A stretch of DNA of 45,603 bases from a virus. The translations under genes and the position numbers were made by a program. The DNA is taken from the IMG/VR virus record IMGVR_UViG_3300032118_000012, positions 1 through 45,603 of that record. One strand, written 5' to 3'. Each line of letters begins with the position of its first letter. Within the stretch, counting starts at the first letter, position 1. This document shows positions 1 to 45,603 of the stretch, piece by piece. Below the pieces are notes generated by a model. That model worked only from the letters and a program-made list of their open reading frames with translations, made no database searches and was not told the origin of the DNA.

Positions 1-19
1 TTCGCCGAGCGTGAGGAAA
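1..19. repeat. Terminal direct repeat, left copy (contig overlap)
   Basis: The 19 bases TTCGCCGAGCGTGAGGAAA at the left end are identical to the last 19 bases of the window. The terminase reading frame continues in phase across the join, so this is most simply the overlap left when a circular or circularly permuted genome is linearised. It need not be a biological terminal repeat. Confidence 0.9.
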
Positions 20-2041
20 CTCGTTCTTCGCCTCGACGATCATCCGGCACGACTCCGCGAACCCCGCTCGTTTTTTCCACACCTTCACGATGTATTTATT
101 TACCCCGTCCCTTCCCATTGCGCCGATTACGACATAATCCGACTGTGCCTTTTCCTTAAAGGAGCAATCGACGGTGAGAATGAATTCATTGAACTTCACC
201 GGGAGAACTTCGTAAAAGAGCCAGTTCTCTCTCTTGAGCATCCCGCCCATCCGGGGAGTCGGGCGCTGTTGGAACTGGCCGGAGAAGCCGAAGGAGCCAA
301 GCCCCTCCTTCATCTCATCGAGGATTTTCGTCCCCTCCCGCTCGGGGTGCATGACGTCGCCTTCCTTGCGGGTCTTCGTCCTTCCTGAGATCGGCCAGAT
401 GTAGGTTTTCTCACGCTCTTCTTCGATAGCCGGGATCTTGAGGTGCTCCCACTTCTCGTTCATCGAAAGGAGGTGCCCGGTGAGGTCGTTCATATGAAGC
501 CGCTGCATGATGATGATGATGACTCCGTTCGCCTTGTCATCGAGCCGGGTACGAAACTTCTGATCGAAAGCATTAAGGTCATTCTGCCTCTCCACGTCGC
601 TCTGCGCATGGCCGGGGTCGTGCGGGTCGTCTACGATGATGCAGTTGTGGACGATGAATCCTTCGCAAATGAAGCTGCGATCCTCCTCCACTTGGAGGTC
701 AAAAACGTCCGTCGTTCCTGGTTCTTTGTATGATGAAACGACAAATGGCAAAAAGTACAAAGGACGATCAGGTTTCCCAACGCGTCGTTTCTCGGATTCT
801 CGTCGATGTGATGAACGACTCGTTTCTTCGTCGAGCCGCATTTCGCGCACGAAGCCCTTTCCCTCATCTCGGAGGACAACCTCTCCCGGAAGTATCGGTT
901 GTTCCGCTGCTTCCATACGTCGCGCCGCCAGTTCGGATTCGCTGAACCCATCATTGCGGTTGCATGGGCGGCCGAGGCGCATGCTTTCGAGCAAAACTTC
1001 GTTCGTTTGCTCGTAGGCCACATTTCCATTTCGCACCTTCCGCATGGGATTTTTGGGAGTGTCCGAAGCTCGCCGGTGTTTCTCATACGCTCCGAGCGGC
1101 ACTTTACCGAGCAGAAGCGCCTTGCGTGACGCTCGGAGATCGGTTGCCCACACGCCTCGCATTTTCTCCGGGCAATCTGGTGTCGCTGGCTCTCCCCCTC
1201 CCGCCAACATGGGAGGGAGCAGAACCTCGGCATATGCCTCTTCCCGTGCCACGGGTCTTTCGGGACGAACTGCTTTCCACAACGTTCGCATGTCCGCGTG
1301 ATATACAGTTCTGGCGTCCTTGGCCGCCACCCACGATTGCGGAGTGAGGAATCGGTGGTCATTCGTACAAGAGATATTACCGCCCTTTCCACCGATCAAC
1401 AAGGTTTTCTGTCTCTCGATTTTTCGAGTTGCGAGAACGCGGCGCCACCGGCCGAGATGCGTGAAAACAAGGTGCCCGACTTCCACGGTTTCGATGGGAA
1501 TCCATCCTTTTTCTGTCAGAACTCTTTGCCCGGCGGAAATGCAATTCCCGCCCTTTCCGATGGCCGTACCGCTCATCGAGGTCGCGATCATGTGCCCGCG
1601 CGCGCTGTTTTCGAACTCGGTCTTGACGTTCTGGTCGCCCATTAGGTGAAAGCGGTCGTCCCACGCGTACTGATACCAAGGCGACTGAATCAGGCGGCGG
1701 CGGTCCACGGAGTGCTTCGTCGAGAGAGACTGGGAGTAGCTCGTCGCGAGGAACCTCTCCTCGGGCTTCCGAATCCACGTCCAGGTCGGAAAGCAGATCG
1801 AGACGAGCGTGGACTTCGTATTGCGCGGCGGGATGTTGATGATGAGCCGCTTAATCTGCCGGAGGTGGCACGCGGTCAGGTACTCGCAGATCAGCCCTTG
1901 GTGCCAGTTCGGCTTGAGGTCGGTTCCGGGCTCCAGGACCTCCCAGGCCGCGCGGAAGAAGTCGTAGAGGTTCTCCTCCGCGAGCCGGTAGTCGAGCCCC
2001 TCGGCCTCACGCAGCTTCGTCGCCAGGACCGCCTTCGTCAT
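1..2041 (-). CDS. terL: Terminase large subunit with intein (N-terminal and middle part)
   Basis: ATPase-nuclease that packages DNA into the prohead. The ATG at 2041 lies inside the end of the small-subunit gene. The frame is open to base 1 and continues at 45603, ending at 45277. The precursor is 782 codons: N-extein 166, intein 300, C-extein 316, giving a 482-residue mature protein, a usual TerL length. A Walker A-like stretch, IPPRNTKST, lies at residues 70-78. Walker B, IIVDDP, starts one residue after the intein. Nuclease-type acidic motifs are TVDCSF, LIEDS and, near the end, PHDDQVDMF. The intein sits between GKGGN and CIIVDDP, so the ATPase should be inactive until splicing. The frame is intact, with no stop anywhere in the intein. 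Confidence 0.95.
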   Translation of the reverse strand, partial: MTKAVLATKLREAEGLDYRLAEENLYDFFRAAWEVLEPGTDLKPNWHQGLICEYLTACHLRQIKRLIINIPPRNTKSTLVSICFPTWTWIRKPEERFLATSYSQSLSTKHSVDRRRLIQSPWYQYAWDDRFHLMGDQNVKTEFENSARGHMIATSMSGTAIGKGGNCISAGQRVLTEKGWIPIETVEVGHLVFTHLGRWRRVLATRKIERQKTLLIGGKGGNISCTNDHRFLTPQSWVAAKDARTVYHADMRTLWKAVRPERPVAREEAYAEVLLPPMLAGGGEPATPDCPEKMRGVWATDLRASRKALLLGKVPLGAYEKHRRASDTPKNPMRKVRNGNVAYEQTNEVLLESMRLGRPCNRNDGFSESELAARRMEAAEQPILPGEVVLRDEGKGFVREMRLDEETSRSSHRRESEKRRVGKPDRPLYFLPFVVSSYKEPGTTDVFDLQVEEDRSFICEGFIVHNCIIVDDPHDPGHAQSDVERQNDLNAFDQKFRTRLDDKANGVIIIIMQRLHMNDLTGHLLSMNEKWEHLKIPAIEEEREKTYIWPISGRTKTRKEGDVMHPEREGTKILDEMKEGLGSFGFSGQFQQRPTPRMGGMLKRENWLFYEVLPVKFNEFILTVDCSFKEKAQSDYVVIGAMGRDGVNKYIVKVWKKRAGFAESCRMIVEAKNEFPHARR
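631..1392 (-). CDS. HNH endonuclease nested out of frame in the intein
   Basis: 253 codons from GTG at 1392; an ATG at 1362 would give 243. Three zinc-finger-like units of the form C-x2-C...FCS-x2-C lie at residues 35-62, 78-98 and 117-138. An HNH domain follows at about 182-221, with C182/C185 and C212/C215 as zinc ligands and a VVHHIDENP...NLIVLCTFCH core. This is typical of a homing endonuclease. The frame is +1 relative to terL. The gene starts at intein codon 51 and stops 11 bases beyond the intein. No well-placed Shine-Dalgarno precedes either start, so expression may need translational coupling or frameshifting. Its expected target is an intein-less terL allele. Confidence 0.85.
   Translation of the reverse strand: MERAVISLVRMTTDSSLRNRGWRPRTPELYITRTCERCGKQFVPKDPWHGKRHMPRFCSLPCWREGESQRHQIARRKCEACGQPISERHARRFCSVKCRSERMRNTGELRTLPKIPCGRCEMEMWPTSKRTKFCSKACASAAHATAMMGSANPNWRRDVWKQRNNRYFRERLSSEMRERASCAKCGSTKKRVVHHIDENPRNDALGNLIVLCTFCHLSFHHTKNQERRTFLTSKWRRIAASFAKDSSSTTASS
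644..1543 (-). other. Intein within TerL (300 residues)
   Basis: Protein-splicing element in frame with terL. It begins with Cys1 (CISAGQRVLT then GWIPIETV, block A). Block B has SCTNDHRFLT with the TxxH pair at residues 60 and 63. It ends VFDLQVEEDRSF then GFIVHN (blocks F and G) with His299-Asn300, and the next extein residue is Cys. All residues for standard Cys1/Asn/Cys+1 splicing are present. The middle, about residues 80-265, has no recognisable endonuclease in this frame. Its repeated M-R-x-[LV]-[WR] and [VL]-L-L pieces are the out-of-frame reading of zinc-finger codons of the nested HNH gene. Confidence 0.92.
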
Positions 2042-2441
2042 CCGAGTGCCTCTTGAGGATCGTTGCGAGCCGGGAGCGCACCTCCTCGGTCGGCAGGTCC
2101 TCGTACCGGATCGGACCGCCGCCCGCGCCCGCGTGCTCGAACTGCTGCGGCACCTTCCCGATGGCCCGGTCGAGGATCAGCCCGAGCGACGCCGTGTCGC
2201 CCTTGACCGCCTTGCGCATCGCCGCGAGGACCATGTGCTGCCAGGCGTTCGTCGATGGCGCGGCCGTGATCGCGTTGAGCTGCTTCACCGTCAGGTATCC
2301 GAACTCGCTGAGGATGCGCGTGAACTCGTCCCGGTTCATGAGCCGCGCGAGCTTCACGTCCTCCGGCGTCCTCGGCTTACCGGGTCCGCCCGGATGCCCA
2401 GGTTTGAAGTCCCGGCCCCCTGTCTTTTTTCCCTTCGCCAT
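2007..2441 (-). CDS. terS: Terminase small subunit-like protein
   Basis: 144 residues. The basic, Gly/Pro-rich N-terminus (KPGHPGGPGKPRTPEDVK) resembles the DUF5681-type start seen in many small terminases. A helical middle and an acidic tail (HSDDEGGPGDEA) follow. The 35-base overlap with the terL start suggests translational coupling. By position it would recognise phage DNA and recruit TerL. The assignment rests mainly on location and the N-terminal motif. The start has an AGAAAGGCG ribosome site. Confidence 0.75.
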   Translation of the reverse strand: MAKGKKTGGRDFKPGHPGGPGKPRTPEDVKLARLMNRDEFTRILSEFGYLTVKQLNAITAAPSTNAWQHMVLAAMRKAVKGDTASLGLILDRAIGKVPQQFEHAGAGGGPIRYEDLPTEEVRSRLATILKRHSDDEGGPGDEAA

Positions 2442-2461
2442 CGCCTTTCTATCGCATTTTT

Positions 2462-4675
2462 CTACAGCCTCCCTATAGGTGAGAACTTGTCCTTGATCTT
2501 GGAAATGTCGCCCTTGTACGCCACGATAATTTTCTGCTCACGCTTCGGGAATTTCCTCATGTTCAGAGTTTTTTTCGCATGAGCAAGACGCGTGAACTCA
2601 GCTTCAAGATAGACGATCTTGTTATAGACTGAAAGGCCGCTCTCTTTGAAAAACAATTCAGTTTCCGACTCTGAGCAATGGAACGCGCCCTTGCTGTTTC
2701 TACTGTCTCCCGTCATGACGACGAAGAACGAATTGTCGTTGAGATGCGCGATTGCCCGCCTGTAGCCAGAGAATAAGGCCTCTCGGAATTCGTCGTAGGT
2801 GCTGAGTGAGTTAATCTCGCCCTCGGGAGCCTTTCCGTCGTAGTCCACATATCGTTCGACCCGGTAATACGGCGGACACGTGAACACTAGATCGAACATC
2901 CCTTCCGGTTCATAGGTCGCGCTGTCGCTCTGGACCCACTGCACCCCTGAGAACTCCTTGCACAACACATTGTTCGCGTCGCACTGGTTCTTCCGCAGTT
3001 CGCTTGCTACGTACTCGTATCCGTAGATCCCCGACACGAATCCAAACTGAACACCACCCCCGAACGGATTATAGATCCGCGTCCCTTCTTTCGGCATGAA
3101 AAATCTCAAGATCACTTCGCACGCAGTCGGGTCGAGCACTGAAGCATTCCCGTTATGAGAGTGCCCGGTCACCACGTTTGCGAAGCCGTTTTCTCCCTGC
3201 CAGCATCCCTCACGAGTCGCGAACGTCGGGTTCGGGATGGCGTTCTTTTCACCGGCCTCAGCTATCTGTCTGTTCCATTCTTTTTTGATCTTGAGCCACT
3301 CAGCCTTCACGGAATCCCATACGTTCGTCATCGTGATGTGAGCTAGAAGTTTCATGCGAACAGTCGATAGATCACCATGAACCATGTAACAAAATCCGCT
3401 CATCGCGAGGTATGTCTTAAATCCGAGGCTCTCGTACAGCTTCGGCGTCTCAAACTTACTCTTAGGATTCGTCGTCATGATCGCCGGATAGCCGCTCGTG
3501 TTCTGCTCGATAACCTTCAGCACCATCTCTTTATAAAGATCGTCGGTATATAGTTCCGGTTTGATGACCGACTGAAGAAGGCAGAACTCCTTACAAACGT
3601 GATTGTTCTGGAACGTCATGAACCCGGAGAACTTCCCGTTCAGCAGGAGGATGATCGCGGAGTGAATCTGCATATTCTTCCTGGCCGCTCGGTGGGCAAT
3701 GCCGTCCTCAATTGCGAGTTTTGAAACGTCCGCTTCGTATCCAGAACCGATTACGCTTTGGACGTGAAGAAACTCGATTACTTCATTGAAAAGTTTCGGT
3801 TGATTCAGTTCCATTTCAGAGGTCTCCTTTTCTTTTGTGTCTGGAAGCGGCCCGACGTCAGCCCCACATTGATCCGGACAGGATCTGCATCCCCCAAGAT
3901 GAATGGAGTCTCGATGCAGCGACACCAACTTTCCTCCGCCGATTGAATCTGCTCTTTTGATAGCCGCTATCTCTCCGCTCAGAAGCCTCGGGTTGTCGGT
4001 GCTGATTCTCAGCGGATTGTCGATAGTGGGTTCAAGGGACAAGAGGTAGTCCTGCTTTTCCTTGCATCTCCTTGACCATTCAGACGTCCCGTAATCGCAC
4101 GTGACGACTCTACAGACGCTTTTGATGCCAGCGGCTCGCAACCTGTCCAGTTCCCCCACCCGATGCGCAATCTCTTCGTCTGTATCCAGGCCGCTTACTG
4201 ATGTATTCATCACAGCCGAGAGCCACACAAGGTCGCTGATGTGCTTTTCGGAAAGCGTGCGCCAGTGTTTCGTGATGATCACTGGAACTTTCTTCGTCCA
4301 CCGAAGCTCTCTGAGAATCGCAATCGTGTGCGTCCAGTCGTAAGACGGGTCGCCAAACGTTCCGACCCGATACCACTGCGCCGGGTATTTCATCATGGCT
4401 CGAATGATCGTCGAGCGATGGTCGATCCCTGTCCATTGCCGACAAATGCTTTTTGTAAAATCTCGTCCGTATCGCGCGGCCGTCCGTGCAGCGTAGCACT
4501 CGCCGTAGCAGCCTCCGTCTGGGTACGCTTGCATTCCGAGAGTACAGCCCTTAATCGTGTCAACGTCTAAGACGCCTTTCCGATTCACTGTTGCAGTCAG
4601 GAAAGGACGATATGTCGTCCGATCCCACGGGGGGATCTCCTCTCCTAGCAGACGGAGTTGTGTTGCGCCCGACAT
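2462..4675 (-). CDS. Three-part protein: Cys-cluster domain, GNAT/Mom-like domain, DNA methyltransferase
   Basis: 737 residues in one frame. Residues 1-280 carry Cys44/Cys56/Cys60 (GCYGECYAA) and a second cluster C263-x2-C-x3-C, reminiscent of phage Gp37/Gp68 (DUF5131) proteins and perhaps metal-binding. Residues 288-445 look like a GNAT acyltransferase fold (NGKFSGFMTF; LYESLGFKTY), the fold of phage Mu Mom, which modifies adenine in DNA. Residues 480-735 are an SAM-dependent DNA methyltransferase with motif I NPFGGG at 536-541 and catalytic motif IV TCPPYY at 599-604. The likely role is covalent modification of phage DNA against restriction; the chemistry is inferred. A strong internal ribosome site precedes Met288, so a 450-residue GNAT-methyltransferase may also be made. 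G+C is lower than in terL. Confidence 0.7.
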   Translation of the reverse strand: MSGATQLRLLGEEIPPWDRTTYRPFLTATVNRKGVLDVDTIKGCTLGMQAYPDGGCYGECYAARTAARYGRDFTKSICRQWTGIDHRSTIIRAMMKYPAQWYRVGTFGDPSYDWTHTIAILRELRWTKKVPVIITKHWRTLSEKHISDLVWLSAVMNTSVSGLDTDEEIAHRVGELDRLRAAGIKSVCRVVTCDYGTSEWSRRCKEKQDYLLSLEPTIDNPLRISTDNPRLLSGEIAAIKRADSIGGGKLVSLHRDSIHLGGCRSCPDQCGADVGPLPDTKEKETSEMELNQPKLFNEVIEFLHVQSVIGSGYEADVSKLAIEDGIAHRAARKNMQIHSAIILLLNGKFSGFMTFQNNHVCKEFCLLQSVIKPELYTDDLYKEMVLKVIEQNTSGYPAIMTTNPKSKFETPKLYESLGFKTYLAMSGFCYMVHGDLSTVRMKLLAHITMTNVWDSVKAEWLKIKKEWNRQIAEAGEKNAIPNPTFATREGCWQGENGFANVVTGHSHNGNASVLDPTACEVILRFFMPKEGTRIYNPFGGGVQFGFVSGIYGYEYVASELRKNQCDANNVLCKEFSGVQWVQSDSATYEPEGMFDLVFTCPPYYRVERYVDYDGKAPEGEINSLSTYDEFREALFSGYRRAIAHLNDNSFFVVMTGDSRNSKGAFHCSESETELFFKESGLSVYNKIVYLEAEFTRLAHAKKTLNMRKFPKREQKIIVAYKGDISKIKDKFSPIGRL
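3812..3830 (-). promoter_or_regulatory. Internal ribosome binding site and ATG within the modification gene
   Basis: On the minus strand AAAGGAGA is followed after 8 bases by ATG, codon 288 of the 737-residue protein, exactly between the N-terminal Cys domain and the GNAT-like domain. Placement at a domain border with near-ideal spacing suggests either a second product or a relic of two formerly separate genes. Confidence 0.6.
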
Positions 4676-4709
4676 AAATTCACCGACTGATCGGCTCCCT
4701 TCAATTCCT

Positions 4710-4738
4710 TTTCTACCAAGGCCCGTGGATAATCACAA
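4710..4738 (-). promoter_or_regulatory. Promoter candidate for the modification gene, with TTATCCACG in the spacer
   Basis: Minus-strand TTGTGA (-35, 4738-4733), 17-base spacer, TAGAAA (-10, 4715-4710). Both boxes match the sigma-70 consensus only moderately (4/6 each). The spacer contains TTATCCACG, as in the better promoter at 13951-13979. It lies in the 72-base gap before the 737-residue gene. Confidence 0.4.
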
Positions 4739-4747
4739 GAAAGAAAA

Positions 4748-4972
4748 TCAGCGCCCCCGTGCTGCGCGTTTCAGTAACGAGAGCTGATACGTATGCCGTT
4801 CCGGGTAAATCTCAACGACACTCCCAACGCCAAGCTTTTCAGGGTTCGGAAGAGTTTTCCGATAACCGATAGCAAGCCAGTTCTCGTCACATTCAACCCA
4901 TCTCATTTTTTTCCGAGTCCCGCGTTTACGCTGGTCTTGTCGGAAAAACCGTTGGTCACATTTAGGCTCCAC
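4748..4972 (-). CDS. Small hypothetical protein (74 aa)
   Basis: Not recognised. GTG start at 4972 preceded by GGAGG, overlapping the stop of the upstream gene. The N-terminus is basic (QDQRKRGTRKKMR) and the rest mixes strand-like and charged segments (GVGSVVEIYPERHTYQL), suggesting a small beta-rich domain. It is the last gene of the small-gene cluster before the promoter of the modification gene. Confidence 0.6.
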   Translation of the reverse strand: MEPKCDQRFFRQDQRKRGTRKKMRWVECDENWLAIGYRKTLPNPEKLGVGSVVEIYPERHTYQLSLLKRAARGR

Positions 4973-5174
4973 GCGCCCTCCAATCCGCCGCCGTCGGGTA
5001 CGCCAGATTCCCCCACCGCGCGAAGAACTCGTAAAACGCCTTCGGATAAACGCAGGCGATTCCTTGCCGAGTGTAGAAGTGCCGGAATTGCTCGACTCGA
5101 TGTTTCTCCGCGTCGGCTTTCCTCGGGCACTCTTTCGCCATCAACGAATACCCGTCCCCGTTCTCGGACTTCAC
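4962..5174 (-). CDS. Small hypothetical protein (70 aa)
   Basis: GTG at 5174 overlaps the upstream stop as GTGA, which decides the start; a longer reading from 5324 would begin with sequence belonging to another frame. The product contains MAKECPRKADAEKHRVEQF then YPKAFYEFFARWGNLAYP, mostly helical and charged then aromatic. No family recognised. Confidence 0.55.
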   Translation of the reverse strand: MKSENGDGYSLMAKECPRKADAEKHRVEQFRHFYTRQGIACVYPKAFYEFFARWGNLAYPTAADWRARGA

Positions 5175-5344
5175 CACGGCTTCGCCAACTCTTTCCACTT
5201 CTTCGCCCGTGCCTTCTTTCGGTACGCCCGCATCCACTCCCGGTTCCCTTCCCGGTGACACTCCACGCAGAAGTAGTTCCCCTGAGAATTGAGTTTCATC
5301 TGGTGCGCCTCGTCCTTCTGGCATTTTCGCATCTCCTCCGTCAT
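5171..5344 (-). CDS. Zinc-ribbon-like miniprotein (57 aa)
   Basis: ATG at 5344 overlaps the upstream stop as ATGA; an in-frame ATG at 5332 is the alternative start. Cys8 and the later CVECH look like half-ligands of a zinc knuckle. The C-terminal half is strongly basic (MRAYRKKARAKKWKELAKPW), as in nucleic-acid-binding miniproteins. The stop overlaps the next GTG start. The leader resembles that of the miniprotein gene at 8505-8672. Confidence 0.6.
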   Translation of the reverse strand: MTEEMRKCQKDEAHQMKLNSQGNYFCVECHREGNREWMRAYRKKARAKKWKELAKPW

Positions 5345-5592
5345 GTTTTGAAGTCGTCAGAATTCACGCATCGGCCCCAGTGCGTCTCGAAAACCTCTAC
5401 TCCGTCCGGAGCTTGTTCCGATCCTTCGATCTCAAAGATCGCCTTCTTCCCTCGCTTTGTCACCGCCCAGCCGACTTCAGCCCCGCACGTCTTTCCGCGA
5501 CACGTCGTCTTTCTCCCATCCCAAACCGCATCGAAGGTTGATTTACTGCCCCGAATCCGAACCGGGATCTCCTCTTTTTCTTGGGTCACCAT
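5341..5592 (-). CDS. Small Cys-containing protein (83 aa)
   Basis: Start at ATG 5592, which overlaps the end of the upstream membrane-protein gene; more upstream codons in this frame are the shadow of that gene. The product has CRGKTCG (C-x4-C) and a later HWGRC, a plausible zinc site, in a beta-rich context (GWAVTKRGKKAIFEIEG). Function unknown. Confidence 0.6.
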   Translation of the reverse strand: MVTQEKEEIPVRIRGSKSTFDAVWDGRKTTCRGKTCGAEVGWAVTKRGKKAIFEIEGSEQAPDGVEVFETHWGRCVNSDDFKT

Positions 5593-5924
5593 TCGAGCCA
5601 CCGGTGCAAAGAGGGAATCAGCCACCCGTATGTCGAGGTGCTGAGAACCCAGCGAATGTACGAATGCCCGTATCCCGACCCATTCCGATACGCCTTGAAC
5701 TCCCACCGATACCGAAACGGATTGAAGCCGACAGGAAGAAAGAGGATGTACAGAACAAACCACGGAAGCCAGAGCCAGCAAACCTGTTGCTTCGCGTGAA
5801 TTAGTTCGTGGTCGAGCCGCGATCCCTCCAGAGGTTCATCGAGATAGAAGAGGAACGGCCAGACTGTCACGTCGGTCTGTTGGTAGCTCCACGGCCATGG
5901 TTTTTTGACTTGAATCAGAGTCAT
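5586..5924 (-). CDS. Membrane protein with HExxH motif (112 aa)
   Basis: DHELIHAKQQ at about residues 38-47 is a zinc-metallopeptidase-like HExxH. It is followed at once by a strongly hydrophobic segment (CWLWLPWFVLYILFLPVGF), so the motif lies next to the membrane. The C-terminus is rich in Trp and Tyr. ATG at 5924 is preceded by TAGGAGCGG. The family may be small phage membrane proteins of unknown function. Peptidase activity is inferred only from the motif; a third zinc ligand is not obvious. Confidence 0.7.
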   Translation of the reverse strand: MTLIQVKKPWPWSYQQTDVTVWPFLFYLDEPLEGSRLDHELIHAKQQVCWLWLPWFVLYILFLPVGFNPFRYRWEFKAYRNGSGYGHSYIRWVLSTSTYGWLIPSLHRWLEW

Positions 5925-6061
5925 CGTCCGCTCCTAAGAATATCCAACGCGGCCTCATCAAGGGAAATTATCTCCCCGCGAAGCCATCCGAACTTTCGAT
6001 CACACCACGCCTTGAACCAAAACGCGAAAGATCGCCAAGAGCAGGGGACTCGACAGATCAT
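5921..6061 (-). CDS. 46-aa protein resembling the middle of a split conserved phage protein
   Basis: ATG at 6061 overlaps the upstream stop as ATGA. The product, with SWRSFAFWFKAW and EIISLDEAALDIL, resembles from memory the central part (WR-x-L...K-A...I-x-T-x-E-x-x-F-L) of a common phage protein of about 150-200 aa. The termini of that protein are found in the gene immediately upstream. See findings. Confidence 0.55.
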   Translation of the reverse strand: MICRVPCSWRSFAFWFKAWCDRKFGWLRGEIISLDEAALDILRSGR

Positions 6062-6285
6062 TCGACCCCCGATATCAACATGAGTGGCATCTTCTTCGTC
6101 TCGTAAACCTTCTCGATCTGCGGGGCAAGCCACTTCCCCACGGTCTGCCCGTTCTGAAATCCAACCATGATCCGATTCCCGTCCCATCCGTAAGCGAATT
6201 GCCCGGCTCCGTATCGGATAAACGTTTTCTCGATCTCAGCCTTACTGCGATCGACTGGGACCGAAGTATTTTCAGCGTAACTCAT
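6058..6285 (-). CDS. Shortened member of a conserved phage protein family (75 aa)
   Basis: The N-terminus SVPVDRSKAEIEKTFIRYGA, followed by QFAYGW, is a well-known phage and prophage family start. The end, NGQTVGKWLAPQIEKVYE then KKMPLMLISG, matches the family C-terminus. About 70 central residues that usually lie between them are absent. The family has no established function. The gene is translationally coupled on both sides. Confidence 0.7.
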   Translation of the reverse strand: MSYAENTSVPVDRSKAEIEKTFIRYGAGQFAYGWDGNRIMVGFQNGQTVGKWLAPQIEKVYETKKMPLMLISGVE

Positions 6286-6725
6286 CTCAGATGTTCCGCC
6301 TCGTCAGTGACGTAATCCATCAACTTCTCACTTGGCTGAAAATACGTCCCCGTCCATAAATCCCACGAAAGACAGACCACCACTCGGCCCCCGGAAATCC
6401 AGATCGGCACTCTTTCCCATTGCCAGACGCAGTTTGTAAAATAGAGTTTCTCATTGATTCCCATCTTGCGAAGTACTTGAGTTATACGAAGTACCTGCAA
6501 TAGGCCCCAACTTTCGTTCGCTTCGGTCAGAAAATTCTTGGGCGGAGGCAACTGCACGTTCCAAGCGAATTCAAAGGCATGGATGATTCGCGTAACTGAG
6601 GCTTCTCGAATCTGGTTCTGTATTTCCTCACTAGGGTCTCTCGGGATGCGTTCACTCCCCACAAGCCAAGGTATAATCGCAAGAAGAATTAGGCCGATCA
6701 AGACTCCGATCCGGGCAGAGTTCAC
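6282..6725 (-). CDS. Membrane-anchored hypothetical protein (147 aa)
   Basis: GTG start at 6725 overlaps the upstream stop. A single hydrophobic segment (IGVLIGLILLAIIPWLVG, about residues 6-23) is followed by a charged, aromatic domain, so an N-in, C-out inner-membrane protein or an uncleaved signal anchor is likely. No family recognised. Confidence 0.65.
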   Translation of the reverse strand: MNSARIGVLIGLILLAIIPWLVGSERIPRDPSEEIQNQIREASVTRIIHAFEFAWNVQLPPPKNFLTEANESWGLLQVLRITQVLRKMGINEKLYFTNCVWQWERVPIWISGGRVVVCLSWDLWTGTYFQPSEKLMDYVTDEAEHLR

Positions 6726-6934
6726 TGAGGCACCAACAAACGGAATTCCTGAAAAAGCGCACTATTGGTTGCCCCTTCGATTTTTCGATCAGCGCCGATA
6801 GGAAGGGGTCGGTTTCCGGTATTCATCGGTTCCAGTTTAGCCCACGGGCCTTCACAGAAGGCGACCATCTTCCAAAGCGATCCGTCGTTTCGAATAAAAT
6901 AACATCCGAGATTTTCGGCTTTAATAATACTCAC
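6722..6934 (-). CDS. Small hypothetical protein (70 aa)
   Basis: GTG at 6934 overlaps the stop of the upstream gene (GTGA); a TTG two codons earlier is possible. The sequence (GCYFIRNDGSLWKMVAFCEG) suggests a small beta-rich fold. Function unknown. Confidence 0.6.
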   Translation of the reverse strand: MSIIKAENLGCYFIRNDGSLWKMVAFCEGPWAKLEPMNTGNRPLPIGADRKIEGATNSALFQEFRLLVPQ

Positions 6935-7143
6935 GGGCAAATCTCATTCGGTCCCAAAGGTACGTGATGAAATTTCATCAGATGCTCGACGACTTTCCGG
7001 TTTCGTTTCGTGTATCGGACGGGACAACCACACCCGTATTCCCCGAACGCAGCTTTTCTCGTACCGCAATCGGGGCACTTCGGACTCTTCGCAAATACCC
7101 GTTCTTGGTTAAAAACTTCACGAAGCATTTTGGTCGCCCTCAT
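6931..7143 (-). CDS. Zinc-ribbon protein (70 aa)
   Basis: CPDC at about residues 23-26 and CGCP at about 38-41 form a classic zinc ribbon. The flanks are basic and helical (TKRNRKVVEHLMKFHHVP). The start overlaps the upstream stop as ATGA. A nucleic-acid or protein-contact role is plausible but not shown. Confidence 0.65.
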   Translation of the reverse strand: MRATKMLREVFNQERVFAKSPKCPDCGTRKAAFGEYGCGCPVRYTKRNRKVVEHLMKFHHVPLGPNEICP

Positions 7144-7310
7144 GCTTTCCGTCCTTTCTTATTTTTCCGCCACCACGTCCTCCGCTGGTGACGATTCATC
7201 CCCCGAAGAAGTTTTGCCTCCTCGGCGGAGAGTTTTTTCCAATGTCCAGACGACTTCTGCTTCTTCGTCAGGTTTTCTTCTTCTTTGGTCTCGCCCGTTT
7301 TTGGGTTCAT
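7140..7310 (-). CDS. Very basic 56-aa protein
   Basis: ATG at 7310 overlaps the upstream stop as ATGA, and its own stop overlaps the next start as ATGA, which supports this frame over a longer Arg-rich frame in the same place. The product is rich in Lys and Glu at the start (KTGETKEEENLTKKQK) and Arg/Lys at the end (RHQRRTWWRKNKKGRKA). No family recognised. Confidence 0.6.
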   Translation of the reverse strand: MNPKTGETKEEENLTKKQKSSGHWKKLSAEEAKLLRGMNRHQRRTWWRKNKKGRKA

Positions 7311-7546
7311 GGCGTGGGTTCCTCCTTCTCGTCGAGTTGGGCGCGGATCTCATTTGCGATCTTCCTAGCAGTACGATCTGTGTCCGAGTATTGGGTCTCA
7401 AGATTGTAATTATCCGCGATAGTCCAATCCTTCTCGATCTGCTCCCGGCGGACAACGGACAGCGCAGCTAAAATATCTCGCCCAAGGGTACGTTCCCCCT
7501 TTTCGTATCGGTCCAGAATCTCCTTCGCTCTCTGTTCGTCGGTCAT
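7307..7546 (-). CDS. Small helical protein (79 aa)
   Basis: Predominantly helical and charged (DEQRAKEILDRYEKGERTLG; ARKIANEIRAQLDEKEE). Starts and ends in ATGA overlaps with its neighbours. Function unknown. Confidence 0.6.
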   Translation of the reverse strand: MTDEQRAKEILDRYEKGERTLGRDILAALSVVRREQIEKDWTIADNYNLETQYSDTDRTARKIANEIRAQLDEKEEPTP

Positions 7547-7809
7547 TTCAGCATCTCCTCGATCTCGGCCAAGCCGTCGGCAGCAAGTTTTCTCATCTCA
7601 AATCGTCCCAATGATTGTGTTTGTCCGATCCCAGTCGTTTCAATCCCACGGTCAATTATGCCAAGGATCTCCACAGCCATCTTCAGCGCGGTGAGGGCCT
7701 GGGGCAGATTATACGTAAGCAACGAAATCGCAGCCGGATCTGTTATGGGCATGAACATTTGTCGTTTCTTCTCCGTCTCCTCGATCCAGTTCTCAATCGC
7801 GTCGGTCAT
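7543..7809 (-). CDS. Small helical protein starting MTDAI (88 aa)
   Basis: The start at ATG 7809 overlaps the upstream stop; a reading 16 codons longer exists but is shadow sequence. The opening MTDAIENW and its DNA match the opening MTDAITKK of the gene directly upstream, suggesting local duplication of a start region. Two long helices; not recognised. Confidence 0.6.
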   Translation of the reverse strand: MTDAIENWIEETEKKRQMFMPITDPAAISLLTYNLPQALTALKMAVEILGIIDRGIETTGIGQTQSLGRFEMRKLAADGLAEIEEMLK

Positions 7810-8015
7810 TTGATCCCCCGTTCTAAGTCTCGTGCTGTCATAATCCCGTGGGTCCAAAGAAATGCCTGTCGTGCCCCAACATAATCCTTCGGATAGAGTC
7901 GATAGATCTCTGGCAGGACAAAAGCCAAAATAGGTATCGAGCCGTCGTCTAGTCCGAGACTGCGAGCCAAGTCTATCCAGATCTTTGGGTATTTCTTTGT
8001 AATCGCGTCGGTCAT
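7806..8015 (-). CDS. Small protein starting MTDAI (69 aa)
   Basis: The start overlaps the stop of the nuclease-like gene, with GGAGGCGAG before ATG. Helical, with YPKDYVGARQAFLW. Not recognised. Shares its first five codons with the next gene. Confidence 0.6.
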   Translation of the reverse strand: MTDAITKKYPKIWIDLARSLGLDDGSIPILAFVLPEIYRLYPKDYVGARQAFLWTHGIMTARDLERGIK

Positions 8016-8491
8016 CTCGCCTCCAGGCGTCGTAACAGCGTTGCCTTCAATGTCCAGATCCGCATCGCGGCAAGCCGGTACAGGTGCTCGACCTCATTGG
8101 CGTCCAATGGCTTCGCGCCTTTGATGATTCCCGGCCGCCGGATCACGGTCACGACTTGGTCGTCAACGCACAGAATCCCGGCGGGCGCCGGAATCAACGG
8201 CAGCGCGGGTTCCAGAATCCGTTTCGGCACAGCAAACCATAGTGCCCGGATTCGATTCCGGTTGTCGATGTGGTTATGCCGTTTCCTGGCGTCTGCGCGG
8301 AGATCCGCGATTGAGGTCTTGAGTTCAATCTCTTGCAGATACCCTGACGCCGAGACCACGGCGAGGTCGAGTTCGTGCCCGAACCCCAAACCCCAAGATA
8401 GATTCGGGACCACCAGGTTCCGACGGGGCTCGAAATACTCTGCGACCCTGTATTCCAGGTTTAGAAATTCGGCGGCGTCCGCTTTCGTCAT
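8012..8491 (-). CDS. PD-(D/E)XK nuclease-like protein (MmcB-like, 159 aa)
   Basis: Restriction-endonuclease-like fold: Glu40 and Asp42 in HELDLAVV, then Glu56-Leu-Lys58 in YLQEIELKTS, then SIADLRADARKRHNH. The arrangement resembles MmcB/DUF-type DNA-repair proteins found in bacteria and phages. Substrate unknown; DNA repair or degradation is the likely role. ATG at 8491 is chosen because GGAGGCGAGGAG precedes it; a further 50 upstream codons overlap the previous gene and look like shadow sequence. Confidence 0.7.
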   Translation of the reverse strand: MTKADAAEFLNLEYRVAEYFEPRRNLVVPNLSWGLGFGHELDLAVVSASGYLQEIELKTSIADLRADARKRHNHIDNRNRIRALWFAVPKRILEPALPLIPAPAGILCVDDQVVTVIRRPGIIKGAKPLDANEVEHLYRLAAMRIWTLKATLLRRLEAR

Positions 8492-8504
8492 CTCCTCGCC
8501 TCCG

Positions 8505-8672
8505 TCACTTGCAACCAATGTTCGGGCTGAAAAACTCCTCGTCCTCCAGAGCCATCTCCCGAATGGCGTCCTGTTCCGCCCCACACTCTGGGCACTGATC
8601 TCCGTTTTCTTCGTACTCCTTCCAGGAAATCCATTGACCACACGCGCATTTCACTTCGTTCTGTTTTCGCAT
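8505..8672 (-). CDS. Zinc-ribbon miniprotein (55 aa)
   Basis: C-x-C at residues 9-11 and CPEC at about 27-30 make a probable zinc ribbon, followed by an acidic helix (AIREMALEDEEFF). It lies between the nuclease-like gene and the lipoprotein gene; its stop is followed by the GGAGG of the next gene. Its leader resembles that of the gene at 5171-5344. Confidence 0.65.
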   Translation of the reverse strand: MRKQNEVKCACGQWISWKEYEENGDQCPECGAEQDAIREMALEDEEFFSPNIGCK

Positions 8673-8705
8673 TTTTATCTCGCCTCCGTCATGTGGGTTG
8701 GCCGC

Positions 8706-9107
8706 TCACGAACACGTCTCCATCATGATTCCCCCGTAGTCGAATCGCTCACGTGCGGCATCCCAATCGCCAAAACATTCGTGACTCGCTTGGTGTGTCA
8801 GTTCGTGGGCGATCATCTGACACAGGTCGCCGTCATCCCGTAGCACGATCACGCCCCACCGATTGCAGGACCATACGTCGGATCTCCGGCACGCCAGCGC
8901 CACCGCCTCCTGCGATCCGATCCAGAACGACGCTCTTTCGAGCCAGTCTTCCGGAGGGCGGCAAGTTCCGTTGATCGCTCTTTCGAGCCGAGTTGCAACC
9001 TCATGCGCCTGTTCGAGATCCACCGCTCGAAAGGATGACTGAAACACGCTTTCGCCCGGCCAGCCGCAGCCTGAAAGAATGAATCCAAAAAGGACGGCCC
9101 TCCACAT
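8706..9107 (-). CDS. Lipoprotein with HExxH metallopeptidase motif (133 aa)
   Basis: ATG at 9107 with GGAGG 6 bases upstream is preferred to ATG 9143. It gives a short lipoprotein signal, MWRAVLFGFILSGCG, with lipobox LSGC, so the product should be exported and lipidated. Near the C-terminus AHELTHQASHECFGDWDAA contains HELTH with a further His and Glu downstream, as in zinc peptidases. Possible roles are envelope remodelling or superinfection exclusion; both are inference. Confidence 0.7.
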   Translation of the reverse strand: MWRAVLFGFILSGCGWPGESVFQSSFRAVDLEQAHEVATRLERAINGTCRPPEDWLERASFWIGSQEAVALACRRSDVWSCNRWGVIVLRDDGDLCQMIAHELTHQASHECFGDWDAARERFDYGGIMMETCS

Positions 9108-9123
9108 TCGCTTCCTCCTCCGT

Positions 9124-9297
9124 TCAGATCCGGCATTCGTCATCCTCCTCTTCCCTCATACATTCGACGTAGATGCACTCGGGACAGGAGATCTTCCCGT
9201 CAACGCCGATCTCCAGGTGGCAGTTGCAGAACGGGCACACGCCCGGACATTCGACGTATTGGCATTTCACGGGGAGATTCGGACACGGCCAGTTCAT
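9124..9297 (-). CDS. Cys-rich miniprotein (57 aa)
   Basis: Ten Cys in 57 residues (CQYVECPGVCPFCNCH; CPECIYVECM), enough for two zinc sites, with an acidic tail. ATG at 9297 has AAAGGAG 7 bases upstream, one of the best ribosome sites in the region. It overlaps the last third of the RusA-like frame by 98 bases in another frame. Confidence 0.7.
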   Translation of the reverse strand: MNWPCPNLPVKCQYVECPGVCPFCNCHLEIGVDGKISCPECIYVECMREEEDDECRI

Positions 9298-9763
9298 AAT
9301 TGTTCTCCTTTGGGTAAAGGTATTCTGTCTCTCCGACGAACAGGAGGACTTCCTCTTTTGTCGATGGATGAATGGTAATTTTTATGTGAGGAAGTAACCC
9401 CCGCTCGACGAGCTGCTGCCTTGGAAATCTCAGGGGCCACAGTCGCGCCGCGGAGTCGTTCTCGATGATCCTTCCTTTCATCCAATCGATCGGCCACTTC
9501 AGCCACGCAACCAGATTGTCGAAATCCCTTCTGCGTTTGGGGACGAAAAAACGAACGTCGATCAGTGCATACGGGAACGGAACCGGGAACGCCCTAGCCA
9601 TCCGGAGCGTGGCAACGTTGAGCGCTAATACATCCCCGGCCCACCGATTGAAGGATTGAATCCCCCGGCGCTTCGATCCGGACTTCTCCCATCGACTGTG
9701 CCCTCGACGATTCCCTCGGTCGGGAGGGAGAGGAAAATAAAGAGTGAGAGCGGGCGCGTTCAT
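9200..9763 (-). CDS. rusA-like: RusA-like Holliday junction resolvase (187 aa)
   Basis: Resolves four-way junctions and branched DNA before packaging. The RusA signature RRRDFDNLVAWL has Asp80 and Asp82, and Asp103 in RIIENDSA is the likely third carboxylate; strand LLPHIKITI follows. The family is usually 120-140 aa, so about 50 C-terminal residues are extra, and their DNA overlaps a strongly supported miniprotein gene. ATG at 9763 is preferred to an in-frame TTG at 9775. Confidence 0.8.
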   Translation of the reverse strand: MNAPALTLYFPLPPDRGNRRGHSRWEKSGSKRRGIQSFNRWAGDVLALNVATLRMARAFPVPFPYALIDVRFFVPKRRRDFDNLVAWLKWPIDWMKGRIIENDSAARLWPLRFPRQQLVERGLLPHIKITIHPSTKEEVLLFVGETEYLYPKENNYELAVSESPREMPIRRMSGRVPVLQLPPGDRR

Positions 9764-9781
9764 GTTTCTAGCCAATCGGTA

Positions 9782-10045
9782 TCACTGCCCCGCTTGATTT
9801 CTCGTCGGCGTAGAGGGGATCGGACCGCCGCGACTTTTTAGGTGGTTCATCTTGACCCGGAAAGCGGGGTAAACATCCAGTTGCGGCTCATCGATCCACA
9901 CGACGTCGCGAAGTTTCCCGTCCTTGTCCAGCTTCGCCGGGCGTACGCCGATTGTCGCGCAACCGTTCATCCATTCCGTCCGCCCGATAGCGACCCCTTG
10001 AAACCCGGTCACTTTGTCCTTCACATTACTTCCCAGTTTAATCAT
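9782..10045 (-). CDS. Conserved small phage protein (87 aa)
   Basis: The start, KLGSNVKDKVTGFQGVAIGR then NGCATIGVRP, resembles a widespread phage family with an SH3/KOW-like beta domain and no defined function. AAAGGAACTGAAC precedes the ATG. Confidence 0.65.
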   Translation of the reverse strand: MIKLGSNVKDKVTGFQGVAIGRTEWMNGCATIGVRPAKLDKDGKLRDVVWIDEPQLDVYPAFRVKMNHLKSRGGPIPSTPTRNQAGQ

Positions 10046-10085
10046 GTTCAGTTCCTTTCAGGTTAAAATGACCACAGGCATTTTT

Positions 10086-10415
10086 CTATGCAATCTCCAT
10101 CTGCCGGTCCTCGTCCGTTAGCGGACGTTCCTCGACAACCTCGCCCTTGTAGAGATACCGCACCGTTTTCATCGCCTTGTCGTAGTCGATCTTACACTCG
10201 ACTTCTTTCTCGATCTGGCCCGTCCTCAAAGCACCCAAAACGATGTGCAGTTCGTTTTGGAGAGCTTCGATCTTTCCCTTCCAGTCCTTCCGGAGATGCT
10301 CGAACGCCACGACCGTATCATCGAGCTTCGCGTTCAACTCTCCCGCGACTTTCCCGTACTGAATCTTCTCCTCTTCTGCCAAATTGATCATTACGTTTCG
10401 TCGAATCGTTTTCAT
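10086..10415 (-). CDS. Coiled-coil hypothetical protein (109 aa)
   Basis: ATG at 10415 is chosen for AAAGGAGACTT just before it. Residues about 10-80 are helical and heptad-like (GKVAGELNAKLDDTVVAFEH); the C-terminus (DYDKAMKTVRYLYKGEVVEE) is strand-like. Similar proteins occur beside phage recombination genes. Function unknown. Confidence 0.65.
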   Translation of the reverse strand: MKTIRRNVMINLAEEEKIQYGKVAGELNAKLDDTVVAFEHLRKDWKGKIEALQNELHIVLGALRTGQIEKEVECKIDYDKAMKTVRYLYKGEVVEERPLTDEDRQMEIA

Positions 10416-10425
10416 AAGTCTCCTT

Positions 10426-10674
10426 TCAGTTTTTTTCGCTCTTACCTTCCGAGTATCCATCAGCGGAGTGAGCCGCGTTATCAGGATCATTTGGAGGGCC
10501 ACATCCCAGATCCCTTGGCGGGACATCCGCGTCCCTCTCCCCGGCTCTTAGTTCTGGATACCCGGAAGCTGAAAGCGAAAGAGATTGCTTCCACGCTTCA
10601 TCCCGGCGTTTCTGGTAACGACGAATAGATCGCTTCAAAGATAACTGCGACCGATAGAGTTTCCGGTCCCTCAT
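10426..10674 (-). CDS. Hypothetical protein, basic start and disordered tail (82 aa)
   Basis: Basic helix at the start (RKLYRSQLSLKRSIRRYQKR), then a low-complexity acidic tail (PPNDPDNAAHSADGYSEGKS). The start at 10674 has only a distant GGAG, but it overlaps the stop of a ten-codon frame that itself overlaps the upstream gene, so coupling may drive it. Not recognised. Confidence 0.5.
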   Translation of the reverse strand: MRDRKLYRSQLSLKRSIRRYQKRRDEAWKQSLSLSASGYPELRAGERDADVPPRDLGCGPPNDPDNAAHSADGYSEGKSEKN

Positions 10675-10699
10675 GGTCTGAAGTGCTCCAGGTCTTCTT

Positions 10700-11008
10700 T
10701 CATCGTTGTTCCTTTCCAAAGTCGAGAAGGCTTCTCTGTCCCGGCACTCCGGGCTCAACCCAAACAATCGCGTTTCGTCCTGAGCGTGTTTTTCTCCTCC
10801 CCGCAGACGGTTCGAGAATCCCCCGCTCCGAGAGATGCCGGATCTGCGCGCTAACCGTCTGGTGTTTCATCAAAGTCATCAATTCAATCTCGTCCGAAGT
10901 CAGTCCCTTGAACCGCCGAATCAGCTCGACGATCTTCGCGTCGACCTTCCCGAGAAACGGATGGATTGACTTCCACGCTTCCAAACTGGTTTCCCTTCTC
11001 ACTTCCAT
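10700..11008 (-). CDS. Winged-helix DNA-binding protein (102 aa)
   Basis: Residues about 35-75 read as a winged helix: GLTSDEIELMTLMKHQTVSA then QIRHLSERGIL, with a basic wing (GRRKTRSGRNAIVWV). ATG 11008 follows GGGAGAAAGG and overlaps the DUF968-like gene. It could regulate early genes or act in replication; no other regulator is recognisable in the genome. Confidence 0.65.
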   Translation of the reverse strand: MEVRRETSLEAWKSIHPFLGKVDAKIVELIRRFKGLTSDEIELMTLMKHQTVSAQIRHLSERGILEPSAGRRKTRSGRNAIVWVEPGVPGQRSLLDFGKEQR

Positions 11009-11292
11009 CCTTTCTCCCGAATGAATCGGACGAGGAACCACGTCGCCTCGCGCCAAAGGTTAATCCCTCGGGTTTCCTCGAACGAGCGGTTACGTCCCTG
11101 ACATTCTCGGTGATGGAATACGCATATCGGAATCGCCTCATAATCGCTTGCGCCCGCCCCGACCGTCCGGAGATGATGCGGAGTCGCTTCGCGTCGGCAC
11201 CCTATGATCACGCATGGCAGCGTCCGGATGAAATCGAGATACTCCTCGCTCTCCAACCGTTTCTCTTTCGGGTCCGGGAAAAAGGTCATCAC
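10999..11292 (-). CDS. HNH nuclease, Ref/DUF968-like (97 aa)
   Basis: C27 and C32 (CVIIGC), H39-H40, then IPICVFHHRECQG with C57 and H60-H61, the arrangement of phage recombination-enhancement nucleases such as P1 Ref and DUF968 proteins. It is expected to nick or cut DNA during recombination. It sits with the exonuclease and annealing protein genes. Confidence 0.7.
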   Translation of the reverse strand: MMTFFPDPKEKRLESEEYLDFIRTLPCVIIGCRREATPHHLRTVGAGASDYEAIPICVFHHRECQGRNRSFEETRGINLWREATWFLVRFIREKGWK

Positions 11293-11972
11293 ATTCTCCG
11301 GTTCATCGTCTCCGTATAAAACTCAACGCCAGGGACGTTTCCCTTTTCCCGCATTGCCGTCGCATACTTTTGGAGCCGTACAAGATCCACGATCAGAAAC
11401 TCGCGCGGGATCTTCGCGGCATCGATAACTCTCGCGTGCCACAACGTCACGGGTATAAACTTCGCCCCGCTTTGAGTCATCGTTTTCTGCGGGGCCGATA
11501 CCGGAGCCGCGGCGATTGCGACGGCCGAGGCTTCTTGTTGAGCCGCCTCCGCGAACTTTCGCTCGTCCCCGGTTTCTACCGCCTCTGACGCGTTCCGGTC
11601 CGCCTCCGTTTTGATCCGCGCCGCCTCCGCTTCTTGCGCAGCTTTCTTCTCAGCCTCTTCACGCCGCCGTTTCTTTTCGACGTATACCCCGAGCTTCGCA
11701 TTCAACGCGTCGTAAGCATCCTGGAGCGGTTTCAGTACAGGGTTCGCTAGTTCATCCGTCGCCTTAATCGCCGAACGCAGCGGCCGGACGATGGAGTCTC
11801 GGTCCGCTTTCAGTTTCTCCTTCTGTCGATAGAGCAGGTCCATCCGCTCGCCGCAGATTTTCTGCGACGAATCGTCATATACCTCCATCGCAACCCACGA
11901 TTGAATGTGCTCCGAGACGAGAAGCGCGGGATCGATCTTCCGAACTTCCACCATTTCGAGTTGTTCGGTCAT
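11289..11972 (-). CDS. Coiled-coil recombination-cassette protein (227 aa)
   Basis: A long central coiled coil (EKKRRREEAEKKAAQEAEAA and flanks, about residues 60-150) is followed by a compact end containing IPREFLIVDLVRL and VPGVEFY, a form common in proteins encoded beside phage annealing proteins and exonucleases. Probable scaffold or ssDNA-handling accessory; role inferred from context. Ends 4 bases into the next gene. Confidence 0.65.
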   Translation of the reverse strand: MTEQLEMVEVRKIDPALLVSEHIQSWVAMEVYDDSSQKICGERMDLLYRQKEKLKADRDSIVRPLRSAIKATDELANPVLKPLQDAYDALNAKLGVYVEKKRRREEAEKKAAQEAEAARIKTEADRNASEAVETGDERKFAEAAQQEASAVAIAAAPVSAPQKTMTQSGAKFIPVTLWHARVIDAAKIPREFLIVDLVRLQKYATAMREKGNVPGVEFYTETMNRRM

Positions 11973-11976
11973 GGAA

Positions 11977-13029
11977 TCACCCTTCTTCTCCCGGCTCTCG
12001 GCGCTTCTTGAACCCCAGATCCTCCGGGCTGTTCGGTTTTGCCTCGCCTTTCTCTTTCTTCGGAGGCGGGAGTATTTGATCGAGTTGCTCGGGTGTGATT
12101 GGTTCCCCCCTAGAAGGGGATGGGCCGCCTATCGCCCCGGCCGGGTTCCTCGGCATCTCCTGCACATCACGGGCTGTCTCCCCCGGTCCGCCCTTCTGAG
12201 CTTCCGCGGCTTTCGCCGCAACTTTTTCCGCTAACGTCGCATCCTTCGGTTCCGCTGTCTCCAGTAACGGGAACAAATCCTCCGGGTCCATCCCGTCTTT
12301 GAGGCTGGTAATGAATCCGATGACGGATTCCATATCGGCGACGGTGATCTCGTCCATGCTCAACCGTTCCAGACGCGCGAGAAGCCGCTCTTTCGATACC
12401 CCGTATTTCGCTAGCCACTTCAGCGCGTTTTCTTTTTTCGACTGGAGAGACTGCGCATTTCCCACCGCGAGAGTTTTCGCCGCGTCGTATACCTTATCCG
12501 TAAACGTAATCGGCAAAACCCCGAGAACGCAGTTCCTCAGTCCAATAGAACCCGCCGCCATTCCCGTAGTCTGGATCATGTCCTCGGAATACCGGACCCC
12601 TCGACGGTTCGTAATCCTCCGCCGAAGCGTTTGAGCCAGCGCGACATTTTTCTCCAGATCCCACGCGAAGCCGCGCGCGATAATAAATCGCCGGTCTTCG
12701 CTTTCGCCGATGACGTCGGAGGCGATTCGCATATTTCCCCACGCGTTCGCGCAGATTTTGGCGAGACCGACCGACTTCCCGGTGATGTTAATCGGCTTCC
12801 CCTCATCATTCTTTCGGGGCACCGCGTACATACAGCTCGCCGCCACATCTTCGTCGATGGTCGCCATCGAGAGAGCTTCGTCGAGTGACCGTTTGATATT
12901 CCGGGGATACTGCTTCGCGGTCGTGATCTGAACGTCTACGGTTCCGCGATCGAACTTCTCGATCTCCGCAAGACTTACGGGCATGACTTCGGCCTCGATG
13001 ATCTCGGGTTCTTTTTTCTTCTCGTCCAT
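11977..13029 (-). CDS. Putative single-strand annealing/recombination protein (350 aa)
   Basis: Lies directly after the exonuclease gene, the usual place of a RecT/Erf/Red-beta-type partner. The core, residues about 30-180, includes SVGLAKICANAWGNMRIAS and AAGSIGLRNCVLGVLP, patterns I associate with phage annealing-type proteins. The C-terminal 90 residues are Pro/Lys/Glu-rich and probably disordered, as in proteins that bind SSB or partner nucleases. Family membership is a judgement by eye. Confidence 0.6.
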   Translation of the reverse strand: MDEKKKEPEIIEAEVMPVSLAEIEKFDRGTVDVQITTAKQYPRNIKRSLDEALSMATIDEDVAASCMYAVPRKNDEGKPINITGKSVGLAKICANAWGNMRIASDVIGESEDRRFIIARGFAWDLEKNVALAQTLRRRITNRRGVRYSEDMIQTTGMAAGSIGLRNCVLGVLPITFTDKVYDAAKTLAVGNAQSLQSKKENALKWLAKYGVSKERLLARLERLSMDEITVADMESVIGFITSLKDGMDPEDLFPLLETAEPKDATLAEKVAAKAAEAQKGGPGETARDVQEMPRNPAGAIGGPSPSRGEPITPEQLDQILPPPKKEKGEAKPNSPEDLGFKKRREPGEEG

Positions 13030-13032
13030 GTT

Positions 13033-13929
13033 TCACCCTTTGGGTTTGGAAAGGCGCAGGGATCGGAACCCCGGATGAGCCGGGACGGTATACGCCAATC
13101 TCGGTTTACTGAGGTAGTAGGTCACGATGCCCAATGCACACGAACCGGCCTCAGCATCGCCCAAAGCACGGAGCAGACGGAGTATCGTGTCTTCTTTATG
13201 TTCCTCTGCCGCTTTGAGCGTTTCCTTCGCGCCTATCCAGTTCGTTACCAGATCGTCCGCGAGGGAAATGATTTTATTCGGAACCCGACGCAGCTTCTTC
13301 ACCGTTGAAAGCGAAGGAACCGCGTCGGGTGGGGGGGAATCTTTCAATACGTATTCGTGCCAGAAGTTCAACATCACGTCCGTCATGTCGCGGATCAACT
13401 CGTCATTGCGCTCGGAAAAATACGCGCGCAATCCGACGCCCCCAAGAAGCACCGGGACATGTACAATACCGAGCGACGGCACTACCGCCATCTGGTGCTG
13501 GCACTGGAGCGCGACTCTCTCAGGGATCTCTTCCGTCCCTTCCTCGCCCCACTGATCTGAAACGTAAAGGGAAGTTACGGCGTGTGTTTTCGCCTCGCAG
13601 GCTTGACTTACATCTCCCTCGACAAACGCATCGAAGTTCGCCGCCATGATCCCGTTCGCGTGTTGACGACGGTTGCGATCGTTCTCATCATTCAAAATCA
13701 ATTTCAGCCCGCGTTTATTCGCGAACCATTTCAGAACGGCCTCTTCGCACCAGTTGCCGACGTCGATGGCATCGTTGTTCGGATCGAGACCGGTCGCTTC
13801 GATGCGCCCGGTTTTATCCGCCCAGACGTCGAACGGGGTGCGGTAGGGGTCTAATCCCAATACTGCGGCGGCATCAGACGATCCGATGAATTTTTTCCGT
13901 ATTTCGATTTGTTTCGCGCTGATTGGCAT
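13033..13929 (-). CDS. YqaJ-type viral recombinase exonuclease (298 aa)
   Basis: Lambda-exonuclease-like fold: GSSDAAAVLGLDPYRTPFDV at residues 16-35, Glu63 (CEEAVLKWF), Asp100 in ANFDAFV, Glu112-Ala-Lys114 in CEAKTHA, and LQCQHQMAV at 141-149. These are the catalytic positions of the YqaJ family. It should resect double-strand ends to feed the annealing protein. It starts about 20 bases downstream of the best promoter in the window. Confidence 0.85.
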   Translation of the reverse strand: MPISAKQIEIRKKFIGSSDAAAVLGLDPYRTPFDVWADKTGRIEATGLDPNNDAIDVGNWCEEAVLKWFANKRGLKLILNDENDRNRRQHANGIMAANFDAFVEGDVSQACEAKTHAVTSLYVSDQWGEEGTEEIPERVALQCQHQMAVVPSLGIVHVPVLLGGVGLRAYFSERNDELIRDMTDVMLNFWHEYVLKDSPPPDAVPSLSTVKKLRRVPNKIISLADDLVTNWIGAKETLKAAEEHKEDTILRLLRALGDAEAGSCALGIVTYYLSKPRLAYTVPAHPGFRSLRLSKPKG

Positions 13930-13950
13930 GGCGGTCTCCCTTCAAAGACG

Positions 13951-13979
13951 CTTATAACCCCTTCGTGGATAATTGTAAA
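13951..13979 (-). promoter_or_regulatory. Sigma-70-type promoter for the recombination operon
   Basis: Minus-strand TTTACA (-35), 17-base spacer, TATAAG (-10); both boxes match the consensus at 5 of 6 positions. The spacer holds TTATCCACG (13972-13964), one base from a DnaA box. Transcription would start about 15 bases before the exonuclease ATG at 13929, which has a GGGAG site. Confidence 0.7.
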
Positions 13980-14060
13980 TAAAAAGAATTCCGGTATTTT
14001 CGGGGTAGCAGACGTGGGTCTGTCCGGGGTGGCACCCGGAATCAGAAGCGTCTCCTTTCA

Positions 14061-14098
14061 CGCCGCGCGGTCGAAAGGTCGCGCGGCGGTTTTCTTTT
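14061..14098 (+). terminator. Rho-independent terminator facing the plus strand
   Basis: CGCCGCGCG (14061-14069), 10-base loop, CGCGCGGCG (14080-14088), then GTTTTCTTTT. It is a strong intrinsic terminator for rightward transcripts. On the minus strand the hairpin lies just after a stop codon but has no U-run behind it. No rightward gene is seen, so it may block antisense RNA. Smaller hairpins (CAGAC-GTGG-GTCTG; CCGGG-CCCGG) lie between it and the promoter. Confidence 0.65.
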
Positions 14099-14102
14099 CG
14101 CC

Positions 14103-14618
14103 TCATCGGGACCTCCGTAACGCTTCGCCGAGGGGAGTGAGCCCGCCGAAATTCTCAGCCGCATTCTTGAACCGCTCCTTTTCCTCGGAGAACATCCGAC
14201 TCCCAACGATCTCCGCCGCAAGCGCCCAAATACGTTTGATCGGCGTAGTTGTTCGCTCAATCCACGTCAAGTCACCTCCGACAAAAGCTAATACGCCGCG
14301 CAGGTAAACGCGCGGATCTTTTCCCCCCTCCGTCATCATCACGATTATCTGCTCATCGGTCAGAACTTTTGGATTCCAATTCAGTCGCGGATCGCCTTGG
14401 ATATCCGGAGGCGTATTCATCGAAACTAAATCCCCGAAAACCTTCGGCGTCGGGAAGCGCTCTAGCATCCGCGCCCCCTCTCGCGCCGCATGTGTTACTA
14501 CAGAGATCGGCTTTTCGCCGAAGAATTCATATAACGCCGAAATTCTTTTTTCCTGCGCCGGGCAAGGTAAAGCGTTTGAAAGAATCGTGAGCGCATCCAC
14601 AAACTCGGTTTTATTCAT
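14103..14618 (-). CDS. Probable replication accessory protein (171 aa)
   Basis: Helical protein coupled by ATGA to the replication initiator gene upstream. TPKVFGDLVSM and ERIWALAAEIVGS-like segments recall small helicase-loader or loader-inhibitor proteins, but no Walker motif is visible. Helicase loading is inferred from position alone. Confidence 0.5.
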   Translation of the reverse strand: MNKTEFVDALTILSNALPCPAQEKRISALYEFFGEKPISVVTHAAREGARMLERFPTPKVFGDLVSMNTPPDIQGDPRLNWNPKVLTDEQIIVMMTEGGKDPRVYLRGVLAFVGGDLTWIERTTTPIKRIWALAAEIVGSRMFSEEKERFKNAAENFGGLTPLGEALRRSR

Positions 14619-15376
14619 ACCTCTCCCCTCAAGAATTTTTTGAGTGGGTCCTTCTCCTCGTGAGTTGGAATCTCTCCGACCTCGTCATTAAACCTCCGAT
14701 CCCTCAACCAACGGTGCGCATCAGGGAATTCCGCGACGAAAACCTTTATCGCCTTGCAAGCATCGTAATGCCCTACCTGGTAGGGTATCGCGGTTACGGC
14801 CTTATCCTTTTCCTCCGAAGTAAGTTTGTCCCACTCCTCGCGTGCCTTTTTCCGGCCAGCTTTCTTCCCGTTCCGTCGGGGATAGAGGGGCCAGAATCTC
14901 ATCGCAAAATCAGACTCTTCTCTTTGATCTCTTCTCTCTGAACTCTTATCTCTTATCTCTGAACTCTTATCTTTAACCTTGGAGTAAGGTTGCGCCAAGG
15001 TTCGGGCAACCTTGGAAGAGGATAGATCGGAAAGAGGGAAAAGCGAATTATTTCGGGAAGGTAGAGCGGATGGTTTTTCATGCGTATATGGTTTCCCGAA
15101 ACGAGCCCAGGAAGTGATCTCGATGACTCGTTGCCCGTCAGATTCGTACCGCACGACGTGACCGGCTTCCGCGAGCGAAGCTAGGGCTAACTCAGAGTCA
15201 AGGTTATCGTAGGGTAGGATCAGGGCCTTAAGTTTCGCGGGGCGGTCTTCAATCCGGCCTTCGCGGTCAGCCGCTAACCAAAGTCCCATGAAGAACAACC
15301 GAAAAAGAGGATCGAGACGCGGCAGCTCCTCATTTGCGAAAAAGTCCGGCTGCAAGAGCCGGGGCATCATCCGCAT
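14615..15376 (-). CDS. Replication initiator / primosome-like protein (253 aa)
   Basis: The N-terminal domain, residues 1-95 (RLLQPDFFANEELPRL, then RLFFMGLWLAADREGRIEDR and IEITSWARFGKPY), matches the phage replisome-organiser winged-helix type. A polar linker at 100-155 contains a 7-residue repeat (DKSSEIR/DKSSERR). The C-terminal domain, 158-245 (FWPLYPRRNGKKAGRKKARE), is typical of DnaD/DnaT-like phage replication proteins. It probably binds the origin and recruits host helicase. As in lambda O, the linker DNA itself carries direct repeats. AAGGGAACGCG precedes the ATG. Confidence 0.75.
   Translation of the reverse strand: MRMMPRLLQPDFFANEELPRLDPLFRLFFMGLWLAADREGRIEDRPAKLKALILPYDNLDSELALASLAEAGHVVRYESDGQRVIEITSWARFGKPYTHEKPSALPSRNNSLFPLSDLSSSKVARTLAQPYSKVKDKSSEIRDKSSERRDQREESDFAMRFWPLYPRRNGKKAGRKKAREEWDKLTSEEKDKAVTAIPYQVGHYDACKAIKVFVAEFPDAHRWLRDRRFNDEVGEIPTHEEKDPLKKFLRGEV
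14936..14972. repeat. 21-bp-period direct repeats in the replication gene (candidate iterons)
   Basis: CTCTGAACTCTTATCT occurs at 14936-14951 and 14957-14972, with partial copies (CTCTTATCT, TTGATCTCTTCTCTCTG) beside them. The spacing is 21 bp, two helical turns, and 7 codons. Placement between the two domains of an initiator gene is that of the lambda-type origin. Confidence 0.55.
14975..15015. repeat. Inverted repeats next to the iteron-like region
   Basis: AACCTTGG (14975-14982), CCAAGGTT (14995-15002) and AACCTTGG (15008-15015). The last two form a perfect 8-bp hairpin with a 5-base loop. The group abuts the direct repeats and may be part of an origin. It codes for the SSSKVARTLAQPYSKV stretch of the linker. 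Confidence 0.5.
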
Positions 15377-15563
15377 CGCGTTCCCTTCATCACGCGCCCG
15401 TCCGCTTCCCCGCCAGCTTGCTCAGGAGACGGGGAACGGCGGACGCCAGCCTTGCCCCTGGGGGGCTCGGCAATTACAAGTTGATGATGACGACAAGCAA
15501 GCTAAAACAATCAAAAACCGCTTCCCCGAGAAAGTAAACTTTTTTGTTCCCGCGTGGCGGGCC
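15377..15563. other. Intergenic region before the replication gene
   Basis: 187 bp with no convincing gene on either strand. It holds a short G/C hairpin (GCCCC-CCA-GGGGC on the minus strand, near 15455) and an A/T-rich stretch at 15484-15550 that could contain a weak promoter for the replication genes. I see no strong -35/-10 pair. Confidence 0.4.
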
Positions 15564-15794
15564 TTACTTCCGCGCGGGGTTTAGCCCGATAGTCTCCGCC
15601 TCGATCTGCGCGAGCGCCGCTGAGGTAAGAACCAACTTCTTAATTTTGTATATACCGTATGTCTCCGGAAATCGGATCACGATTCCTTCGGGAGCTACTC
15701 GCGCTGAAGATATTCGAGCCCCCTTGCACTCAAAATACTTCTTCAGCATAGCCTCATGAACGGATCTCTTCCGCCCCCTCGTTTTCTTCTTCAT
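15564..15794 (-). CDS. Small basic protein (76 aa)
   Basis: ATG 15794 overlaps the upstream stop (ATGA). Basic start (KKKTRGRKRSVHEAMLKKYF), then a strand-rich part (GIVIRFPETYGIYKIKKLVL). DNA binding is possible. Not recognised. Confidence 0.6.
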   Translation of the reverse strand: MKKKTRGRKRSVHEAMLKKYFECKGARISSARVAPEGIVIRFPETYGIYKIKKLVLTSAALAQIEAETIGLNPARK

Positions 15795-15889
15795 CGCAAC
15801 ACCAACGCGAGAAGGAGGAAAACCCACAGGACGGAATTCCACATCCGAAGCCGCCGGATGATCGTTTGATTTGAGGTCGCGCAGTTCAT
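15791..15889 (-). CDS. 32-aa single-pass membrane peptide
   Basis: AGGAGG lies 6 bases before ATG 15889, and the stop overlaps the next ATG. The product has a short polar start, two Arg (RRLR), and a hydrophobic segment, MWNSVLWVFLLLALVL. Small phage membrane peptides of this size can modulate host membrane proteins; no specific role can be assigned. Confidence 0.5.
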   Translation of the reverse strand: MNCATSNQTIIRRLRMWNSVLWVFLLLALVLR

Positions 15890-15940
15890 GATCCGCCTCC
15901 TGGTTCCTGGTTCATGGTTGTTGGTTCGGGCCTTCCATGA

Positions 15941-15966
15941 GGGGGCCGGGGATCGCCTCGGCCCCC
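15941..15966 (-). terminator. G/C-rich hairpin after the DUF932-like gene
   Basis: Minus strand GGGGGCCGAGG, CGAT loop, CCCCGGCCCCC, with one mismatch, 15 bases past the stop at 15982. No U-run follows, so it may act as a pause or RNA-stability element rather than a full terminator. TGGTTC occurs four times at 15900-15928 beside it. Confidence 0.4.
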
Positions 15967-15981
15967 CGAGCGGGGTCCGAA

Positions 15982-17103
15982 TTACGCCGCCCGCGAGATC
16001 TCCGCCCAGTCCGTCTTCGGCAGTTCCAGGATCTTGCCGCCGAGCCGCTCCAGATCGGTCGCCGCGTCGTAGTCCTCCACATCCGCGCTCGCCCGCGTCA
16101 CCGCGTTCAGGAGCCCGTACCGGTTGAGGTCGCCCGCTTGGATCAGGTGCTTCAGGACGGCGTTCTTTACCCCGTCCGCCAAGCCGAACTTCCGCGCCGT
16201 CAGTTCGATGACCGCCGGGAGGTTGTCCGACTCGATCTTGTCCCCAGCCGCCACCGCGACCCGCTCCATCATCGCCTTGAACGCCTCGCGGTTGCACGAT
16301 GCGCGTACCACGTCCCGGACCTTCAGCCAGAACGCCTTGTCGTCCTGTTTCCGCGTCTCGTTCGAGAACAGCTCGACCGCCGCGTCCAGTTCCGCCGCCG
16401 CGCTCCGTCCGATGTGGTACTTCCGCATCGACGAATCATCCATGACGCACAAGTTCGTGCACCACGTCGAGAAGAACCCCGCCGAGACCCGAAGCGTCGA
16501 GGCCCCCACCTCGCTGTTCTGGAGGATGACCGCCGCGACGTTCACGCGCCCCACGTTCCCGTGTCCCTGCCCGAGCACCATCCCGGTAGGCACCGCTTCG
16601 CTCAGCTCCGGGAAAATGGCCTTCAGGTGCAGCCGAGTCTCCGTGACCTCCGCCGAAACGATCGTCGCCTTCGCCTCGATCAGCGCCGGGAGCGACGCTT
16701 CCATCATGTCGGAGTTGTCCAACGGACGATAGCGATCCGAAAGGAGCGCGCGGACATTGCCGTCGAGCGTCCGTACCAGGCGTCGCTTCGCGGGCTCCTT
16801 CTTCATCCAGGTGTTCACGTTCTCCGTCAGCAGCGCGGGCGTCTCCTCGCGCATCCGGTCGTAGTACGCCTTCGGGATGCCGAGCGTCGACGCGATCTGC
16901 CCATGCGCGTGGTTGTTGATCCCGTAGACCCGCCGCCCGCCGTTCACGTCCATCGTGATGACTGGACGAGCCTTGCCCGGCTTCTCCTCATCGGCTCCGA
17001 GGTCCATCACAACCTTCTCCTGCGGCGCGACGAAATCCTTCCGCGTCTCGACCTGCCGCTCCAACTCCGCGGCCAACTCTTGTAATGACCTTCCTGTTTT
17101 CAC
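15982..17103 (-). CDS. DUF932-like phage/plasmid protein (373 aa)
   Basis: Contains LLSDRYRPLDNSDMMEASLP near residues 120-140, the hallmark of DUF932 proteins of phages, plasmids and conjugative elements, and the usual mixed alpha/beta body. Molecular function is not established. GTG start at 17103 preceded by AAGGAGACGCAA. An open frame of 382 codons on the other strand is its GC-rich shadow. Confidence 0.75.
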   Translation of the reverse strand: MKTGRSLQELAAELERQVETRKDFVAPQEKVVMDLGADEEKPGKARPVITMDVNGGRRVYGINNHAHGQIASTLGIPKAYYDRMREETPALLTENVNTWMKKEPAKRRLVRTLDGNVRALLSDRYRPLDNSDMMEASLPALIEAKATIVSAEVTETRLHLKAIFPELSEAVPTGMVLGQGHGNVGRVNVAAVILQNSEVGASTLRVSAGFFSTWCTNLCVMDDSSMRKYHIGRSAAAELDAAVELFSNETRKQDDKAFWLKVRDVVRASCNREAFKAMMERVAVAAGDKIESDNLPAVIELTARKFGLADGVKNAVLKHLIQAGDLNRYGLLNAVTRASADVEDYDAATDLERLGGKILELPKTDWAEISRAA

Positions 17104-17189
17104 TTGCGTCTCCTTTTCATTCTTCCCGCCCCGCCTCGCCCCTCGGGGTCCGGTCGGAAAGAGCTTCCGGGGAATCTGCCTTCGTCAGT

Positions 17190-17231
17190 CGCCGCGTAAC
17201 GGCGAGAGCGGCCCGAAGGCCGGTTTCGGGC
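17190..17231 (-). other. Two adjacent hairpins between early genes
   Basis: Directly after a stop codon the minus strand has GCCCGAA-ACCGGCC-TTCGGGC (17231-17211), then a smaller CGCCG/CGGCG hairpin (about 17203-17190). There is no U-run. This may attenuate or process the message ahead of the DUF932-like gene. Confidence 0.35.
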
Positions 17232-17485
17232 TAGAGTTGCTCGACCTCTTTCAATTCGCTCGTCCCAAATTGCCACCCGGTCGCGTCCAGCGCGTGCAAC
17301 CAATCCTCCCGGCTTACCTCGTTCGGGAAAACCGCCCCGCTCGGGCCGCTGACCGCGAAACGTCCGGCCCCGAGATACCAGAGGGCGAACGTCCAATCGT
17401 CAGTCGTCTTTTTGCAGATCAGGCGCGGGAAATCGCACCGCGCTAGGATCGGTTGCGACGTGCATTCTGTCGTGTGTGTGATCAT
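17231..17485 (-). CDS. Small hypothetical protein (84 aa)
   Basis: ATG at 17485 overlaps the upstream stop as ATGA; upstream codons in this frame are shadow. Three Cys in the first third (CTSQPILARCDFPRLIC), then a compact mixed domain (WTFALWYLGAGRFAVSGPSG). Function unknown. Confidence 0.6.
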   Translation of the reverse strand: MITHTTECTSQPILARCDFPRLICKKTTDDWTFALWYLGAGRFAVSGPSGAVFPNEVSREDWLHALDATGWQFGTSELKEVEQL

Positions 17486-17802
17486 CAGAGCACCTCTTCC
17501 GCATCGTTCAGGGCGGCGGACGTGTAATACAAGGCGTCCCATCGAGCCATCGCCCGTTTCACATCTACCATGTGCTCAGCGACCCGCTTCGCCCGCGCCT
17601 CGATCCAGTCCATTCGCATCTGAGCGAACGAGATCCGGCTTGTGAGCGTCTGCATCGCATCAAGGGTATTGACCTGAGCAAGCCCCTCGGCTTCCTGGCT
17701 CAGTTTGTCCGCCTCTTCCGCCGCGCTCTTCAGCGCCATCTCGGCAGCCTCCAGACTCAGTCGCAAGCCCCGCTCTTGGATCTTTTTTTGTTCGGCATTC
17801 AT
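17485..17802 (-). CDS. Helical early protein (105 aa)
   Basis: First gene of the early block. Coiled-coil-like throughout (LEAAEMALKSAAEEADKLSQ). ATG 17802 with AAAGGGGACC is preferred. The frame is open upstream to a TTG at 17943 through an ATG at 17876, but a TATAAT promoter-like box lies immediately before that ATG. Function unknown. Confidence 0.55.
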   Translation of the reverse strand: MNAEQKKIQERGLRLSLEAAEMALKSAAEEADKLSQEAEGLAQVNTLDAMQTLTSRISFAQMRMDWIEARAKRVAEHMVDVKRAMARWDALYYTSAALNDAEEVL

Positions 17803-17869
17803 GGTCGGTCCCCTTTCGTTTTCCGCTTCGTCCTCGTGGCCCCATGCCCGGCTGAACTCGCGGTTAATC

Positions 17870-17915
17870 ATTATACTAACCCCTTTTTGACCCTTTTGTA
17901 ACCTTTTTTGTCGTT
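17870..17915 (-). promoter_or_regulatory. Early promoter region with A/G-tract repeats
   Basis: Minus strand TATAAT at 17875-17870 is a perfect -10. The only -35-like box, TTACAA, is 20 bases upstream, so the promoter may need an activator. Three near-repeats, CAAAAAAGGT, CAAAAGGGT and CAAAAAGGGGT, each start about one helical turn apart in front of it, a pattern suited to a regulator. Confidence 0.4.
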
Positions 17916-17943
17916 CTGCTAAGTATTCGTAACTATTAAGCAA

Positions 17944-17952
17944 TTATCCACG
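17944..17952 (+). promoter_or_regulatory. DnaA-box-like 9-mer TTATCCACG (third copy)
   Basis: Same 9-mer as in the spacers of the promoters at 4710-4738 and 13951-13979, here on the plus strand in the gap between late and early blocks. CAATTATCCACG (12 bases) is shared with the copy at 13964-13975. Confidence 0.45.
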
Positions 17953-17999
17953 TTTGGGGACGCGCTAGGACTCCGTTTGCCGGGTCCGGAAAGCCCCCT

Positions 18000-18027
18000 A
18001 TTCCCCCGGTCTAAAGGGGGGGGGAAT
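18000..18027 (-). terminator. Hairpin at the late/early boundary
   Basis: ATTCCCCC (18000-18007) and GGGGGAAT (18020-18027) form an 8-bp stem in the 131-bp gap after the last late gene's stop at 18075. It lacks a U-run. By location it is the best candidate for the end of the late transcript. Confidence 0.4.
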
Positions 18028-18074
18028 GAACGCAGGGGCGGGCTACTCTTACGCGCAGGGCGAGGGATTCAGAG

Positions 18075-18605
18075 TCAGGCCGGGATTGCTGAGTTCCGAA
18101 CCTGAAGAGGAATCGAGTCGTTGAATACCCGGCCGGACGAAGAGGTCACGTCGAACGAGATCAGGTAGTCCGATCCGTCCGTCCCGGCCTTGATCTTCGC
18201 GAGCGCGAGGAACAGGTAGTACGCATCCCCGGCCGCCGCAGCCGAAGCCGGGGCGTCGAAGACGAGAGTGTCGAACGCGTTCGTCGTTTTGGTGATCGCG
18301 CGGATCTTCGCCCGCCAGCCCTTCGTCGTGTTGAGGACGTACTGCCCGACCTCGACCCCGAGCGCCGCGAAGTCCTTGGCGGAGTCGGTAATCGAAGTCG
18401 GGCCTCCGGCAGTAGCGGTGCCTGAAATAGTATCAGCCGCGTTCGCGATGTTATCGAGCATCGAGGCCGACTGGTCCGTCCCGTTCGCGTCGTAGACGTG
18501 CACCGTCGCAGACGAGATCCGCTCCGCGCCCCGGAACACTCCCGAGTAGTCGAGGCCGAGCGAGAACTTGTCCGTCGTTTCTTTTTCTCGGATTTCGGTC
18601 AGCAT
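18075..18605 (-). CDS. Appendage/structural beta-rich protein (176 aa)
   Basis: ATG 18605 has GGAGG 5 bases upstream. REKETTDKFSLGLDYSGVF and the closing LISFDVTSSSGRVFNDSIPL resemble small phage structural proteins that follow fibre genes. Last gene of the late block. Exact role unknown. Confidence 0.6.
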   Translation of the reverse strand: MLTEIREKETTDKFSLGLDYSGVFRGAERISSATVHVYDANGTDQSASMLDNIANAADTISGTATAGGPTSITDSAKDFAALGVEVGQYVLNTTKGWRAKIRAITKTTNAFDTLVFDAPASAAAAGDAYYLFLALAKIKAGTDGSDYLISFDVTSSSGRVFNDSIPLQVRNSAIPA

Positions 18606-18745
18606 TCCTTCCTCCATACGCGTGATAAAAACGCGCGCTTTACTTCATAGATCTTTACCACCGCCCATTTCATCGGCGGCCCCAAAAGCCACATCCCGTA
18701 TCCGAACGTCGCCAACGGGCCGCGCCCATATCCCTGCGTCGCCAT
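18599..18745 (-). CDS. Small hypothetical protein (48 aa)
   Basis: ATG 18745 overlaps the upstream stop (TGATG), and its stop overlaps the next start. Gly- and aromatic-rich (GYGRGPLATFGYGMWLLG), then basic (VKIYEVKRAFLSRVWRK). Not recognised. Confidence 0.55.
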   Translation of the reverse strand: MATQGYGRGPLATFGYGMWLLGPPMKWAVVKIYEVKRAFLSRVWRKEC

Positions 18746-19488
18746 CACGCTCCGGCGCCTTTCGGAAGAGTGAAAATCAGCGGTGGCCTCGAAGAGGCAA
18801 TGACCGGAGATGATCGGTCGACAGTCGATAACCGCTCTCGGATCGGAGCGTCGAGAATCAGTCGTCCGACGCGAAACGGGTAAGCAACTTTTTCAAACCG
18901 GGATTCCTCCCAGGAAGCCGGTTTGCGCCCGGGAGCGAGCGGGGATGGTTCAGGCGGCGGAGGATCGTAGTAGACCGAGAGCGTAATCTGGTCGATCTGA
19001 GCGCTCCCGACTTCCGGCGATGACTGATAGCCCAAGATAAGTTGAGCAAAAAGAATAAATCCAAAAGTGTGCGCGTTAATCTCTTCTGGCGTCCATGTCA
19101 GGCCCCAAAGATCCGTCGGGCCTCCGTAAGTCTCTACCGTATCCGTCCCGGGCCACGCGATATCCTTTTTCTTATTTTCTCCAACTCCGACCGCGAACTT
19201 CTGAAGCCGTACTCCGTTTGTGATCCCATCGCGGATCTCAGTTCCGAGACTGAGTAGCGTTGCGCGCCGTTCGACTTTTGCTTCGATGCCCCGGATAATC
19301 GCTCCGCTCGGAATCGCAAATCCCCAGTCCTGGCCGACGAGGTATTTGCTGAATATCGGAGGCGTATCCGTAAGGTTTGCCCTTGCTCTGCGGTTATCCG
19401 ACATATGGGCGTAGTCCGGCACCGTCCAATCAATTCCTGCGCCTCCTCCATTCAGCCAATTCGGAGTCGTGTTCGGCCCGGCCTTCAA
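18745..19488 (-). CDS. Beta-rich phage appendage protein (247 aa)
   Basis: Patterns such as IPSGAIIRGIEAKVERRA, YGGPTDLWGLTW and IDQITLSVYYDPPPPEPSPL are those of phage proteins with a jelly-roll-like domain ending in a VYY strand, often encoded near tail fibres. The C-terminal 60 residues are Pro/Arg-rich. Adhesion or virion decoration is likely. Confidence 0.6.
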   Translation of the reverse strand: MKAGPNTTPNWLNGGGAGIDWTVPDYAHMSDNRRARANLTDTPPIFSKYLVGQDWGFAIPSGAIIRGIEAKVERRATLLSLGTEIRDGITNGVRLQKFAVGVGENKKKDIAWPGTDTVETYGGPTDLWGLTWTPEEINAHTFGFILFAQLILGYQSSPEVGSAQIDQITLSVYYDPPPPEPSPLAPGRKPASWEESRFEKVAYPFRVGRLILDAPIRERLSTVDRSSPVIASSRPPLIFTLPKGAGA

Positions 19489-20012
19489 AGCGGAGAACCT
19501 CGGTGCACGATAGCGCCATCCGGGACAGCCGAGGCACTCACTGGGTTCCCGGATTTATCCGAGAGAGGAGCTTGCCAAGCTACTGTTATCCCGTCCTCTT
19601 CGTAGATCTTCACAACCCCCGCCGTAAAATCAATCGAGAGTCGATTCCCAAGGATTTTTTCCGCCTGGTGCGATGATACGAATTCAACGCTTTCCGTCAT
19701 GCGGCGGCTCACCGATCCGTCTGACCAAAAAAACTCAAAGCTATAATATCCCTGCGCAAGTACGGGGACCGCGCTCGGCCAGGAGGCTCGATACATTCCG
19801 ATTAACTCCGGGACCCCGGTGACTTCCGTGAGGAGCTGGTTTTTCGTAGTCCATCCGGATAGTTTGAAACTGTTGTCCGCCCAGTCGAGAAAATAATTGT
19901 CAATCCATCGGCGGACCGCGACGGTCGGGGATTGGCCGGTGACCGGAGCCCCATCTACGGCTACGAGCCGGAGTTCGACCTGGATCGTCGAGCCGATCTG
20001 CTCGCGCCTCAA
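19485..20012 (-). CDS. Beta-rich structural protein (175 aa)
   Basis: Ig-like opening (TIQVELRLVAVDGAPVTGQS) and alternating strands (GYYSFEFFWSDGSVSRRM). Coupled to both neighbours. Probably part of a fibre or virion surface; not identified further. Confidence 0.55.
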   Translation of the reverse strand: MRREQIGSTIQVELRLVAVDGAPVTGQSPTVAVRRWIDNYFLDWADNSFKLSGWTTKNQLLTEVTGVPELIGMYRASWPSAVPVLAQGYYSFEFFWSDGSVSRRMTESVEFVSSHQAEKILGNRLSIDFTAGVVKIYEEDGITVAWQAPLSDKSGNPVSASAVPDGAIVHRGSPL

Positions 20013-20344
20013 AAGTCCTCCTCCGTCAGCCCGAGCGCAACGAAAAGCTGCGCCTGGATTAGCGAACTGAAAATCTGCTGCGGCCCCTTCGGCGTCTGCA
20101 CCTCGTTCGCCTGGATGGCCTTCTTCACGGTCTCCAGCTCCTTCTTCGAGAGTTCGATCTCCGCGACGGACTCATCGCTGACTTTCAGCGCGGCAGCGAG
20201 TAGATTAAACGTCGCTTTCGGGGTCACGCGGTAAACGCTCAGCTCCGTAAGCAATCCCTCGCGGATCGTCAGGTCCTTCTCCCCGTCGCCTTTCAACGGT
20301 ACGCGGGTCGCGGAGAGAATCGGCTTGTTCAGTTCGATTTTCAT
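20009..20344 (-). CDS. Small structural-region protein (111 aa)
   Basis: Strand-rich first half (LKGDGEKDLTIREGLLTELS) and helical second half (IELSKKELETVKKAIQANEV). AAAGGAGACAT precedes the ATG, and a large hairpin lies just upstream in the leader. Not recognised. Confidence 0.55.
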   Translation of the reverse strand: MKIELNKPILSATRVPLKGDGEKDLTIREGLLTELSVYRVTPKATFNLLAAALKVSDESVAEIELSKKELETVKKAIQANEVQTPKGPQQIFSSLIQAQLFVALGLTEEDF

Positions 20345-20369
20345 ATGTCTCCTTTCTGTGATGCGTTCA

Positions 20370-20449
20370 CAGGGGGCGGAGACCTCTGCCGCCAGACAGT
20401 CTTGACGGGTTCAGTCGCCTCCGGTCGCCCGGGACTGTACCGCCCCCTG
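20370..20449 (-). ncRNA. Structured leader RNA candidate
   Basis: A perfect 10-bp outer stem, CAGGGGGCGG with CCGCCCCCTG (20449-20440 and 20379-20370), encloses about 60 bases with inner stems, including CAGTC/GACTG and CCGG-GCGA-CCGG with a GNRA tetraloop. It fills the 120-bp gap before the 111-aa gene and ends about 20 bases before that gene's ribosome site. It is not a tRNA: there is no T-loop or anticodon arm. Confidence 0.45.
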
Positions 20450-20464
20450 AGAAAGCACCACTTC

Positions 20465-20587
20465 TCATTCGCCGGGTTTCCCGATCTCGGGATACAGGGC
20501 TTTCAGGAGCGCGCCGATGTCATCGATCATCTCCTTAAGCTTTACCAAGCGTTTCGTTATCTCGGCGGGAATCTCGTCTTTCGTCAT
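20465..20587 (-). CDS. 40-aa helical protein
   Basis: AAGGAG lies 6 bases before ATG 20587. Single amphipathic helix (EITKRLVKLKEMIDDIGALL) with a short tail. Follows the large fibre gene. Function unknown. Confidence 0.55.
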   Translation of the reverse strand: MTKDEIPAEITKRLVKLKEMIDDIGALLKALYPEIGKPGE

Positions 20588-20607
20588 TGCATTCTCCTTC
20601 TCGGTTA

Positions 20608-23070
20608 TCAGGTTGCGTATCCCGGAATTTTAACTGTTCCGATCGCGGTTTGCATATAAATCCACTCCGAGGGGTCGCCAAGGGCCTTGCCATCGCCTCC
20701 GTAGTAGTCGGTGAACGTCGGCGGGGTACCAGCCAGCGTGGGGGCTGCGGCCGCGTCCACGATCTTCAGCACTCGCGTCCCATCCGACGCCGCCCCGAGT
20801 CCGATGCGCGCGAACTGAGGGGCCGCTGCGATTTTCACGTTCTGGTCAAACCAATCGTCTAGCGTCGGGTTCCCGGAGAGGGTAAGAACCCGGTCGGCAT
20901 TGCCAACGTCGAGAGTCAGAATTCGGTTTGCCGCGATTCCCGTACATGTCGCCAAAATTCGGAGTTCATAGGCCGTAATAGAATCCTTGAGCCAGAGATC
21001 CTTGAACCCGAAAGATGCCTTGCCGAGACTCATCGCCCCCCGGACCGCGCTCCAGATTCCAACGGAGTCCACGGAGATCCGGTCCGTCGAGGCCGTCGCG
21101 ACCGTAAAAACGTTCGTGGCGGACGGCCACCAGTAGACGGTCCCGAGCGCCGTCGTCGATGATCCGGCCCTCCATTTCCCGGTCGCCTGCGCATCCCCCG
21201 CGAACATCCCCGCAAAAGTTACTCCGCTGCCAGTTCCACCGTAGACACCGTAGGTGCGGGTAAACGTGCCGGTCGGTGGGACAAATTCCCCCCCATATCC
21301 CGCCGTCGCGACGGTCGGGGTGACGACCGCGAACCCCGTCATGCCGTAGCCGACGATTTTCGGAATCGTGCACGTCGCGGGGAGTCCGATCATCACTGAT
21401 TTCAGGTTGTACAAATAGATGTTCGACTTCAGCGGAAACAGCATCGACGATAGATTCGAGGTGATAAAATTGATCGCGTGTCCGGAGATCACGGACGTCG
21501 CGGTGTTCTGCCGCGCGGCGAATGTCTCGAACAGGAAATCCCCGATCCCTCCGGCCCCGATCTCCGTCCAGTTCACGCCGTCCGTGCTCGTGAATCCCCA
21601 TCCTGTCGCATATCCGCCCGAGGTCTCATCTGCCGCGATATATACGGTATCCGTCCACGACGAGGATGTGATGACGAGGGCGAGAACTCCAGCTCCGACG
21701 TATTTGTACGTCGAGAGGATAAACTCGATGACCTCTCCGGCAGGGTCAGTCGTCAACGCGGAGGCGTCGAATGTCCCGCTGCCGACGGGACCCCCGGTAG
21801 GTTTGTGCGTTACTCCGTCCGTGGCATACAGCGTGAGCGTGAGCGTGATCGGTCCTGAGCCTGTGCGGTACGCCTTGAAATCGAGATAGTGTAGCAACTC
21901 CGTCGCCGTGATCGTGATCGACTCGCAAGTCCGGGCGGTACCGATGACCTCATGCCAGGCGTCCTCGACCGTGTCTCCATACTCCCACGAGTCCCAGTGC
22001 TCCCGGCCCAAATTGTAATTGCCGTCGGTATATTGGAGACCTTGGTACAATTCCATCGTCTCCTCGCCCGCCGAGATCTGCGTCGGCCCGATGTCCTGGT
22101 CGAACGTTGGTTGCATATAAAGCGGGGACTGCAGCGAATAGGCGCCGATGCGGTTGTCATACTGCTCAGCGATGTCGCTCGCGTCCTCGGCGAGGGTTAG
22201 AAGATATTTCCGCGAGGGCCCACTGGTTCGCGCGGTCCCGCGTCCGACCATGATGTGTTCCGGGAGCAATGTGTGTCCGTGACCGGCGAGCGCATACGGG
22301 ACAGTTCCGTTGACCGTATATTGTTTTCCCGCTCCGATATCTATCCCGCCCGAAAGTGCGAGATCGCCCGTCTTCGTAAGAGCTAAAATATCCAATCCGC
22401 CATGATCGACGGAAAAACGTACCGTGGATTTGCCGAGAACCGAGCGGTCCATTCCCCAGAAATGCCATTCCGTCGTATCGGCGACCGTCGCCTGCCGTGA
22501 GGCGTGGATGAGAAACTCGGCTAGCCCCGACCCCTCGTCTCCATTGATGTACCAGCCCGTATAGATGTCCCCGTCCCAATCCCCCGAGGAATCCGTCCGT
22601 TCTCCAATCCATTCCATTGATACGGAGCCTCCGGCGAAGGAAGCTACGTTGAGGTCGATAAACGCCTTCTGGTGGTATGCGCCAACGTGGCCTACGAAAC
22701 CGTCCCCAATTTCCAGGAGATAACGCGACTCTTTTCCGTCCGGGACTTTGATGAAATCGCGGATGTGTTTTTCGGCGGCGTTCCCGTACCAACTTCGCTG
22801 AAGAACATTTACGCCAAGAGAATCGAGATGATTGAGGACGCTGGCCGTGGACCCTTTCAGATCCAGAACGCTATTCAACTGCGCGAGTCCGATGAGAGAT
22901 CCATACCCGAATTGGTATCCGCCCGAGGCGCTTTTCAGAATTAGATCACCGCGCGATCCGACAATCGCCTCGTTCGTTCCGGAGCGGATGAGCTGGAGCG
23001 TATCGCCATCGGGCGAGGTGAGACGGTCGACCTGCGAGACCGTGAACGGCCGCTGGATTACGGCGCTCAC
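20608..23070 (-). CDS. Tail fibre / tip protein (820 aa)
   Basis: Large beta-rich protein. The last 150 residues contain CTGIAANRILTLDVGNADRV then LTLSGNPTL, a module frequent in phage tail fibres, and end with GTVKIPGYAT. Other parts have WHFWGMDRS and Gly-rich strands. Likely a host-binding fibre or tip. The GTG start overlaps the spanin gene's stop. The location after the lysis cassette is unusual but not unknown. Confidence 0.75.
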   Translation of the reverse strand: MSAVIQRPFTVSQVDRLTSPDGDTLQLIRSGTNEAIVGSRGDLILKSASGGYQFGYGSLIGLAQLNSVLDLKGSTASVLNHLDSLGVNVLQRSWYGNAAEKHIRDFIKVPDGKESRYLLEIGDGFVGHVGAYHQKAFIDLNVASFAGGSVSMEWIGERTDSSGDWDGDIYTGWYINGDEGSGLAEFLIHASRQATVADTTEWHFWGMDRSVLGKSTVRFSVDHGGLDILALTKTGDLALSGGIDIGAGKQYTVNGTVPYALAGHGHTLLPEHIMVGRGTARTSGPSRKYLLTLAEDASDIAEQYDNRIGAYSLQSPLYMQPTFDQDIGPTQISAGEETMELYQGLQYTDGNYNLGREHWDSWEYGDTVEDAWHEVIGTARTCESITITATELLHYLDFKAYRTGSGPITLTLTLYATDGVTHKPTGGPVGSGTFDASALTTDPAGEVIEFILSTYKYVGAGVLALVITSSSWTDTVYIAADETSGGYATGWGFTSTDGVNWTEIGAGGIGDFLFETFAARQNTATSVISGHAINFITSNLSSMLFPLKSNIYLYNLKSVMIGLPATCTIPKIVGYGMTGFAVVTPTVATAGYGGEFVPPTGTFTRTYGVYGGTGSGVTFAGMFAGDAQATGKWRAGSSTTALGTVYWWPSATNVFTVATASTDRISVDSVGIWSAVRGAMSLGKASFGFKDLWLKDSITAYELRILATCTGIAANRILTLDVGNADRVLTLSGNPTLDDWFDQNVKIAAAPQFARIGLGAASDGTRVLKIVDAAAAPTLAGTPPTFTDYYGGDGKALGDPSEWIYMQTAIGTVKIPGYAT

Positions 23071-23369
23071 GGCGCCTTCAGAAGCCCGGCGTCAATGCAG
23101 TCGTCGATGAGATCGATCTTGTCGAGCCAAGCCTTTTGTCCAACGATCAGGAAATCCTCCAGTTTTCCTCCGGGCGGGAGCTTGCAGGTAAACCCATCCT
23201 CTTTGGACTCCTCCGAAATAATGACGGCGGCAACGCAGGACAGTTCCTCTGGGAAGTAGACCCGCTCTTCAGGCGGGGTCGACAGGAGTTTTATGCAACC
23301 CGCGCTCGCGCAAAAGTTCACGAAGAAGAACAGCGCGACCGCGGCCCAGCCGAGTCGTCGTGTCTCCAT
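23067..23369 (-). CDS. Rz1-like outer-membrane spanin candidate (100 aa)
   Basis: ATG 23369 gives MRRLG-type start then hydrophobic AAVALFFFVNFCASAGC, with lipobox-like ASAGC, so export and lipidation are plausible. It starts inside the coiled-coil spanin gene in another frame, as Rz1 does in Rz. At 100 aa it is longer than classic Rz1. Confidence 0.55.
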   Translation of the reverse strand: METRRLGWAAVALFFFVNFCASAGCIKLLSTPPEERVYFPEELSCVAAVIISEESKEDGFTCKLPPGGKLEDFLIVGQKAWLDKIDLIDDCIDAGLLKAP

Positions 23370-23520
23370 CTCTCGCGAGCAATGCTTCGGCGCGTTCCAC
23401 CGACCGCTTTTGCCGCTCCCGGATTCTCTTCTTCGCCTGCTCAAGTTGCGTCTGCCGGGCCTTCCACCACTCCCAAAGAATCTGGAGTAGGAGAAGGACG
23501 ATCCCGGCGATCTCCTTCAT
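23269..23520 (-). CDS. Rz-like inner-membrane spanin candidate (83 aa)
   Basis: N-terminal membrane segment (IAGIVLLLLQILWEWW) then a charged coiled coil (QTQLEQAKKRIRERQKRSVE). Overlaps the lipoprotein-like gene by 101 bases. The pair would join inner and outer membranes and fuse them at lysis, which implies a Gram-negative host. Confidence 0.6.
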   Translation of the reverse strand: MKEIAGIVLLLLQILWEWWKARQTQLEQAKKRIRERQKRSVERAEALLARDGDTTTRLGRGRAVLLRELLRERGLHKTPVDPA

Positions 23521-23721
23521 TTATTTTTTGATCGCGTCGATGATCTTCTGCAACTTTCCGCCGAGCCCGAGAACGGCCATCCCGGCGATAGCCGCCGTGG
23601 CCGCCTGTTCGATCGTTAACGATCCGGCCACATCTGGCTCTGTGATGAAATGCAGAGCTAAACCGCACGCTGCCCCAGCGATCATCAAACTTCCCGCGAT
23701 CTTTGTTTTCCATCCGTCCAT
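23521..23721 (-). CDS. Holin-like protein (66 aa)
   Basis: ATG 23721 has AGGAG 6-7 bases upstream. Two hydrophobic helices (GSLMIAGAACGLALHF and AAIAGMAVLGLG) with a Lys-rich tail, the form of small holins and of many phage membrane proteins of this location. Lies between peptidase and spanins. Confidence 0.65.
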   Translation of the reverse strand: MDGWKTKIAGSLMIAGAACGLALHFITEPDVAGSLTIEQAATAAIAGMAVLGLGGKLQKIIDAIKK

Positions 23722-23735
23722 TGTGTTCTCCTCTC

Positions 23736-24131
23736 TTAGGTCCAATGCCTGGGTTGTTCCGGCCAACTCAACCACGCCGGAGTCAATTGAAAATGAAAGT
23801 GCGGACCCGTCCCGTGGTCGAGTAGTGGAATCGTCTCCATCATCGGCCGCTGCGGATCATATTGATACGCAGCATTGATCGTTCGGCGGAGTCTCTCGCT
23901 CCCTACGAGTCCCCCGCGCGAGAGGAGCCGACAGTCCACAAAACGATGGTACTTTTCAAGGGCGCGATGGGTGAGACCGGGATGGTTGGGATCGTAGATC
24001 GCGGTGATAACAAGATCGTCGCCGTACCATTCATAAGCCAGGAACGACGCCAGGCCCAAAATCTTCCCCAACTCCGGATGAACGGCCGACATCTGCGGCG
24101 CCGTTATATCGACGTTCTTGTGGTCGATCAT
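23736..24131 (-). CDS. M15-like peptidase endolysin candidate (131 aa)
   Basis: H61 region HRFVDCRLLSRGG and the end LLDHGTGPHFHFQL resemble M15-type D,D-peptidases, where His and Asp ligands near RAVDFR-like and PHxHxQ-like motifs bind zinc. Expected to cut peptidoglycan cross-links. The motif spacing is not textbook, so it could be a degenerate relative. Confidence 0.6.
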   Translation of the reverse strand: MIDHKNVDITAPQMSAVHPELGKILGLASFLAYEWYGDDLVITAIYDPNHPGLTHRALEKYHRFVDCRLLSRGGLVGSERLRRTINAAYQYDPQRPMMETIPLLDHGTGPHFHFQLTPAWLSWPEQPRHWT

Positions 24132-24416
24132 CTAACGCCTCCGTTCCATTCCATCGACTCTGCGAGAGAGCGAATCGAGCCGCTCCTCAGTGCGGGCGTT
24201 CTGGGTGCAGTGGGCGTTCCAGGTCTCATCGAACTTTTCCAGACGTGATTCAAGTCGTTCGAGAGATATTTTTGTAACTCGGATAGTCTCGTCGAGAACA
24301 ATTCGGTCTGCCACCACACGAAAACCCACAGCAAGGCTAGAAATAAGTGTGGCAACCAGTGATAGATCGCGGAGTTTGGGCTTCCAGGTTTTAATCGGCT
24401 CCACGCTTCCCCCCAT
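24132..24416 (-). CDS. Membrane protein with coiled coil (94 aa)
   Basis: One membrane segment (LSLVATLISSLAVGF) then a coiled coil (LDETIRVTKISLERLESRLE). Typical of small proteins at the start of lysis cassettes. ATG 24416 would leave almost no leader from the adjacent promoter; a GTG at 24404 with GGGGGG upstream is an alternative start. Confidence 0.6.
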   Translation of the reverse strand: MGGSVEPIKTWKPKLRDLSLVATLISSLAVGFRVVADRIVLDETIRVTKISLERLESRLEKFDETWNAHCTQNARTEERLDSLSRRVDGMERRR

Positions 24417-24424
24417 CCTCCCCA

Positions 24425-24454
24425 ATTATAGAACCTCCGGGCTAAGAAGAACAA
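24425..24454 (-). promoter_or_regulatory. Promoter candidate for the lysis cassette
   Basis: Minus strand TTGTTC, 18-base spacer, perfect TATAAT (24430-24425), in the 75-bp gap between the signal-peptide genes and the lysis genes. A short CACAAA/TTTGTG hairpin lies upstream at 24472-24485. Confidence 0.45.
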
Positions 24455-24491
24455 CCGACATTTCAGAGTCACAAAAATTTGTGGCAGTTCC

Positions 24492-25877
24492 CTAATAGCC
24501 ATAAAATGATTTCTCGCTCGCGTGAACCTGCGTGCGCTCTGCTTCGTTGAGAACCACTTTCCAAATATGCGGCCTTCCGAAGCCCTGGCCACCGCCAACG
24601 CGTTGGTCGACGGTCGAATGTTGTCCGAGGTATAGAGATCCTGCTCCGGGAGTCGTTGGGGTGGCCGTTGTATTCGAGAAGCGTTCTGTCGGCGTTGCCG
24701 ACATCCCCCAATACATGCGGTAGTCGATGGCGGCTCCGGAGTTGTCCCAGGTCACTATGAAGTGGCTCCATGTGTTCTGAAGCATCCCGGCGGCCAAAGC
24801 GTTCCAAGTCCCCATGAGCGAGCCGCCGTAGTACCAAGGAAGGGATGAATTGTTCGTTCGGGTCCCAAAATAGGCGCGGAAATCCGAGACGGAGGAGCTG
24901 TACTGGAAGATCACCCGGTAGCCACCACTGTCGTCGCTGCCATATGTCTGGGTCGTATCCCATGTAACGAAATGCCAAAACGAAAGTGTCCCTTTTTGCA
25001 TCGCGGCATTGATGTCGGAGATCGCTACCGCGTCATTCGCGGAGGCGGCAACGGCATTCGTCGTTTTCACGTATGGGTCAGGAATGTATCCCGGTTCGTA
25101 ACCAACGACGTTCGCCTCACACATAAAACATGAAACGATCATTGTGCCCGTCGCGTCTAGGGTAAGTTTCGCATTGATCGTCCCAGTCGCCAGGGCGCTA
25201 AATGCTTTATAGACCGTGATCCGCTGCCATGTAGTTGTAGCGGCGAAAGCCTGGCTTGTCGTCTCCGGAACCAACCCGGAGCCTTCGATGGTCAGCGTTC
25301 CCGCCAATGTTCCCGTCGCCACCCGAACATAGGCGGCGAAGAGAGAATGAAGATTTGCCGCAACTTCTCCGGTATCCTGCGTGATGCCCTCATTCGAGGT
25401 ATCAGCCATGATGGTAGCGGCCGAGTTGGTGACACCATCCGGTCCGGAGGCGGCATTATTCGTGACCGTCGGTGTCCCGACGGCGGCCCAGGGCGCCGTC
25501 GCTGGAGCCTCGGAATAGAGACAGAGATTCTTCGATGCGCGGTTGATGAAAAGCCCGCCGTTCGGGGAGACGAATTTGTACGGCCAGATCGGGATAGCTG
25601 GGATACCGCTGCCAAAAGTCACGAGCGAATTATCGGCCGCTGATCCCGGGCCGACTTCCAAAGAAGCACGCGAGAAGGTCGGCGTCGTTCCGACTTGCGC
25701 TGTAATTCCCGAAGTGAAATCCGACGAGAATATGAGCTGATCTATCTGCGGCAACCGCCCGCTCCGAGCTGCGTAATTCCCTCGGAAGGGCTGGAGTTCC
25801 TGCCATCCGTTCCGCGACTGCGCCAATAGCGCGGTCGGGAGAAGAAGAAGAGAGAGGATTCGGAGGATCTTTCTCAT
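24492..25877 (-). CDS. LamG-like protein with signal peptide (461 aa)
   Basis: ATG 25877 overlaps the upstream stop. A clear Sec signal (MRKILRILSLLLLPTALLAQ, cleavage near AQ) is followed by a beta-rich body. The last 150 residues (WSHFIVTWDNSGAAIDYRMY, then SLYLGQHST) look like a concanavalin/LamG fold that binds carbohydrate. Exported proteins are not expected among virion genes. It may be a surface-acting or secreted lectin-like protein. Confidence 0.7.
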   Translation of the reverse strand: MRKILRILSLLLLPTALLAQSRNGWQELQPFRGNYAARSGRLPQIDQLIFSSDFTSGITAQVGTTPTFSRASLEVGPGSAADNSLVTFGSGIPAIPIWPYKFVSPNGGLFINRASKNLCLYSEAPATAPWAAVGTPTVTNNAASGPDGVTNSAATIMADTSNEGITQDTGEVAANLHSLFAAYVRVATGTLAGTLTIEGSGLVPETTSQAFAATTTWQRITVYKAFSALATGTINAKLTLDATGTMIVSCFMCEANVVGYEPGYIPDPYVKTTNAVAASANDAVAISDINAAMQKGTLSFWHFVTWDTTQTYGSDDSGGYRVIFQYSSSVSDFRAYFGTRTNNSSLPWYYGGSLMGTWNALAAGMLQNTWSHFIVTWDNSGAAIDYRMYWGMSATPTERFSNTTATPTTPGAGSLYLGQHSTVDQRVGGGQGFGRPHIWKVVLNEAERTQVHASEKSFYGY

Positions 25878-26512
25878 CTCTTTTTGCACGCGTTAAGATA
25901 CGCCGTATCCGAGATAGGAATGCAACTCAGATACGAATGATCGGAGTCTGAGACTTCCCAGATTTCCTTTGCCCCCACGGGGATAATCTCGCCGTTGACG
26001 GAAGTCACCGCTGTCGGCGCGACGGGATCGGCCAGCACTGTCAGTCCTCCCATAAGGCAACGGATTTCAATCAGGTTTCCTGTCGCGTCCGTCGCGTAAA
26101 TTGAGTAATAACCGCCTATAGTCAGAGGACCAACGCGTTCGCTCGATTTCACTACGTCTGCATCTGTCGCCAAGTGCGTATAGGTAAGATTCGCTGCGCA
26201 GTTCACGTAATCTCCGGACACGACACTCGCTACCACGCAGGCTTCCTTCCTTGCGGGAACAGTTGGCGCGACTACAACTACGTCTCCGGCGGCAAGATTT
26301 GTCGTCGCGACGATATAGAGCTTTACCTGACCCGATGCGGAGTTTTGATCCACGGTCGTCGAGAGCTGCCTATTGAGTCCCGGATTCTGTAGACAGGCAG
26401 AAATCGTCGGGCCGTAGACTACTTTCGGAACGACCGATCCGGGATCGATCCCTTGTGCCACGGCTGAAAGAGGAAAGAGAAAGAGAAAAAGAAGTTTCAA
26501 AAGTCGGATCAT
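25874..26512 (-). CDS. Secreted protein with signal peptide (212 aa)
   Basis: MIRLLKLLFLFLFPLSAVAQ is a typical signal peptide with AVAQ cleavage. The mature part is beta-rich (VKLYIVATTNLAAGDVVVVA). AAGGAGAATTCG precedes the ATG. No family recognised. It sits between two other genes with signal peptides. Confidence 0.65.
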   Translation of the reverse strand: MIRLLKLLFLFLFPLSAVAQGIDPGSVVPKVVYGPTISACLQNPGLNRQLSTTVDQNSASGQVKLYIVATTNLAAGDVVVVAPTVPARKEACVVASVVSGDYVNCAANLTYTHLATDADVVKSSERVGPLTIGGYYSIYATDATGNLIEIRCLMGGLTVLADPVAPTAVTSVNGEIIPVGAKEIWEVSDSDHSYLSCIPISDTAYLNACKKR

Positions 26513-26524
26513 CGAATTCTCCTT

Positions 26525-27244
26525 TCAGAGTTCAAATGCTCTTAAAGTACAGGAAGATAATCCAATAGTCGCCCCGCTTTGTACAGCAGCCTGTACTTTA
26601 AAGGTGTGACCGCCAGCAACTCCCCCGCTAATTGCAAATAACATCGGCGGATAGGTTGTAGTCCCACCGGTTGATGTAAGCATTCCCCCTCCAAAGGTCG
26701 TCCCTCCCTCCTTAAAAATAATCCAACCTCCAGCAGGGCTTGTATTTCCAGAAATCGAGAAATAACCGGAACCTCCAACACCAGTGATTAAAACAAGGAT
26801 TGGGCGACCGGACGTTGTAAGCGTAATACTCAAATTCGTTACGTCCACGAAGGTTGTGCTTGTTGTCGTGAAATTCCCTGAAGATGAACTACCGCAAACC
26901 CCACGAACTGCACATCCAAAGGCCCGCATATAGGAATCAATCACTCGATTGGCATTTACCTGGTTGATCGACGAGAACGACAGCGCGCCCGCTAGGTCAA
27001 GGCCAAACTCGTCCAGACCTATGTTCGCAGCATTATCAATATGTAGATTCTTTGCATCATCAACCGCGATAAGAGCATTCGGGCTATTTCCAGTGTCGAA
27101 CCTTAGAATTTTTTTTGCTGTACTATCAGGCCGTCCAAAGGTGATCTGATCTTGCCGGATTACTTCTCCGGCGCCAGCATAGAAGGGCGAGAGAGTTAGA
27201 AATAGAAGAGAGAGGAAATAGGATATCACTTTGTTATTATTCAT
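26525..27244 (-). CDS. Secreted beta-rich protein with signal peptide (239 aa)
   Basis: Signal ISYFLSLLFLTLSPFYAGAG, then a repetitive Ser/Thr/Gly-rich body (TSTTFVDVTNLSITLTTSGR) like fibre tips. The DNA is visibly richer in A+T than its surroundings, suggesting recent acquisition. AAGGGAGCATTT precedes the ATG. Confidence 0.65.
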   Translation of the reverse strand: MNNNKVISYFLSLLFLTLSPFYAGAGEVIRQDQITFGRPDSTAKKILRFDTGNSPNALIAVDDAKNLHIDNAANIGLDEFGLDLAGALSFSSINQVNANRVIDSYMRAFGCAVRGVCGSSSSGNFTTTSTTFVDVTNLSITLTTSGRPILVLITGVGGSGYFSISGNTSPAGGWIIFKEGGTTFGGGMLTSTGGTTTYPPMLFAISGGVAGGHTFKVQAAVQSGATIGLSSCTLRAFEL

Positions 27245-27833
27245 AAATGCTCCCTTGTTCAGTACACGTCTCCGCCACGAAATCTACAGGCGTCGTGCAA
27301 TTCACGAAGTTGCAGGTCTTTACGCGTCCGTAGTCCGCCCCCGCCTGGTAACGGATGCCAGTGGCGAAGTTATTGAAACGCGCAGACTCGATCTCCACAC
27401 GATCACCAGTGACATCGAGACAGATCGTCGCGCCTCCACTTTGGGAAAAGGTTACGCCGGGCCGGAATTTGATCCTGAGATTATTCTGCGCGATGACGAT
27501 ATTCGTCGAAACCGACTCGTCAGAGAAAACCAAGAGCGCATCGCCCGATACCGCTGCGACCAGCGCCTCCGCTAGTGTCGCGTACTGCTTGCCGCTTCCG
27601 ACGCTGATATTGAAATCGCCCGTGACATCAGCCTTAAGTTGGTCGGTCGTGTCCTCGAAATACGATAGCCACAGTCCGATCGAATATAGGAGCCAGTTAA
27701 ACCACTGGAAGGGAGGCTTCTCGGCCAGAATCCATCCCGTCTCTTTTTTCCCAGAAGAGGGTTCGATCTGCTTCGCGGGGTCGCCGTCCGTCCACAGCGG
27801 AAGCGTTTCGGTTGGTTTAGACGGGTAGGGCAT
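27237..27833 (-). CDS. Baseplate-attached tail fibre protein (198 aa)
   Basis: The N-terminus (PPFQWFNWLLYSIGLWLSYF) is of the kind that anchors fibres to the baseplate in many myophages. Residues 80-190 suggest a short beta-helix (RFNNFATGIRYQ, TCNFVNCTTPVDF). Short for a fibre, so it may be an adaptor for the next proteins. Confidence 0.65.
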   Translation of the reverse strand: MPYPSKPTETLPLWTDGDPAKQIEPSSGKKETGWILAEKPPFQWFNWLLYSIGLWLSYFEDTTDQLKADVTGDFNISVGSGKQYATLAEALVAAVSGDALLVFSDESVSTNIVIAQNNLRIKFRPGVTFSQSGGATICLDVTGDRVEIESARFNNFATGIRYQAGADYGRVKTCNFVNCTTPVDFVAETCTEQGSIYE

Positions 27834-27845
27834 TCGGTTCTCCTC

Positions 27846-28430
27846 TCATACCACGATCCCGGCGAATTCTCCGCCGACGGTGGGATCGTAGACGCCGCTG
27901 AAGCCGAGGCCGGTTCCGCCGTCGAAAGCAAAAGAATCCGGTCCCGCCGTCGTTACGAAACCCGAAATTCTCACTCCCGCTGCGACCACATGAGCCATCG
28001 CCTCGAAAATGAACTCCTCCAAATCCGGGTCCAAGCCCGGGGAATAGGAGATTGAAACCGAGCCGTGTCCCTCGCTTTCTACCATCAATTCCGTCGCCCC
28101 TGTGATAAGTTGGAAGAGCTGGAGAATGGTATTCAGCGTTCCGTTCGAAACGTTTACCCCGATCTGGAAGGCCAGAAAAACGCGGTAGACCTCATCCGCG
28201 CGTCCGTAACGTGAAATCCCAACGATCTCGCCCAATCGATCGAGCTGCACTCCTGTCGCTTCGTTTAGAGCGCGCTCTGTCATCATCGAATAGATCGCGT
28301 CCTCCAAATCCTGAACTTGGTCACAGTACACGGAGAGAATCGCCTTGAGATTCGCGCTCTCTTTGTACTGCTCCAATAAACGCCCGAAGGCTTGCGTCTC
28401 ATGGCTCGCGATTTTCGATAGCGGGATCAA
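27846..28430 (-). CDS. Baseplate wedge protein, DUF2612-like (194 aa)
   Basis: TTG start at 28430 overlaps the gpJ-like stop (TTGA). QVQDLEDAIYSMMTERALNE and TGVQLDRLGEIVGISR are characteristic of DUF2612 / gpI-type proteins that connect gpJ to tail fibres. Confidence 0.75.
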   Translation of the reverse strand: MIPLSKIASHETQAFGRLLEQYKESANLKAILSVYCDQVQDLEDAIYSMMTERALNEATGVQLDRLGEIVGISRYGRADEVYRVFLAFQIGVNVSNGTLNTILQLFQLITGATELMVESEGHGSVSISYSPGLDPDLEEFIFEAMAHVVAAGVRISGFVTTAGPDSFAFDGGTGLGFSGVYDPTVGGEFAGIVV

Positions 28431-30172
28431 GAAATCACCGTAATGTTGGCGAAGAGAAATTCCGCTAGCTCGCGCTCATCGACGACAATCGCGTCTGACC
28501 GTCCACCCCAATACACTGTGTGGGTGCCAGTCCCGGCGTTCGTATAGGCAACAGAATCCCCGCCGCGAGTCGTCGAGACCTTGAATGTATTCGTGTCCTT
28601 CCAGATCACCCAATAGACGACACCGGCCGTCAGACCGGTCGGCAAAGCGCCGCCGGAATTGCTGAACGTCACTTGATTCCCGACGATGAGGCCGTGGCCG
28701 TTCGAAGTGAGGAGAAGATCCCCGGCGCTGTCTGATGCTGTGAAAACAGCGGAGCCGTCGGCAGGTATCGCTGCGACGCCAATCTTGACGGCGACATCCG
28801 TTACACCCGGGACGGCAGAGATCGCCGCGAGAATAGATTTGGTACCGTAGACGATGACGTCCTCCCCGATCGTCAACGTCGCGCCGTAAGCCATGATCGC
28901 GTTCACGATTTCCGTATCACCGTCGCCGGGATAATCGGAATTCGTCGTCAGCGTGAGCGTAAGCCAAATGTTAAGTACAGTCGGACGCGAGAACTTAATC
29001 GTATGCGGGAATCCAAGCTGATCATAAACCGATTCGGAGATGGACCCGAAGAAGCTGATCCCCGCGGCCACGTTCTGAAAAAGAATCTCCGCGATGTCTG
29101 CCGCCGCTCCGCCCTGCACGATACAATCTACCGAATGCGCCGGGCGCCCATGCGAATCAGTCGCGTCCGTATTATTTTGGAACACGAAACAGTTGTCCAC
29201 GTCCGCGATGTCGAGGATCTTAGATCGAACCGCGTCTACCGTTGCTGTGCCGTAGATGTGTAGCTCCGCCACGCGGCGAATCTTCAGATCGGCGTCGGTC
29301 TCGATATCTTCTCCGACATCAGCGTCTTCCTCATTCGTAAAACTTTCGAGGCCGACCACAGGTGTATCGATTACCGTAAGACTCCCCATAGGCGCCGAGA
29401 CCGGGCCTGTATTCTGGGCGGTCATTGCGATCAAGGGAGATTTCGCCGCATCCCCTGGCGTAGTCTCCGTGATTGTCAGGATAACGGGGACGCTCGCCGC
29501 AGTAAGAGTGTTCGCTCCGACCGTGAGAAGCGGCTGATTCTTCCCACCGTCCTCGTTTTGGAAGGTCACGATGAACGAGGTCGAAGTCGAGCCCGTCACG
29601 AGAACATCAGTCAGGTTCGCCAAGGCCTCCAGCGCAGCCTCCACTTGCGCTGCCGTCGCTGTTGCGGAAAGAGATACAGTTTCCTGCCCGGCAAATATGA
29701 GCGTGAAAGCCCCCGCATCCGGGGCGGAACTGAAAGCGATGGTCTGCACTTCGTCGACTGCCGGAATACTGATCTCCGCCGTCGCGTCCGTCTGAAATCG
29801 GGAGGCCGAAGCCCCATAGACGGAGATCACCGTCGCCGCCGGAATCGGAGTATTCAGGACGCCGCGCGCGCGCCCGCTAGAGCAGGTACTTCGTGTGGCT
29901 GGCTTGCGGATAATCCCGGTCAAGGCGACCGCGTTATCAAGTGGGATTCCGGAGGCCGTGTTCGGGTACTGGGACAGGTAGACCGCCTGCGCGAGCTGCC
30001 AGAGCAGAGACATTCGCTCGTCGAGGATCGCCTTGATCTGGCCCAAGGGACCCCGAGGATCAAGGTTCACGCCCGCTCCGAAAGCGGACTGGAATTCCGC
30101 CGCGGTCTCGTCCGCGATCTGCGAGAGCGGCTTGATGATAAAGCCCTGATCGGTGACGCCGAACTCGCTCAT
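28427..30172 (-). CDS. Baseplate J-like protein (581 aa)
   Basis: Forms the wedge of the contractile-tail baseplate. The start (GFIIKPLSQIADETAAEFQS, then DPRGPLGQIKAI) and the middle (RRVAELHIYGTATVDAVRSK) follow the gpJ pattern. An inserted beta-rich segment (about residues 115-250) is typical of larger members. Coupled to both neighbours. Confidence 0.85.
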   Translation of the reverse strand: MSEFGVTDQGFIIKPLSQIADETAAEFQSAFGAGVNLDPRGPLGQIKAILDERMSLLWQLAQAVYLSQYPNTASGIPLDNAVALTGIIRKPATRSTCSSGRARGVLNTPIPAATVISVYGASASRFQTDATAEISIPAVDEVQTIAFSSAPDAGAFTLIFAGQETVSLSATATAAQVEAALEALANLTDVLVTGSTSTSFIVTFQNEDGGKNQPLLTVGANTLTAASVPVILTITETTPGDAAKSPLIAMTAQNTGPVSAPMGSLTVIDTPVVGLESFTNEEDADVGEDIETDADLKIRRVAELHIYGTATVDAVRSKILDIADVDNCFVFQNNTDATDSHGRPAHSVDCIVQGGAAADIAEILFQNVAAGISFFGSISESVYDQLGFPHTIKFSRPTVLNIWLTLTLTTNSDYPGDGDTEIVNAIMAYGATLTIGEDVIVYGTKSILAAISAVPGVTDVAVKIGVAAIPADGSAVFTASDSAGDLLLTSNGHGLIVGNQVTFSNSGGALPTGLTAGVVYWVIWKDTNTFKVSTTRGGDSVAYTNAGTGTHTVYWGGRSDAIVVDERELAEFLFANITVIS

Positions 30173-30528
30173 ACCGATAGCGCCTCCTGAATTTTCACGA
30201 TGTCCCCATCATACGCCCGAAACGTGAAATCGCATCCCAAAGAACGCGTGGATGGGGTGAAGTCCAGCGAGAACGCGAGAAGCTCCAGTACCCCGAGGCT
30301 CCCCAAGATGGACGCCTGAAGGACCGTCGATACCGCATCCCGATCGACTGCTTTCGTGAATACGTCCTGAAAATAGGGTACCCCGAGGCTGTAATCGAGG
30401 AACCACTCGCCCATGAACGTGCGAAGGTTTTGGAGGACGCGCTGCCGGACCTCATTTGCTCCGTTCACGGAGACGAGGTTGTTGTTTTCCAAGACTAGAT
30501 CCCCGGCGTCGTTTTGCTTGAAGTCCAT
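30169..30528 (-). CDS. gp25/W-like baseplate protein (119 aa)
   Basis: EVRQRVLQNLRTFMGEWFLD then GVPYFQDVF is the conserved core of the gp25/W (lysozyme-like wedge) family. It nucleates sheath assembly at the baseplate. Confidence 0.75.
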   Translation of the reverse strand: MDFKQNDAGDLVLENNNLVSVNGANEVRQRVLQNLRTFMGEWFLDYSLGVPYFQDVFTKAVDRDAVSTVLQASILGSLGVLELLAFSLDFTPSTRSLGCDFTFRAYDGDIVKIQEALSV

Positions 30529-30529
30529 C

Positions 30530-31216
30530 TTAGCCCTTCAACTTCGCCATTCTTGCTTCAAGCGCGGCGAATGCCGAGATCACTGAGGAAGTCTCCGGCT
30601 GTGCGATAATAGCGTGGGTGTGAGTTTCTCCTCCGCTTAACGCGGTCGTTCCCGTGATAGTAATCGACTGTAGCGCGTTCACGATTTCCTTAAGTAAGGA
30701 TAGCAACTCCTCCTCTAGGTTTCCAATGCGGAAACGCCCCGACTGCGAGAATTCCATGAACCCGCTTTGATTCCGGATCTCTACGCTAGTCGTCGCGGAA
30801 GACCCGTCCATCGGCTTCGTGATTGGAAATAGCCCCGGCGCGAAAACGGCATCCGAAAGGTCGTGCTTCCGTCCGTCCTTCGGGTCATTCGCACCTAACC
30901 CGTCGATCCAGCGGTCGATGGACCGCTCGGCGAAGATCAAAAGCCCCGTATCCCCGGGAGCGATCGGAAGCCGGACGTGTGCCCCGGAAGTCCGGTATAT
31001 GAGGACGGGAACATCGGAGATGATCGGGATCTCGCGCGGAACATCTTCCGTAACGAACTTAATCGTGAACGCCGGTTTGACCTGCGCGAGGTTCCTCGCG
31101 AAATCGTATTTTACGATCTCCGCAGGCATAGCCGTGTGAATTCCCGAGACCCTCCGCTCGATCGCCTGTCGGATAATCGACGGCAAGGTCGGGCTGATGA
31201 GAGATCGTTCAGGCAA
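30530..31216 (-). CDS. Baseplate spike, Gp138 N-terminal-like (228 aa)
   Basis: OB-fold-like N-terminus (AEIVKYDFARNLAQVKPAFT; DVPVLIYRTSGAHVRLPI; GDTGLLIFAERSIDRW) as in the Gp138 spike family, then ETHTHAI near the end. It would form the membrane-piercing tip. TTG start at 31216. Confidence 0.75.
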   Translation of the reverse strand: MPERSLISPTLPSIIRQAIERRVSGIHTAMPAEIVKYDFARNLAQVKPAFTIKFVTEDVPREIPIISDVPVLIYRTSGAHVRLPIAPGDTGLLIFAERSIDRWIDGLGANDPKDGRKHDLSDAVFAPGLFPITKPMDGSSATTSVEIRNQSGFMEFSQSGRFRIGNLEEELLSLLKEIVNALQSITITGTTALSGGETHTHAIIAQPETSSVISAFAALEARMAKLKG

Positions 31217-32153
31217 GGATCACCCCCTGAAAGCGGCACTCGAAAACGCCTTCATGGGAATCGCCCGCCAGATCCAATCGCTGGATTTCGAGCCGGATAT
31301 TCGTGTTCTCGGCTTGGTGAGTGATGTTCTTCCAGGATAGTTTTACCGTGCTTCCGATTCGGAGTTTGGGATTTAGGAGGCACCGCGCTTCGATGTACGG
31401 TTGCGTGTTCAGCACGGAGATCGATTTCATAGTTTTTCCGCCCCCGAGATCCGGGCGCTGCTGGATTTTCGTCGGAATCCCGAGAAGCCCGGTATTCTGC
31501 GTCAACTCGAATTCCTCAACCATTTCCGGCAAATCTCCCGTCTTTCGTATCTTCTGGATATATAACGCGCCGTCCTGAATGTTCCACGTGAAACCTTGCG
31601 GCCTTGTCAATTCGTCCAGAATCTTCTGGGCGGTGGCGACCTTCGTGTACCCGTGCTTGTTTACGTGTAGCGGCAATTCCTCGATGTGTCCGACGGCCAC
31701 GCGAAGCTGCTTCACGACCTCATCGAGGATTTGATGGTTGTTAATTTCAGCGGAAAACCCGACTGAAACTACGGCCGTCGTAAGGTTATTGGAGGCATCC
31801 ATCGCCTCTATATCCATGATGACGTCTCCGGACCGTTTCACGGCCTTAATTCGGTTCAGATTGCCAAAAAATATGGTCTGGTAGGGCGTAAACGACTCCG
31901 TGAGCCCGTAGCCGACCTGAAGCCATACCCAGAGGTTATCCTGCTCTAGAAAAGCGCGGGATTCGGGCGATAAGTTGAAAATCGATATCCGGGCGGAATT
32001 TGGGTCTCCGGTGGCTGTTTTAGTAACCTGGAAAGCGGTTCGAGTGTGGAATTCCCGCGCCGTCGTCGGAATCGAGGATGGTTTTTCGGTCTCTACGTTC
32101 GGCCCGATGATCGTCCGAACCCGCCGCAGGTATTGGGCCTCTTTAGGTAGCAA
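31209..32153 (-). CDS. Baseplate hub protein (314 aa)
   Basis: By order (Dit-like, plug, hub, spike) and by strands such as RISIFNLSPESRAFLEQDNL it is the tail hub, equivalent to gpD/gp27-type proteins. TTG start at 32153. Phage tail hub function is well established for this position. Confidence 0.7.
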   Translation of the reverse strand: MLPKEAQYLRRVRTIIGPNVETEKPSSIPTTAREFHTRTAFQVTKTATGDPNSARISIFNLSPESRAFLEQDNLWVWLQVGYGLTESFTPYQTIFFGNLNRIKAVKRSGDVIMDIEAMDASNNLTTAVVSVGFSAEINNHQILDEVVKQLRVAVGHIEELPLHVNKHGYTKVATAQKILDELTRPQGFTWNIQDGALYIQKIRKTGDLPEMVEEFELTQNTGLLGIPTKIQQRPDLGGGKTMKSISVLNTQPYIEARCLLNPKLRIGSTVKLSWKNITHQAENTNIRLEIQRLDLAGDSHEGVFECRFQGVILA

Positions 32154-32472
32154 GGTCCGCCGCCTCTAGGTAGATCGCCTTTACGGTCTCCGAGAACGAA
32201 TCGAATGTCGGGTCGAGATTCTGACCCGACTCGTCGATCGCAATGACTCCCCCGGGCGGTAACTCCTCGGTGATGTACTGCGCTAGGGTCTCGATATTTG
32301 TGAGAATGGGGGCGCCTGCCAAAATCGGATTCCCGAGAGCGTCAGAGACAGTCATCGTCCACGTGTCGATTCTAAGGTTGTAATCGAATTGGAGAAGGTA
32401 CACGGACCCATCGAGGGCGATCGCGAGTGAAAAGGATTCGATGTCGTTCCGAATCGGCAGTTGCAGGCTCAT
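32143..32472 (-). CDS. Baseplate plug protein, DUF6983-like (109 aa)
   Basis: SFSLAIALDGSVYLLQFDYN and DTWTMTVSDALGNPI match the small plug proteins of Pam3-like baseplates. Sits between the Dit-like and hub genes as expected. Confidence 0.7.
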   Translation of the reverse strand: MSLQLPIRNDIESFSLAIALDGSVYLLQFDYNLRIDTWTMTVSDALGNPILAGAPILTNIETLAQYITEELPPGGVIAIDESGQNLDPTFDSFSETVKAIYLEAADLAT

Positions 32473-33215
32473 TTTGCCGCCTTGATCGTATTGAAGGCGT
32501 TCGTGACACCCTTCTTGATATTATTCCAGAGCCCGAGTGTGAAAGTCTCTGCCTGCGTCGTCGTAGTCGGTTTTGGAAGTTCTCCGGATTGCGGCCCTAC
32601 TTTCGCCACTGGGTTCGGGTTCGCATCTCCTCTCGAAGTCTTCGGCACGGAGACGAACTGGCGAGCGACGATCCTAATCTGCTCCATCGTGACCGTGAAC
32701 TGGAATGACCGGCCGATCTTCACGTTTTTCGGGATTACCAGCGACGTGATAACCATGTTGTCGTATTTTTTGAGGGCAGTAACAACCGAGAACGGCTGTC
32801 GTTTTTGGTAGAGTTCAACCATGTAATCGAAACACGCCTTTGTGCTCCGCGGCGGAGACACGACCGTTTTCCCCATCGAACCCTTCCAGGCATTCACGGC
32901 GATTCCACCACCAGCGGCAACTGCGAGCCCAAAAAAGGGCGAGCCAACGGCCCGACTAGCTTCCGACGCAGCCGCGCTCAAGGCGAGACCGGCTGCTACC
33001 GAAAGCGCGGTAATCGGAGTGTCGGAAACGATGCCCTCGATCGTTAGCTTCGGATTTTCGAGCTTTACGTGATCGGTTACGTCAACCCCGTCCTCGACTT
33101 CATTCTTCGTCGCGACGGCCGTCAATTCGTGCGTCTCTTGAAGAGAGGCATCGAGATTCATCACCCCAATAACGGCGGATTTCTTCGAGCCGAAGATCAT
33201 CCCCAGATCAGGCAT
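32469..33215 (-). CDS. Dit-like baseplate/tail protein (248 aa)
   Basis: DHVKLENPKLTIEGIVSDTP and PFSVVTALKKYDNMVITSLV fit the Dit-like phage tail domain that links tube end to baseplate. A Gly/Ala-rich segment at residues 72-108 is an unusual hydrophobic insert. Confidence 0.65.
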   Translation of the reverse strand: MPDLGMIFGSKKSAVIGVMNLDASLQETHELTAVATKNEVEDGVDVTDHVKLENPKLTIEGIVSDTPITALSVAAGLALSAAASEASRAVGSPFFGLAVAAGGGIAVNAWKGSMGKTVVSPPRSTKACFDYMVELYQKRQPFSVVTALKKYDNMVITSLVIPKNVKIGRSFQFTVTMEQIRIVARQFVSVPKTSRGDANPNPVAKVGPQSGELPKPTTTTQAETFTLGLWNNIKKGVTNAFNTIKAAK

Positions 33216-33432
33216 TTACGCTCCGGATAAAGGGAGATGCGTGGAGGACCTCAAAAGCGAGGATGGCGAGGTCGTCCGAATTCAGTTTTTCATTTTGTGG
33301 GAATAGGGATTTCGATAGACAGCAATTCCGCAGGATTTTCCCCGATCCACAAGGGCACGGATCATAGGGAGGAAAATGATAAAGTTGGTTCCAAGCAACC
33401 ATCCCATCGAAAAGCCAGCGTTTCGACGCCAT
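33208..33432 (-). CDS. SEC-C motif protein (74 aa)
   Basis: YDPCPCGSGKILRNCC at about residues 23-38 is a full SEC-C zinc motif, best known from SecA and from small zinc adaptor proteins. Finding it between tape measure and baseplate genes is unusual. It may assist tail assembly as a chaperone or be a moron gene. Coupled to the tape measure gene by ATGA-like overlap. Confidence 0.75.
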   Translation of the reverse strand: MASKRWLFDGMVAWNQLYHFPPYDPCPCGSGKILRNCCLSKSLFPQNEKLNSDDLAILAFEVLHASPFIRSVNA

Positions 33433-34838
33433 CAGTCCTGTCCCCCTCCCCCAAGCGCAAGAGCCATCTGCAAGTCGGTCATCCCGTAGATCAGCGAAGA
33501 GTCGATCGCGCCTTGAATCGTATCCTGCGCATGTTTGCGGTCGAGCCCTTGCACGTTCACGTTGACCTCATGGCGAGCGGAAATGGACGTAGCCGTCGTG
33601 GCTGGAGAAGGACCGGGCAGGACCGGAAGAGTTGGGATGGCAGTGATTGCCTTTTCGGTCGGCTCCTCGACTCCGAAGAATTCGAGCGCGCGGTCTAACA
33701 AGCCCCCCACGATTTCCGAAAGAGGCTCTTGGATCAGCGCCCAGATTTCCTTAAGATCCGCGATGAGGATCTCGATTTTCGAGATCACCCAATCCGAGAA
33801 TTTCGCCGACAACGATTCCTTCCCCTCGAACATGCCGATCAGATCCTCGATCAGAAGCCCGATCATGATGATCGTTCCGCCGATAATAAGCGGCGTCAGC
33901 ATTGCCATCGCGTTTGAGAAAGCGATCCCCCAGCCGAGCTTCTGAAACGCGGAAGTAACCCCGAGAACCCCGACCGCCATCTTGCCGATCGCGGCAGCGG
34001 TACTGATTGCGATCCACGCCACAAAAACGTCCTTGGCGATCTGGAGCGCGTTTGTCATCCCGCCCAATCGGTCAATTAGGTTCTGGAACTCTTTGATGCC
34101 CCACTTCACCGTATTGAAAAGCCAAAAAGCTGCGTCCTTCACTTCCAGGATAAATCTCCTGATGTTCGTTCGGATCAGCTCTCGGTTCACCATCGCCCAC
34201 TTCAGAAACGTTTTCATCATCGGCTGCAAGACCGGGAAGAGTACGGTCCCGATATAATTCTTAATCCCCCGGAGCCAGAAAAGAATCTTCTCCCAGGACT
34301 CCCGGAATTCGTCCGCCGCCGCGATGTCCTTCTCACTCATGATCCCGCCGAGCAGCTCCGCCTCTTTCGCCTCACCGAGATGCTTGAGGACGTTAATCAT
34401 TCCGATGCCACCACGGCCGAAAAGCTGAAAGGCGATTGCTACGCGATTCGCCTGGGACCCGGCCGTTCTCATCCGCTCAGCGGCCTTCGCAAGGAGGACG
34501 TTTAATGGCGCAGACTCCCCGTGCATCGCGGCGTAACGCATAAGCCGTGACAGGGACATATTCAGCGTCTCGGCTTCAACGCCAGCGAGTCCGGCAACGT
34601 ACTGATACTTCTGTAGTTGTGTCGTTCCGATCCCGAGCCGTTCAGAAGCGAGTTTAATATCGTGTCCGAATTTCGCGGCAGAATTTGCTAGACCGAAAAG
34701 AGTTGCCCCGAGAGTGACGGCCCCGCCGACGAGCAGCGCGGCGTTCCGCTTCGCGGTCTCGATCCCTTCGTTAAAGGCTTTGAGCTTGCGGTCATCGACC
34801 TGAAGCCCCCAGCGCGTCACCAATTCCCTGATTACCAT
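33432..34838 (-). CDS. Tape measure protein (468 aa)
   Basis: Long helical protein with central hydrophobic stretches (LTPLIIGGTIIMIGLLIEDL) and a Gly-rich end. By the usual relation of about 0.15 nm per residue it implies a tail near 70 nm. Lies directly after the chaperone pair. No lysozyme domain is visible. Confidence 0.8.
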   Translation of the reverse strand: MVIRELVTRWGLQVDDRKLKAFNEGIETAKRNAALLVGGAVTLGATLFGLANSAAKFGHDIKLASERLGIGTTQLQKYQYVAGLAGVEAETLNMSLSRLMRYAAMHGESAPLNVLLAKAAERMRTAGSQANRVAIAFQLFGRGGIGMINVLKHLGEAKEAELLGGIMSEKDIAAADEFRESWEKILFWLRGIKNYIGTVLFPVLQPMMKTFLKWAMVNRELIRTNIRRFILEVKDAAFWLFNTVKWGIKEFQNLIDRLGGMTNALQIAKDVFVAWIAISTAAAIGKMAVGVLGVTSAFQKLGWGIAFSNAMAMLTPLIIGGTIIMIGLLIEDLIGMFEGKESLSAKFSDWVISKIEILIADLKEIWALIQEPLSEIVGGLLDRALEFFGVEEPTEKAITAIPTLPVLPGPSPATTATSISARHEVNVNVQGLDRKHAQDTIQGAIDSSLIYGMTDLQMALALGGGGQD

Positions 34839-35455
34839 TTAGCGCCTTGCCTTTCGCATCTCGCTCTCAGCGCGGTTACGCGCGTCTTCCTCAATCTCTT
34901 CTCGGATATCGAGGGCTTCGTGCGCGTCGAGGAGATCGTACAGGCTCCAGTGCCGCTCGATCTCTTCCAAGGTCGTTACCCCGGCGAGGACGGGACGCCA
35001 GATCCACCAGTTAACGTTCGAGGCACCGGGATCGACGGACCGGCGGATACGGCGGGGCCTTTGAGTACGTCGAAAAAATCTCCGAAGTTCGCCACCAGCC
35101 CTTTCCAAATAACTTTTTGAAGATGTAGCGGCTTCCCCTGGAAATTCGGGTGATTCCACGAGAGCGTCTGCCCCTCGAACATTGAGACCGATAGGATGTC
35201 GCGGTAGAGTTGTTTGATCTCATCTTTATTGATCCCAGGCGCGGCAGCCATGAAGGCGTCCCCGATCTTATCGAAGTCGACTTTCGCGCTCATGAGTTTC
35301 TCGACGGACTCGGTCCCCGCCGATCCGATTACCTTTGCCAAGGGGCCAACAAAGTTCCGCACGAGGATGAAGAGGTCGTCACATGCCTTCTCCGGATCGA
35401 GCTGCCAGAATTCATAAGTCAATCCGTCGACGGTCTGTTTCGCGGTTTCGCGCAT
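34839..35455 (-). CDS. Tail assembly chaperone, -1 frameshift product (about 205 aa)
   Basis: A -1 shift on T TTT TTC at 35078-35072 joins the first 128 residues to a 77-residue extension in the second frame, ending NWWIWRPVLAGVTTLEEIER and an acidic/basic helix (DIREEIEEDARNRAESEMRK). This is the gpG-GT arrangement. The second frame has no good start of its own near that part. Confidence 0.65.
34976..35455 (-). CDS. Tail assembly chaperone, short product (159 aa)
   Basis: GpG-type chaperone that binds the tape measure while the tube forms. DGLTYEFWQLDPEKACDDLF at the start is typical. Ends with a Gly/Pro/Ser-rich tail after the slippery site; most ribosomes should make this form. Confidence 0.7.
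   Translation of the reverse strand: MRETAKQTVDGLTYEFWQLDPEKACDDLFILVRNFVGPLAKVIGSAGTESVEKLMSAKVDFDKIGDAFMAAAPGINKDEIKQLYRDILSVSMFEGQTLSWNHPNFQGKPLHLQKVIWKGLVANFGDFFDVLKGPAVSAGPSIPVPRTLTGGSGVPSSPG
35072..35078 (-). promoter_or_regulatory. Slippery heptamer T TTT TTC for -1 frameshifting
   Basis: In zero frame the codons read GAT TTT TTC GAC; slipping back one base keeps pairing at both sites and enters the extension frame at CGA. G/C-rich sequence that could fold (GGCCCCGCCG...) begins about 12 bases downstream. Confidence 0.65.
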
Positions 35456-35458
35456 CTA

Positions 35459-35875
35459 TCAGTTCCCGCCGATGAAGTATTCCAGGATTGCACAGTCGAA
35501 GACCCATTCCCGGATACCAACTTCTTTCGCGAACTCGGTTTCCGGCATCTTCCGAAGCCATGCTGCTGGGGAGGCGAAAAGAGTTGTCCCCTTCGCGTCC
35601 CGGACCATGACTGGAACAGTTCCGTTTCCGGTCAGTTCGTCTACCTGGGCGAGCGTGGACAGGTAATCATTGAAAGAGGAACCCTGGATCAGCGTCACCG
35701 TTATCGTGCCCGCGCGGGAAGAAGTTTTGGCTCGCGTTACCTCTCCGTCCGCGCCCTCTTTCATCGTAAAGGCATCGTTCGCGCGCTCGACTTTCACAAA
35801 AGCTCCATCGGCGAACCCGCTTGCCGGGCGTGTGCCCACGATGATCGATACCTCTTTCGGGATATATGTGCGCAT
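35459..35875 (-). CDS. Tail tube protein, DUF3277-like (138 aa)
   Basis: GFADGAFVKVERANDAFTMK then GEVTRAKTSSRAGTITVTLI is the signature of contractile-tail tube proteins of this group. AGGGGGGAGAAAAG precedes the ATG. Encoded next to the sheath. Confidence 0.8.
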   Translation of the reverse strand: MRTYIPKEVSIIVGTRPASGFADGAFVKVERANDAFTMKEGADGEVTRAKTSSRAGTITVTLIQGSSFNDYLSTLAQVDELTGNGTVPVMVRDAKGTTLFASPAAWLRKMPETEFAKEVGIREWVFDCAILEYFIGGN

Positions 35876-35888
35876 CTTTTCTCCCCCC

Positions 35889-37178
35889 TTACACGGTTAA
35901 GGTTCCACGAATGATGACCGAATGGACGGCCCCGGCGAGTTGCGCCAGAAACGTGATATCTGGCAGGAGCCGCGCCCCCCGATCCAGAACCGATATGTCC
36001 TGCACGTCCGGCGCCGTTACCGTCGGCACAGGGTCCGGCCGCAGAATCGAGCGGCTCACCGCCTCGATTAAAACGCCCCGGATCTGGGCCTTCACCGCAT
36101 CGACTCCCTGATTCGTGTATGGAACTTTCGGCTCATTCGCCAGCATCGCGTAAACTCGCTCCTGGATCTGGGAGCCGATCCAGTCGATGCCCATGATGAC
36201 ATCAGCGAATTCCCCGGAGGCGCAGGTCCCGTTTTCGATGATCGCCAATCCGCCGCGATTATCAAAGACGTTGCAGTTCTTGCCGAAAACCACGGAACGC
36301 TGCGTATCGGTAAGATTGTCGGCTGTGATCCCGTTCAGCTCCTTGAACTTGAACGTGATACTCCCAGGGTCGTACGGTAGCGCCATCCCAAGAACTGCCG
36401 CATCTGGGAACGCTGCATAATCCGCGCTATAAAGAACGACGGTGCGGTCGTATCCCGCCGCTTTCAGAACGTAAGCGATATCAGTAGTCGATCCGATGCT
36501 CAGAATGTTCGCGTCCCCAGAAGCGGTGACGAAGAGTTTCATCCTCGGCTCCGCCCATGCCGCGCACGCCTTCACGTCTACCGCCGTACGCGAGCAACAC
36601 ATAACGCCATAGAAATCATCCGAATCGTTTGAAATATTGTTCAGCGCCGACTCCGCGCCAACGTTCGCTGTCTGGATAACGTTGGTCAGATGTTCTCCGA
36701 CGACGGTCCCGAGTCCGAGTCCGGCGGTCGTGGCCAGGATTTTAAGATACGTTGTCCCATCTGAAGGCGTAATATCCGGGATCGCTCCCAGTGCTGCGAT
36801 GAAGCCAGCGATGATCTCAGGGACCGTCGCCGACGCATCCGCCGTGTACGTGACACGCGTTCCACGGACGGTTATCTCGTACGTATAAAGGTTGACTGCG
36901 ACGGGAGTGATCCGGTTTTCCTCCGCGACGTTCGCAAGTTTTCGGCCGATGCGCAGTTTCGTAACGGACGGGTTCTGGCTAAAAACAGCGGTAGCCGCCT
37001 TGTATTCATCGGAGGAGGTTGCGAAGTCGTCTGCGACCGCGTCGATATCAGTGTATTCCCGGTAATTCTCCAGGAAGGCCGTGTGCTGGCTCAGGATGAG
37101 CGGAGTACCGAAGGCGATCTCAGTTGGGAATCGGGTCTCCCGGCTGATCTGTACGTTTACAATGTCATTCACGCTCAT
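35889..37178 (-). CDS. Tail sheath protein, DUF3383-like (429 aa)
   Basis: Contractile sheath: the start (VNVQISRETRFPTEIAFGTP) and FSQNPSVTKLRIGRK are characteristic of DUF3383, and the end contains TFLAQLAGAVHSVIIRGTLT. Defines the phage as a myovirus. AACGGAGG precedes the ATG. Confidence 0.85.
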   Translation of the reverse strand: MSVNDIVNVQISRETRFPTEIAFGTPLILSQHTAFLENYREYTDIDAVADDFATSSDEYKAATAVFSQNPSVTKLRIGRKLANVAEENRITPVAVNLYTYEITVRGTRVTYTADASATVPEIIAGFIAALGAIPDITPSDGTTYLKILATTAGLGLGTVVGEHLTNVIQTANVGAESALNNISNDSDDFYGVMCCSRTAVDVKACAAWAEPRMKLFVTASGDANILSIGSTTDIAYVLKAAGYDRTVVLYSADYAAFPDAAVLGMALPYDPGSITFKFKELNGITADNLTDTQRSVVFGKNCNVFDNRGGLAIIENGTCASGEFADVIMGIDWIGSQIQERVYAMLANEPKVPYTNQGVDAVKAQIRGVLIEAVSRSILRPDPVPTVTAPDVQDISVLDRGARLLPDITFLAQLAGAVHSVIIRGTLTV

Positions 37179-37190
37179 GGCGATCCTCCG

Positions 37191-37760
37191 TTAAGTGGGT
37201 TCCTCAACATCCCCCGAAATGTGTTGTGTCTTGCCGTTCGTCACCGTTCCGTCGTACTCGACTTTTCCGATGCTCTTTTCCGTGGATTCGATCGGGCCTT
37301 CGGGATCATCCGAGGTCGTATAGAAGCGAACGTCCACCGCCGCTCTCGCCTCGAATCCCGTATCCAGAAGCTCCGTCACGTTCATCACGCTCCCGCGATC
37401 GACGATCCCGATCTGCGCTTTGTGTGACGCGAAGAATTCCGTCACTTCAGGCAGACTGAGTTTCGTCTGAATCTCCGCGATGCAATCCATCGCCTCGATC
37501 CCGAAAACTTGTATAGAAACAGTGTACTCACGGAGCCCGCTCAATTCAAATTTTTCTTCAACGGCATCATACCGGAAATCATCCGTTGGACTCGGGGCCA
37601 TCGGCCCAGAAAACCGGAGAGTCAAATAAGGCTTGGCAGGACGCGGCCCCTGGCTCGTTCCCGGCGCCAACTCCTCAGAAAAGATGACCGTGAGGTTATC
37701 GAGCGACGTGTTATCCACGCAGAACCGGTACCAAGCATCCTTGAGTTTCGAGAGAGTCAC
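37191..37760 (-). CDS. Tail terminator-like protein, LIC_12616 family-like (189 aa)
   Basis: GTG at 37760 overlaps the upstream stop (GTGA); a longer frame is shadow. PAKPYLTLRFSGPMAPSPTD and ARAAVDVRFYTTSDD fit the neck/terminator proteins encoded before the sheath in this group. Confidence 0.65.
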   Translation of the reverse strand: MTLSKLKDAWYRFCVDNTSLDNLTVIFSEELAPGTSQGPRPAKPYLTLRFSGPMAPSPTDDFRYDAVEEKFELSGLREYTVSIQVFGIEAMDCIAEIQTKLSLPEVTEFFASHKAQIGIVDRGSVMNVTELLDTGFEARAAVDVRFYTTSDDPEGPIESTEKSIGKVEYDGTVTNGKTQHISGDVEEPT

Positions 37761-38122
37761 GGCAATACGTCCCCGAGCCCGGTACGCTTCACGGCAACTA
37801 CCTTGTAGTGATTTTGGGCACTCCCGGGAAGCATCCAACGTTCGACTTTGTGGATCTCGAATTGGATTCCGTCAATCTCCAACATGTCGGCCTGTTCCCC
37901 CGTCGTCGTGTTAGCGGTGTGGAGTTCGATGTCGGTGAATATCTTGATCGATTCGTGGGTCCGGCGCCCCTCGGGGAGCTGGAGAAGTTCATTTGGGTCG
38001 AGGGGCTGCACGGAAGCCTGGATCTCCAGGATCGATTCGGCTCCCTTCTCGTAAACTCCCTTAACCCATTCGCCAGCCTCGAAACGGCTGACCACGACGG
38101 TCCTAGTCGTGAGGCCGACCAA
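37757..38122 (-). CDS. Neck/head completion protein (121 aa)
   Basis: Likely TTG start at 38122. The body (IEIDG-type strands: EIDGIQFEIHKVERWML) and location between the gp10-like and terminator genes indicate a head-tail joining protein. Not identified by family. Confidence 0.6.
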   Translation of the reverse strand: MVGLTTRTVVVSRFEAGEWVKGVYEKGAESILEIQASVQPLDPNELLQLPEGRRTHESIKIFTDIELHTANTTTGEQADMLEIDGIQFEIHKVERWMLPGSAQNHYKVVAVKRTGLGDVLP

Positions 38123-38585
38123 CGGCGCCCCCCTTCGATTGCATGACCTTTTGGTACTGAATCGAGTTGATGAGCTGGCCGGTATCGATCAGCGGGACGC
38201 TGCTCCCCTTAGCCTTGATTGTGCTCGGGTTCAGCGGCTTGATCCCGATCGACTTCTGGATCGTCGTTTTGATGTCCGAGACGCCACGAACGCCCATCTG
38301 GTCGAGCGCCCTTTCGACCGTCATCGAGCCGATGAGAATCTTTCCGATCAGGCCCTTCACGATCTCATTCCTGGCGTTAACCGTCCGGTCAAACGTGGAG
38401 CGGAGGAACGACCGCTCCGGGATCATTACGTTATGCCTTTTCCCAGCACCGTGGGCACCAAACTCGTGGATGATCGCGATATCGATGACTTTCGAGCCGA
38501 ACGACCCCTTGTGTTCCTTCTCGCCCTTCGCACCCTGGAATCCGAGTTTGACATGCGCTCCCTTGGCGGACTGGTACTCGCGCAT
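38103..38585 (-). CDS. HK97 gp10-like neck/tail completion protein (160 aa)
   Basis: HVKLGFQGAKGEKEH, HEFGAHGAG and IPERSFLRSTFD are the usual gp10-like features (PxRxFLR core), followed by a helical C-terminus ending in TIKAKGSSVPLIDTGQLINS. Joins head and tail. Confidence 0.75.
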   Translation of the reverse strand: MREYQSAKGAHVKLGFQGAKGEKEHKGSFGSKVIDIAIIHEFGAHGAGKRHNVMIPERSFLRSTFDRTVNARNEIVKGLIGKILIGSMTVERALDQMGVRGVSDIKTTIQKSIGIKPLNPSTIKAKGSSVPLIDTGQLINSIQYQKVMQSKGGAVGRPHD

Positions 38586-38599
38586 GATTCGCCTCCAGC

Positions 38600-38983
38600 C
38601 TAGATCTCGATCGCTGGTTCCGATGCGTACACCGGGAAGAAGGGGGACTTGACGAGCTGCTTTCGGAGTTGGAGAAACATCTCGCCGTAGGCCGTTGTCT
38701 CGTAGCCGCTCCCTGTCTTCATGACCAACTCGCGCGCCTGCGACAAGTCCCCGACTTTCTCGGAAGTCATAAATCCCGGTGCGGTCGCACCCACTGTCGG
38801 GAATCGTTTCATGAAGTGCGCCGTCAGGAGAGCGATAGCGGCATCATAGTTCGCGCCGAACGTAATAGCGTCGGCCTGGCCCGCCGCAAGAGTGGCGAGT
38901 AGATCCCTTTTCGCGGAGTCTCCCGGGCTGAGGGACGCAAACTCCGGGGCCAGCGCGTTGAAAAGGGCGACGTTCAGCCCCAT
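38600..38983 (-). CDS. Head-tail adaptor, DUF4054-like (127 aa)
   Basis: FNALAPEFASLSPGDSA at the start and AYGEMFLQLRKQLVKSPFFP at the end are characteristic of DUF4054 connector proteins that dock on the portal. Confidence 0.75.
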   Translation of the reverse strand: MGLNVALFNALAPEFASLSPGDSAKRDLLATLAAGQADAITFGANYDAAIALLTAHFMKRFPTVGATAPGFMTSEKVGDLSQARELVMKTGSGYETTAYGEMFLQLRKQLVKSPFFPVYASEPAIEI

Positions 38984-38987
38984 CGGA

Positions 38988-39353
38988 TCATTCCTTCTCG
39001 GGCTTGAGATCGACGGCGGAAATCTGCTCTTGAATGGCGGCCGAAACGGCCTTTCGGTTGTCGATTAAAGCCCACTTCTTCAGTAAGTCGGCATCGACGG
39101 TTTTCTTCACGACTGCGATTGCTTCCTTGGTGTTCAGTCCCGAAAGGCCGGGATCGCTCAGTCCCTTCTCCGGCTCATTTAGAGCTTTGAGAAAACCGCC
39201 GCCGATGATCTGCGCAACTGTGGGGTGCTTCTGAATCTGTTCCCAGAGGGCGGGCTCGATCTCATTCACGCCCGGGATAAACCGGACGAACACGCCCGTA
39301 CTGAGATGGACACTGAAGACATTCGCCCTTGTATATTCAACGAGCATTTTCAT
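38988..39353 (-). CDS. Small head-region protein (121 aa)
   Basis: VRFIPGVNEIEPALWEQIQK is seen in small phage proteins lying next to capsid genes; the second half is helical and Lys-rich. Role unknown; possibly capsid or connector accessory. Confidence 0.55.
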   Translation of the reverse strand: MKMLVEYTRANVFSVHLSTGVFVRFIPGVNEIEPALWEQIQKHPTVAQIIGGGFLKALNEPEKGLSDPGLSGLNTKEAIAVVKKTVDADLLKKWALIDNRKAVSAAIQEQISAVDLKPEKE

Positions 39354-39365
39354 CCTCCATTTTTA

Positions 39366-39398
39366 GCGGGGGAAAGCTTGGAGGAGACCTTCCCCCGC
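39366..39398 (-). terminator. Hairpin after the capsid gene
   Basis: Stem GCGGGGGAA (39366-39374) with TTCCCCCGC (39390-39398), 15-base loop, in the 67-bp gap after the capsid gene. No U-run. It may stabilise the capsid message or weaken read-through to lower-copy proteins. Confidence 0.4.
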
Positions 39399-39420
39399 CG
39401 CCCTACATCCCTGGGGGCCC

Positions 39421-40362
39421 TTACAAAACCGCCTTCCCATCGTCGGTGTAAGCCGCCGACAACGGGTAATAGAAGAGAACGCCACCGAATCGCGAGTGGC
39501 ACGGAATCTGGAACTCCAAGTTGACTTCCTGCGGGGGGAACTGCTCGAAGTCCTGCGGGATCGCAAGCTGGAGCTTCATCGGGTTCCGGTCGTACCAGAT
39601 GATCCGGGGGATGCTACCTACACCAGCGCTTTCCAGTTCCGGAACCATTTCCGCGTTTTTACACGAGGGCGAATTCTTGAGGAAGAATTCCAACACGGTG
39701 TAGTCCGAATACGGGATCTTGAGGGTCGAGAGGAATCCCCAATAGCTCGGGCTCAACAGGATCGTGTTCGGGCTTTCGACTCCCTTGGTTGTATTGATGA
39801 TCGACGTCACTCCGAGGTTGAGATCCCGGAGAACCTGTTCCGGGGTCTTCTTGAGGAAGTCACTGACCGTCCCCGTCCCATCCGTCGGCAACGTCACATG
39901 CCCGATATTCGGATGGTTCAGAAGCCCAAGGAACCCGTACTCCGTATCTCCGAGAAATGCCGTCCTGTTCTCCTTGAGGAAAATCCCTCGCTTCGCCGCA
40001 AGAGCCAGCCGCGCGTTTAGCGGTAGCCCCGCCATCTGCGCGTTCCGGATTTCCTGCACGGTATACGAGTACGAATCCCCAAGGGACCGCACCTTCTGCA
40101 AAAACTCCTTGCCCTTGATCGAAGCGCGCGGGAAGTCCTTCGCGTAGTTCGACACGAACTGGGCAATCCCGACCTGATCGAACTGTTCGTATTTGATGAA
40201 CTCTGCTCCGGGGCCAGCCGTAGTATCTACGGGAATGAGCATCCGCGCTTTCATCTCAGGGTAGATGATGTCGTATGTCTGCTGCTTGACGTAGACGAGC
40301 TGGCGTTCGAAGAAGATCGCCGTTTGGTCGTCGAGATTCACGTATTTTCTAGGCATCTTCAT
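39421..40362 (-). CDS. Major capsid protein, DUF2184-like (313 aa)
   Basis: HK97-fold capsid protein. QEIRNAQMAGLPLNARLALA, GLLNHPNI and LLSPSYWGFLSTLKIPYSDY are features of the DUF2184 family. The first 50 residues contain PVDTTAGPGAEFIKYEQFD. Encoded after the cement protein gene. Confidence 0.85.
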   Translation of the reverse strand: MKMPRKYVNLDDQTAIFFERQLVYVKQQTYDIIYPEMKARMLIPVDTTAGPGAEFIKYEQFDQVGIAQFVSNYAKDFPRASIKGKEFLQKVRSLGDSYSYTVQEIRNAQMAGLPLNARLALAAKRGIFLKENRTAFLGDTEYGFLGLLNHPNIGHVTLPTDGTGTVSDFLKKTPEQVLRDLNLGVTSIINTTKGVESPNTILLSPSYWGFLSTLKIPYSDYTVLEFFLKNSPSCKNAEMVPELESAGVGSIPRIIWYDRNPMKLQLAIPQDFEQFPPQEVNLEFQIPCHSRFGGVLFYYPLSAAYTDDGKAVL

Positions 40363-40374
40363 TTCCCCCTTTGG

Positions 40375-41148
40375 TTAGACATGAACGGCCACGCGCACCC
40401 GCGCCAGCGTTGTCACGGAGTCGTACTCCAGGATCTTGACGTAGGCGCTCGCATCCAGCGCGCGGCTGGTATCTGCGTCGTTTCGGAGCCGCCCGCGATT
40501 ACTCGTCGGCAAACCGGCTACCGTCTGCGCGATAACTACCGTAGGTACGCTCGCCCCACCCGCCACCGTTGTCGTGATGACCAGGGTCGCGTCGATATTC
40601 GCCGTGACCGTGAACACATCGCCGGTGCCTGTGCAGGTCGCGACGCCCGCGAGAGCCGCGATCTTGACCGCGTGCGCATCACGAGTCGTCGCGTGGTCTG
40701 TCGCGTAGGTCGTGGAGACACTCGATCCGTTCACGACCGTCGTAATAATGTTGCCCGTGATGAGATCAGTCGACAGCGTGATCGTCTGTACTTGGGCTTT
40801 CCCGGCGTACACGATATACGGGGTATCTCCCACTACGAGGGCTTCTTCCGTCTGACACCAGATGTCCCCATCGGGAATGATCGGGACCGCCGATTGCGCT
40901 AGCAATCCGTCCACCGTGAGGGCAGCGACGTTCTGATGTGCGAGATCGCGCATCACGACGCCGAGGATCACGTCTCCGGAAGCTGAGGGTTGCTTACAGC
41001 CGTCGTCCTGTCCGGCGTACCGGGCCGCGAACTGTCCAAAGATCATGGTATCGACCGGGTTCTCGAAGGTCAGAATCCTAGTCGGGTTCAAACCTTGGAT
41101 TAATCCAGCGACGTTTCGGTTCGGAAGATAGTTGTATGCTGTTTGCAT
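40375..41148 (-). CDS. Capsid cement/decoration protein (257 aa)
   Basis: The start NVAGLIQGLNPTRILTFENP and VILGVVMRDLAHQN-like segments fit phage cement proteins that stabilise DUF2184 capsids. Residues 120-215 form a Thr/Val-rich inserted domain that may be exposed on the head. Confidence 0.7.
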   Translation of the reverse strand: MQTAYNYLPNRNVAGLIQGLNPTRILTFENPVDTMIFGQFAARYAGQDDGCKQPSASGDVILGVVMRDLAHQNVAALTVDGLLAQSAVPIIPDGDIWCQTEEALVVGDTPYIVYAGKAQVQTITLSTDLITGNIITTVVNGSSVSTTYATDHATTRDAHAVKIAALAGVATCTGTGDVFTVTANIDATLVITTTVAGGASVPTVVIAQTVAGLPTSNRGRLRNDADTSRALDASAYVKILEYDSVTTLARVRVAVHV

Positions 41149-41158
41149 GGTGTCCCCC

Positions 41159-42442
41159 TTAGCTCATGACGAGCGATGTCGGTTGTTTCCAGGCGTTAGC
41201 TGCCCGTTCAAAATTCTTTTTCCGGATCGCATCCTCATCGAATACGGCCGTTGTTTCCGGCGCCGGTTGAATGGGAGAGAATTTCGTCCACTCATCCCGG
41301 TTCGTCGCCAGCGCGCGTTCCGCGATCGCGTCGAATCGCGCGTCGACGTAAACGTGGTTCTTGAGCTTCTCGTCGCTCACGGTCGGCGAAACCTTTTTTA
41401 CAATGGCGCGCTTGATCTCCGCGCTGTCTTTCCCGGCCAGAGCCTCGATCTCCTTACTGTCTAGAACGACCTCGGCGACTCGTTGTGTCCGAGACAATTC
41501 CTGAGCGACTAGTTCGACTTCCTTCCGGTCCATTTTCGGCTCCTTCTTGAGTTTCTCCTCCGCATCATCGAGGCGGGCCTGAAGGCGGGAATTCTCGGCC
41601 TTCAGTTTCGCCGTGTCGGCGGAGTCCTTTCCCTCTTTGGTTTTCTTGAGATCCGGTTTTCCTCGACCTTGCTCTTCAGCCGAGTCCTCATCTGATTCAT
41701 CCTCCTCCGACTCGTCTTCGTCTCCCTCTTCTTCGTGCTCTGAGGTCTCTTCCTCTGCCCACTCCTTGAGATTGATGTCGAACGCTTTGACGGCATCTTT
41801 CCCGAATTTTGCGATGGCATCGCACAGATCTTGAGTTACCTCGAATTCTTTATCACCGAGTTTCACTTTTTTCATTTCGCCCCCCTCATCGGAGTTGAGA
41901 ATTTCGTTGTCTGCCGCGTCCAGCCGCAGTTTTACGTCCGGCCCCGCACGGCCCTTCGTCACGATTGCAAGATGGTTGTAGCGGATGTTCCGCTGGATCA
42001 CATCATATTCCTCCCCGTCGAATCGCCCGGGGCTCTCGTCCTTCTCGACTTCATAACCCATCGAGACCTCGTGCTTCCCGTCGAGCACTTGAGCGATCGT
42101 CGCCTCGTCAACAATTTTGACGGTCGTCTCCAGATACCGCCCGTCCCGCGTCTTCACATCGTGACCAGTCCATCCCTTCGTCAGCGAGGTTGCATTGTGC
42201 GCAGTAACCAGATCGACGGGGTGTTCGTTCGTGACCGGGATACCCTTCATCGAAGCAATCGACTTATCACTGAATACTTCGTCCGGAATGCGGGCCTCGC
42301 GGCTCACCGAACCATCTTCCTTCGCATACGGCAAAACTCCGGTACGGGTAGCGGTTACAGGAACGATCAGAAAGCCTTCCGGCGTGCGAGTGATCGCATC
42401 TTTTTGAATTTCGAGGCGTGCGAAACGTTGAACTTTCTTCAT
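41159..42442 (-). CDS. DUF2213 prohead protease fused to scaffold (427 aa)
   Basis: Residues 1-178 are a DUF2213 domain with TNEHP (His74) and HEVSMGYE (Ser127), likely His/Ser of a herpesvirus/HK97-type maturation protease. YNHLAIVTKGRAG ends it. Residues 190-427 form the scaffold: an acidic run at 228-258 and a coiled coil at 275-305. An internal ATG (Met190) with an AGGGGGG site may give free scaffold, as with lambda Nu3. Confidence 0.75.
   Translation of the reverse strand: MKKVQRFARLEIQKDAITRTPEGFLIVPVTATRTGVLPYAKEDGSVSREARIPDEVFSDKSIASMKGIPVTNEHPVDLVTAHNATSLTKGWTGHDVKTRDGRYLETTVKIVDEATIAQVLDGKHEVSMGYEVEKDESPGRFDGEEYDVIQRNIRYNHLAIVTKGRAGPDVKLRLDAADNEILNSDEGGEMKKVKLGDKEFEVTQDLCDAIAKFGKDAVKAFDINLKEWAEEETSEHEEEGDEDESEEDESDEDSAEEQGRGKPDLKKTKEGKDSADTAKLKAENSRLQARLDDAEEKLKKEPKMDRKEVELVAQELSRTQRVAEVVLDSKEIEALAGKDSAEIKRAIVKKVSPTVSDEKLKNHVYVDARFDAIAERALATNRDEWTKFSPIQPAPETTAVFDEDAIRKKNFERAANAWKQPTSLVMS
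41875..41889 (-). promoter_or_regulatory. Internal start for free scaffold
   Basis: AGGGGGG lies 4 bases before ATG at codon 190 of the protease-scaffold gene, exactly at the boundary between the protease and scaffold parts. It would yield a 238-residue scaffold. Confidence 0.45.
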
Positions 42443-42523
42443 TGAGTTGAACCGATAGCAACATTTGAGCAGAAGAAAAACCGCTCGTCAAATCAAATTC
42501 GTAAACGCGGAATATCCACGCCA

Positions 42524-43429
42524 CTATTCTTCAGTCTCTTCTTCTTCGCCAAAGACAGGTTCCGCCCAGCATCGGCAATTAATCGGCTCCCCGGGATGAC
42601 CGTCTTCCGGTGGGTCGTCCCATGAGAAAGCATCCCCCTCCCGGTCCGCGTGCTCGGGCCGAACCCGTTCGTCCATCGCGGTATGCCAGATATACTTTTC
42701 CACACCAGCGTCCCGATGTCGGAGGGACGTCAGTTGACCATTGAACTTGCTGACCTGATCCCGAGCGATCAGCGCCGCCCGCGTCTCAACTTTCTGGAAT
42801 ACCCCCGCTTCTCCGTTCGGCCCGCCGAGATCCTTGACGATCCAGTCGCGCATTGCCTCGTGGCGCATCCCCTGTCGCAAACCCGTATACATCGTGCTCT
42901 CGATATCCGCCGCCATCTTCCGGGGAATGTCTGTAATCAGCGCCGCGTTGGTCTTCGTAAACATCTTAATTTCCGAAACAAGCCACGGCTCCCGCCCCGC
43001 GATGTCCAGCCCCAATACTGACTGGAATACCTTCCCGATCTCCTTGCGATTGAAATCCGCAACTTGCCAGCCCAGATCCTCCGCGACAGTCTCGGCGTAA
43101 TAGGCTTTAAGGGCATCATCGAACCACAGGTTGACCGACTGCATTAAGTCCGCGATGAGATCGGCCGCCGTCTCTTGGTCTTGCCGCGAAGAGTCGGGCC
43201 GGAGTTCGGTTACTTTCGTCTCAATCTCGGGAAATCGGGGAATCAACCGGTTGAGTATAATCCCCTGCAATTTCGAGACGAACCGAAGAAGAGCGCGCGC
43301 GTACTCTCTTTCTAGAGACCGGGGATGCAGATGTCGCAATACCTTTCGTTTTTTACCGGGAATCCCGGCGTGAAGCCGGCGCCGGATTTCTATCGTCGCC
43401 CGGCTCGGAGTACGTAGAGCTAAAGGCAT
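42524..43429 (-). CDS. MuF-like head morphogenesis protein (301 aa)
   Basis: The closing region VETRAALIARDQVSKFNGQL then HTAMDERVRPEHADREG and GEPINCRCWAEP is the Phage_Mu_F/SPP1 gp7 signature. A minor head protein attached to the portal. The start overlaps the portal stop (TAATG). Confidence 0.85.
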   Translation of the reverse strand: MPLALRTPSRATIEIRRRLHAGIPGKKRKVLRHLHPRSLEREYARALLRFVSKLQGIILNRLIPRFPEIETKVTELRPDSSRQDQETAADLIADLMQSVNLWFDDALKAYYAETVAEDLGWQVADFNRKEIGKVFQSVLGLDIAGREPWLVSEIKMFTKTNAALITDIPRKMAADIESTMYTGLRQGMRHEAMRDWIVKDLGGPNGEAGVFQKVETRAALIARDQVSKFNGQLTSLRHRDAGVEKYIWHTAMDERVRPEHADREGDAFSWDDPPEDGHPGEPINCRCWAEPVFGEEEETEE

Positions 43430-45231
43430 TATTTCAGCTTGCCGATGACGAGCGCAATCCCTTCTTTCGGGGAGATCGTGCGGAAGCTACCCTCCTTGAA
43501 CGCGTCAGGTTCTTTCACACGGTATCGGTAACTCGTCGAAGTTTCATCTACCCCGCCGACCCTCTTGCCTTTGAAGAACGATTTCGCGGCTTTCCGGGCT
43601 TCGCGCTCGCTTTTATATTTCTCTTTCAAGAGGATGACCGTTTGCAGCGTCGTCGACTCGTCTAGTATTTTCTCCCAGTCCATCGCATTTCCTTTCTTCG
43701 GAAGTTCCCCGCTCATCCGAATCCCCTTGATCGTGCGTGTGATCGGTGGCCAAAGCGCCTGCGCCGGGTCCTGTAGCGTAGTCTGTGGCATCGCCGTCCG
43801 GCCCGTGAGCAACGGATCATTCGTGATCGGCGGCATCGTGATCCTGCTTTCCTTCGGGTCCTCGTACTTCCGCTCCGGCTCCTCCTCCTCGGCGAAGAGG
43901 TCGGCCGAGAGCGTAGTTTCAATCGAGTACTCATCGCCGCCGAACCGGGATCGCGCGACGTCGCTCGGGTCGATCACCCCGCGGTCAAGGTAGATCGAAT
44001 CCGCCTCCGCCATCGTCTTTCGCATCGCGGCGTGATCCTGCTCGTCCATTTGCCACAACGGCTGGAACTTCCACGTAAAGTCCGCCGGGATTAAGCCCTT
44101 GGTCGGGGAGTTCTTAGCCCGGAGCGAGAGTTTCATCACCTTATCCAGCACGGGCCGGATCTGAGACTCGCGGTAGCTGCTCACGAGGTCGTACCAGTCC
44201 CGGTTCTCGTTCTCTCCCTTACCCGAAAGCCCACCCGTCGGTGAGGTTCCCAGAAGTTTCGTGTGCGGCATCCCCGTTGCCGCCACAAGCCTCATGTTGA
44301 TCCGCTCCAGAATCTCGGCTGCGCCGGTTACCGGACGCGCAACCTGCTCGAACGACTCATTATCAGCATCAAGGACGATGCTGTTTAGGACGCTTCGGGC
44401 CAGGTTCATCATCTCGATCCGCGTGCGAAGATTGGCCGCGCCTTCCTCGGTCTGGAGAATATCTGCGAGGTCCTTGAGTTTGATGACACCCGTATTGAAG
44501 TCCTCCATCATCGAGGCTGCCGCATCGTTCGCGAGGTTGAAATTGCGGATAACGTTGTAGAGACGCCGCAGGATCGAGTCGCCCCAGTACTGGTTGCGCA
44601 TGAAAAGGGTGCGGGGGAGGGGCGAGCCGTCGAATCGGATGATCCGGGACCAGTCCATAATGATATGCGGGTTCGCGATCCCTCCGCGTGGGATTACGTT
44701 GTAGATCCGGGGTAGGCCGAAATTCGGTTGCGTGATGTCCGTTTGGAGGAATAGGAACATCAGCTCCCATCGGTGAAGGACTGTGAAGCCCTTGATATAC
44801 TTGATATTGGTCTCGTCGACGGGCTCGTTGAATTTTCGGCCGTCGTCGAGGATCGGAATGATTCCCGCCCCGCCGTAAAGCCGCGCCCATCGCGCGGCAA
44901 GATGGACGGCGTCGTACACACCGAGTCGCTCGAAATACTTCTCGACTACGTCCGCCTCATCGCGGGGGAGCGAGTCCGTCGCGACAACTTCCAGGCCCTT
45001 CTGGAACGCCGTATCGGGGAGGAGGTCTACGCACCGCGCGGCCGTATCGTCGGCAGCGTAGAGGTGCTCTGCGTCCATCTCGTTGAGCTGCCGCCATTCG
45101 ATCATCGCGCCCGTACGCTTATCCTTTCCGAGTACTCCGAGCCCGGTTAGGACGTTCTTCCATCCATCGATGACGCGATCTTGGTCCTGTCGTTGAACGA
45201 TGTACGGTTTCTTCGCGGCTGATTTTTTCAT
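43429..45231 (-). CDS. Portal protein, DUF1073-like, with C-terminal extra domain (600 aa)
   Basis: Portal core: DDTAARCVDLLPDTAFQKGL, ILDDGRKFNEPVD, LGTSPTGGLSGKGENENRDW and AEADSIYLDRGVIDPSDVAR are features of DUF1073 portals. The last 90 residues (YRYRVKEPDAFKEGSFRTIS then EGIALVIGKLK) are a small domain more often seen on MuF or other phage head proteins. It forms the DNA entry vertex. GGGGAGCGCGA precedes the ATG. Confidence 0.85.
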   Translation of the reverse strand: MKKSAAKKPYIVQRQDQDRVIDGWKNVLTGLGVLGKDKRTGAMIEWRQLNEMDAEHLYAADDTAARCVDLLPDTAFQKGLEVVATDSLPRDEADVVEKYFERLGVYDAVHLAARWARLYGGAGIIPILDDGRKFNEPVDETNIKYIKGFTVLHRWELMFLFLQTDITQPNFGLPRIYNVIPRGGIANPHIIMDWSRIIRFDGSPLPRTLFMRNQYWGDSILRRLYNVIRNFNLANDAAASMMEDFNTGVIKLKDLADILQTEEGAANLRTRIEMMNLARSVLNSIVLDADNESFEQVARPVTGAAEILERINMRLVAATGMPHTKLLGTSPTGGLSGKGENENRDWYDLVSSYRESQIRPVLDKVMKLSLRAKNSPTKGLIPADFTWKFQPLWQMDEQDHAAMRKTMAEADSIYLDRGVIDPSDVARSRFGGDEYSIETTLSADLFAEEEEPERKYEDPKESRITMPPITNDPLLTGRTAMPQTTLQDPAQALWPPITRTIKGIRMSGELPKKGNAMDWEKILDESTTLQTVILLKEKYKSEREARKAAKSFFKGKRVGGVDETSTSYRYRVKEPDAFKEGSFRTISPKEGIALVIGKLK

Positions 45232-45276
45232 TCGCGCTCCCCGGATATTGTACGCTTTACCGTTACCGTAACCCTA

Positions 45277-45603
45277 CTAGATTTTCGACAGCGCTTCGAG
45301 GTACGTCCCCTGCTTCGATTTGAGCCAGGTCGCACCTTGCGTGAACATATCTACCTGGTCGTCATGCGGCGCGTTCGGAAAGTCTGCGCACTCGTCGATG
45401 AAGGGCTTAACCCACGGATTCAGGTCCGGCTTCGGAAGGAGATACCGCTTCATTTCGTGGTCGGGTTCGACCTCCGCGACCCTCTCCGTTTTCGACTTCG
45501 ATGCGGTGATCGGGGTAATTCCGGGAATCGTTTTCTTTAAGGTTTCGATGATCGCAGGACCGTTCGCGCTATCTTCGATCAGGATTCGCCGAGCGTGAGG
45601 AAA
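45277..45603 (-). CDS. terL: Terminase large subunit, C-terminal part (continues from base 1)
   Basis: C-terminal 102 codons of TerL after the contig join, plus the 19-base overlap. It carries the end of the RNase H-like nuclease domain: LIEDSANG-type acidic motif at the join and PHDDQVDMFTQGATWLKS, whose Asp residues bind metal. Stop TAG at 45279-45277, 45 bases before the portal gene. Confidence 0.95.
   Translation of the reverse strand, partial: FPHARRILIEDSANGPAIIETLKKTIPGITPITASKSKTERVAEVEPDHEMKRYLLPKPDLNPWVKPFIDECADFPNAPHDDQVDMFTQGATWLKSKQGTYLEALSKI
45585..45603. repeat. Terminal direct repeat, right copy (contig overlap)
   Basis: Exact copy of bases 1-19. Joining the copies gives a circle of 45,584 bp and restores one uninterrupted terminase gene, which argues against an assembly artefact. 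Confidence 0.9.

Follow-up and report, generated by a model that had tools for sequence, protein, structure and literature searches.

An out-of-frame zinc-finger HNH endonuclease gene within a terL mini-intein: a probable two-protein mobile element of tailed phages

The large terminase gene (terL) of a tailed phage was found to carry an intein whose DNA also encodes, in the +1 frame relative to terL, a zinc-finger HNH endonuclease. The whole stretch of DNA analysed, here called the window, is a virus record of 45,603 bases with portal, head protease, tape measure and baseplate genes. We consider it highly likely that the insertion is a mobile element specifying two proteins, namely a mini-intein and, within it, a zinc-finger HNH homing endonuclease that is translated independently. 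The observations that support this assignment are the two frames themselves, their homologies, the dual selection seen in relatives, the avoidance of stop codons (in the window too), recurrence in other phages and the existence of empty insertion sites. The coordinates of all features are collected in Table 1.

The terL gene lies on the minus strand, starts at position 2041 and continues past the left end of the window. No close relatives of it were found among the viral contigs searched. The intein interrupts terL directly before the Walker B motif (|C-IIVDDP), with the codon of Cys+1 at 643-641. All of the splicing residues are present: Cys1, the block B motif T60-N-D-H63, the block F sequence VFDL with Asp282, His299-Asn300 in block G, and Cys+1; in an alignment of the family C1, T60, H63, D282 and N300 are conserved. 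The intein matched the Pfam family Intein_splicing (E=2.7e-6) and the intein_Cterm model TIGR01443 (20.3 bits, cut-off 15.6). An AlphaFold model of the intein frame is confident in both halves of the Hint domain (residues 1-80 and 271-300, pLDDT of the blocks 82-97) and builds almost nothing of residues 96-252. Foldseek searches with this model returned the gp41-1 intein (1.5e-5) and the DnaX and DnaB inteins, so that the Pfam match, the well-modelled ends (pLDDT >82) and the structural neighbours all indicate a Hint fold. The N-extein was aligned with the intein-less TerL proteins of Roseobacter phage CRP-902, Aeromonas phage vB_AsaM-56 and Paracoccus phage Pkon1 (34-41% identical), which are uninterrupted at this site and have no Cys there; the intein is thus an in-frame insertion at a conserved site that is empty in relatives. 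The sole match to the window's intein in a search for close relatives was an unrelated intein in another gene (L023). A group I intron or other structured RNA was also considered and rejected, there being no Rfam match in the window.

Table 1. Positions of the terL exteins, the intein and the overlapping HNH gene in the window
Feature	Position	Strand	Basis or remark
terL N-extein (ATPase domain up to the Walker B strand)	1544..2041	-	PHROG 4758 terminase large subunit, 2.3e-48, residues 18-168
Intein, 300 codons, in frame with terL, stop-free	644..1543	-	Cys1 codon 1543-1541 to Asn300 codon 646-644
Hint N-terminal half (blocks A and B; T60xxH63)	1274..1543	-	AlphaFold pLDDT 84-97 to residue 80; profile match to solved mini-inteins, best 8.6e-24
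Intein residues 96-252, open unstructured filler under the HNH gene	788..1258	-	pLDDT <50 almost throughout; stop avoidance
Hint C-terminal half (blocks F and G, VFDLQVEEDRSFICEGFIVHN)	644..742	-	TIGR01443 above cut-off; pLDDT 82-94 over residues 271-300
terL C-extein (Cys+1, Walker B onward; cut by the window end)	2..643	-	PHROG 38 terminase large subunit, 4.8e-67
Overprinted zinc-finger HNH endonuclease gene, +1 frame relative to terL, at most 253 codons	631..1392	-	PHROG 1271; stop 633-631; open frame from 1395
Candidate HNH starts	GTG 1392, ATG 1362, CTG 1308	-	Shine-Dalgarno sequence absent or weak
Zinc finger 1 (C35-C62 of the HNH protein)	1207..1290	-	C35, C38 invariant in an alignment of 14 HNH proteins
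Zinc finger 2 (C78-C98)	1099..1161	-	C94, C98 invariant (14 HNH proteins)
Zinc finger 3 (C117-C138)	979..1044	-	C117, C120, C134, C138 invariant (14 HNH proteins)
HNH catalytic/zinc core (CxxC...HHIDEN...N...CxxC..H)	733..849	-	C182, C185, H194, H195, N207, C212, C215, H220 invariant (14 HNH proteins)

The product of the overlapping frame matched PHROG 1271, annotated HNH endonuclease, with E=2.3e-23. Its match to the Pfam HNH family is weak when the window's protein is used alone (0.0073), and relatives match HNH_3 at 3.2e-6; homologous out-of-frame genes occur in L002 and in Gordonia phage Clown. The three zinc fingers are of the CxxC...FCSxxC type. The AlphaFold model places two strands and a helix on the HNH motif (strands 191-195 and 208-212, helix 213-221), forming a beta-beta-alpha core, and the protein therefore has both the catalytic and zinc residues and the fold of an HNH endonuclease. 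Foldseek gave weak matches to this model, none with E <0.09, and these were mostly HNH enzymes. The HNH frame overruns the intein by 10 nt into the C-extein, such that its last codons are extein DNA. The original prediction, made from the DNA letters alone, had proposed a 300-residue intein with every splicing residue, open in frame with terL, and a 253-codon HNH gene with three zinc fingers in the +1 frame over the same DNA. Both proposals are borne out: the intein has exact C1-N300 limits followed by Cys+1, is free of stops and is recognised by Pfam and TIGR01443, and the HNH gene is recognised by PHROG 1271, its zinc fingers and its HNH/zinc core.

Other genes of the window drew our attention. 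A 737-residue gene at 2462-4675 (minus strand) adjoins the terminase genes. Its C-terminal third is a DNA methyltransferase (PHROG 12517, 1e-38; PHROG 498, 2e-32), its N-terminal part contains Cys motifs and its middle appears acetyltransferase-like by eye; no Pfam match at 1e-4 was obtained for this gene, which is possibly a fused DNA-modification enzyme. An 820-codon frame at 20608-23070 (minus strand) has no PHROG or Pfam match and encloses long same-strand frames at 20966-21601 and 22166-22792, both without a PHROG match; the nesting is probably an effect of high G+C. Two antisense frames cover nearly identical DNA at 15937-17085 (plus strand, 382 codons) and 15982-17103 (minus strand, 373 codons), neither with a Pfam match at 1e-4.

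Searches with the HNH protein located 67 distinct intein alleles in which both intein ends were recognised and an HNH gene lies in another frame; alleles >99.5% identical were removed before counting and lineages were counted by hand. The alleles fall into three lineages with the frame fixed in each. Lineage I (29 alleles, all +1) sits in TerL before Walker B and includes the window, Clown (gp5) and Synechococcus phage S-EIVl. Lineage II (29 alleles, all +2) sits in the TerL nuclease domain and includes Tetrasphaera phage TJE1, Acinetobacter phage Highwayman and a Rhodobacteraceae phage. Lineage III (9 alleles, all +1) is found in DNA polymerase I (PolA). The HNH is accordingly never in the Hint frame, as the endonuclease of a canonical large intein is: it is at +1 in the window and at +1 or +2 in 67/67 alleles. 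The only in-frame HNH inteins among the matches were those of a ribonucleotide reductase, RNR (L017), and an AAA ATPase (L018), a ratio that is biased by the use of out-of-frame HNHs as queries. Judged from these sequences, an out-of-frame HNH gene in an intein is a real, old and recurrent arrangement. In Brevundimonas phage Poludnitsa (L061) an HNH gene of the lineage II type was observed free-standing at 2438-3010, in an unannotated gap directly 3′ of terL; it is possible that this represents a source or an escape form of the intein-borne genes.

The pattern of substitution distinguishes the two frames. Codon periodicity of substitutions was measured in relatives, and the window itself was assessed by G+C periodicity and by stop shuffling. 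Among 19 colinear lineage I alleles of 337 codons each, pairs differ chiefly at intein-frame position 3 within both exteins (0.55) and the intein ends; over codons ~35-300 the peak is at intein-frame position 1, equivalent to HNH position 3. The overlap in lineage III has the same peak as in lineage I, and in lineage II the peak shifts to intein-frame position 2, which is again HNH position 3. In the window, the G+C peak by codon position likewise moves to the HNH third position within the overlap. Synonymous shuffling of the HNH codons predicts about 551 intein-frame stops in the overlap of the 67 alleles, a figure summed over related alleles and not a count of independent trials, and none is seen. 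In the window alone none is seen against 5.8 expected (P=0.0006), which rules out an open frame by chance. The third frame serves as a control: it has 7 stops against 6.4 expected in the window and about the expected number in each other allele too. Because the overlap varies at HNH position 3 and yet the intein frame never contains a stop, we conclude that the nuclease has been conserved as a protein and that the intein frame has been held open. The HNH is on this evidence a real, selected gene, whose frame relation is kept in all 67 alleles, and the earlier suggestion that the intein frame stays open because terL is essential is supported by the lack of stops in every allele.

The fourfold degenerate sites of the HNH frame allow the constraint on the intein protein to be gauged. 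At codons 110-250 their divergence is 0.59-0.64, compared to 0.62-0.65 at extein fourfold sites; since the two rates are the same, the intein protein of the relatives is judged to have no measurable amino-acid constraint there, the filler being free. At codons 38-75, where the HNH frame lies over the Hint N-terminal half, divergence is slowed to 0.35, which fits constraint in both frames, that is dual coding. We note that in the S-EIVl-like TerL inteins (L173-L205) Hint block B and the HNH N-terminus both seem conserved over codons 38-75, with fourfold change at about half the extein rate or less.

How the nuclease is made was approached through its possible start sites. In lineage II a Shine-Dalgarno sequence at -6 kcal/mol or below precedes the HNH start in 38% of cases, against 10% of ordinary in-frame ATG/GTG codons (p=0.013); examples are AAAAGGAGG, TGGAGG, GGGAGGG and CGGAGGG. 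The corresponding values in lineage III are 44% and 9% (p=0.086). The three candidate starts in the window have no Shine-Dalgarno sequence or only a weak one, though most other genes of the window have one, and nothing convincing was found before the HNH start in the S-EIVl-like group. As C35 and C38 of finger 1 are invariant, the window's start is placed upstream of 1290. Two window-like relatives of lineage I (L196 and L170) have an ATG start at about the position of the window's GTG; in L196 the ATG is at intein nt 157 and is preceded by AAGGAGA, the window's GTG being at intein nt 151. Programmed frameshifting, by which ribosomes translating terL would change to the HNH frame within the intein and yield an N-extein/Hint-N/HNH fusion, would account for the missing Shine-Dalgarno sequences in the window and the S-EIVl-like group, and would suit the several members whose HNH frame stays open for a good distance ahead of zinc finger 1. 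We regard it as unlikely, because opposite slips would be needed (+1 for lineages I and III, -1 for II), strong Shine-Dalgarno sequences stand directly before ATG/GTG in many lineage II members, and L196 and L170 have their own ATG starts. Given the lineage II sites, and given that one slip direction cannot serve both the +1 and the +2 lineages, internal initiation is favoured as the best general model for expression of the HNH. The original prediction had left internal initiation and frameshifting as alternatives for a separately made nuclease; the former gains support from lineage II, even if the window itself lacks a convincing Shine-Dalgarno sequence, and the latter is disfavoured. A canonical intein for which ribosomes would shift twice in a programmed manner, first to the HNH frame and later back, was rejected, since intein-frame stops would then accumulate freely in the middle and 0/67 alleles have one.

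Other readings concern what the HNH gene is for, or whether it functions at all. HNH proteins encoded beside terminases, of the HK97 gp74 type, are reportedly packaging partners (as Kala et al. are said to have described in 2014), and a role of the present HNH in DNA packaging in place of homing would be in keeping with the location of two of the three lineages in terL and with the free-standing HNH relatives in phage genomes. Against this, the third lineage belongs to the DNA polymerase I gene, with an HNH akin to those carried by introns; the element is entirely missing from close TerL relatives; and the three sites occupied, in two genes, are each within an intein. A packaging role is consequently thought improbable. 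That the element is decaying, with the HNH gene a relic open only because terL must stay open, could be argued from the weak Pfam score and the absence of a clear start signal in the window. We consider this quite improbable in view of the fully intact zinc and HNH residues in the window, the purifying selection on the HNH frame in relatives and the G+C periodicity of the window, which follows the HNH frame. An assembly or sequencing error, two indels having shifted an HNH that is truly in frame, comes to mind for a record of an uncultivated virus; it has next to no chance of being correct when dozens of assemblies made independently, and the finished genomes of isolates, have the identical frame relation, and when the intein frame avoids stops. 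Compensating indels, which had been named beforehand as the result that would overturn the assignment, are excluded by the same arrangement in the finished genomes of Clown, S-EIVl, TJE1 and Highwayman.

The two-protein element that we prefer would operate as follows. The terL frame would be translated as a mini-intein, consisting of the Hint N-terminal half, a long disordered filler and the Hint C-terminal half, which would splice itself out of the essential packaging ATPase. A start of its own in the +1 frame would give a free-standing zinc-finger HNH homing endonuclease from the same DNA, and this would cut intein-less terL near Walker B, so that the element is copied into it. The HNH gene would have invaded the intein loop in a shifted frame; from then on the protein read in the HNH frame would have been conserved, and stops kept out of the terL frame to allow TerL still to be made. 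Splicing, separate translation, DNA cleavage and homing of the window's element are what we infer from these comparisons.

The distribution of the elements is that of a homing endonuclease gene: the HNH is encoded inside the element, presence is sporadic and empty sites exist. TerL alleles 95% identical to that of S-EIVl are without an intein, and empty alleles have Val in place of Cys at +1 in 62/63 of those aligned. In lineage I intein and extein divergence largely co-vary (r=0.82), and within the S-EIVl group the comparison of L175 with the L188 type gives 0.87 for the intein and about 0.7 for the extein; these data offer at most weak hints of recent horizontal transfer within that group or of recent homing in lineage I. 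The HNH of the PolA lineage has homologues, with E down to about 1e-24, among the HNH genes that introns of T7-like phage DNA polymerases carry. The intron of Providencia phage PS3 follows TGRLSSSNPNL and the PolA inteins follow GRLS or its equivalents; both sites belong to one polymerase motif, with the intron some six codons downstream of the intein site. No Rfam match was obtained in L063, L055 or L024, and the annotated PS3 intron is thus without Rfam confirmation. Homologous HNH genes are therefore seen in PolA inteins (L144-L153, L012 and L050) and in an intron (L063) at the same DNA polymerase motif. This suggests that one nuclease family has moved between protein-splicing and RNA-splicing hosts.

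Related arrangements are on record. A 2025 preprint by Gosselin et al. (bioRxiv 10.1101/2025.01.02.630785) is said, by its title, to concern actinobacteriophage inteins of 'non-canonical architecture'; it may describe similar inteins, and Clown, as a Gordonia phage, would be within its scope. The ShiLan-type insertion, an out-of-frame zinc-finger HNH in mycobacteriophage DNA methylases, was judged not to be an intein by its authors (Arsenault, Gosselin and Gogarten 2025, PMC11855218). Like the window's element it is an in-frame, stop-free insertion in a phage gene that hides a zinc-finger HNH in another frame, and the HNH of Clown TerL matches that of ShiLan (tblastn, 2e-4), such that the two may belong to one broad family. 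It differs in that no splicing domain can be detected in it, and it is believed to be retained in the methylase (PMC11855218), whereas in the window a complete Hint intein surrounds and overlaps the HNH; the elements described here are moreover in TerL or PolA, in two frames and in many phage groups. Canonical large inteins (PI-SceI, and the mycobacteriophage TerL inteins of PMC5050341) share the Hint domain, the conserved ATPase-motif site and an endonuclease in the middle; the window-type endonuclease is instead out of frame and would have to be made as a separate protein. The available part of the same paper places the mycobacteriophage TerL inteins mostly in the ATPase domain and describes no hidden frame. 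Cyanophage Mic1 TerL has two inteins, one with an endonuclease domain, and again no hidden frame is described in the available part of that report (PMC7156551). The HNH introns of T7-like phage DNA polymerases such as that of PS3 resemble the present elements in that the endonuclease is read apart from the spliced host gene, and share with the PolA lineage a homologous HNH and the same motif; they differ in that splicing is of RNA, which frees the intron from having to be open in the host frame. Our literature search uncovered no further account of an intein whose endonuclease is out of frame. A hidden out-of-frame HNH outside inteins is already known; notable here are the intein host, the three insertion sites, the two genes and the two frames.

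In the textbook intein the endonuclease is a domain of the spliced protein and its dose is tied to that of the host protein. We think it fairly likely that the elements described here make up a widespread, largely unrecognised class of intein, whose homing endonuclease is encoded out of frame over the intein DNA and produced as a protein of its own, with probably three origins, three sites and two frames. Many phage 'mini-inteins' with long structureless middles would then conceal a nuclease, and splicing and homing would be expressed and evolve independently. The two functions would share DNA and not a polypeptide, as in group I introns, with an essential gene keeping the filler frame open. 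Such elements provide a natural system for the study of dual-coding selection, in which the third frame is a built-in control. The results also suggest that intein surveys reading one frame would call these elements endonuclease-less. Pairs of empty and occupied phages would offer a direct route to testing how inteins gain new endonucleases.
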